DNA from: Sedimenticola sp.
Lineage (GTDB): Bacteria; Pseudomonadota; Gammaproteobacteria; Chromatiales; Chromatiaceae
NCBI GenBank assembly: GCA_011051655.1
Contig: DRKS01000050.1
Coordinates: 1 to 38,195, forward strand
Direction: 5' to 3'
Length of the DNA stretch: 38,195 nt
Part shown: piece by piece, positions 1 through 38,195 of the stretch
How the letters are laid out: every line of letters begins with the position of its first letter
How positions within the stretch are numbered: position 1 is the stretch's first letter
The notes under the pieces: generated by a model
Told to the model about the DNA's origin: nothing
Database searches by the model: none
What the model saw: the letters and a program-made list of their open reading frames with translations, nothing else
Made by a program: the position numbers and the translations under genes

Positions 1-7
1 AAAACAT

Positions 8-109
8 TTAACCGCAGAGGACGCAGAGGTGCGCAGAGAAATGAAATGCTAGCCAGCTTATTGATAATAAATAAAAACCTCTGCGAATCTCTGCGTCCTC
101 TGCGGTTAA
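8..109. repeat. Imperfect inverted repeat of the CCGCAGAGGACGCAGAG type
   Basis: Two 31-nt arms (8-38 and 79-109) are inverted copies with 29 of 31 positions matching, separated by a 40-nt AT-rich spacer. The arm core reads TTAACCGCAGAGGACGCAGA. Repeats of this flavour are common in intergenic regions of environmental proteobacteria (general knowledge, not searched here). It lies downstream of the minus-strand GGDEF gene, so the transcript could fold into a long hairpin that stabilises or ends the mRNA; that role is inference. Confidence 0.85.
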
Positions 110-166
110 TATTTATCTTTTACCAATCCTAATTTATAAAATTGACGGAGTACTAGGCCATGAGTG

Positions 167-1075
167 TCACTTGCTGATCACCTGGTTACGGCCGCTTTTT
201 TTGGCCTTGTAGAGGGCGGCGTCCGCGCGCTTGAACAAGGTCTCGGGCGTATCGTTCTTCCGCAGCGCCGTCACCCCCAGACTTGCCGTGGCCTTCAGGT
301 CTTTGTGGGCGCCGAAAGTCAGGGTCTCGATTTTCTGCCGGATGCGTTCAGCCAGCAGCCGGGCCCCTTCGACCTCCGTGCAACTGAGCAGGATCAGGAA
401 TTCCTCGCCGCCAAACCGGAACAGCATATCGCTGCAGCGGACGGTTTCCTTCATGCACTGGGCCACGGCCTGCAAGACAAAATCACCGCAGGCATGGCCG
501 AAATTGTCGTTGATGGCCTTGAAATGATCGATATCCAGCAACATGATGCACATTGATGATTTATGCCGGCGGGCCAGTTCGATTTCCCGTTTGATGGCGG
601 TATCCATGCCGGCGCGGTTGTTGATGCCGGTCAACGGATCCATGAGGGCGGTCTGCAGTGCGCTGTGGTAGAGCATGGCGTTGCGCAGGGGATAGACCAG
701 GGCGCACAGTATGTTTTCAAGGATGACCAGTTCCTCGTCCTTGAAGGGGGCGCGGCTGAAAAGCGTCAGTTCACCCAGCGAGTTGTCCTCGATGGTCAGC
801 CGGTAGGTGCACTTGTGCGCTGAGCGCCGCCCGATGGAAACCTCGATGTCCTCGGCCTTGTTCTGAAAGTGGAGGCCGCGGTAGTTGATATCCTGGTTGA
901 TGCCTTCCGCGAACAGGGAGATGAGCTCCCTGACTTCGAGGGTTGTCTGTAACTGCCTGCCCAGTTCCAGGACTCTATGATCCAATCGGGCCGCCAGTGC
1001 CGGTTCAACCTCTTGGTTTGCCCTGAATGGGGCGATGTCCCGATCGCCAGAGACGGTTTGTGTTTGGGTGGCCAT
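167..1075 (-). CDS. GAF-like/GGDEF diguanylate cyclase
   Basis: A 302-residue protein predicted to make cyclic di-GMP from two GTP. Residues about 25-140 look like a GAF-type sensor domain; residues 141-300 are a GGDEF domain with the intact signature GGEEF (222-226), the DxxxF metal/substrate motif in DIDHF (181-185) and a product-inhibition I-site RCSD (213-216) exactly five residues before the signature. There is no signal peptide or membrane segment, so it should be cytoplasmic. The start at 1075 is chosen because AAGGAAGGAGAAC sits directly in front of it; an in-frame ATG 16 codons upstream has no such site. It is separated by 236 nt from the ubiG cluster and probably has its own promoter. 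The ligand of the GAF-like domain cannot be told from sequence. Confidence 0.9.
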   Translation of the reverse strand: MATQTQTVSGDRDIAPFRANQEVEPALAARLDHRVLELGRQLQTTLEVRELISLFAEGINQDINYRGLHFQNKAEDIEVSIGRRSAHKCTYRLTIEDNSLGELTLFSRAPFKDEELVILENILCALVYPLRNAMLYHSALQTALMDPLTGINNRAGMDTAIKREIELARRHKSSMCIMLLDIDHFKAINDNFGHACGDFVLQAVAQCMKETVRCSDMLFRFGGEEFLILLSCTEVEGARLLAERIRQKIETLTFGAHKDLKATASLGVTALRKNDTPETLFKRADAALYKAKKSGRNQVISK

Positions 1076-1190
1076 GTTCTCCTTCCTTTCCTGATTAAGT
1101 ACTCTTGCCGCCAACGCAAACATACAATATGCATGCCAAAAACAAAAAGGGCAGTTGAAACAATAAGATAGTTCTGCTCAGTTGGCCTGC

Positions 1191-1204
1191 GACAATAAAT
1201 TGTC
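1191..1204. promoter_or_regulatory. Small inverted repeat upstream of the GGDEF gene
   Basis: GACAAT-AA-ATTGTC, a 6+2+6 inverted repeat about 115 nt upstream of the GGDEF start codon, in an AT-rich stretch of the 236-nt gap before that gene. It could be a protein-binding site or chance; nothing identifies a regulator. Confidence 0.2.
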
Positions 1205-1311
1205 ACTATTTTACAGCCGAAGACGTCCAGATTAGGGCATAAATCGACTGAAATCCAGCATGGTGCATATGTCCCCAAGGCGGGGCGGGGTGAGGCGGAT
1301 TCAGGGGGAAT

Positions 1312-2145
1312 TCAATGGTTCCGGCGGTTGATGCGCCAGGCGATCCACAGTTTGCGCAGGGGGGTGAGGGACAAGCGCTGATTCAGGACCGGAAAACCGG
1401 CCTTTTCCAGCTCATCGAGCAAGGCGCTGCTCATGGCGGCCAGCGCAAGCGCGGGAACCAGGGCGGGGTGCTTTCCGGGGGGGAGGGCGGTCAGGGCCGA
1501 TTCACGCCAGCCCCGGGCCGTTGCGGACAAAGTGGCCAGCAGGGCGCGCAGCGCCTCCCCGCTTTGGGGCTCTGCGAGGCCGGTTGGCGTCAACCCCCGC
1601 TGTTCCATTTCCGGTAGGGGGAGGTGGCAGCAGCCCAGGCGCAGGTCCTGGCCAAGGCTGCGGATAATGCCGGTGAGGCGGATGAAGGCGCCAAGCTCCC
1701 GGGCGCTGCCCAGCTCTTTTTCATCGGCGCCGCAAATCCGGGCCAGCAGATCCAGCGGGGCGCCGCCGCTTTGCCGGCAATAGGCGTGGAGAGCTGTTTC
1801 GTCCCGATGGGCCGGCCCGAGGATTTCCGTTTTCAGCCCGCCGGCCATGTCGAGAAAAGGTTGAACAGGGAGCCGGTGGGTCTGAATCGGCGAAGCCAGC
1901 GCCTGTAGCAGGGGATGTTGGGCCTTGCCATCCAGGGCTTGTGCCAGCTCTTCGCGGTACCACTGGAGTTTTGCCAGGGCCACTCCCCGGTCGGAGCAGC
2001 GGCAGAGGATTTCTTGCAGCTCCCATTGCCATGCGAGCACCAGGGCAAGATCCGTGCGCAGCCTTGCCGGGGCGAAGCGCACACAATAGTAATTGCCGGA
2101 ACCGGGCGGGGTGGCCCGATTGGGAAAGCCATGGTCCCCGCTCAC
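1312..2145 (-). CDS. Squalene/phytoene synthase-fold protein, apparently non-catalytic
   Basis: A 277-residue member of the squalene/phytoene synthase fold: it has the N-terminal ATPPGSGNYY segment (11-20), a KLQWYREEL helix (59-67), an AYCRQSGG segment (121-128) and the LGAFIRLTGIIRSLGQD helix (151-167) followed by HLPLPEM. Genuine synthases carry two Asp-rich motifs that bind Mg-diphosphate. Here the first is replaced by QWELQEI (about 40-46) and the second, normally DVxED, reads SLGQD (163-167). Catalysis is therefore unlikely; the pattern recalls the complex I assembly factor NDUFAF6, a non-enzymatic relative. It starts with GTG, which shares four bases (GTGA) with the stop codon of the upstream phosphatase gene, so translation is coupled to the ubiG cluster. 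A quinone or respiratory-complex role is inference. Confidence 0.75.
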   Translation of the reverse strand: MSGDHGFPNRATPPGSGNYYCVRFAPARLRTDLALVLAWQWELQEILCRCSDRGVALAKLQWYREELAQALDGKAQHPLLQALASPIQTHRLPVQPFLDMAGGLKTEILGPAHRDETALHAYCRQSGGAPLDLLARICGADEKELGSARELGAFIRLTGIIRSLGQDLRLGCCHLPLPEMEQRGLTPTGLAEPQSGEALRALLATLSATARGWRESALTALPPGKHPALVPALALAAMSSALLDELEKAGFPVLNQRLSLTPLRKLWIAWRINRRNH

Positions 2146-2834
2146 TTTTCTTGCTTTGGCCGGGGCAGGACCAGCCAGTCGAGGATCTGTTCCGGGCGTT
2201 CGACAGCACCATCCGCCCCCCAGTCATCCGGCCGGTCGTTTTCGCCGAGATAACCAAACAGGGCGATCAGCGTGGCGGCGCCCGCATTGTGGCCGGCCTC
2301 AATGTCGCGCCGGGCATCACCTATATAAAGGCACTCGCCCGGGGCATGCCCGCCCGCCAGCTCGCAGGCGTGAAGTATGGGTTCCGCATGGGGCTTCTTG
2401 TTGGAGGTGGTGTCGCCGCTTACAACGCAGGCCGCGCGCCCGGCCAGCCCCAGGCCCGCCATCAGCGGGTTGGTGAGCCAGGAGGGCTTGTTGGTGACGA
2501 CGCCCCAGCGGATGTTGTGCCGTTCCAGTTGCCCGAGCACCTCTTCCATGCCGGGAAAGAGGCCGGTCTTGCGGTGGATGTCCGCCTGGTAGAAGCGCAG
2601 CAGGTCCTGGCGGGCCGGTTCAAAATCCCCGCCAAAACCCAGGCGAATGAGCGCTCCAGCCCCGTGAGAGACCTCCGGGCGGATGCGGCTGTAGGGCAGG
2701 GGGGGCCTGCCGTGCAATTCCAGGGTTCGATTCAGGGCATCCGCCAGATCGGGTGCCGTATCGGCAAGAGTGCCGTCCAGGTCGAACAGGACGATGCGTA
2801 TCCCATGTGCGGCCGCTGTTGCGGTATCACTCAT
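2142..2834 (-). CDS. mupP: HAD phosphatase, MupP / phosphoglycolate phosphatase type
   Basis: A 230-residue HAD-superfamily hydrolase. Motif I is DLDGT (18-22, nucleophile Asp18 and acid/base Asp20), a cap follows, VVTNK is motif II, the KK in NKKPHAEP gives motif III and [12 protein letters not shown] motif IV. The family includes Gph (2-phosphoglycolate phosphatase) and MupP (N-acetylmuramate-6-phosphate phosphatase of the cell-wall recycling route). In Pseudomonas the gene next to ubiG is mupP, and the same ubiG-phosphatase order here favours MupP, but sequence alone does not settle the substrate. The chosen ATG lies eight bases inside the 3' end of ubiG (2827-2834); longer in-frame starts would lie deep inside ubiG. 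The stop overlaps the next gene by four bases. Confidence 0.75.
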
Positions 2835-3543
2835 CGGGTTCTTTGCGGCAGGCCACCATGTAGTTGACGCTGATGTCCCGGTCCAGGCGGTATTGCTGAT
2901 TAAAGGGGTTGTATACCAGGCCAATGAGGGCCTCGGTCGTCAGCCCGGCCGCCCGGGTCCAGCCGTCGAGTTCGGAAGGACGAATGAATCTGGCAAAGTC
3001 GTGTGTGCCCTTTGGCAGAAGCTTGAGGATATATTCCGCGCCTATGATGGCGAACAGATAGGATTTGGGGTTGCGGTTCAGGGTGGAGAAGAACAGGTGC
3101 CCGCCAGGTTTTGCCAGACGGGCGCAGGCCTTGATGACGGATGAAGGGTCCGGCACATGCTCCAGCATCTCCATGCAGGTGACGATATCGAATGACCCGG
3201 GTTGCTCTTGCGCCAGCTGCTCTGCCGCAATCCTTCTGTAATCGACATCGAGCCCCGACTCCAGCAGATGCAGACGCGCGACCTCCAATGGCGCCTCACC
3301 CATGTCGATGCCGGTTACCGTTGCGCCGCGCTGCGCCATGCCTTCCGCCAGGATGCCTCCCCCGCAGCCTACATCGAGAGCCTTTTTCCCGGCAAGCTGC
3401 GCAGTCTGATCAATATAATCCAGGCGTAAGGGGTTGATTTCGTGCAGGGGCTTGAATTCACTGTTGGGATCCCACCAGCGGTGAGCAAGCTCCTCGAATT
3501 TCTTGATTTCCGCCTCATCGACATTGAGGGTGCCATTGGTCAT
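2827..3543 (-). CDS. ubiG: Ubiquinone biosynthesis O-methyltransferase
   Basis: A 238-residue class I SAM-dependent methyltransferase that carries out both O-methylations of ubiquinone synthesis in the cytoplasm. The SAM-binding glycine loop [12 protein letters not shown] is at 56-67; the N-terminal [20 protein letters not shown] and [11 protein letters not shown] segments and the [17 protein letters not shown] region are typical of UbiG. Length agrees with the usual 230-245. The start at 3543 is the one matching family length; an in-frame extension to 3660 would run into the terminator hairpin. It is the first gene of a tightly overlapping cluster with the phosphatase and the synthase-fold gene. 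Its presence implies aerobic or nitrate-type respiration using ubiquinone. Confidence 0.95.
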
Positions 3544-3619
3544 GGTGCTGCTGCCTTTGCCTGAAAAGGTGGAATTATACCCCGTTAGGCCATGCCGGGG
3601 CAGAGCAGGCATTTGAAAT

Positions 3620-3651
3620 AAGAGAGGGGCGGCAGCACAGGCCCCTCTCTT
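3620..3651 (-). terminator. Rho-independent terminator after the diheme cytochrome gene
   Basis: A perfect 11-bp stem (3620-3630 with 3641-3651, AAGAGAGGGGC paired with GCCCCTCTCTT) and a 10-nt loop, followed in the minus direction by ATTTCAAAT. It begins 13 nt after the cytochrome stop codon and lies upstream of ubiG, separating the two transcription units. Confidence 0.75.
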
Positions 3652-3663
3652 GCTGTTCAATAT

Positions 3664-4359
3664 CTATTTTTGAAGGGTCTTGATATGGGCGATGATTTCT
3701 TCCAGCTTGTCCAGTATCTCTTCTGCTGGAAAAACGGGCATATAGCTCTCATTCCAGCGGTCGATATTGGTGATGTATTTCTTGACCTTCTCATAAGTGA
3801 GGGTGGCGGCAATCTCCGGTGAGCCGATGGCGACCGGTTTGTTCAGGGCCTTCGACGCCATCCAGCCATCTCCGTTACCTGTCTTGCCGTGACAGCCGGA
3901 GCAATACCTCAGATAATAGATGCGCCCCCGCTCTCGCGGATCATTTTTGAAGCGCTCAAGCCGTTGCTGGGGCGTCGGGCCCTTCAGCGGCCCTTTATCC
4001 ACCGCCAGGGTCCGGACATAAGCGACTATCGCCTTGATCTTGTCTTCGCTCAGATTGGATCTCCAGCCCGGCATTTGCAGATAAGGAAATCTTTCCTCGC
4101 CATAGGCAACGCGCTCGATGATCTCTTCATCCGACAGCAGGGACATGTATGCCTTGTTTGAAAGGTCGCCGGTGGGAACCCCGCTGAGATCGCCCGCCGG
4201 GCCGGTTCCAGCGCCATCGTTTCCATGACAGTAAATGCAGAAAGAGTTGTATAACCCTTTGCCTTTTTCTATAAGCGCCTGATCCTTGGAATAGGCTGCA
4301 GTGGCGGCCAATAAAGACATCCCCAGAATGAGCATCATTACTTTGGAGCAAGAGCGCAT
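3664..4359 (-). CDS. Periplasmic diheme cytochrome c
   Basis: A 231-residue secreted cytochrome c with two c-type domains. The signal peptide is residues 1 to about 24 (hydrophobic VMMLILGMSLLAATAA). Heme motif 1 is CIYCH (41-45), with Met96 in LQMPGW the likely sixth ligand; heme motif 2 is CSGCH (153-157), with Met207 in YMPVF its likely ligand. The start at 4359 is fixed by GAGGAG six nucleotides upstream. It should pass electrons in the periplasm; its partners are unknown, as no oxidase or reductase subunit is adjacent. It is transcribed alone and diverges from the Rossmann-GGDEF gene across a 302-nt gap. Subfamily beyond tandem class I cytochrome c is uncertain. Confidence 0.92.
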   Translation of the reverse strand: MRSCSKVMMLILGMSLLAATAAYSKDQALIEKGKGLYNSFCIYCHGNDGAGTGPAGDLSGVPTGDLSNKAYMSLLSDEEIIERVAYGEERFPYLQMPGWRSNLSEDKIKAIVAYVRTLAVDKGPLKGPTPQQRLERFKNDPRERGRIYYLRYCSGCHGKTGNGDGWMASKALNKPVAIGSPEIAATLTYEKVKKYITNIDRWNESYMPVFPAEEILDKLEEIIAHIKTLQK

Positions 4360-4661
4360 AATTAACTCCTCGCATAAACGTTCGGTGGTGCCCAGGCTGG
4401 AACTGAATCGCAAATTACACTTGGAAAACAGGGGCATAGTGCGATTGTTTCCACACTCGGCTGCTTCGAAATATGGTTTTTCTCAAGTAGTTCTTGCGTG
4501 AATAATTAAGCTTGTTATTATCCTTGACAAAGAGAGACTATAGGACAAAGGCACCGAAATCAATCGGCGTGTGGACAGACAGAATCAAAACCTTATCGTG
4601 ACTAATGTTTTGTGCCGAAGGAGCGCAATGAGCCCAGTGACTGAAAGAGTATGGAGAGATT
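4360..4661. other. 302-nt divergent intergenic region
   Basis: AT-rich spacer between the diheme cytochrome (minus) and the Rossmann-GAF-GGDEF gene (plus). It must hold both promoters. A TTGACA hexamer is at 4524-4529 on the plus strand but no convincing -10 box follows at the right distance. A mini-ORF with a strong ribosome-binding site ends over the plus-strand gene start (see 4628-4669). No hairpins of note are seen. Confidence 0.6.
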
Positions 4662-4669
4662 ATGCCTAA
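4628..4669 (+). CDS. Possible 13-codon leader ORF overlapping the GGDEF gene start
   Basis: ATG at 4628 is preceded by AAGGAG (4618-4623, four nucleotides away) and opens a 13-residue frame, MSPVTERVWRDYA, that stops with TAA at 4667-4669, eight bases into the downstream gene (ATG 4662). The downstream gene has its own GGAGAG site inside this mini-ORF. Such an arrangement can couple or limit translation of the second gene. The short length makes chance possible; there is no evidence that the peptide itself has a function. Confidence 0.35.
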   Translation: MSPVTERVWRDYA

Positions 4670-6020
4670 GGTTATGATAATCGGCGCCGGCACCGGAGGG
4701 TCGGCGCTCCTTCCCATCCTGCATGATTATAAGGAGGTGGAGGTCACGGGTATTGTCGATATCAATGATAATGCGCCCGGTTTGAAATTGGCGCAGGAAA
4801 TGGGGATTCCGACAAGCAACGATTACAAGCGGCTGTTGGAGCAGGTTGATGCCGACATAATCATCAATGTAACCGGAAACGATACTGTTTCACGGGATCT
4901 GGACAGTATCAGGCAAAATGGCGAATGGGAGGTTATCGAAGGCAGTAGCGCAAGAGTGCTGTTCAAGCTCGTCGATGAGCGAAGGAAAAGGGAAGAAGAG
5001 GCATTGAGCAGGTTGAAGGAGCATGAGGCCCTTTATGAAATCGGTATCATGCTGACGTCCTCTGAAAGCGGGGATGAGCTGTTGAACACCATTCTGAAAT
5101 GTGCAACCCAGCTGACGGGCACGCCGGCCGGAAGTATTGCTTTGTATGATGAATCCTGTGGCGCCATGGAACTGGTCTCCTCCTGTGGATTCAGCGAGCG
5201 TTTTGCAGACAGGAGCAGATGGGACATTCGGGAAGGCGGGTTTACGGAATACATACTGAATAACAACAAACCCGTTGTAATCCGGAATATCGAAGAGTTT
5301 GCCGAGGCGGAGAGTGAACAGATTCGGGCAGAGGGAATCAAATCCCTCATTGCCATACCCCTGATCGCCGAGCGCAAGACCATCGGCATCCTCTATGTCG
5401 ATGATTTTGTGCCAAGAGACTATTCCACTATAGATGAATCCATTCTGGCATTGTTATCGACCCAGGCGGCAATCGCGATTGATAAAATGCAGTTGTTCGA
5501 GAGCGTTAAAAAGCTCGCCATTACCGATGGGTTGACCGGTCTCTACAACCATAGATATTTTGTCAAGTCGCTGCGGGAAGAGCTGAAGCGCGCGTTGCGC
5601 TATGGCCATAGCCTGTCGGTGCTTATTATAGATGTGGATCATTTCAAACATTATAACGATATCAATGGACACCTTAAGGGAAATGAAGCCTTGAGGCGCG
5701 TCACCCGGGTGATGGAGGAGGCGACGAGGACGGGGGATGTGCTTGCCCGATACGGGGGGGAAGAATTTGCCATAATCCTTCCGGAAACAAATAAGGAAAA
5801 AGCGCTGCAAACCGCCCGGCGGATATGCCTGGCTGTCGGGGAAGAAAAAATCTATGGAGAGGAAAAACAGCCTTTGAAGAAACTCACCATCAGCGTGGGC
5901 GTGGCGACTTTCCCGGAAGACGCCAAGCTGGACGGGGCCCTCATGGACCGGGCTGATCATGCGTTATACAAGGCCAAGCGCGAAGGCAGAAACAGAGTGG
6001 TTGGATATAGCGTAGAGTAG
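4662..6020 (+). CDS. Rossmann (dinucleotide-binding)-GAF-GGDEF diguanylate cyclase
   Basis: A 452-residue cytoplasmic protein with an unusual order of domains. Residues 1-100 are a Rossmann fold: glycine loop IGAGTGG (7-13) after the first strand, and an acidic residue (Asp33 in GIVDIND) at the end of the second strand, as in NAD-preferring proteins. A charged linker (101-125) leads to a GAF domain (about 125-275) and a GGDEF domain (285-450) with DVDHF (324-328), intact GGEEF (365-369) and I-site RTGD (356-359). It should make c-di-GMP under control of a bound dinucleotide or other ligand; NAD(H) sensing is inference. GGAGAG precedes the ATG by five to six nucleotides. It converges with a tetraheme cytochrome gene 11 nt away. 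Confidence 0.88.
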   Translation: MPKVMIIGAGTGGSALLPILHDYKEVEVTGIVDINDNAPGLKLAQEMGIPTSNDYKRLLEQVDADIIINVTGNDTVSRDLDSIRQNGEWEVIEGSSARVLFKLVDERRKREEEALSRLKEHEALYEIGIMLTSSESGDELLNTILKCATQLTGTPAGSIALYDESCGAMELVSSCGFSERFADRSRWDIREGGFTEYILNNNKPVVIRNIEEFAEAESEQIRAEGIKSLIAIPLIAERKTIGILYVDDFVPRDYSTIDESILALLSTQAAIAIDKMQLFESVKKLAITDGLTGLYNHRYFVKSLREELKRALRYGHSLSVLIIDVDHFKHYNDINGHLKGNEALRRVTRVMEEATRTGDVLARYGGEEFAIILPETNKEKALQTARRICLAVGEEKIYGEEKQPLKKLTISVGVATFPEDAKLDGALMDRADHALYKAKREGRNRVVGYSVE

Positions 6021-6031
6021 CTGCGGCTGCT

Positions 6032-6391
6032 TCAGTGATCTCGGTGACAGCTGATGCAGAGCTCCTTTGGTTCGACCCGCAGAAATCCTTTCCCGGTAGT
6101 GTGTGAATCGTGACAAGTAACGCACTCTATCCTGCCGCCTATGAGCGGCAGCCAGCCGGAGCTGCCGGGCGTCATGGATACGCCAACGGCATGATCAAGA
6201 CCCTTGTCCCTGCCCATATGGCATTCGGTGCACAATGTTGTAAGCGGGCGCACCAACTCATTGTTTATGGCGTTCGGTTTGGCGCTCAAATGGCAAGCCG
6301 TGCAGAACTCATGTCCTCTTTCCGCCCATCCGTTACTGGAAATAAGCATAAGCAAAACAACGGCAGCCTGGCGCATGTTCGGAAGGGTCAT
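6032..6391 (-). CDS. Small periplasmic tetraheme cytochrome c
   Basis: A 119-residue secreted protein with four CxxCH heme sites: CTACH (30-34), CTECH (54-58), CVTCH (90-94) and CISCH (112-116). The last pair forms a doubled-CXXCH unit. A signal peptide spans about 7-23 (RQAAVVLLMLISSNGWA). His residues between the motifs suggest bis-His, low-potential hemes as in cytochrome c3/NapC-type proteins; that is inference. Two starts are possible (6391 or an ATG five codons later at 6376); neither has a clear ribosome-binding site. An in-frame extension upstream would run backwards through tRNA genes and is not real. It converges with the Rossmann-GGDEF gene. Confidence 0.85.
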   Translation of the reverse strand: MTLPNMRQAAVVLLMLISSNGWAERGHEFCTACHLSAKPNAINNELVRPLTTLCTECHMGRDKGLDHAVGVSMTPGSSGWLPLIGGRIECVTCHDSHTTGKGFLRVEPKELCISCHRDH

Positions 6392-6503
6392 CGTTTGTTT
6401 GTGCCGTAACTTACTGATGCAATTATATACTATCTGACCAAAGCAGTTGGCTAAAACCAAAAAGCAGCGGCCGGGGCCACCCCGTTGAGGGCCCTGTGGG
6501 GCA

Positions 6504-6532
6504 TTGACGGGACGGCGTGGTGTGCGTATCAT
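6504..6532 (+). promoter_or_regulatory. Sigma-70 promoter of the tRNA cluster
   Basis: TTGACG (6504-6509), a 17-nt spacer and TATCAT (6527-6532): five of six matches in each hexamer. Transcription should begin near 6539, about 30 nt before tRNA-Pro. The bases after the -10 box are C-rich (TCCGCCTC), a discriminator of the kind found at stringently controlled stable-RNA promoters. Confidence 0.75.
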
Positions 6533-6570
6533 TCCGCCTCTCTTCGCCTGGGCGTTTGAACCTTGGCCAG

Positions 6571-6647
6571 CGGGGTATAGCGCAGTCTGGTAGCGCGCCT
6601 GCTTTGGGAGCAGGATGTCGGGAGTTCGAATCTCTCTACCCCGACCA
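6571..6647 (+). tRNA. tRNA-Pro (TGG anticodon)
   Basis: A 77-nt gene with encoded CCA. Acceptor arm CGGGGTA pairs with TACCCCG; the anticodon loop TTTGGGA sits between CCTGC and GCAGG, giving anticodon TGG; T-loop TTCGAAT. First gene of a four-tRNA cluster. Confidence 0.97.
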
Positions 6648-6666
6648 GTTTTGACGAGTCGAATAT

Positions 6667-6743
6667 GCGCCCGTAGCTCATCAGGATAGAGCATCGGTCT
6701 TCTAAACCGAGGGTAGCAGGTTCGAATCCTGCCGGGCGCGCCA
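6667..6743 (+). tRNA. tRNA-Arg (TCT anticodon)
   Basis: A 77-nt gene with encoded CCA. Acceptor arm GCGCCCG pairs with CGGGCGC; the loop CTTCTAA between TCGGT and ACCGA gives anticodon TCT, which reads AGA/AGG; T-loop TTCGAAT. Confidence 0.97.
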
Positions 6744-6830
6744 GACATCCGGATGGTGGTGAGCCGGCAGAATCTGCATGGCAGGCGAAGTGGTTCTGCC
6801 GGGGCCTGTATTCCCGGCAAGCAGCATTAT

Positions 6831-6907
6831 GGTGGGCGTAGCTCAGTTGGTAGAGCCCTGGATTGTGATTCCAGTTGTCGTGGGTTCGAGCCCCATCGTC
6901 CACCCCA
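6831..6907 (+). tRNA. tRNA-His (GTG anticodon)
   Basis: A 77-nt gene including the encoded extra 5' G (position -1) that pairs with C73, the identity mark of tRNA-His. Acceptor GTGGGCG pairs with CGTCCAC (one G-T pair); the anticodon loop TTGTGAT gives GTG; CCA is encoded. Confidence 0.97.
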
Positions 6908-6947
6908 ACAATTACAAGCAGCGTTTTGTGGCTTGTGCCTGTAACCC

Positions 6948-7023
6948 GGGCCGTTAGCTCAGCTGGTAGAGCAGTGGACTCTTAATCCATTGGTCGAAGG
7001 TTCGAATCCTTCACGGCCCACCA
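6948..7023 (+). tRNA. tRNA-Lys (CTT anticodon)
   Basis: A 76-nt gene with encoded CCA. Acceptor GGGCCGT pairs with ACGGCCC; the loop CTCTTAA between GTGGA and TCCAT gives anticodon CTT, which reads AAG only, so another tRNA-Lys reading AAA must exist elsewhere. Last gene of the cluster. Confidence 0.96.
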
Positions 7024-7196
7024 AATCTCAACCTAAGCAACAATCCTTCCCGCCGTGCCGAATACCTTATTTAACATAATATACATTATGCGCAATTGCG
7101 GTACTGACCAAAGTCACTCGGCAAGCATGTACTTCTTCTCAATAAGCATCAAAAAGTACCAGTAACGGCTTGCCGCTCATGGAAATTACAAAAAAC

Positions 7197-7233
7197 CCTG
7201 TCTAGACTAACTAATGCATAACCAAGAGACAGG
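7197..7233 (+). promoter_or_regulatory. Possible hairpin covering the PilZ ribosome-binding site
   Basis: CCTGTCT (7197-7203) can pair perfectly with AGACAGG (7227-7233), a 7-bp stem with a 23-nt loop. The right arm contains most of the AGGA that precedes the GTG start at 7239, so folding would hide the ribosome-binding site. A large loop and short stem make the fold only moderately stable. Confidence 0.3.
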
Positions 7234-7238
7234 AATCC

Positions 7239-7640
7239 GTGGTCATCGAAATGCAGTCAGAAAGGCGCCTATTCCCCCGTTTGTTAGTGAACGCTCTTGT
7301 CCGGCTGACCATGATTTCCTCCACTGGCAAGGCGGAATTTACGGCGGAAGCCATCAATTTGTCCTGTGATGGAATCGACTTCAATTGCAACAGTGAAGTC
7401 ATTTCCATGCTGCTGGAACAGCCTCAGTATCCACCAACCTGTCAGCTGAGTTTTTCAATGCCTGATGATCAATATCCGTTCACCAGCCGTTGCCGCCTGA
7501 TTTCTCATCGCAGGCTTGCCCAAGACAGCTATCGGCTGGGGTTCAAGTTCATGTCCTGTTCCGAGCAGAACAGGCAAAAACTCCTGGATTATCTGGCTGA
7601 ACATGCCGGTACTCCCATAAAATCGAGCCCTCTGCTCTGA
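7239..7640 (+). CDS. Single-domain PilZ protein (c-di-GMP receptor)
   Basis: A 133-residue cytoplasmic protein consisting of a PilZ domain. Both halves of the c-di-GMP-binding signature are present: RLFPR (10-14, the RxxxR motif) and NLSCDG (40-45, the [D/N]xSxxG motif). Beta-strand-rich sequence follows to about 118. The GTG at 7239 has AGGA close upstream; an ATG four codons later (7251) is the alternative. The 215-nt gap after the tRNA cluster suggests it has its own promoter, but I see none that convinces. It could respond to either of the two diguanylate cyclases encoded within 7 kb; its output partner is not evident. Confidence 0.85.
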   Translation: MVIEMQSERRLFPRLLVNALVRLTMISSTGKAEFTAEAINLSCDGIDFNCNSEVISMLLEQPQYPPTCQLSFSMPDDQYPFTSRCRLISHRRLAQDSYRLGFKFMSCSEQNRQKLLDYLAEHAGTPIKSSPLL

Positions 7641-7691
7641 GGCAGGGCTGACCGGCAGCGTTTCTCTCCTTTTGCCCAAGGAATTGCGCCC

Positions 7692-8825
7692 ATGTCTCAA
7701 TTTAGTGATGAGTTTCCGCTTGCCGGGGATATCATCTATCTGAACCATGCCGCCGTGGCCCCCTGGCCCCGATGTACTGCCGAAGCCGTTGAGCGTTTTG
7801 CCAGGGAGAACGCATCGAGGGGGGCGCAATACTATCCGCGCTGGTTGCGGATCGAGCGGGAGCTGCGGGAATCACTGGCCTGGCTGCTGAACGCCCCCTC
7901 GCCGGATGATATTGCATTGCTGAAAAATACCTCCGAGGCCCTGTCCGTCGTTGCTTATGGCATTGACTGGCGGCCTGGCGACAATATCGTCAGTTTTGCG
8001 GAAGAATTTCCATCCAACCGTATTGTCTGGGAGTCGTTGGCCACCAAGGGCGTGGATTTGCGATTGGTTGTGCTCTCCGCTTCCGATGATCCGGAAGGCG
8101 ATCTCTTTACCCGCTGCGATGAGAGAACGCGGCTCATTACCGTCAGTTCGGTGCAATATGCCCGTGGATTGCGTCTTGATCTCGACAGGGTTGGTGGTTT
8201 TTGTCGTGAAAACGGCATCTTGTTCTGTGTCGACGCCATCCAAAGCCTGGGCGCCCTGCCCTTTGATGCACAGCGGTGCCAGGCCGATTTTGTCATGGCG
8301 GACGGGCACAAATGGATGCTGGGTCCGGAGGGGTTGGCGGTGTTTTATTGCCGGGCCGAAGTACGCGAACAACTGGCCCTGCGCCAATACGGCTGGCACA
8401 TGGTGGAGTACCCGGGTGATTATGACAGGACTGACTGGGCGCCCTCACCCACCGCCACCCGGTTTGAATGTGGCAGCCCCAATATGCTGGGAATCCATGC
8501 CTTGCACGCCAGCCTGTCGCTGATCCGGAAGATCGGGCTGGAGGACATTTCAAGAAATATCATCAAAAATACCTCATTACTTATTGAAATGATTGACGAA
8601 AGAGATCATATAAAGCTGTTGAGCCCCCGGGATGAAGCGCGTCGTTCAGGCATTGTGACCTTCCATATCCAGGGTGCGGATCATCGGGCTCTACATGCCT
8701 ATCTGATGAAAAATGGCGTTATCTGCGCCCAGCGCGGCGGAGGTATTCGCTTTTCCCCGCATTTCTATACGGGGTCGGACAAGATCCATGCCGCCATGGG
8801 GGTTTTGGGTCGCTATAAGGGGTGA
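7692..8825 (+). CDS. Class V aminotransferase-fold PLP enzyme
   Basis: A 377-residue fold-type I PLP enzyme of the aminotransferase class V family. The PLP-binding lysine is Lys207 in ADGHKWMLGPEG; VDAIQSLG (180-187) supplies Asp181, which contacts the pyridine nitrogen. NTSEAL (79-84) matches the phosphate-binding region. The C-terminal loop reads QRGGGIRFSPHFYT and has no Cys in the place that carries sulfur in NifS/SufS desulfurases, and resembles isopenicillin-N-epimerase- or kynureninase-like members instead. The reaction cannot be named. AAGGAA lies ten nucleotides before the ATG. It sits 51 nt behind the PilZ gene and 140 nt before fadE; no functional link is clear. Confidence 0.85.
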   Translation: MSQFSDEFPLAGDIIYLNHAAVAPWPRCTAEAVERFARENASRGAQYYPRWLRIERELRESLAWLLNAPSPDDIALLKNTSEALSVVAYGIDWRPGDNIVSFAEEFPSNRIVWESLATKGVDLRLVVLSASDDPEGDLFTRCDERTRLITVSSVQYARGLRLDLDRVGGFCRENGILFCVDAIQSLGALPFDAQRCQADFVMADGHKWMLGPEGLAVFYCRAEVREQLALRQYGWHMVEYPGDYDRTDWAPSPTATRFECGSPNMLGIHALHASLSLIRKIGLEDISRNIIKNTSLLIEMIDERDHIKLLSPRDEARRSGIVTFHIQGADHRALHAYLMKNGVICAQRGGGIRFSPHFYTGSDKIHAAMGVLGRYKG

Positions 8826-8928
8826 GAAAAATACCCTTCCGCCTGGCAAGATTTTGATAAGACCAGAATACAAGGTTACAGGCCCCATAATTCTGGCCGA
8901 TACTATCTATCAAGTTATACCAATAAAA

Positions 8929-8945
8929 AACAGCGCGGCGCTGTT
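8929..8945. promoter_or_regulatory. Perfect 17-bp palindrome upstream of fadE
   Basis: AACAGCGCGGCGCTGTT: two perfect 8-bp arms about a single central base, ending 9 nt before the fadE Shine-Dalgarno sequence and lying just after an AT-rich stretch with TTATACC. Location and symmetry suit a repressor operator for the fad operon. It does not match the CAAAC/GTTTG pattern of PsrA-type sites, so the regulator is unknown. A short hairpin in the leader RNA is the other reading. Confidence 0.5.
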
Positions 8946-8965
8946 CCAAAAACTGGAGGGTCGAA

Positions 8966-11431
8966 GTGGAACCACTCGTCATACTGGTTGTCATCGGTGG
9001 GCTCTGGGCCCTGGCCTATTTGCGGGTATCCGGCCGGGCCTGGCTGCTTGGCACAGGCACCATACTGCTTTTTGTCTCTCTATCTGGCGTCCTTGGCGGA
9101 ACTTGCCTGTTTCTGCTTTGGATCCTGGTCCTTGCGATATGCGCTCTTCTCGGTCATCCAACGCTGCGCCAGCGCTATGTCAGCCGTCCGCTGCTGGAAA
9201 AATTCAGGCAAGTGCTTCCGGCCATGTCGGATACGGAACGGGAGGCGCTGGAGGCGGGTTCGGTATGGTGGGATGGCGAGCTCTTCAGCGGCCGGCCAGA
9301 CTGGAAGCAGTTGCTGCAAGAGCCGGCGCCCCAACTCACCCGGGAGGAGCAGGATTTCATCGACGGGCCGGTGGATGAACTCTGCCGCATGCTCGATGAC
9401 TGGAAAATCACACAAGAGGACTTCGATCTGCCCCCCGACATCTGGGCCTTCATCGCCAAGCATCGCTTCTTCGGCATGATCATCCCCAAGGAGTATGGCG
9501 GCCTGGATTTCTCCGCCCTGGCCCACTCCACCATTGTCATGAAAATCGCCAGCCGCAGCGTGACGGCGGCCGTCACCATCATGGTGCCCAACTCCCTGGG
9601 ACCGGCCAAACTGCTGCTGCAGTACGGGTCTCAAGAACAGAAGGACCATTACCTGCCCCGCCTGGCCCGGGCCGAGGAGATTCCCTGCTTCGCCCTGACC
9701 GGCCCCGAGGCCGGCAGTGACGCCGGCGCAATGCCCGACCGGGGCGTCGTCTGCCGTGGTGAATTCGAAGGCAGGGAGGTCCTGGGCATCCGCCTCAACT
9801 GGGAGAAGCGCTATATCACGCTGGGGCCGGTTGCCACGGTCATCGGCCTGGCGTTCAAGCTGTTCGATCCGGATCATTTACTGAGCGAAGAGGAAGAGCG
9901 CGGCATCACCGTCGCCTTGATTCCTGCGGATACCCCCGGCGTCAGTATTGGCGAGCGTCATTTCCCCCTCAATATCCCCTTCCACAACGGTCCCAACTAC
10001 GGCCGCGATGTTTTCATCCCCCTGGACTGGCTGATCGGCGGACAGGAAGGCATCGGCCAGGGCTGGCGGATGCTGATGGATTGCCTGGCCGAAGGCCGCA
10101 GCATCTCCCTGCCCGCCCTGGCCACGGGCGCCGGCAAGGCCGCCGCCCGCTATACCGGCGCTTACGCCCGCATACGCCGCCAATTCAATATGCCCATTGG
10201 ATATTTTGAAGGAGTGGAGGAGGCGTTGGCCCGCATCGCCGCCCTCACCTATCAGATGGATGCAGCCCGCACGCTTACGCTGGGGGCACTGGATAGGGGG
10301 GAAAAGCCCTCGGTCGTCTCCGCCATTATCAAATACCACCTTACGGAGCGCTACCGGCAGGTGACCAATGACGCCATGGATATCCAGGGCGGAAGCGGCA
10401 TCTGCCTTGGTCCAAACAACTATTTGGGCCGGATCTACCAGGCGATCCCCATCAGCATCACGGTGGAGGGCGCCAACATCCTGACACGCAGCATGATGAT
10501 CTTCGGCCAGGGCGCTGTCCGCTGCCACCCCTATGTCCTGAAGGAATTCGCCGCCGCCCAGGCAAAACATGACGGAGAGGCACTGAGATGCTTTGACAAG
10601 GCCATATTCGGACACGTTTCCTTTCTGCTCAGCAACATGGCGCGCAGCCTCTTCCTCGGCCTGACCCGGAGCCTGTTCTCTGCGGCGCCGACAGAAGGAC
10701 CGAACAAACGCTATTATCAATACCTCAACTGGATGAGCGCCTCCTTCGCCCTGTGCGCCGATATAGCCATGATGACCCTCGGCGGCGCCCTGAAACGCAA
10801 GGAGCGGCTTTCCGCCCGCCTGGGTGATGTGCTCAGCGAGCTCTATCTCGCCTCGGCGGTCTTGAAGCACTTTGAAAACCAGGGCGGCCGGGATGAGGAT
10901 CTGCCCCTGCTGCGCTGGGCCCTGGATGACGGCCTCTACCGCATGCAGGAAAGCCTGCGCTCACTGTTGCGTAATCTGCCCATCCGGCCGCTGGCCTGGA
11001 TACTGCGTATCCTTATATTCCCCACGGGCCTGCCCTTTATCGAACCGGATGACCGCCGTGGCCACGAGGCGGCCCGGCTGCTATTGCGCCCGTCGGACGC
11101 CAGGGACCGGCTGACCGCCGGCATTTTCACCTCCACCGATCCGGCACTGGCCGTCGGCCGCCTTGAGCTGGCGCTGGCCCTGTCCGAAAAGGTGGCCCCC
11201 CTGGAGAAGGCCCTGACGGATGCGCGCCGCGCCGGCTCGATCTCGGGCAAAACCATGTCCGAACTGCTGGCACAGGGCCGGGAAAAGGGCGTCATCACTG
11301 AAGAGGATGCCGGTCTCCTCCAGGAAATGGAGGCCCTGCGCCGCCAGGTCATCCAGGTGGACGCCTTTGACAAAATCGGCAAAGGGAGACGCAAGGGACC
11401 GGCCGCCAGGAAACGCGCAAGCAAAAAATAG
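8966..11431 (+). CDS. fadE: Acyl-CoA dehydrogenase, FadE type
   Basis: An 821-residue FadE-family acyl-CoA dehydrogenase (the E. coli enzyme is about 814) that performs the first oxidation of fatty acyl-CoA using FAD. The first 65 residues hold two to three hydrophobic segments, so the protein is membrane-associated. The flavin/substrate motif FALTGPEAGSDAG is at 242-254; ITVEGANILTRSM places the likely catalytic base at Glu501. The C-terminal third is the FadE-specific helical domain and ends in a Lys/Arg-rich tail. The start is GTG (8966) with GGAGG seven nucleotides before it. It opens a plus-strand series fadE, thiolase, fadJ-like, acyl-CoA synthetase. Confidence 0.95.
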   Translation: MEPLVILVVIGGLWALAYLRVSGRAWLLGTGTILLFVSLSGVLGGTCLFLLWILVLAICALLGHPTLRQRYVSRPLLEKFRQVLPAMSDTEREALEAGSVWWDGELFSGRPDWKQLLQEPAPQLTREEQDFIDGPVDELCRMLDDWKITQEDFDLPPDIWAFIAKHRFFGMIIPKEYGGLDFSALAHSTIVMKIASRSVTAAVTIMVPNSLGPAKLLLQYGSQEQKDHYLPRLARAEEIPCFALTGPEAGSDAGAMPDRGVVCRGEFEGREVLGIRLNWEKRYITLGPVATVIGLAFKLFDPDHLLSEEEERGITVALIPADTPGVSIGERHFPLNIPFHNGPNYGRDVFIPLDWLIGGQEGIGQGWRMLMDCLAEGRSISLPALATGAGKAAARYTGAYARIRRQFNMPIGYFEGVEEALARIAALTYQMDAARTLTLGALDRGEKPSVVSAIIKYHLTERYRQVTNDAMDIQGGSGICLGPNNYLGRIYQAIPISITVEGANILTRSMMIFGQGAVRCHPYVLKEFAAAQAKHDGEALRCFDKAIFGHVSFLLSNMARSLFLGLTRSLFSAAPTEGPNKRYYQYLNWMSASFALCADIAMMTLGGALKRKERLSARLGDVLSELYLASAVLKHFENQGGRDEDLPLLRWALDDGLYRMQESLRSLLRNLPIRPLAWILRILIFPTGLPFIEPDDRRGHEAARLLLRPSDARDRLTAGIFTSTDPALAVGRLELALALSEKVAPLEKALTDARRAGSISGKTMSELLAQGREKGVITEEDAGLLQEMEALRRQVIQVDAFDKIGKGRRKGPAARKRASKK

Positions 11432-11501
11432 ATGTGCACGGCAGGAAGCAGTTCTAAAATTGAAGCGAATCCAAGCAAAAAACCAATAAGGAGCCGAGCT
11501 T

Positions 11502-12815
11502 ATGGCAAACGCCAAGACTAACCTGAAAGGACGCAGCGTTTACGTAGTGGACGGCAGCCGCACCCCCTTCCTCAAGGCAATGGGGCCGCCCGGTCCCTTC
11601 CATGCCTCGGATCTGGCGGTTCAGGCGGGGCGCCTCCTGCTTGCCCGTCAACCCTTCGAGCCCGGGGAACTGGATGAGGTCATTCTCGGCTGCGTATCCA
11701 GCGGCCCGGACGAAGCCAATATCGCCCGCATCGTGGCCCTGCGGCTCGGCTGTGGCGAGCGGGTACCGGCCTGGACGGTACAGCGCAACTGCGCTTCGGG
11801 CATGCAGTCGTTGGATTGCGCCGCCACCAACATCGCCAGCGGGCGCTCCGACCTGGTGCTGGCCGGCGGCACGGAGGCCATGAGTCATCATCCGCTGATG
11901 TTGAACGAGCAGATGGTGGCCTGGCTGGCCGGCTGGAACAAGGCCCGCGGGTTGTCGACGCGGGCGCGTCAACTGGCCAAATTGCGCCCGGCCTATTTCC
12001 AGCCCATCATCGCTCTTTTGCGCGGATTGACAGACCCGGTGGTCGGCCTCTCCATGGGCCAAACGGCGGAAGAGCTGGCATGGATCTACGGCATCGGCCG
12101 GGAAGAGATGGATGCCTACGCCGTGCAGAGCCATCATCGGCTCGCTGCTGCCCGCAAGGCGGGCCATCTGGATGAGATCGAGCCCTTGTATGCCCCCAAT
12201 GGCACCCTCTATCTGGACGATGAAGGTCTGCGCGCCGATACCAGCGTCGATAAGCTGGCGGGCCTCAAACCCATTTTCGACCCCACCGTGGGCATGGTTA
12301 CCGCCGGCAACAGCTCACAGGTCACGGACGGAGCCGCCTTGCTGCTGCTGGCCTCCAACACTGCTGTGCGGCGCTATAAGCTGCCGGTGCTGGGGCAGAT
12401 CGCGGATTGCCAGTGGGCCGGGCTGAACCCTGCGCAGATGGGTCTGGGACCGGTGCACGCCATGGCGCCACTGCTTCAGCGCCAGGGTCTCGCCACCAAG
12501 GATATCGATTACTGGGAGATCAACGAGGCCTTTGCCGTTCAGGTGCTGGCCTGTCTCAAAACCTGGTCGGACAAAAAATACTGCCGTGAACAGCTTGGCC
12601 TGGACAAGCCCTTCCGCCCCATTCCCCCGGCCCGCCTGAACGTGGATGGCGGCGCCATCAGCCTCGGACATCCGGTAGGCGCCAGCGGCGCCCGCATTGT
12701 GCTGCATCTCTTGAAGGTGCTCGAACGAGAGAATGGCCGGCGCGGTATCGCCAGCCTCTGTATTGGCGGTGGTCAAGGCGGCGCCATGTTGGTCCAGCGT
12801 CAGGAGGGAAAATAA
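11502..12815 (+). CDS. fadI: Acetyl-CoA C-acyltransferase (3-ketoacyl-CoA thiolase)
   Basis: A 437-residue thiolase that cleaves 3-ketoacyl-CoA with CoA to acetyl-CoA and a shortened acyl-CoA. The acyl-accepting Cys97 is in QRNCASGMQS; EINEAF (339-344), His390 in SLGHPVGASGA and Cys420 in CIGGGQGG complete the active site. The length matches FadI (about 436) better than FadA (about 390), and the neighbour order thiolase then hydratase/dehydrogenase agrees with fadIJ, so fadI is the better symbol; this is a family-level call. AAGGAG precedes the ATG. It follows fadE by 70 nt and its stop is one base from the next start codon. Confidence 0.9.
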   Translation: MANAKTNLKGRSVYVVDGSRTPFLKAMGPPGPFHASDLAVQAGRLLLARQPFEPGELDEVILGCVSSGPDEANIARIVALRLGCGERVPAWTVQRNCASGMQSLDCAATNIASGRSDLVLAGGTEAMSHHPLMLNEQMVAWLAGWNKARGLSTRARQLAKLRPAYFQPIIALLRGLTDPVVGLSMGQTAEELAWIYGIGREEMDAYAVQSHHRLAAARKAGHLDEIEPLYAPNGTLYLDDEGLRADTSVDKLAGLKPIFDPTVGMVTAGNSSQVTDGAALLLLASNTAVRRYKLPVLGQIADCQWAGLNPAQMGLGPVHAMAPLLQRQGLATKDIDYWEINEAFAVQVLACLKTWSDKKYCREQLGLDKPFRPIPPARLNVDGGAISLGHPVGASGARIVLHLLKVLERENGRRGIASLCIGGGQGGAMLVQRQEGK

Positions 12816-12816
12816 T

Positions 12817-14850
12817 ATGAAGAATAAGAGTAAACACTGGCGCATAGAGCATGACGATGACGGCATCATCTGGCTCCATTTCGACCAGGCGAAAAGCGGC
12901 ACCAACGTGCTTACGGAAGAGACCCTGGAGGAGTTGGACGGGCATCTGATTGAAATCGAAAAATTACAGCCCATTGGATTGATCATCTGCTCCGACAAGG
13001 CCAACGGCTTTATCGCCGGGGCCGACGTCAAGGCCTTCAGCCGGATCAGGAAAGCGGAAGAGGCGGCGCGCCAGATCCGTCGCGCCCATGCCATCTTTTC
13101 CCGGCTGGAGAACTTCAGCTTTCCGACCGTGGCGCTGATTCACGGCTTTTGCCTGGGCGGCGGTCTGGAGCTGGCGCTGGCCTGCCGCTACCGCGTATGC
13201 CGGGATGACGCGGCCACCCGTATCGGCCTGCCCGAGGTGCGGCTCGGACTCTTCCCCGGCTTTGGCGGTTCAGTGCGCGGCCCGCGGCTGATAGGCCATA
13301 TCCCGGCCCTCAATATGATGCTCACAGGGCGTACCTTCAGTGGCCGGGCGGCCCGCCGCATGGGCCTTGTGGATATGGCCGTGCCAAAACGCCAGTTCCT
13401 GACGGCGGCGCGTCATATGGTTCTGGCGCGTCCGCAACCCCATCGCCCGACTTGGTTGCAGCGGCTGCCGGCAAGCGGTTTTCTGCGTCCCCTGGTCGCC
13501 GCCCTGATGGAACGGGAAGTCAGGAAAAAAGCGAATCCGACCCACTACCCCGCCCCCTTCAGCCTGATCGAGCACTGGGAAAAGCATATCGACAGCGAAG
13601 ACGATATGTACGCCAGCGAGGTGGAAAGGGTTTCGAAGCTGATCACCAGTGATACCGCTCAGAACCTGATCCGGATATTCCTGCTGCAGGAGCAGCTGAA
13701 ATCACAGGGACGGCAATCCGATTTCAAGGCGCAACGGGTGCACGTCATCGGCGGCGGCGTCATGGGCGGCGACATCGCCGCCTGGTGCGCCCTGCAGGGG
13801 CTGCATGTGACCTTGCAGGACCGCGCCCCCGAGATGCTCTCCAGGGCCATGGGGCGGGCGCACGGCCTGTTCCGCAAGAAACTGAAGCAGCCCCGCCTGG
13901 TGCGGGACGCCTTCGACCGCCTGATGCCGGATTGCGGCGGCACCGGCATCCCCAAGGCGGATGTGGTGATCGAGGCCATTTTCGAGAACGTGGAGGCCAA
14001 GCAGGGGCTCTACCAACAGCTCGAGCCCCAACTCAAAAAGGACGCCCTGCTGTGCACCAACACCTCCAGCATCCCGCTGGAGGTGTTGAACCAGGCCTTG
14101 AAGAATCCGAGGCGGCTGGTTGGCCTGCATTTTTTCAATCCGGTGGCGAAGATGCAGTTGATCGAGATCGTCAGCGCCGGCAACACCGATCCCGAGGCGG
14201 CCCGGGATGCGGCGGCCTTCGCCCTGCAGATCAATCGCCTGCCCTTGCCGGTCAAGAGCAGCCCGGGCTTTCTCGTCAACCGCATCCTCATGCCTTACCT
14301 GCTGGAGGCGGTGGAACTGCTGGAGGAAGGCATCCCCGCCCCGGCGATCGACCAGGCCGCGACGGATTTCGGCATGCCCATGGGACCCATCGAACTGGCG
14401 GATACCGTGGGGCTGGATATCTGTCTTGCCGTCGCCGACAAGCTGGCGGAAAGCCTGCCGGTGACGGTGCCCGAGAAGCTGCGCACCATGGTGAAGAAAG
14501 GCAGGCTGGGACGCAAAAGCGGCAGCGGGTTTTACCGTTACGCCAAGGGAAAGCCGCAAAAGCCTGCCCTGGCCAAGGGATTCATCCCGCCACCGGGCCT
14601 TGCCGACGGCATGATCCTGTGCATGTTGAACGAGGCGGTTGCCTGCCTGCGGGAAGGCATCGTGGCCGATGCGGACCTGCTGGATGCGGGCGTCGTCTTC
14701 GGCACCGGTTTCGCCCCCTTCCGCGGCGGCCCCATGCACTACATCCGGTCGCAGGACCCGGAATCCATGCGGGCGCTTGTGCAAAAACAAGAGAAAAAGC
14801 GGCCGGGCCGGTTTGCCGCCGATGCCGGCTGGGATGAGGTTCTTGAGTGA
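12817..14850 (+). CDS. fadJ: Fatty acid oxidation alpha subunit: enoyl-CoA hydratase / 3-hydroxyacyl-CoA dehydrogenase
   Basis: A 677-residue bifunctional enzyme. Residues 1-190 are an enoyl-CoA hydratase domain with oxyanion-hole segments GFIAGAD (64-70) and GFCLGGGLELA, and the two catalytic acids Glu118 and Glu140. From about 307 comes the NAD-binding 3-hydroxyacyl-CoA dehydrogenase with IGGGVMG (311-317) and catalytic His438 in GLHFFNP, then SSPGFLVNR and the C-terminal helical domains. It should form a complex with the thiolase encoded one base upstream. AGGAGG precedes the ATG (12817). It is somewhat shorter than E. coli FadJ (714) or FadB (729); the C-terminus is lean but all core motifs are present. 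Confidence 0.92.
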   Translation: MKNKSKHWRIEHDDDGIIWLHFDQAKSGTNVLTEETLEELDGHLIEIEKLQPIGLIICSDKANGFIAGADVKAFSRIRKAEEAARQIRRAHAIFSRLENFSFPTVALIHGFCLGGGLELALACRYRVCRDDAATRIGLPEVRLGLFPGFGGSVRGPRLIGHIPALNMMLTGRTFSGRAARRMGLVDMAVPKRQFLTAARHMVLARPQPHRPTWLQRLPASGFLRPLVAALMEREVRKKANPTHYPAPFSLIEHWEKHIDSEDDMYASEVERVSKLITSDTAQNLIRIFLLQEQLKSQGRQSDFKAQRVHVIGGGVMGGDIAAWCALQGLHVTLQDRAPEMLSRAMGRAHGLFRKKLKQPRLVRDAFDRLMPDCGGTGIPKADVVIEAIFENVEAKQGLYQQLEPQLKKDALLCTNTSSIPLEVLNQALKNPRRLVGLHFFNPVAKMQLIEIVSAGNTDPEAARDAAAFALQINRLPLPVKSSPGFLVNRILMPYLLEAVELLEEGIPAPAIDQAATDFGMPMGPIELADTVGLDICLAVADKLAESLPVTVPEKLRTMVKKGRLGRKSGSGFYRYAKGKPQKPALAKGFIPPPGLADGMILCMLNEAVACLREGIVADADLLDAGVVFGTGFAPFRGGPMHYIRSQDPESMRALVQKQEKKRPGRFAADAGWDEVLE

Positions 14851-14870
14851 CGCCTGTACCAGCAGGCGTC
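14849..14870 (+). terminator. Stem-loop at the end of the fadJ-like gene
   Basis: GACGCCTG (14849-14856) pairs perfectly with CAGGCGTC (14863-14870) around a 6-nt loop; the fadJ-like stop codon overlaps the left arm. It is followed by AAATAAATC rather than a T-run, so it may be a partial terminator or mRNA 3'-end stabiliser rather than an efficient intrinsic terminator. Confidence 0.4.
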
Positions 14871-14975
14871 AAATAAATCGGAAGGCAAGCGGGGTCGGGC
14901 CGCTTATACTAACCCTGACCATGACAAATCCCCCAGGATGGGGAACACTCCCATACAGAGTAATGTCACACGGGA

Positions 14976-16772
14976 ATGCATAAAAGCACCGACATCATCC
15001 CCCTAAAACAGGCCCCGACCCTGGCGGCCGCCTTCCGGGAAAGGGTAAGGCGCAGTGCCGGCAGGACTGCCTGTGTCCAGTTCGATGCTGCAAGCCAGGA
15101 CTGGGTGGAGACCAGTTGGGGGGAGATGGGGCGGCAGGTGGCCCGCTGGCAAGCCGCCCTTCTCCAGGAAGACCTGAATCCCGGCGACCGGGTGGCGCTG
15201 ATGGTGCGCAACTGCAAGGAGTGGATGATATTCGACCAGGCCGCCCTCGGACTCGGCCTGGTGGTTGTTCCGATCTACACCAATGACCGCCCTGCAAACA
15301 TCGGCTATATCCTGCGGGATGCCGGTGTGCGTTTGTTTCTGTTCGAGAACGACGACCAGTGGCAAGAGCTGCAACAGATAGGGGAGCAACTCGCAGGGCT
15401 TCACCGGGTCATTGCGCTCAAGCCGCTGAAAGCGGCTCCTCCATATGTCGTTTCCGCGGCTGACTGGCTGCCGGAGAAAGGCGGGGAGCTGACAGTCCGT
15501 GAAACACAGCCGGACGAGCTGGCGACCATCGTATACACCTCGGGCACAACGGGGCAGCCCAAAGGGGTCATGCTGAGCCACCACAACATCCTGTGGAATG
15601 TGCACGCCGCCCTGAAGGTCTACAGGGTCTATCCGGAGGACCGGTTTCTGTCGTTCCTGCCTTTGTCCCACACCTTCGAACGCACCATCGGGTATTACCT
15701 GCCGATGGTTGCGGGGTCCAGCATTGCCTATGCCCGTTCCATACCGCAACTGGCCCAGGACCTGTCAACCATCAGGCCCACCCTCATGATTTCCGTACCG
15801 CGCATCTTCGAACGCATCTACGGCAAAATCATGGCCAAGCTGGAAACCGATCCGCCCATTGTCCGGGAACTGTTCAACCTCGCGGCCTCCATTGGCTGGC
15901 GACGCTTTGAGTATCGGCAAAAACGCGCCTCCTGGTCCCCCGCCCTATTGCTTTGGCCCCTCCTCGACCGGCTGGTCGCCCGCAAGATACGAGCCAGGAT
16001 GGGCGGGCGGTTGCGCTTCACCGTCAGCGGTGGCGCTGCATTGTCGCCCGAAATCGCCAGACTCTTCATCGGCCTCGGCATCCCGGTGCAGCAGGGTTAT
16101 GGTCTGACCGAGACCAGCCCCGTCATTGCGGGCAACACATTGGATGACAATATCCCCGCCAGTGTCGGCGCGCCCCTGCCGGGGATCGAGGTCAAAATCG
16201 GCGATAACGACGAGCTTCTCACCCGCAGCCCCAGCGTCATGTTGGGGTATTGGAACAACGAGCAGGCGACCCGGGAGGTCATCGATGACGACGGCTGGCT
16301 GCATACCGGCGACAAGGCGCGGATCGAGCATGGGCATATCTTTATCACCGGGCGCCTGAAAGAGATCATCGTACTGGCCAATGGTGAAAAGGTGTCGCCT
16401 GGGGACATGGAAATGGCCATCGCCCTGGATGGCCTGTTCGAGCAGGTAATGGTATTGGGTGAAGGCAAGCCCTATCTTGCGGCCCTGGTGGTATTGGAAA
16501 CCGCACAATACCGTCTCCTGGTTGAAAGCCTGAACCTTTCTCCGGATGATGAAGCAACGCTCAGGAACAAATCATTGCACCAGGCCTTGCTCAAGCGCAT
16601 CCAAAACCAACTGGGTTGCTTCCCCGGTTACGCCCAAATCCGCCGGCTTGCCGTAACGCCGGAGCCCTGGACTGTCGATAACGGCTTGATAACGCCGACA
16701 CTCAAGCTGAAGCGCAATTGCATCCTCGACGCATATGGTCCTTTAGTGGAAGAGCTGTACCGGGGGCATTGA
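14976..16772 (+). CDS. Long-chain fatty acid-CoA ligase (AMP-forming)
   Basis: A 598-residue ANL-superfamily ligase that activates fatty acids to acyl-CoA through an acyl-adenylate. The ATP-binding P-loop YTSGTTGQPKG is at 187-197, YGLTETSP at 375-382, and the hinge/ATP motif HTGDKARIEHGHIFITGR follows later; GRLKEIIVLANGEKVSP marks the C-terminal domain. The length and the LPLSHTFERTIGYYLP segment match the long-chain synthetases of the FAA1/FadD15 branch rather than E. coli FadD. It lies 125 nt behind the fadJ-like gene with a stem-loop between, so it may be expressed partly separately. No good ribosome-binding site is seen before the chosen ATG. It supplies the substrate of the upstream FadE. 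Confidence 0.9.
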   Translation: MHKSTDIIPLKQAPTLAAAFRERVRRSAGRTACVQFDAASQDWVETSWGEMGRQVARWQAALLQEDLNPGDRVALMVRNCKEWMIFDQAALGLGLVVVPIYTNDRPANIGYILRDAGVRLFLFENDDQWQELQQIGEQLAGLHRVIALKPLKAAPPYVVSAADWLPEKGGELTVRETQPDELATIVYTSGTTGQPKGVMLSHHNILWNVHAALKVYRVYPEDRFLSFLPLSHTFERTIGYYLPMVAGSSIAYARSIPQLAQDLSTIRPTLMISVPRIFERIYGKIMAKLETDPPIVRELFNLAASIGWRRFEYRQKRASWSPALLLWPLLDRLVARKIRARMGGRLRFTVSGGAALSPEIARLFIGLGIPVQQGYGLTETSPVIAGNTLDDNIPASVGAPLPGIEVKIGDNDELLTRSPSVMLGYWNNEQATREVIDDDGWLHTGDKARIEHGHIFITGRLKEIIVLANGEKVSPGDMEMAIALDGLFEQVMVLGEGKPYLAALVVLETAQYRLLVESLNLSPDDEATLRNKSLHQALLKRIQNQLGCFPGYAQIRRLAVTPEPWTVDNGLITPTLKLKRNCILDAYGPLVEELYRGH

Positions 16773-16793
16773 GAGCGGCCGCAAAAGTTGCAG

Positions 16794-17255
16794 TCATATG
16801 CAGCCATTCCACAGAAGCTGCTTCAGCAGATCGTCCGTATGCTTCAGTCGCCCGGCCAGCAGGCAGGCAATCCTTTGAGCGATAATGAATCCTGTCCTGG
16901 TGTCGTGCTCCATATATTCCATGAGCTTGTCACCATCAATTTTAACGGCTTCGACAGTGCCGACGCTTCGTACCGTAGCCGTTCTGGGTTGACGCACCAG
17001 CCAGCTCACTTCGCCAAAGATATCCTTGTCTTTTTTCGACAGCACCACTTCCCCATTTATGCTGGCGGAACTCCTGGATATCACTTCTACGTTCCCTTTT
17101 GTGAGAATGAATAAATCCCAGCCGCAATCGTCATGTTCGCAAATCAATTCTTCCCCGTCGGTCAATTCAATGGCATTGCACAACAAAGAGATGTCTGCGA
17201 GCACCGAATAGTCCAGCCCTTTGAATAGCGAAATCTTTTCCAATATTTCAATCAT
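16794..17255 (-). CDS. Stand-alone cyclic nucleotide-binding domain protein
   Basis: A 153-residue protein containing one Crp/cNMP-binding beta-roll and no DNA-binding helix-turn-helix. The phosphate-binding cassette is visible as FGEVSWLVRQPRTATV (80-95), with Glu82 and Arg91 in the positions that contact the cyclic nucleotide. Helices follow (about 105-148). It may be a small regulatory subunit or adaptor; whether it binds cAMP, cGMP or another ligand is not known. The start at 17255 is favoured by GAGG seven nucleotides upstream; an ATG four codons earlier (17267) has no such site. It converges with the acyl-CoA synthetase (21-nt gap) and diverges from queG. Confidence 0.82.
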   Translation of the reverse strand: MIEILEKISLFKGLDYSVLADISLLCNAIELTDGEELICEHDDCGWDLFILTKGNVEVISRSSASINGEVVLSKKDKDIFGEVSWLVRQPRTATVRSVGTVEAVKIDGDKLMEYMEHDTRTGFIIAQRIACLLAGRLKHTDDLLKQLLWNGCI

Positions 17256-17329
17256 TTCACGCCTCATGCACAGGTGAAAGGCAACTTTTTTAAAATAGCA
17301 GAATTCAAACCCGCCAGGGCGGGAAATGT

Positions 17330-17335
17330 TATATT
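17330..17335 (+). promoter_or_regulatory. -10 box placing queG transcription start at or near its ATG
   Basis: TATATT ends nine nucleotides before the queG ATG at 17345, so transcription would begin within about 0-3 nt of the start codon. No Shine-Dalgarno sequence is present, which fits a leaderless mRNA. No good -35 hexamer is seen; a GC hairpin CCCGCC-AG-GGCGGG (17310-17323) lies in the spacer. Confidence 0.35.
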
Positions 17336-17344
17336 TTCGCTCCC

Positions 17345-18433
17345 ATGAATCTCCCCAGCACCAATCCGGATTACGCCTCTCTCGCCTTGGATATAAAGCA
17401 TTGGGCCGCGGAACTGGGTTTTCAGCAAGCGGGTATTGCCGATACCGACCTCAGCACGGCAGAGCGGCGCCTGGACTCCTGGCTGGAAAACGGCTACCAC
17501 GGGGACATGGCGTACATGGCTCAACATGGCCGTAAACGCAGCCGCCCCCATGAGCTGATGCCGGGCGCCCTGCGCATCATTTCTGTTCGCATGAACTATC
17601 TGGCCGACATGGAAGATGACCCACAGGCCGTCCTTGATGATGCCCATGCGGCATACATTTCCCGCTATGCCCTTGGCCGGGACTACCATAAGCTCATGCG
17701 TTCCCGCTTGAAGAAACTGGCCGACAGGATCCGGCAACGGATCGGGGAGTTCGATTCCCGGGCATTCGTGGATTCAGCACCGGTGATGGAAAAGGCCATA
17801 GCGGTAAAGGCGGGTCACGGCTGGGCCGGCAAGCACTGCATTATGATCAGCCCCGATGCCGGCTCCTATTTTTTTCTGGGTGAACTCTTCACCAATCTGC
17901 CGCTGCCCACTGATTCTCCCGTGGCGGATCACTGTGGAACCTGCAGGCGCTGTATTGATGTCTGTCCCACCAATGCCATCATCGCACCCTACAGGCTCGA
18001 TGCGCGGCGCTGCATCTCCTACCTGACTATTTCATTGCAGGGGCCGATTCCCGCCGAACTGCGGCCGTTGATCGGCAACCGCATCTATGGCTGTGACGAT
18101 TGTCAGCTTGTCTGTCCCTGGAACCGCTTCGCCGTCAAGAGCATGGAGAAGGACTTTTTGCCGCGGCAGGGGCTGAACGATGCCCGGCTTACAGACCTGT
18201 TTAAATGGACAGAAGAGGAGTTTCTGCGGCGCACCGAGGGATCGGCCATCCGCCGTATCGGGCATCTGCGCTGGCTGCGTAATATCGCCGTGGCATTGGG
18301 TAATGCGCCAAAGACGCCGGAGGTGATCAGGGCGCTGCAATCGAGGGCCAGTCATGAATCCGAGCTGGTGCGGGAGCATGTGGATTGGGGACTGGCGCAG
18401 CATGCTGCCCGCCAAGACAAGAACCCGGCATGA
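17345..18433 (+). CDS. queG: Epoxyqueuosine reductase
   Basis: A 362-residue cytoplasmic, cobalamin-dependent iron-sulfur enzyme that performs the last step of queuosine synthesis on tRNAs for Asp, Asn, His and Tyr, reducing epoxyqueuosine. Two 4Fe-4S sites are visible: CGTCRRCIDVCP (Cys 197, 200, 203, 207) and CDDCQLVCPW (Cys 250, 253, 257), with Cys223 likely completing the second. The catalytic Asp is Asp143 in FVDSAPVMEK. The N-terminal YHGDMAYM segment and C-terminal HEAT-like end are typical; length is normal (about 350-380). It is often next to tsaE/nnr in gammaproteobacteria but stands alone here. A strong terminator follows at once. Confidence 0.96.
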   Translation: MNLPSTNPDYASLALDIKHWAAELGFQQAGIADTDLSTAERRLDSWLENGYHGDMAYMAQHGRKRSRPHELMPGALRIISVRMNYLADMEDDPQAVLDDAHAAYISRYALGRDYHKLMRSRLKKLADRIRQRIGEFDSRAFVDSAPVMEKAIAVKAGHGWAGKHCIMISPDAGSYFFLGELFTNLPLPTDSPVADHCGTCRRCIDVCPTNAIIAPYRLDARRCISYLTISLQGPIPAELRPLIGNRIYGCDDCQLVCPWNRFAVKSMEKDFLPRQGLNDARLTDLFKWTEEEFLRRTEGSAIRRIGHLRWLRNIAVALGNAPKTPEVIRALQSRASHESELVREHVDWGLAQHAARQDKNPA

Positions 18434-18470
18434 AAAAAGGCCGCCCATATTTGCCTGGGCGGCCTTTTTT
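18433..18470. terminator. Bidirectional Rho-independent terminator between queG and ihfB
   Basis: Six A residues, GGCCGCCC, a 10-nt loop, GGGCGGCC and six T residues: a perfect 8-bp GC stem (18439-18446 with 18457-18464) extended by the A/T tracts. It ends queG (plus) and the long ihfB-side operon (minus), whose last stop codon is 20 nt away. Confidence 0.95.
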
Positions 18471-18489
18471 GCCTGTTGTTACGGTGGGC

Positions 18490-18804
18490 CTATTTCGGAT
18501 CCGCCGGTGGCGTTTCTTTTTGAATCCCGCGGTTTGCCCGCTCCCGCAGTTCTTTGCCGGGTTTGAAATGAGGCACATATTTCCCGGAGAGGGCGACGGA
18601 ATCCCCTGTCTTTGGGTTACGCCCCATCCGGGGTGGCCGATAGTGCAGGGAAAAACTCCCGAAGCCCCGAATCTCTATGCGTTCGCCGGAGGCCAATGCC
18701 TGGCTCATCTGCTCAAGTATGCACTTGACCGCCAACTCAACATCCCGATGGGCAAGATGACTCTGCTGTTTGGCAATGGCTTCGATCAGATCTGATTTAG
18801 TCAC
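18490..18804 (-). CDS. ihfB: Integration host factor subunit beta
   Basis: A 104-residue HU/IHF-family protein. With IhfA it bends DNA sharply at specific sites. The start [11 protein letters not shown], the [14 protein letters not shown] strand region and RNPKTGDSV (the DNA-inserting Asn-Pro arm) are typical of Ihf[19 protein letters not shown] ends the fold. The GTG start at 18804 is supported by AGGAAGG upstream and by family length; an in-frame extension to 18846 is not conserved in sense. It is the last gene of the gyrA-to-ihfB block and follows rpsA by 69 nt, the usual rpsA-ihfB order. Confidence 0.96.
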
Positions 18805-18873
18805 TTCAGCCTTCCTGTCTAAAGGGGGGCGGCATCCGCCCCCCACACTATGCCACCAAGATGGAGCGAGACG

Positions 18874-20547
18874 TTACTTCTGATCGCCCATCTGGTCTTT
18901 CAAAATATCACCCAAGGTTGCTTTCCCGGTCTTGGCATCGGTCGCATAGCCCTTGATGGCCTGTGCTTCCTCTTCCACGTCCTTTGCCTTGATGGAGAGC
19001 GAGATGGTCCGGTTCTTACGGTCGACACCGATGAACTTGGCCTCTATCTCTTCCCCTTCCTTCAGCACCGAGCGGGCATCTTCCACGCGATCCCGGGAGA
19101 GTTCGGATGCCCGCAGATAGCCTTCGACACCGTCAGACAGGGTAATGACCGCACCCTTGGCGTCCACTTCCTTCACGATACCCTTTACGATGCTGCCCTT
19201 GGCGTTGGCGCCAACGTAGCTCGAGAAGGGGTCTTTATCGAGATGCTTGATGCCGAGAGAGATGCGCTCCCGCTCGGGATCCACCGACAACACGACAGCC
19301 TCGATTTCCTGGCCTTTCTTGAAGTTGCGAATGGCCGATTCGCCCGCCTCGTCCCAGGAGATATCGGACAGATGGACCAGGCCGTCGATACCGCCGTCCA
19401 GGCCGATGAAGATGCCGAAATCGGTGATGGACTTGATCTTGCCGGTGACGTGGTCGCCCTTGTTGTACTTGGATGCGAACTCGTCCCAGGGATTGATCTG
19501 GCACTGCTTCATGCCCAGCGACACCCGGCGGCGCTCTTCGTCGATGTCCAGCACGACGACCTCGACCTCGTCCCCCAGCTGGACCAGCTTGGAGGGATGA
19601 ACGTTCTTGTTGGTCCAGTCCATTTCGGAAACATGGACCAGCCCCTCGACGCCTTCATCGATCTCGACGAAGCAGCCGTAGTCGGCGATGTTGGTGACCT
19701 TGCCGAAAAGGCGGGTGCCTTCCGGGTAGCGCCGGGACAGGTTGACCCAGGGATCGTCTCCCATCTGCTTCAGGCCGAGGGAAACGCGGCTGCGCTCGCG
19801 GTCGAACTTCAGCACCTTGACGGTGACCTCGTCGCCGATCTCCACCACTTCCGAGGGATGCTTGACCCGCTTCCAGGCCATATCGGTGATATGCAGCAGG
19901 CCGTCGATACCGCCCAGGTCCACGAAGGCGCCGTAGTCGGTGAGATTCTTGATGACGCCCTTGACCTCCTGACCTTCCTGCAGGCTGTCCAGCAGGGCGT
20001 CGCGCTCGGCGCTGTATTCGGATTCCACCACGGCGCGGCGGGAGACCACCACATTGTTGCGGCGGCGGTCCAGCTTGATGACCTTGAATTCCAGGTCCTT
20101 GCCTTCCAGATAGGCGGTGTCCCGCACCGGGCGGACATCCACCAGCGAACCCGGCAGAAAGGCGCGGACCTCGCCCAGTTCAACGGTGAAACCACCCTTG
20201 ACCTTGCCGTTGATGCGGCCGACGACGGTTTCACCGGCCTCGGCGGCCTTTTCGAGGAATCGCCAGGACTGGTCACGCTTTGCTTTTTCGCGGGAAAGAC
20301 GGGTGGTGCCGAAACCGTCCTCCACGGCGTCGAGCGCGACATCCACCTGATCGCCGATGGATACTTCGAGTTCGCCATCGGCGTCCAAGAATTGGGATTT
20401 GGGGATTACCCCCTCGGATTTGAGCCCGGCATTGACAATGACATTGTCGGAGGTGATGTCTACAACGGTGGCGATAACGATGGCGCCGGGACGTAACTGG
20501 GTGTTGGCAACGCTCTGTTCGAACAGTTCTGCAAAGCTTTCGGTCAT
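18874..20547 (-). CDS. rpsA: 30S ribosomal protein S1
   Basis: A 557-residue ribosomal protein S1 (the E. coli protein has 557) that binds mRNA and helps initiation on structured or weak sites. Six S1 RNA-binding domains run through the protein; the C-terminal four contain the repeated pattern [20 protein letters not shown] or close variants. The start [12 protein letters not shown] at 20547 is the family start and has AGGA upstream; the longer in-frame upstream extension is not family-like. It lies between cmk (106 nt upstream) and ihfB, the standard gammaproteobacterial order. Confidence 0.98.
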
Positions 20548-20653
20548 GGGTTTGGATTTCCTGGTATGCCGCATCTTGCGTTTGGCCAAATGCATGTCCG
20601 GCCAAACGGTCAAAGTAATTGAACACTGGCCTGCCGGGTATCGGGCAAGCCCC

Positions 20654-21334
20654 CTAATCGCACTCTGGAATTTGCAGATCCGGAAAGGTTTTTTTCACCT
20701 GTTCCAGCACCTGTTCCAGCACTTCATCTATCGACAATGCCGTTGACTCCACTTCCAGCGCTGCGGCCGGCGCCTTCAACGGAGCCACACTACGATTTCT
20801 GTCACGGTCGTCACGCTCCCGGATCTCCGCGACAAGATTGGAAAGATTAGCATCCAATCCCTTCTCTTTCAACTGCTTATAACGGCGCAAGGCCCGCTCC
20901 TCCGGGCTTGCGGTAAGAAAGATTTTCACATCGGCCCGCGGGAAAACCACGGTGCCCATATCCCGGCCGTCCGCCACCAGGCCGGGCTCTTTGGCGCAGG
21001 CCCGCTGCCAATCCAGCAGGGCCGCCCGGACCTCGGGCACCGCCGCCACCTTGGAGGCGGCATTACCGCAGGATTCGGTGCGGATCAGGCGGCTCACATC
21101 CTCGCCATCCAGCAGGATTTTTTCACCGGAGAACTCCAGGTTCAGGTTGCGCGCCAGATCAGCCAGTTCGGCGGCCCGGTCCGGATCGATCCCCGCCCGC
21201 CCGGCGGCAAGGGCGAGCACCCGGTAAAGGGCGCCGCTGTCCAGCATGTGCCAGCCCAGCCGCCGGGCCAGCAGGCGGCTGATAGTGCCCTTGCCGGAGC
21301 CGCTGGGGCCGTCGATGGTGATGATCCTTGTCAT
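20654..21334 (-). CDS. cmk: Cytidylate kinase
   Basis: A 226-residue cytoplasmic enzyme that phosphorylates CMP and dCMP with ATP. The P-loop GPSGSGKG is at 9-16; [12 protein letters not shown] is the nucleotide-monophosphate-binding segment, and [13 protein letters not shown] is the lid. The length matches the family (about 225-230). Its ATG overlaps the aroA stop codon (ATGA), so its translation is coupled to aroA. It lies immediately upstream of rpsA as in most gammaproteobacteria. Confidence 0.97.
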
Positions 21335-22650
21335 GATGCGTCCGTGATCGCCAGTCCGGCACCGGCGGCCAGCGGGACAAAGCCGGGGAACGAGGTGTTG
21401 ACGTTGGCGCAGTCGGTGATGGTGATTTCGCCATCCGCGCGCAGCCCCGCCATGGCGAAGGCCATGGCGATGCGGTGGTCCCCGTGGCTGGCGACGGTGC
21501 CGCCCCGGATACGGCCGCCGCGGATCACCATCCCGTCCGGCGTGGGCCGGGCATCGACCCCCAGCGCCGCCAGGCCGTCTGCCATCACCTGGATGCGGTC
21601 GCTCTCTTTGACCCGCAGCTCTTCGGCCCCGGTCAATACCGTTTCGCCTTCGGCGCAGGCGGCCGCCACGAACAGGGCCGGGAATTCGTCAATGGCCAGG
21701 GGGACCTGGTCCTCGGGGATGCGTATCCCCTTCAGCCGGCTGGAACGGATGCGCAGATCCGCCACCGGCTCCCCTCCCGCATCCCGTTCGTTCATGATCT
21801 CGATATCCGCCCCCATGGCGCGCAGGATATTGATCACGCCCACCCGGGTCGGGTTGATTCCCAGGTGCTCCAGGGTCAGGTCGGAGCCCCCGGCGATGCT
21901 CGCCCCCACGAGGAAGAAGGCGGCGGATGAGATGTCGGCGGGCACATCCAGCTTGCAGGCCCTGAGGCGGCCGCCGCCCGTCAGGCTGACCCTCGGCCCC
22001 CGCCGGCGGACCTCATAGCCGAAGCCACTCATCATGCGCTCAGTATGGTCCCGGGTGGGCGCCGGTTCCGTGACGCTGGTCTCGCCGGCGGCATAGAGCC
22101 CGGCCAGCAGCAGGCAGGACTTGATCTGGGCGCTGGCCACCGGCAGCCGGTAGTCGATGCCCCGCAAGCGGTCCACCGGATGGATAATCAGGGGGGCGGT
22201 GCCCGCCGCGGTGGTTTCGATGTCGGCGCCCATCTGCGCCAGGGGATCGGTGACGCGGCGCATGGGGCGGCCGGACAGGGAGCTGTCGCCGGTCAGGGTC
22301 ACTTCGAAGCCCTGCCCCGCCAGCAGGCCGCAGAGCAGCCGCATGGAGGTGCCGGAGTTGCCCAGGTCGAGGGGGCCGCCGGGCGCCCTCAGCCCGTGCA
22401 TGCCCACCCCCTGGATGGTCACGCGGCCATGGTCCGGCCCCTGGATCCCGACCCCCATCCGGCGGAAGGCGTTCAGGGTCGCCAGGGCATCCTCTCCCTC
22501 GAGAAAGCCGGTCACCTCGGTGACCCCTTCCGCCAGGGCGCCCAGCATGATGGAGCGGTGGGAGATGGACTTGTCGCCCGGAACGCGCAGCCTGCCTTGC
22601 AGGCAGCCGCCCGGCTTTACACAAAAGCGCATATCGTTGGATTGACTCAA
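21331..22650 (-). CDS. aroA: 3-phosphoshikimate 1-carboxyvinyltransferase (EPSP synthase), class II type
   Basis: A 439-residue EPSP synthase that joins phosphoenolpyruvate to shikimate-3-phosphate in the pathway to chorismate. All four markers described for class II enzymes are present: GDKS (25-28), SAQIK (173-177), RDHTE (200-204) and NPTR (266-269); class I enzymes such as E. coli AroA have GSKS in the first position. The glycine in GNSGTSMR (Gly100) is kept, whereas the well-known CP4 enzyme has Ala there. The TTG at 22650 has AAGG seven nucleotides upstream; an ATG six codons later (22632) lacks a site. It lies between tyrA and cmk and overlaps cmk by four bases. Confidence 0.95.
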   Translation of the reverse strand: MSQSNDMRFCVKPGGCLQGRLRVPGDKSISHRSIMLGALAEGVTEVTGFLEGEDALATLNAFRRMGVGIQGPDHGRVTIQGVGMHGLRAPGGPLDLGNSGTSMRLLCGLLAGQGFEVTLTGDSSLSGRPMRRVTDPLAQMGADIETTAAGTAPLIIHPVDRLRGIDYRLPVASAQIKSCLLLAGLYAAGETSVTEPAPTRDHTERMMSGFGYEVRRRGPRVSLTGGGRLRACKLDVPADISSAAFFLVGASIAGGSDLTLEHLGINPTRVGVINILRAMGADIEIMNERDAGGEPVADLRIRSSRLKGIRIPEDQVPLAIDEFPALFVAAACAEGETVLTGAEELRVKESDRIQVMADGLAALGVDARPTPDGMVIRGGRIRGGTVASHGDHRIAMAFAMAGLRADGEITITDCANVNTSFPGFVPLAAGAGLAITDAS

Positions 22651-22718
22651 TGGGATGCCTTATCTGAAATCGGTTGACGGCATGGTCTTCCTGCTCTCAT
22701 GGTGGAAAATATTTTGGA

Positions 22719-23585
22719 TCAAACGCCGTCGATGAAACGGTCCCGGGCCGCCTTGGCGCGTTCGAAAATCTCCAGCAGCCGGTCCCCGTCCCCCTCGCGC
22801 AGGATCCTGGCGAGATCCGTCAGCTCCTCGGCGAAGCAGTCCAGCATCATGCCCAGGGCCTTGCGGTTGGCCAGGCAGATGTCCCGCCACATGACCGGGC
22901 TGCTGGAGGCGATACGGGTGAAGTCCCGGAAGCCGCCGGCGGCGTAGCGGAAGATCTCATCGTTCTCTTTCATCTGGGCCAGGGCATCCACCAGGCTGAA
23001 GGCCAGCATATGGGGCAGGTGGCTGGTGGCGGCCAGCACCTCATCGTGATGCTCCACCTCCATGTGGGTCACCTCGGCCCCGCACAGACGCCACATGGCA
23101 TCCACCCTGGCCAGGGCCCCGGGGTCCGTCTTGCTCAGGGGGGTCAGGATGACCCGGCGGTTCCGGTAGAGGGTTGGAAAGGCGGCCTCGACCCCGCTGT
23201 GTTCGGTGCCGGCGATGGGATGGCCCGGCACGAGATTGGGCGGCGCCTCACCGAAGGCCCGGATGGCGTCCTCCACCACGCTGCCCTTGGTGCTGCCGCC
23301 GTCGGTGATCACCGCATCGGGCGCCAGATGGCCCCGCATGGCCTCGAAGGCCTGGGCCATGGCGCCCAGGGGCACGGCGAGGAAGACCATGTCGGCGCCC
23401 TCCACCGCCTCGCCCACATCGTGGCTGTAGCGGTCGATGACCCCCAGTTCCACCGCCTTGTCCAGGTTGGGCCTGCCGCGGCCGCAGCCGACCACCTCCC
23501 CCACGGCGCCGGCCTCGCGCAGGGCCAGGGCCAGGGAGCCGCCGATCAGCCCCACCCCGATGACGGCCAGGCGCCGGATCAGCAT
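22719..23585 (-). CDS. tyrA: Prephenate (cyclohexadienyl) dehydrogenase
   Basis: A 288-residue monofunctional TyrA-family dehydrogenase that oxidatively decarboxylates prephenate and/or arogenate on the way to tyrosine. The NAD(P) glycine loop GVGLIG is at 10-15, and GHPIAGTEHSG (121-131) supplies the catalytic His; DGGSTKGSV (95-103) is also typical. There is no chorismate mutase or ACT domain. The ATG at 23585 shares seven bases (ATGCTGA) with the end of hisC. In pseudomonads tyrA is fused to aroA; here 68 nt and separate start signals divide them. Whether it prefers prephenate or arogenate, NAD or NADP, is not decided. Confidence 0.93.
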   Translation of the reverse strand: MLIRRLAVIGVGLIGGSLALALREAGAVGEVVGCGRGRPNLDKAVELGVIDRYSHDVGEAVEGADMVFLAVPLGAMAQAFEAMRGHLAPDAVITDGGSTKGSVVEDAIRAFGEAPPNLVPGHPIAGTEHSGVEAAFPTLYRNRRVILTPLSKTDPGALARVDAMWRLCGAEVTHMEVEHHDEVLAATSHLPHMLAFSLVDALAQMKENDEIFRYAAGGFRDFTRIASSSPVMWRDICLANRKALGMMLDCFAEELTDLARILREGDGDRLLEIFERAKAARDRFIDGV

Positions 23586-24697
23586 TCCAGCACCCTCTCC
23601 AGGGCCTCCAGGAAACGCCGGTTCTCCTCTTCCAGGCCCACCGTGACCCGGAGATGGCGGGGCATGCCGTAATTGCCAACAGGGCGGGTGATGCAGCCCT
23701 CCCGCAGCAGCAGGGCGTCCACTTCGGCGGCACAGCGGCCCACGTCCACGCAGACAAAGTTGCCGGCGGAGGGGATGTAATCCAGGCCCATGGCCTCGAA
23801 GCCGGCGGTCAACTGGGCCATTCCCGCCCGGTTCAGGGCGACGGATTTTTCGATATGCTCCCGGTCATCGAGGGCGGCATGGGCCGCCGCCAGCGCGGGG
23901 GCATTGACGTTGAAGGGCTGGCGCACCCGGTTGAGCAGCTCCGCCACATCCGGGTGGGAAAGGCCGTAGCCCACCCGCAACGCCGCCAGCCCATGGGCCT
24001 TGGAGAAGGTGCGGGTCACGATCAGATTCGGATGACGGGGGAGCCAGCGGGTGGCGTCCGGGTAGGCGTCCTCCTGCACGTATTCGGCATAGGCCTCGTC
24101 CACCACCACCATTACGTGGGCGGGAAGGCCGGCGATGAAGGCGTGCAGCTCATCCTTCGCCAGCCAGGTGCCGGTGGGATTGTTGGGGTTGGCGATGAAG
24201 ACCACCCGGGTCTTGTCTCCGACCAGCTCCCCCATGGCCGCCAGATCGTGACCGAAGCGGGGGCCGCGGGAGCCGTCGTGGGCCGGCGCCACCCTGGAGG
24301 CCGCCCCCACCGCCTGAGTGCAGATGGCATAGACGGCGAAGGCATGCTCGGAGAACACGGCCTCATGACCCGGCGCCAGGAAGGTGCGCGCGATCAGGTC
24401 CAGCACGTCGTTGGAGCCGTTGCCCAGGGTGATGCTCCCGGCCTCGGTCCCGTGAAAGGCCGCCAGGGCGTTGCGCAGCTCGAAGCCGCCGCCATCGGGG
24501 TAGCGGGCCAGATCGTCCAGCAGCCCCGCCACCGCCGCCCTGGCCCTGGGGCCGGGACCCAGGGGATTCTCGTTGGAGGCGAGCTTGATGGAATCGGTGA
24601 TCCCCAGCTCACGCTCCAGCTCGGAGACCGGCTTGCCGGGGACGTAAGGCCGGAGGCCGGCTATGCCGGGGGCGGTAAATTCTATAAATCTATTCAT
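23579..24697 (-). CDS. hisC: Histidinol-phosphate / aromatic aminotransferase
   Basis: A 372-residue class I/II PLP aminotransferase of the HisC family. The PLP lysine is Lys233 in TRTFSKAHGLAALRVGYG; NPNNPTG (170-176) and VVVDEAYAEY (197-206) are family motifs, and KLASNENPLGP marks HisC. Copies lying between pheA and tyrA are the hisC2/hisHb type, thought to transaminate aromatic keto acids as well as histidinol phosphate. The start at 24697 has only a weak ribosome-binding site; a repeat hairpin lies just upstream. Confidence 0.93.
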   Translation of the reverse strand: MNRFIEFTAPGIAGLRPYVPGKPVSELERELGITDSIKLASNENPLGPGPRARAAVAGLLDDLARYPDGGGFELRNALAAFHGTEAGSITLGNGSNDVLDLIARTFLAPGHEAVFSEHAFAVYAICTQAVGAASRVAPAHDGSRGPRFGHDLAAMGELVGDKTRVVFIANPNNPTGTWLAKDELHAFIAGLPAHVMVVVDEAYAEYVQEDAYPDATRWLPRHPNLIVTRTFSKAHGLAALRVGYGLSHPDVAELLNRVRQPFNVNAPALAAAHAALDDREHIEKSVALNRAGMAQLTAGFEAMGLDYIPSAGNFVCVDVGRCAAEVDALLLREGCITRPVGNYGMPRHLRVTVGLEEENRRFLEALERVLEC

Positions 24698-24704
24698 CGA
24701 CCAT

Positions 24705-24780
24705 CAGTTGGCGGTTTACGGTTGACGTAAAAGGCAGGAGGCGCCGGAAGGTTTTTCCGTCAACCGTAAGCCGCCAACTG
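24705..24780. repeat. Inverted repeat between pheA and hisC
   Basis: Two 23-nt arms (24705-24727 and 24758-24780) are inverted copies with 22 of 23 matches; the core is GGTTTACGGTTGACG. The 30-nt centre is CAGGAGGCGCCGG-like. Within the operon transcript it would fold into a long hairpin covering most of the 95-nt pheA-hisC gap. A related sequence lies at 34419-34449. Confidence 0.85.
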
Positions 24781-24792
24781 TAAACCCCTTTT

Positions 24793-25878
24793 CTATAAAA
24801 CCGCCTTCGGGTATGAGCCAAGCACCTTGCACATCTGCGCCTCCTCCCTGAGGGCGTCGAGGGCCCGGGCCACGTTGTCGTCGTCCCGGTGCCCCTCCAC
24901 ATCCACGAAGAACACGTATTCCCACTTGCCGCGCCCGGAGGGGCGCGACTCGATGCGGGTCATGCTGACGCTGTGCTCCGCCAGCGGCGTCAGCAGGCGG
25001 TGGAGGCCGCCGGCCACGTTGCGGGTGGCCAGGAGCAGCGAGGTCTTGTCCTCGCCGGAGGGCGGCGGCTCCTGCCTGCCGATCACCAGAAAGCGCGTGG
25101 TGTTGCCGGGTTCGTCCTCGATATTGCGGGACAATATCTTCAGGCCGTAGATCTCCGCCGCCGCCTCCCCCGCGATGGCGGCCGCACCGGGCTCGCCGGC
25201 GGCCAGCCTGGCGGCCTCCGCATTGCTCCCCACGCCGATGCGCCGGGCCCGCGGCAGGCGCCGGTCCAGCCAGCCCCGGCACTGGGCCAGGGACTGCTGG
25301 TGGGAATAGACGGTCCGCACCTGATCCAGGGTCTCAACCAGCCCCATCAGATGATGATTGATGCGCAGGCTGACCTCGCCGCAGATATGCAGGGGCGAGC
25401 TCAGAAACATGTCCAGGGTGTGGGTGACCACGCCCTCGGTGGAGTTTTCCACCGGCACCACCCCATAGGCGCATACGCCGGACTCCACGTCCCGGAACAC
25501 CTCCGGGATGGAACCCAGCGACTGGGTCCGGACCGAGTGGCCGAAATGCTTCAGCGCGGCGGCCTGGGTGAAGGTGCCCTCCGGCCCGAGGAAGGCGATC
25601 TTCATGGGCTGCTCCAGGGCCAGGCAGGCCGACATGATCTCCCGGAACAGGCGGGCCATCTCCTCGTCGTCCAGGGGTCCCCGGTTGCGCGCCTTCACCA
25701 GCTTCAACACCTGCGCCTCGCGCTCCGGGCGATAGAACTCCGTCTGGCTGTTGGCCGCCAGCTTGATGCGGGCGACCTCCTGGGCCGCCTCCGCCCGCTC
25801 GCTGATCAGCGCCTGGATCCGTTCATCCAGCCGGTTGATGCGATCGCGAATGGCCTTGAGTTGTTGATCGTCGCTCAT
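24793..25878 (-). CDS. pheA: Chorismate mutase / prephenate dehydratase (P-protein)
   Basis: A 361-residue bifunctional enzyme making phenylpyruvate from chorismate. Residues 1-90 are an AroQ-type helical chorismate mutase; about 93-272 is prephenate dehydratase, beginning KIAFLGPEGTFTQAA and ending at the catalytic Thr-Arg segment GNTTRFLVIG; about 280-361 is an ACT domain with GLHRLL and the ESRP motif that binds phenylalanine for feedback inhibition. Domain order and length are normal. It is 20 nt downstream of serA and 95 nt upstream of hisC. No leader peptide for attenuation is seen. Confidence 0.97.
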   Translation of the reverse strand: MSDDQQLKAIRDRINRLDERIQALISERAEAAQEVARIKLAANSQTEFYRPEREAQVLKLVKARNRGPLDDEEMARLFREIMSACLALEQPMKIAFLGPEGTFTQAAALKHFGHSVRTQSLGSIPEVFRDVESGVCAYGVVPVENSTEGVVTHTLDMFLSSPLHICGEVSLRINHHLMGLVETLDQVRTVYSHQQSLAQCRGWLDRRLPRARRIGVGSNAEAARLAAGEPGAAAIAGEAAAEIYGLKILSRNIEDEPGNTTRFLVIGRQEPPPSGEDKTSLLLATRNVAGGLHRLLTPLAEHSVSMTRIESRPSGRGKWEYVFFVDVEGHRDDDNVARALDALREEAQMCKVLGSYPKAVL

Positions 25879-25898
25879 GCAGACCGGATTCTATGCTG

Positions 25899-27065
25899 TT
25901 ATTCCAGACAACGCACGGAAAGCACGCCGTCGATGTTCCGGATCAGGTCCAGGGTCTCCCGGGGCGGTGGCTGATCCACATCCAGCAGGGTGACGGCGAT
26001 ATCGCCCCGGGACTTGTTCAGCAGGTCGATGATGTTGAGGTTCGCCGCGGCCAGATCGGTGGATATCTGGCCCACCATGTTGGGCACGTTGCTGTTCACG
26101 ATGGCGATGCGGTGCCCCTCGGTGCGGGGCAGATTGATCTCCGGGAAATTGACCGAGTTGCGCACATTGCCGTTTTCCAGGTAGTCGCGCACCTGGTTGG
26201 CCACCATGACGGCGCAGTTGTCCTCGGCCTCGGCGGTGGAGGCGCCGATATGGGGCAAGGCGATCACCCGCGGGTGATCCTTCAGAAGATTGCTTGGGAA
26301 ATCACAGACATAGGCATAAAGATGGCCTTCATCCAGGGCGGCGCACACGGCCTCGTCGTCAACGATGCCATCCCGGGCGAAGTTGAGCACCACGGCATTC
26401 CTGGGCATGAGCTTCAGGCGCTGGGCATTGATCAGGCGCCGGGTCTCATCCATCAGCGGCACATGGACGGTGACGAAATCCACCCGGGAGAGCAGGTCGT
26501 CCACGCTCAGGGCCTGCTCGACGCCGGCCTCCAACTGCCAGGCCCGCTGCACCGTGATGGTGGGGTCGAAGCCGACCACGTTCATGCCCAGGCTGTGGGC
26601 CACATTGGCCACCTGCACCCCGATGGCGCCCAGTCCGATGACGCCCAGGGTCCGGCCCGGCAGCTCGAAGCCCACGAACTGCTTTTTGCCTTTTTCCACC
26701 TGGGCGTGGATGCTGGCGTCATCACCCTCCAGCCCGCGGGCGTAGGCCCAGGCCTGGGCGATGTTGCGGGCGGCGATCAGCATGCCCGCCACCACCAGCT
26801 CCTTTACCGCATTGGCGTTGGCCCCGGGGGCGTTGAACACGGCCACGCCGCGCCCGGTCATGCGCTGCACCGGGATATTGTTGGTCCCCGCCCCGGCGCG
26901 GCCGATGGCCTTGACCGTTTCCGGGATCTCCATGTCGTGCATCTTGAACGAGCGCACCAGAATGGCGTCCGGATGGGCCATCTCGGAGGCCACTTCATAG
27001 TGATCCCGTGGCAGCCGGTCCAGGCCGGCCACCGAGATATTGTTCAATGTCAGAATCTTATACAT
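25899..27065 (-). CDS. serA: D-3-phosphoglycerate dehydrogenase, short type
   Basis: A 388-residue NAD-dependent dehydrogenase that begins serine synthesis. The NAD loop GLGAIG is at 144-149; Arg231 (NFARDG) and His272 (ALPHIGAST) are the catalytic residues; a C-terminal ACT domain (about 315-388) should give serine feedback. The catalytic Glu that follows FP-T in E. coli SerA reads Asn here (DFPSN, Asn259), which may be a trait of this short subfamily. It sits between serC and pheA, an addition relative to the Pseudomonas order, so both first serine-pathway genes are together. AGGG precedes the ATG by about ten nucleotides. Confidence 0.93.
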   Translation of the reverse strand: MYKILTLNNISVAGLDRLPRDHYEVASEMAHPDAILVRSFKMHDMEIPETVKAIGRAGAGTNNIPVQRMTGRGVAVFNAPGANANAVKELVVAGMLIAARNIAQAWAYARGLEGDDASIHAQVEKGKKQFVGFELPGRTLGVIGLGAIGVQVANVAHSLGMNVVGFDPTITVQRAWQLEAGVEQALSVDDLLSRVDFVTVHVPLMDETRRLINAQRLKLMPRNAVVLNFARDGIVDDEAVCAALDEGHLYAYVCDFPSNLLKDHPRVIALPHIGASTAEAEDNCAVMVANQVRDYLENGNVRNSVNFPEINLPRTEGHRIAIVNSNVPNMVGQISTDLAAANLNIIDLLNKSRGDIAVTLLDVDQPPPRETLDLIRNIDGVLSVRCLE

Positions 27066-27088
27066 TCCGCGATGCCCTCAATGATTCA

Positions 27089-27131
27089 CCACAGAGCCAC
27101 ATTTGGAAATAAACCCTCTGTGGCTGTGTGG
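27089..27131. repeat. Inverted repeat between serC and serA (CCACAGAG type)
   Basis: CCACAGAGCCACA (27089-27101) faces TGTGGCTGTGTGG (27119-27131): 12 of 13 positions match. It fills most of the 74-nt serC-serA gap and recalls the CGCAGAG-type repeat at 8-109. It could act as an mRNA hairpin. Confidence 0.65.
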
Positions 27132-27139
27132 CCAAGCTT

Positions 27140-28222
27140 TCAGCCGTATCTTTGTTCGAAGCCGGCCATGAACTCGATCAGCGCCCGCACCCCCGCTTCA
27201 GGCATGGCGTTGTAGATGCTGGCGCGCATGCCGCCGACGGAGCGATGGCCCTTGAGGGTCAGCAGCCCCGCCTCTTTGGCCTCCGCCAGGAAGGTTGCAT
27301 CCAGATCGGGATCGGCCAGGGTGAAGGGCACGTTCATCCAGGAGCGGCAGGGTTTGTCCACCGGGTTGGCGTAGAAACCGGAGTTGTCGATGGCGTCGTA
27401 GAGGGCCTCCGCCTTGCGCCGGTTGATCTGCGCCATGGCCTCCAGGCCGCCGTTGCGCTTGAGCCACTGAAAGACCAGCCCGGCCAGATACCAGGCGTAG
27501 GTGGGCGGGGTGTTGTACATGGAGCCGGCTTCGGCGTGGACGCTGTAGTCGAACATGGCCGGCGTGTCCGCGGCGGCCCCGCCGATGAGGTCCTCGCGGA
27601 CGATGACGACGGTGAGCCCCGCCGGGCCGATGTTCTTCTGGGCCCCCGCATAGATGACGCCGTACCTGGAGACGTCGATGGGACGGGACAGGATGGTGGA
27701 GGACATGTCCGCCACCAGGGGGACCCCGCCGGTCTCCGGCACATAGGGGAACTCCACGCCGCCGATGGTCTCGTTGGGGGTGCAGTGGACATAGGCCGCA
27801 TCGGGATTGAGATTCAGCTCATCCTGGGCGGGAACGCTGGTGAAGCCGGAGGCCTCGGAGCTGCCCGCGATGTTCACCTCGCAAAATTTCCTGGCCTCCG
27901 CGATGGCCTTTTTGGACCAGGAGCCGGTGTTGATGTAGTCGGCGCCGCTTTTGCCGCGCAGCAGGTTCAGGGGCACCATGGCGAACTGGCTGGAGGCCCC
28001 GCCCTGCAGGAACAGCACCCTGTAATCATCCGGCACGGCCAGCAGCTCGCGCAGGTCCGCTTCGGCCTGTTCGGCGATGGATACAAACTCCTTGCTGCGG
28101 TGACTCATCTCCATCACGGACATGCCACTGCCGCGCCAGTCCGGCAGTTCTTCCTGGGCCTGAAGCAGGACCTCTTCCGGCAGCATCGCCGGTCCGGCAC
28201 TGAAATTATAGGCTCGCGCCAT
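27140..28222 (-). CDS. serC: Phosphoserine aminotransferase
   Basis: A 360-residue PLP enzyme of aminotransferase class V that converts 3-phosphohydroxypyruvate to phosphoserine with glutamate, and also acts on the related 4-carbon intermediate of the DXP-dependent PLP pathway. The PLP lysine is Lys196 in [23 protein letters not shown] at the N-terminus, HRSKEF (41-46) and GGASSQF (74-80) are hallmark SerC motifs. The length equals the E. coli protein (362). GGAGAG lies five nucleotides before the ATG. It is 32 nt behind gyrA, the conserved gyrA-serC order. Confidence 0.97.
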
Positions 28223-28254
28223 AATAACTCTCCACTTAAAGTTTAATCAATAAG

Positions 28255-30825
28255 CTATTGTTCTGTATCTGTATCTTCACCTAAATGCGGGGCGTCATCC
28301 TCCAGCGCCTCGATGCGGGCGATGCCGATGAGCTTCTCGCCCTTGGTCAGGCTGATCATCTTCACCCCCTGGGTGTTGCGGCTCACCACGGAAACATCGT
28401 CGGCCGAGATTCTCACCAGGGTGCCGCCGTCGGTGATGAGCATGATCTCATCCTTGGGCCGCACCAGCACGGCGCCCACCACGTCGCCATTGCGTTCGGT
28501 GGTCTGGATGGAAATGACGCCCATGCCGCCGCGGCCATGGACCGGGTATTCCCCGATGGGGGTGCGCTTGCCGAAGCCGTTCTCGGTCACGGTCAACACC
28601 ATGCCTTCATCGGCGATGATGAGGGCGATGACCTTCTGTCCTTTATCCAGGCGGATGCCCCGGACGCCGCAGGCGGTGCGGCCCATGGGCCGCACATGGC
28701 TCTCGTTGAACCGGACCGCCTTGCCGGCGCTGGAAAAGAGCATGACATCCTGGGCGCCGTCGGTAATGGCGACCCCGATGAGTTGATCGTCCTCGCGCAG
28801 GTCCACGGCGATGATGCCGTTGGCCCGGGGGCGGGAGAAATCCGTCAGGCTGGTCTTTTTCACCGTGCCGGAGCTGGTGGCCATGAAGACGAATTTGTCC
28901 TCGCTGTACTCACGCACCGGCAACACGGCGTTGATGCGCTCGCCCTCCTCCAGCGGCAGCAGGTTGACCATGGGCTTGCCCCTGGCGGTGCGGCCGGCCT
29001 GTGGCAGTTCATAGACCTTCAGCCAGTAGACCTTGCCCCGGCTGGAAAAGCACAACACGGTGTCATGGGTGCTGGCCACGAACAACTGGTCGATGAAGTC
29101 CTCTTCCTTGGTGCTGGCGGCGGACTTGCCCTTGCCGCCCCGGCGCTGGGCCTGGTAGACATCCAGCGGCTGGGCCTTGGCGTAGCCCGCGTGGGAGAGG
29201 GTGACCACCACGTCCTCCTCGGTGATGAGGTCCTCCAGGCTGAGATCCAGGCGGTTGGGAATGATCTCGGTGCGGCGCTCGTCGCCGAACTGGTCGCGGA
29301 TCTCGACGAGTTCGTCGCGAATCACCTCCATCAGCCGGTCGGCGCTGGACAGAATATCAAGCAGATCCTTAATTTTATCCAGGATCTCGCTGTATTCATT
29401 GATTATTTTATCCTGTTCCAGCCCGGTCAGGCGGTGCAGGCGCAGGTCCAGGATGGCCTGGGCCTGGATCTCGGACAGGCGGTAGCCCTGCTCGGTCAGG
29501 CCAAATTCCGGCCCCAGCCCCTCCGGGCGCGAGACCTCGGCCCCGGCCCGGCCGATCATGGCCTCCACCGCGCCGGACTTCCAGGTGCGGGCCAGCAGCC
29601 CGGCCTTGGCCGCCGCCGGGCTGGGGGCTGCCTTGATCAGGGCGATCACCTCGTCGATATTGGCCAGCGCAACCGCCAGGCCTTCCAACACATGGGCGCG
29701 GTCCCGCGCCTTGCGCAGCAGGTAGATGGTGCGCCGGGTTACCACCTCGCGGCGGTGGCGGACGAAATACTCCAGCATCTGCTTGAGATTCAGCAGGCGC
29801 GGCCGCCCGTCCACCAGGGATACCATGTTGATGCCGAACACGGTCTGCATCTGGGTCTGCTGGAACAGGTTGTTCAGCACCACCTCGGCCACTTCTCCCC
29901 GGCGCAGCTCGATGACCACGCGCATGCCTTCCTTGTCCGACTCGTCCCGCAGCTCGGAGATGCCTTCGATGCGCTTCTCCTTCACCAGCTCGGCGATCTT
30001 CTCCAGCATGCGCGCCTTGTTCACCTGGTAGGGCAGTTCGTGAACGATAATGGCCTGCCTGTTGTTGGCCTCGTCGGTCTCGATCCCGGTGCGGGCCCGC
30101 ATGTAGATGCGGCCGCGGCCGGTATGGTAGGCCTCATGGATGCCGCGGGCGCCGTTGATCAGGGCGGCGGTGGGGAAATCCGGCCCCGGCAGGTGCTCCA
30201 TCAGGCCGTCGATGCTGATGTCCGGATCATCGATCAGGGCGATGCAGGCGTTGACCGTTTCCGTCAGGTTGTGGGGAGGGATATTGGTGGCCATGCCCAC
30301 CGCGATGCCGGCGGAGCCGTTGATCAGCAGGTTGGGCGTCCTGGCCGGGAGTACGACGGGTTCCTGTTCGGAGTCATCGTAGTTGGGGATGAAATCGACG
30401 GTCTCCTTGTCCAGGTCGTCCAGCATGCTGTGGGCGATCCTGGCCATGCGCACCTCGGTGTAACGCATGGCGGCCGGCGCATCGCCGTCCACCGAGCCGA
30501 AGTTGCCCTGCCCGTCCACCAGCATGTAGCGCATGGAGAAGGGCTGGGCCATGCGCACGATGGTGTCGTAGACGGCGGTGTCGCCGTGGGGGTGGTATTT
30601 ACCGATGACGTCGCCGACCACGCGGGCGGATTTCTTGTAGGGCTTGTTCCAGTCGTTGCCCAGTTCGCTCATGGCGTAGAGCACGCGGCGATGCACCGGC
30701 TTCAGGCCGTCCCGCACATCCGGCAGCGCCCGTCCCACGATCACGCTCATGGCGTAATCCAGGTAGGACTGCTTCATCTCATCTTCAAGATTGACCGGCA
30801 GGACTTCTTTCGCGAATTCGGTCAT
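28255..30825 (-). CDS. gyrA: DNA gyrase subunit A
   Basis: An 856-residue type II topoisomerase subunit; with GyrB it adds negative supercoils. The active-site Tyr122 is in AMRYTEVRM. The quinolone-binding region reads [15 protein letters not shown], with Thr at position 83 and Asp at 87; Thr83 is the normal residue in Pseudomonas, so this is not evidence of acquired resistance. The GyrA box QRRGGKG precedes the C-terminal beta-pinwheel, which separates gyrase from ParC. The acidic tail [15 protein letters not shown] is typical. It heads the minus-strand supraoperon. Confidence 0.98.
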
Positions 30826-30860
30826 AGATCACTCAATCAGCGCCCAAATAAGAAAGCCTA

Positions 30861-30869
30861 ATTCTAACA
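30861..30869 (-). promoter_or_regulatory. Possible extended -10 promoter of gyrA
   Basis: On the minus strand TGTTAGAAT forms an extended -10 element (TG, one base, TAGAAT) about 36 nt upstream of the gyrA ATG, which would give a leader of roughly 30 nt. There is no matching -35 hexamer, consistent with an extended -10 promoter. Based on sequence only. Confidence 0.35.
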
Positions 30870-30929
30870 CAGGGCGAAGTAGCGCCGCATCCAAAAAGCG
30901 GCTTAAAACAGCTTTCAGACCGCCTGAGA

Positions 30930-31979
<1,050 letters not shown>

Positions 31980-32004
31980 TGAGGCTTCCATCTTGTGATA
32001 TCTC

Positions 32005-32030
32005 GTGGCAAATTGCATTTATTCTGCCAC
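32005..32030. promoter_or_regulatory. Inverted repeat upstream of mtnA
   Basis: GTGGCA-N14-TGCCAC, perfect 6-bp arms, 26 nt upstream of the chosen mtnA start and overlapping the region where its leader must lie. It could be an operator half-site pair or a small leader hairpin; no regulator is suggested by the sequence. Confidence 0.25.
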
Positions 32031-32101
32031 AGGCTCTCCGTGGATACCGAACCGAATAAGCAAGAAAAGTAGATAACTTTAATTTGAAGGTCAGCCACAG
32101 A

Positions 32102-32276
32102 GGAGGGTGTCATAAAAGCCTCTTAGCGTTCCCCTCTTTAGCAAAGAGGGGTTAGGGGAGATTTGAATGCTTAATATGAATACCGTTATACCAATCGGTT
32201 GCTGTTTTGATAAATCCCCCTCAATCCCCCTTTATCAAAGGGGGAAGTCAAGCGCCGGGCTATTACGACACCCTCC
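32102..32276. mobile_element. MITE-like element with terminal inverted repeats
   Basis: A 175-nt block in the 321-nt mtnA-deaminase spacer. Its ends are inverted: GGAGGGTGTCATA (32102-32114) and TACGACACCCTCC (32264-32276), 12 of 13 matching. Inside, two roughly 35-nt imperfect inverted copies of a CCCCTCTTTNNNAAAGAGGGG-type motif face each other (about 32129-32165 and 32211-32246), each also able to form its own hairpin. There is no coding capacity. Flanking target-site duplications are not clear. The spacer outside the element holds nothing else beyond the mtnA upstream repeat. Confidence 0.65.
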
Positions 32277-32300
32277 AGGGGCGATGACGGAGTTCCAACC

Positions 32301-33617
32301 TTGAACATCGATACCTTAATCAACGCCCGCTGGATTATCCCTGTGGTCCCGGAGAATCAGGTCCTGGACCGGCACAGCCTGGCGATCCAGGGCGGGCGCA
32401 TCCTGGAGATCCTGCCCACGGACCAGGCGAAGCGCAAATACAGCCCCCGGACCGAGCGGGATCTGCCGGGGCATGCCCTGATCCCCGGCCTCATCAACAG
32501 CCACACCCACGCGGCCATGTCCCTGCTGCGGGGGCTGGCGGACGATCTCCCCCTGATGACCTGGCTGCACGATCATATCTGGCCCGCCGAGGGACGCTGG
32601 GTGGGTGAGGAGTTTGTGGCCGACGGCACCCGCCTGGCCGTGGCCGAGATGCTGCGGGGCGGCATCACCTGCTTCAACGACATGTACTTTTTCCCCGAGG
32701 TCACCGCCCGGGTGTCGGCCGCCGCCAGCATGCGGGCCGTCATAGGCCTGATCGTGATCGACTTCCCCTCCGCCTGGGCCGATGATGCGGACGACTACCT
32801 GCACAAGGGGCTGGCGGTGCACGACCAGTACCGCAACCAGGCCCTGATCAAGACCGCCTTCGCCCCCCATGCGCCCTACTCGGTGTCCGATGCGCCGCTG
32901 GAGCGCATCCGCATCCTGGCCGACGAGATGGATATCCCGATCCACATGCACGTGCACGAAACCCGGGATGAGATCCAGCGGGGGCTCCAGCAGTCCGGCC
33001 GCCGCCCCCTGGCCCGGCTTCAGGAGTTGGGGCTGGTCTCCCCCTCCCTCGCGGCGGTGCATATGACCCAACTGGAAGAGGACGAACTGGACGCCTTCGC
33101 CCGGTCAGGGGCCCATGTGGTGCATTGCCCTGAATCCAATCTGAAGCTGGCCAGCGGCTTCTGCCCGGTGAATAAACTCGTGGAGGCCGGGGTCAATGTC
33201 GCCATCGGCACCGATGGCGCCGCCAGCAATAACGATCTCGACATGTTTAGTGAGGTCCGGACCGCCGCCTTGCTGGCAAAGGGTGTGGCCCAAGACGCCA
33301 GCGCCATGCCGGCAGCCACCGCCCTGCGCATGGCCACCCTCAACGGCGCCATTGCGCTGGGCCTCGCCGACGAGACCGGCTCCCTGGAGCCGGGCAAAGC
33401 CGCGGATATCACCGCCGTGGATCTCGGTCAGGTGGAAACCCAGCCGGTGTACCACCCCATCTCCCAACTGGTCTACGCCACGGGGCGGGACAAGGTGACG
33501 GACGTTTGGGTCGCCGGCAAGCAGGTCGTCCACGGCAGTGAACTGACCACCCTGGACCGCCAGGAGATCTTACGGCGGGCCCGGGAGTGGCGGGACAGAA
33601 TCTGCGAAAGCGGCTGA
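32301..33617 (+). CDS. mtaD: 5-methylthioadenosine / S-adenosylhomocysteine deaminase
   Basis: A 438-residue amidohydrolase of the TRZ/ATZ family that deaminates methylthioadenosine (to methylthioinosine) or SAH. Metal ligands are visible: HTH (His68, His70), His217 in HMHVHE, the HCPESN segment (275-280) and Asp305 in IGTDGAASNNDLDM. In Pseudomonas the matching gene next to mtnA acts in an MTA route through methylthioinosine, so this and MtnA should serve the same salvage pathway. The start is TTG at 32301 with GGAG eight nucleotides upstream; no better start fits. It is divergent from mtnA and convergent with pdxJ. The fine choice of substrate (MTA versus SAH) is not set by sequence. Confidence 0.9.
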   Translation: MNIDTLINARWIIPVVPENQVLDRHSLAIQGGRILEILPTDQAKRKYSPRTERDLPGHALIPGLINSHTHAAMSLLRGLADDLPLMTWLHDHIWPAEGRWVGEEFVADGTRLAVAEMLRGGITCFNDMYFFPEVTARVSAAASMRAVIGLIVIDFPSAWADDADDYLHKGLAVHDQYRNQALIKTAFAPHAPYSVSDAPLERIRILADEMDIPIHMHVHETRDEIQRGLQQSGRRPLARLQELGLVSPSLAAVHMTQLEEDELDAFARSGAHVVHCPESNLKLASGFCPVNKLVEAGVNVAIGTDGAASNNDLDMFSEVRTAALLAKGVAQDASAMPAATALRMATLNGAIALGLADETGSLEPGKAADITAVDLGQVETQPVYHPISQLVYATGRDKVTDVWVAGKQVVHGSELTTLDRQEILRRAREWRDRICESG

Positions 33618-33629
33618 TCCAGTGTCCGC

Positions 33630-33653
33630 CCGGAAACGGCACATGCCTTCCGG
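33630..33653. terminator. Stem-loop between convergent mtaD and pdxJ
   Basis: CCGGAA (33630-33635) pairs with TTCCGG (33648-33653), with an inner GGC/GCC pairing, within the 46-nt gap between the two converging genes. There is no T-run on either side, so it is only a candidate bidirectional terminator. Confidence 0.35.
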
Positions 33654-33663
33654 ATGCCGGTAT

Positions 33664-34401
33664 CTAATCTCTCAAACACATCAACCGCTTCATCTCGGCA
33701 ACGGCGTCCGCCAGGCCGGAGAAGACGGCGCGGGCGATAATGGCATGGCCGATATTCAGCTCGCTGATGCCGCCGATGGCGGCGATGGCCCGTACATTGT
33801 GATAGTGCAGGCCGTGCCCCGCGTTCACCCGCAGTCCCAGGTCGAGCCCGTGGGAAACCGCCTTGCGCACCTTTTCCAACTCCGCCCGGGCGCATTCTTT
33901 CGTTTTGGCATCCGCATAATGGCCGGTGTGGATCTCCACCACGGGCGCCCCCACCGATAGCGCCGCCTCCAACTGGCGGGGGTCGGCGTCGATGAACAGG
34001 GAGACCCGGATGCCGGCCTCGGCCAGGGCCGCGCAGTAGTCTTTCAGATAGGGGATATTGCCGGCCACATCCAGGCCGCCTTCCGTGGTCAGCTCCTCGC
34101 GCCGCTCCGGCACCAGGCAGCAATCGGCGGGGACTATGCGCCGCGCAATGGCCTGCATCTCGCCGGTGGCCGCCATTTCCAGGTTCATGCGTGTCTGTAA
34201 CAGCCCCGCCAGCATCTCCAGGTCCCGGTCCTGGATATGGCGCCGGTCTTCCCGCAGATGCAGGGTGATGGCGTCCGCCCCCGCCTGTTCCGCAACCAGG
34301 GCCGCCTGAACGGGCTCCGGGTAAAGGGTGCCGCGGGCCTGGCGCAAGGTGGCCACGTGATCGATGTTGACACCGAGGAGGATTTCTTTGTTGTTGCTCA
34401 T
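33664..34401 (-). CDS. pdxJ: Pyridoxine 5'-phosphate synthase
   Basis: A 245-residue TIM-barrel enzyme that condenses 1-deoxyxylulose-5-phosphate with 3-amino-2-oxopropyl phosphate, the ring-closing step of the DXP-dependent PLP route; SerC in this window serves the same route. Signature segments are [14 protein letters not shown] (10-23), HLREDRRHI (48-56), NLEMAA (73-78), [16 protein letters not shown] (97-112), GHGLHYHN (195-202) and ELNIGHAII (214-222). The length is normal. It follows recO across a 42-nt gap that contains a dispersed repeat; recO-pdxJ is a widely conserved pair. Confidence 0.97.
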
Positions 34402-34418
34402 TTTCCGTTCCCGCCGAA

Positions 34419-34449
34419 GTCGTAAACCGTAAACTGAAAACCGTCAACC
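34419..34449. repeat. Dispersed repeat of the GGTTGACGGTTTTC type between recO and pdxJ
   Basis: On the minus strand the sequence runs GGTTGACGGTTTTCAGTTTA then CGGTTTACG, sharing GGTTTACG and GGTTGACG blocks with the inverted repeat at 24705-24780. It overlaps the recO stop codon (34444-34446), so the last codons of recO come from, or next to, the repeat. Only one orientation is present. Confidence 0.55.
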
Positions 34450-35157
34450 ACAAGCCGATCCGAACAGCTCCCGGCTTTTCAGCGGGCGGTCGCCCAGATA
34501 ATGGGCCAGCACCCGGCGCATGAGCCTGCGCGCCTCTTTGCGCTCTTCCCCGTCAAGCCGCCGGTCCTGCGCCAATGCCAGCAGGGTGCTGCCTTTGACG
34601 GTATCGGCCGACGCGGCCCGCACCGGCAGCGGGCCACGCTCCAGCTCGTAATGATAACGCCTGTCCGGGTCGATGTGGGCGCCGCTTTCCGCATCCCGCT
34701 CCAGCAGCAGCCCGTAGCCCAGCTCGGTCAGGAGCAGCCGCTCGAACCGGCGCAATATGCGCTCGATTTCATTGTCAGCGGCAAGTCCGGCAAGGGTTTC
34801 CCGGTAGAGCCCGAACAATGCCTCATGCGGGTCATGCCGTTCCAGCAGGCGCATGAGCACTTCATTGACGTAGAAGCCGCAATAGAGCGCGCGCCCTTCG
34901 AGATCGATGGCCGCCCCATTGATTTCGAACGAGGTGAGGGTCTTGACTTCCCCCCTCCCGCTCCAGCCGATCAACAGGGGAACGAAGGGTTGCAGCAGTC
35001 CGGCGCCACCCGGGGAACGCGCCCGCACTCCCCTGGCGATGACCGGGAAGCGGCCGTTGGCGGCGGTAAGGCATTCCAGCAGCAGGCTGGTGTTGGAGTA
35101 GGCCCTGCGATGCAGCACGAAGGCTGGATGCGGTCCAGGATGATCAGGGGCGGCCAT
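34444..35157 (-). CDS. recO: DNA repair protein RecO
   Basis: A 237-residue RecO-family protein: an N-terminal OB fold (about 10-85; FVLHRRAYSNTSLLLECLT then VIARGVR) and a helical C-terminal domain (LYCGFYVNEVLMRLLERHDPHEALFGLYRETL). RecO loads RecA at single-strand gaps with RecR. No zinc-binding Cys cluster is present, as in E. coli RecO. The terminal residues GSACG lie at a dispersed repeat and may be a late addition to the protein end. The start (35157) is six nucleotides after the stop of the small membrane-protein gene and has no clear ribosome-binding site, so coupling to that gene is likely. Confidence 0.93.
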   Translation of the reverse strand: MAAPDHPGPHPAFVLHRRAYSNTSLLLECLTAANGRFPVIARGVRARSPGGAGLLQPFVPLLIGWSGRGEVKTLTSFEINGAAIDLEGRALYCGFYVNEVLMRLLERHDPHEALFGLYRETLAGLAADNEIERILRRFERLLLTELGYGLLLERDAESGAHIDPDRRYHYELERGPLPVRAASADTVKGSTLLALAQDRRLDGEERKEARRLMRRVLAHYLGDRPLKSRELFGSACG

Positions 35158-35163
35158 GTAATC

Positions 35164-35481
35164 TTAAAGATACAGGTAATAAATCAACACGGCGTTGCAG
35201 AGCAACTGAATCGCCAGCAATGCGGCGAAGCGTCCAGCCCCCTTCTTTTCCCTTACCAGATTGAGCAGGACCAACAATATGATGATGGCAAAGCCGTAGA
35301 CGGCGAACATCGTCAGCTGTTCGGGCGTCGCCTTCGACCGGGAAAAACCGGCTGCGACCTCATCGAAATATCCAGCCAACGCAACATCCGGCAAAAAAAC
35401 CAGCAGCCCCACTACCAGAAAGACCTGGCGCGGTGCCGGCAGGCAGGCCAAAAAATATCCAATATATTGCTTCACAGCCAT
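35164..35481 (-). CDS. Small hydrophobic membrane protein, unknown function
   Basis: A 105-residue protein I do not recognise. It has three hydrophobic stretches: about 19-37 (could be a signal peptide, with ALAG near 34-37), 57-76 and 84-104, with a charged loop REKKGAGR (77-84) between the last two that should face the cytoplasm. A more polar segment 38-56 would be periplasmic. It lies six nucleotides upstream of recO on the same strand, in the place where era is found in most gammaproteobacteria. No ribosome-binding site is clear. The gene is believable from its hydrophobic pattern and tight spacing, but no function is offered. Confidence 0.65.
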   Translation of the reverse strand: MAVKQYIGYFLACLPAPRQVFLVVGLLVFLPDVALAGYFDEVAAGFSRSKATPEQLTMFAVYGFAIIILLVLLNLVREKKGAGRFAALLAIQLLCNAVLIYYLYL

Positions 35482-35545
35482 ATTAACGGAGTAACACCGA
35501 TATTCCTTTAGGGCCTGCGCTGGGAAGCAACATCAGCCGGACCGG

Positions 35546-38195
35546 CTACTCATAGGCCCCCATGGAGTTGCTGCTGCCACGGGGTCTGGCATGGCCATCA
35601 TAATCGTCCGCGGGCGTCAGCGGATCCAGCGTATCCCCGCCCTGCAGGACCAGATCGAGTATGGCGTCCGGGGTCACGGGATACCCCTGAAGATGGTAAT
35701 CGCCCGCCCTGGTCGGCGCAGCGGAAGCGGCCGCCGGCGATATGAACTTTGGATCATTCAGCTCGTTGCCGGTACCGGCATAGCCGCCTTCCACCACGGA
35801 GTAAGTGACGTCGTATCCCGGCGCCAGCTGATCTTCCGGGCTCCATGACTCGTCCACATTGCCCCAGAAAACACTGTATTTCGCCGTGACCGAACCCGGG
35901 CCCCGGATGGCACCGCCCTTCTGCCCCCGGTTGCCCGCGAAGGTGCTGTTGATGATGGTCGCGGCGCATCCGGAAAGCACATACAGGCCCGCCCCCTCGT
36001 TGGATTGGCCCGCTTTGCCATTGCCGGTCACCAGGGTGTTGATCAGGGTCAGGGTACCGACGCGACAGTAGATACCCGTACCCTCGTCACCGTTGTTGCC
36101 CCTGATCCAGCTGCGCCTGAAGACCGGGTTGCCGGAGAAGATATAGACGCCCGCGCCAGGCCTGTAGCTGTAGGTGAAGTTGTCTTCGATGATGGACTGC
36201 TCGATGGTCGGCGAGGCATCGAAGATATAGATTCCACGGGAGTTGTTGCCGCCGCTGCTCCTGGCGTTATCGAACGTCAGACCCCGTATGATGGAGGTGT
36301 TCTTGCCGCGAATGTCCATGACCGGACTGTCCACACCCGTGCCGGTGACGGTGACGGTGCCGGCGCCGTCGCGCGACTTGAGGGTGATGTTGACGTAGTC
36401 AGAGCCGCCGGGGCCGTCGGTGCCCAGGGTCAGATTCTCGGGATAGGTGCCTGGCAATACGACAACCATGTCGCCACTGCTGGCCGCATCTATCGCCGCC
36501 TGAATGGTGCTGTGATAGGGCCCGATGCCGGAGCAGTCGCTCTGGCAGACCACCTCGTCACCCAGCGGCACCAGGATGCTGGAGACGGTCTGCTGCTGGA
36601 AGCCGGCGATGATGCCGTCGGGGTCGTCGTAGGTCAGGCGCACATCATAGGTCTTACCCGCCTCCAGACCGGTGATGGTCGCAGTGAAGGGTGAGGCTAC
36701 ATGCGGATGAGGATCGGGCGCCCAAGTGCTCCAGGTGCTGGAGCCGGTTTCCTTATACTCAACCCTGTAGCTGTTGTTGCCGTTCAGATCGTTGATGTAC
36801 GGCATGGAGACGTCGATGGTTGCGCCGCCGCCATGGGAGGCCGAAGCCATCAACACGGTGGTGCCATTATTGACCAGGGTGATGTTGCTCACCGTCTGGG
36901 TGGGGGGCTGCCCCCCCATGAAGCCGTCGGCATCGTGGTAGGTCATGCGCACGTCATAGGACCCGCCGGGACTGAGTCCGGTAATGACCGTGGTGAAGGG
37001 CGACGCCGCATGGGGCTGGGGATCCGGCGCCCAGGTGCTCCAGCTTTCTGAGCTGCTCAGCTTGTACTCGATGCTGTAGTCGTTGTCGAGATCGGCGTCA
37101 TTGGCGTAGGGCATGGAGACCCTGAGGGAGTTGACGCTCCTGGCCAGGGCCGCCGCTACGCCGGGGGTGGTCGCCTTATGAGGCAGCCTGATGTCCGACA
37201 GCACCACCGGGTTGGCGCCGACCACCAGGTCATCGTTGTAGGTCATCTGAACCCGGTAGGTCTCCCCCGGGATCAGACCGGTGATGGTCGTGGTATAGGG
37301 GGAAGCCGAGTGGGGGGCGTCGACCACATGATCCGTCCAGCTTGCGCAGGCGCTCTGCAGGCAGTAGCGGACGCTGTAGCTGTTGTTGGCGTTGTCGTCC
37401 CCGCTGTAGCCCATGCTGATGTCGATGGCGTCGTCCCGGCCCGGCGCGGGCACGGCGGTGGCCGCGGTAACGGTGGTCGGATTGCCGCTGACCAGCAGAT
37501 ACCTCGAGTACCGGTCCTTCGCGAAGTTGACCTCCGCCGGCGCACCGGTGGCGTCATCCTCGCCGTCGGTGAAGTAGAAGCGGAAACGCAAACGCCCGTC
37601 CCCCGCGCTGTGCAGGCTGATGGGACCGGAGCTGTAGATCTCGCCACCGCGGTAGTCCTCACCCGTCCCCTCCCGGGTCATTTCGTGCTTCTCCGAGTCG
37701 CTGTAGAGATAATCGTCATTGGCATCGATCCAGACCTGCTTCACCACCGGGGCCATGCCGTCGGCGTCGGCGTATTTGACCCGGAACAGGAAGGCGCCGC
37801 CGTCCACGTTATCGTTGGGGTGGACGCCGTCGTTCTCAAAGTTGGCGTCTCCCGGCCAATCCAGCACGGGGGCCGCGTTGTCCACCCGCAGTTGTCTTAC
37901 CGCAACCGGCTCGCCGGTCGCCGGGCCGGCCCCGGCGGCCACGGCGAAGAAACGGTAATTGAGCCGGCCGTCGCCGACATGGTAGAGGGTCTCGGTATAG
38001 GTATAACGCTCGCCGTTGCTGAAATCACCGTCGTCGAAGGTGCCGGTGGAGCCGGTCAGCCTGGTCATGGCGTGCTTTTCGGACTCCTCGAAGGCGCCGT
38101 TGTCGTTGGCGTCGACCCAGACCTCCATGGCTGTGGGGGGAGCGCCGCTGGCATCGGTATAGTCGATGCGGAACTCAAAGCTGGCGCCCCCGTTC
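35546..38195 (-). CDS. Large modular surface-type protein with parallel beta-helix (N-terminus beyond window)
   Basis: The last 882 residues of a protein whose frame runs open off the right edge; Met at 38128 is internal, since the same module continues upstream of it. Numbering from that Met: two Asp-rich modules (from before 1 to about 83, and 113-200) share VWVDANDNGAF/VWIDANDDYLY and SEKHxMTR, possibly calcium-binding; three FnIII-like modules (about 218-315, 320-418, 424-521) share SPFTxxITGLxxGxxYDVRxTYxD; residues 528-780 form a right-handed parallel beta-helix with repeated xGIYI/xGVYIF rungs; the end DYDGHARPRGSSNSMGAYE resembles the close of choice-of-anchor proteins. Probably exported and surface-bound or secreted; enzyme activity is not evident. 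Confidence 0.8.
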   Translation of the reverse strand, partial: NGGASFEFRIDYTDASGAPPTAMEVWVDANDNGAFEESEKHAMTRLTGSTGTFDDGDFSNGERYTYTETLYHVGDGRLNYRFFAVAAGAGPATGEPVAVRQLRVDNAAPVLDWPGDANFENDGVHPNDNVDGGAFLFRVKYADADGMAPVVKQVWIDANDDYLYSDSEKHEMTREGTGEDYRGGEIYSSGPISLHSAGDGRLRFRFYFTDGEDDATGAPAEVNFAKDRYSRYLLVSGNPTTVTAATAVPAPGRDDAIDISMGYSGDDNANNSYSVRYCLQSACASWTDHVVDAPHSASPYTTTITGLIPGETYRVQMTYNDDLVVGANPVVLSDIRLPHKATTPGVAAALARSVNSLRVSMPYANDADLDNDYSIEYKLSSSESWSTWAPDPQPHAASPFTTVITGLSPGGSYDVRMTYHDADGFMGGQPPTQTVSNITLVNNGTTVLMASASHGGGATIDVSMPYINDLNGNNSYRVEYKETGSSTWSTWAPDPHPHVASPFTATITGLEAGKTYDVRLTYDDPDGIIAGFQQQTVSSILVPLGDEVVCQSDCSGIGPYHSTIQAAIDAASSGDMVVVLPGTYPENLTLGTDGPGGSDYVNITLKSRDGAGTVTVTGTGVDSPVMDIRGKNTSIIRGLTFDNARSSGGNNSRGIYIFDASPTIEQSIIEDNFTYSYRPGAGVYIFSGNPVFRRSWIRGNNGDEGTGIYCRVGTLTLINTLVTGNGKAGQSNEGAGLYVLSGCAATIINSTFAGNRGQKGGAIRGPGSVTAKYSVFWGNVDESWSPEDQLAPGYDVTYSVVEGGYAGTGNELNDPKFISPAAASAAPTRAGDYHLQGYPVTPDAILDLVLQGGDTLDPLTPADDYDGHARPRGSSNSMGAYE

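Follow-up and report, generated by a model that had tools for sequence, protein, structure and literature searches.

The usual example of a protein that directly senses NADH/NAD+ is Rex, an NADH-sensing repressor, and few direct sensors of this ratio are known to us. Rex uses a dehydrogenase fold as a sensor behind its N-terminal winged helix. The enzymes of interest here are the acylating acetaldehyde dehydrogenases of the DmpF/MhpF type, whose NAD-binding domain is accompanied by a catalytic part, and the Gfo/Idh/MocA oxidoreductases (e.g., inositol 2-dehydrogenase), which join an NAD-binding Rossmann domain to a C-terminal catalytic domain of their own and keep an EKP-motif lysine. Among transcriptional regulators, the BkdR-type sigma-54 activators are relevant here, and the excerpt of the work on BkdR of B. 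thuringiensis available to us gives only PAS/PAC domains for that protein (PMC4428206). The gene described in this work lies in a stretch of 38,195 nucleotides from a Sedimenticola genome (contig DRKS01000050.1, hereafter the window), and its product has GAF, GGEEF and I-site in common with the GAF-GGDEF diguanylate cyclases but carries an extra Rossmann input at its N-terminus.

The gene occupies positions 4662-6020 of the forward strand and encodes 452 residues from an ATG at 4662, with the sequence GGAGAG shortly before it; the reading frame, Pfam and a full-length AlphaFold2 model give the order Rossmann domain, helix, GAF and GGDEF. The N-terminal input domain, delimited by Pfam, AlphaFold2 models and fold matches, covers residues 1-104 (4662-4973) and contains the glycine-rich loop IGAGTGG at residues 7-13 (4680-4700), in which G8, G10 and G13 make up a GxGxxG. 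A helix assigned by DSSP on the full-length model (residues 94-132, 4941-5057) leads from strand 5 to the GAF domain (residues 138-274, 5073-5483; Pfam GAF_2, E=1e-17), and the GGDEF domain follows at residues 286-445 (5517-5996; Pfam E=1e-46, the model being covered in full, positions 1-161 of 161). Residues 365-369 (GGEEF, 5754-5768) are the active-site motif, and the RTGD of residues 356-359 (5727-5738) is the I-site, an RxxD that is absent from some diguanylate cyclases; R356-T-G-D359 sits five residues ahead of GGEEF, as expected from I-site spacing. By its full GGDEF domain, its GGEEF and its I-site, the product is a predicted diguanylate cyclase. The initial annotation, which had been made from the sequence, had already placed the frame and the glycine-rich loop where we find them, and had named a GAF domain and an intact GGEEF domain with I-site behind the loop.

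When residues 1-121 are isolated, Pfam recognises GFO_IDH_MocA (29.1 bits, cut-off 24, E=1.8e-6), DapB_N (26.5 bits, cut-off 25.6) and, in a narrow pass, CoA_binding (22.4 bits, cut-off 22.3), with PglD_N, CofD and GARS_N weakly similar to the domain or to its relatives. The best NCBIfam match of the same residues is acetaldehyde dehydrogenase (E=4.3e-8, positions 3-89 of 285), at 32.8 bits far under the curated cut-off of 282.25. AlphaFold2 models of the full protein (pLDDT 86.1, pTM 0.55, alignment of 12 rows) and of residues 1-135 (pLDDT 85.1, pTM 0.69, alignment of 3 rows only) both contain a Rossmann domain of five strands, the last of which, at 90-93, runs directly into a helix of about 39 residues; at a pTM of 0.55 the full model does not fix the packing between domains. 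The elements of the shorter model are strands 3-7, 27-32, 66-69 and 90-93 and helices 11-22, 39-46, 55-61, 74-84 and 94-133, so that Asp33 (4758-4760) comes directly after strand 2, at the strand end to which it had been assigned. A Foldseek comparison with the PDB gave 14 matches at E<=0.001, ten of them chains of acylating acetaldehyde dehydrogenases, three chains of an NAD-dependent glycoside hydrolase and one a phosphoribosylglycinamide formyltransferase, an enzyme that does not use NAD; formyltransferases for glycinamide ribonucleotide and for methionyl-tRNA appear among the Foldseek rows. In VIA-align, six acetaldehyde dehydrogenase rows scored Z 13.9, 13.5, 13.0, 12.8, 12.4 and 11.8 (best row: 103 residues, rmsd 2.1, 22% identity), with an aligned model range that stops at residue 104, and the rows below, from Z 11.8 to about 10, are mostly NAD-dependent dehydrogenases, several of them solved with NAD(H) and the majority of Gfo/Idh/MocA type, plus a few other Rossmann proteins. 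A sequence profile of six domains recovers the same enzymes and, among its weak rows, glutamate racemase and a formyltransferase. Structure prediction thus agrees with the dinucleotide-binding Rossmann fold that had been proposed for the N-terminal region.

Removal of duplicates and partial matches from 120 domain hits left 84 relatives, among which G8 is conserved in 83 (with one gap), G10 in 83, G12 in 75 and G13 in 82, whilst residue 33 is D in 74, E in 8 and Q in 2, and therefore acidic in 82 of 84. Further conserved positions of the same set are A44 (82), T71 (76), G72 (73) and A97 (79). The loop and the acidic residue are kept across relatives with different outputs, and an acidic residue at this place favours NAD(H) over NADP(H), so that NAD(H) would be the preferred cofactor of the two. 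In sequence alignments, D33 falls on D35 of the inositol dehydrogenase 3nto and V91 on the place that we take for that of the EKP lysine; at the latter place 55 domains have I (20), V (17), L (17) or Y (1) and none has lysine. The acetaldehyde dehydrogenases carry a glycine at the place of D33 and an aspartate two residues further. Unlike the Gfo/Idh/MocA oxidoreductases, the protein has no C-terminal alpha/beta catalytic domain after its Rossmann domain, where Pfam finds GAF and GGDEF instead; the catalytic part of the acetaldehyde dehydrogenases is absent too, and an enzymatic reading of the N-terminal region was discarded because this catalytic half is missing. Pfam scans of the 84 isolated domains (E<=6e-5) matched GFO_IDH_MocA in 39, DapB_N in 27, NAD_binding_3 in 15 and CoA_binding in 4; no Pfam model of the domain's own is among the listed families, and the matches are generic cross-hits. 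If NAD(H) is the ligand, the protein would work like Rex, with a dehydrogenase fold as the sensor. It is not a Rex, given that the first strand starts at residue 3, with no winged helix before it, and that Rex models, compared at the sequence level, match at E 0.003 to 0.09 only, far under their cut-offs.

The domain family profile A1, which contains this sequence, scores the protein at 168.2 bits; with this match, the GxGxxG and the acidic residue 33, the domain belongs to a predicted family of shared N-terminal inputs. Three copies occur in the source genome, this gene included, and the two paralogues, found with the single sequence as query (E=7e-25 and 7.6e-17), support the family independently of A1. 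One is a GAF-PAS-GGDEF-EAL protein that has the domain and shows SADEF as its GGDEF motif, and the other has it between a LuxR-type helix-turn-helix, placed before, and GAF-GGDEF, placed after. Relatives of the whole protein were found at 68% (locus L007, in two frames), 63% (L008, from Sedimenticola) and 47% (L009, a Nitrospirae record). Among near relatives, 4 of 38 genomes match at E<=0.001, the own genome counted, and two of these matches are weak, in what may be enzyme genes with frames of about 320 aa. Genomes of the window's own class rarely have the domain (13 of 369 at E<=1e-8, including the source genome), and 97 of the 101 positive genomes among the 398 sampled from its phylum at E<=1e-10, again with the source genome counted, come from other classes. 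At this last threshold, samples drawn around L009, a Geomonas genome and a Bacillus genome gave 64 of 148, 58 of 198 and 60 of 199 genomes, the first and the last counting their domain-carrying seed genomes, which puts the domain in 25 to 43% of the genomes of the four phylum samples. Six of the 11 genomes or records behind the chosen loci match at E<=1e-6. Our search found no domain-bearing viral contigs, and a single plasmid record matched, from Acetoanaerobium, with a chemoreceptor-type protein.

Several kinds of output module are joined to this domain. Pfam scans of 84 frames at E<=1e-4, 17 of which are truncated by the end of the locus, detected GGDEF (40), HATPase_c (21), HisKA (17), MCPsignal (13), HisKA_3 (7), GerE (5), Response_reg (3) and Sigma54_activat (2). 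Across 86 neighbourhoods (1.05 Mb), 79 of 87 domain-bearing frames matched an output reference: GGDEF alone (26), chemoreceptor (17), HisKA_3-type kinase (14), sigma-54 (9), kinase with GGDEF (9) and other kinase (4), shares that are not rates, as the 84- and 87-row sets are non-random and consist of hits with loci or picked by choice. The eight remaining frames include a histidine kinase (L198) and one with a receiver domain (L220). Pfam gave no match at E<=1e-6 for L238, L242 is a frame of 152 aa adjoining a chemoreceptor-like frame, and four frames of 139-174 aa (L156, L157, L158 and L159) have the domain alone and are apparently standalone; three of these four have GLGxxG as their loop and E or Q at position 33. 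For 85 domains (two of the 87 rows were left out as too short or identical) a quick tree, with good support for only 20 of its 82 inner branches, requires a minimum of 13 changes between four output types. In the best tree, therefore, outputs have been exchanged repeatedly, although how many times is uncertain. In the short soluble chemoreceptors of L149, L150 and L184-L193 the domain is the only recognisable sensor. There are also cases of two adjacent genes that both have the domain (L180/L208), and of two consecutive domain matches in single frames or tandem genes (G1033:C20:35159-35842, G1062, G967, G1003 and G929). A Rossmann input had been regarded as unusual for a GGDEF protein; it is indeed present on this cyclase, but it is not peculiar to it, as many signalling proteins carry the domain, and this generality is a more interesting result than its presence on one cyclase.

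Two of the sigma-54 activators come from Bacillaceae (L147 and L148; profile scores of 90.4 and 95.2 bits) and share the N-terminal domain with the window's protein, although their outputs are PAS, sigma-54 activator and Fis helix-turn-helix instead of GGDEF. We take them as BkdR because bkd-like genes adjoin: seven genes were scanned beside L147, of which four pass NCBIfam cut-offs, and two beside L148.

Our preferred reading, held with modest confidence, is that a catalytically dead dehydrogenase cofactor domain serves as the ligand-binding input of the cyclase, most likely for NAD(H), and tunes c-di-GMP. The protein would be a diguanylate cyclase of the cytoplasm that has, as its first sensor, a dehydrogenase's cofactor-binding half without the catalytic half, able to bind NAD(H) with no turnover. 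The helix that leaves strand 5 beside the pocket would move on binding, or according to whether NAD+ or NADH is bound; as it continues into GAF and further towards GGDEF, c-di-GMP output would track the cytoplasmic NADH/NAD+ balance, in whichever direction the putative regulation may go. GAF would be a second input and the I-site would provide product inhibition, whilst in other bacteria the same domain would feed into kinases, soluble chemoreceptors and sigma-54 activators. Against NAD(H) we count that the fold is common to non-NAD proteins, such as the formyltransferases and glutamate racemase of the match lists, that GFO_IDH_MocA matches just 39 of the 84 domains, that the acetaldehyde dehydrogenases have glycine in place of D33, that most neighbourhoods lack complex I genes (see below) and that the domain is seldom present in the window's own class. 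These enzymes, the nearest family in fold and sequence, also use CoA besides NAD, reportedly at one shared site (the work behind 4lrs/4lrt), and together with the CoA_binding matches (4 of 84, plus the narrow pass of the window's own domain) they suggest a sensor of CoA or acyl-CoA, which would report carbon flux and not redox state. The BkdR-like activators point the same way, as they control the oxidation of branched-chain keto acids, a process that makes acyl-CoA as well as NADH. We consider a CoA ligand unlikely, since the matches to GFO_IDH_MocA, DapB_N and NAD_binding_3 are each far more numerous and an acidic residue 33 is, by the rule given above, an NAD-type feature.

It is likewise improbable, in our opinion, that the domain is a Rossmann scaffold with subfamily-specific ligands (nucleotide sugars or other metabolites) and no common signal: the phyla and outputs spanned, the lack of a general metabolic gene partner across the 86 neighbourhoods and the weak similarity to PglD_N, CofD and GARS_N are in its favour, yet nearly all 84 domains retain the loop and the acidic residue 33. 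A degenerate, ligand-free domain for dimerisation or partner binding, an idea consistent with the loss of catalysis and with the CARF of RtcR, another Rossmann-type regulatory domain that is reported to act through protein binding (PMC9650030), is very doubtful, because conservation, as judged from the alignment, peaks at the cofactor loop and residue 33 and not at an outer surface patch.

Returning to the preferred NAD(H) reading, the presence of an unnamed domain ahead of many bacterial signalling proteins hints at a common, overlooked sensing of metabolic state. More tentatively, it could be a widespread input for the sensing of NAD(H), as freely shuffled as the PAS and GAF domains are, and could connect the cytoplasmic redox or energy state directly with c-di-GMP, phosphorelays, chemotaxis and sigma-54 transcription, including that driven by BkdR. 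If so, an input would be suggested for many orphan cyclases, kinases and soluble chemoreceptors, together with a second input for BkdR, and the question of what these cytoplasmic receptors detect would become a concrete one. The open-access literature that we searched holds no description of the domain, and the sections of PMC6615313 available make no mention of a Rossmann domain or of one that binds NAD. The region may already be labelled as a Rossmann fold by automatic annotation elsewhere.

A further indication about the ligand comes from the genomic neighbourhoods. Complex I-like genes adjoin 4 of the 86 loci, in comparison with a chance expectation of roughly 1 in 86 that we estimated by hand after seeing the data, and the other 82, including that of the window, have no complex I gene. 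In L009, NuoF is encoded 53 bp upstream of the domain gene and on its strand; in L209 the domain-bearing sigma-54 activator comes after an NAD malate/lactate-type dehydrogenase and before NuoF; in L235, NuoM/N-like genes are followed by a domain-bearing GGDEF protein; and in L197 a kinase and its regulator precede a NuoL-like gene. L205 has weak antiporter-like matches, and the names NuoM, NuoN and NuoL were assigned here to Proton_antipo_M proteins, a family to which other antiporters belong as well. This adjacency, which is suggestive only, points towards NAD(H) as the ligand. Seven loci (L196, L197, L219, L221, L222, L223 and L226) have a HisKA_3 kinase with the domain and a response regulator after or alongside it; a glyA-like gene is near in all seven and an nrdR-like one in some, as named from the starts of the sequences.

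The cytochrome genes on either side of the window's gene, from which a redox theme had been deduced, do exist, with two CXXCH in the frame at 3664-4437 and four in the frame that ends at 6032, both on the reverse strand. The theme itself has weak support: a divergent two-haem gene adjoins the domain gene in L007, whereas no frame with at least two CXXCH was found in L008 and L009 or near either paralogue of the source genome. Moreover, an NAD(H) read-out would report on the redox state of the cytoplasm and not on exported cytochromes. The forward strand has four tRNA genes (Pro, Arg, His and Lys) at 6571-7023, and because the longer four-haem frame runs into them, that gene probably starts near 6391; for the same reason, the reverse-strand frame 6529-6903 is probably spurious, as is the initial part of 6032-6820. 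The window also encodes a second GGDEF protein, of 318 aa (167-1123, reverse strand), which has GGEEF and is built without the Rossmann domain.
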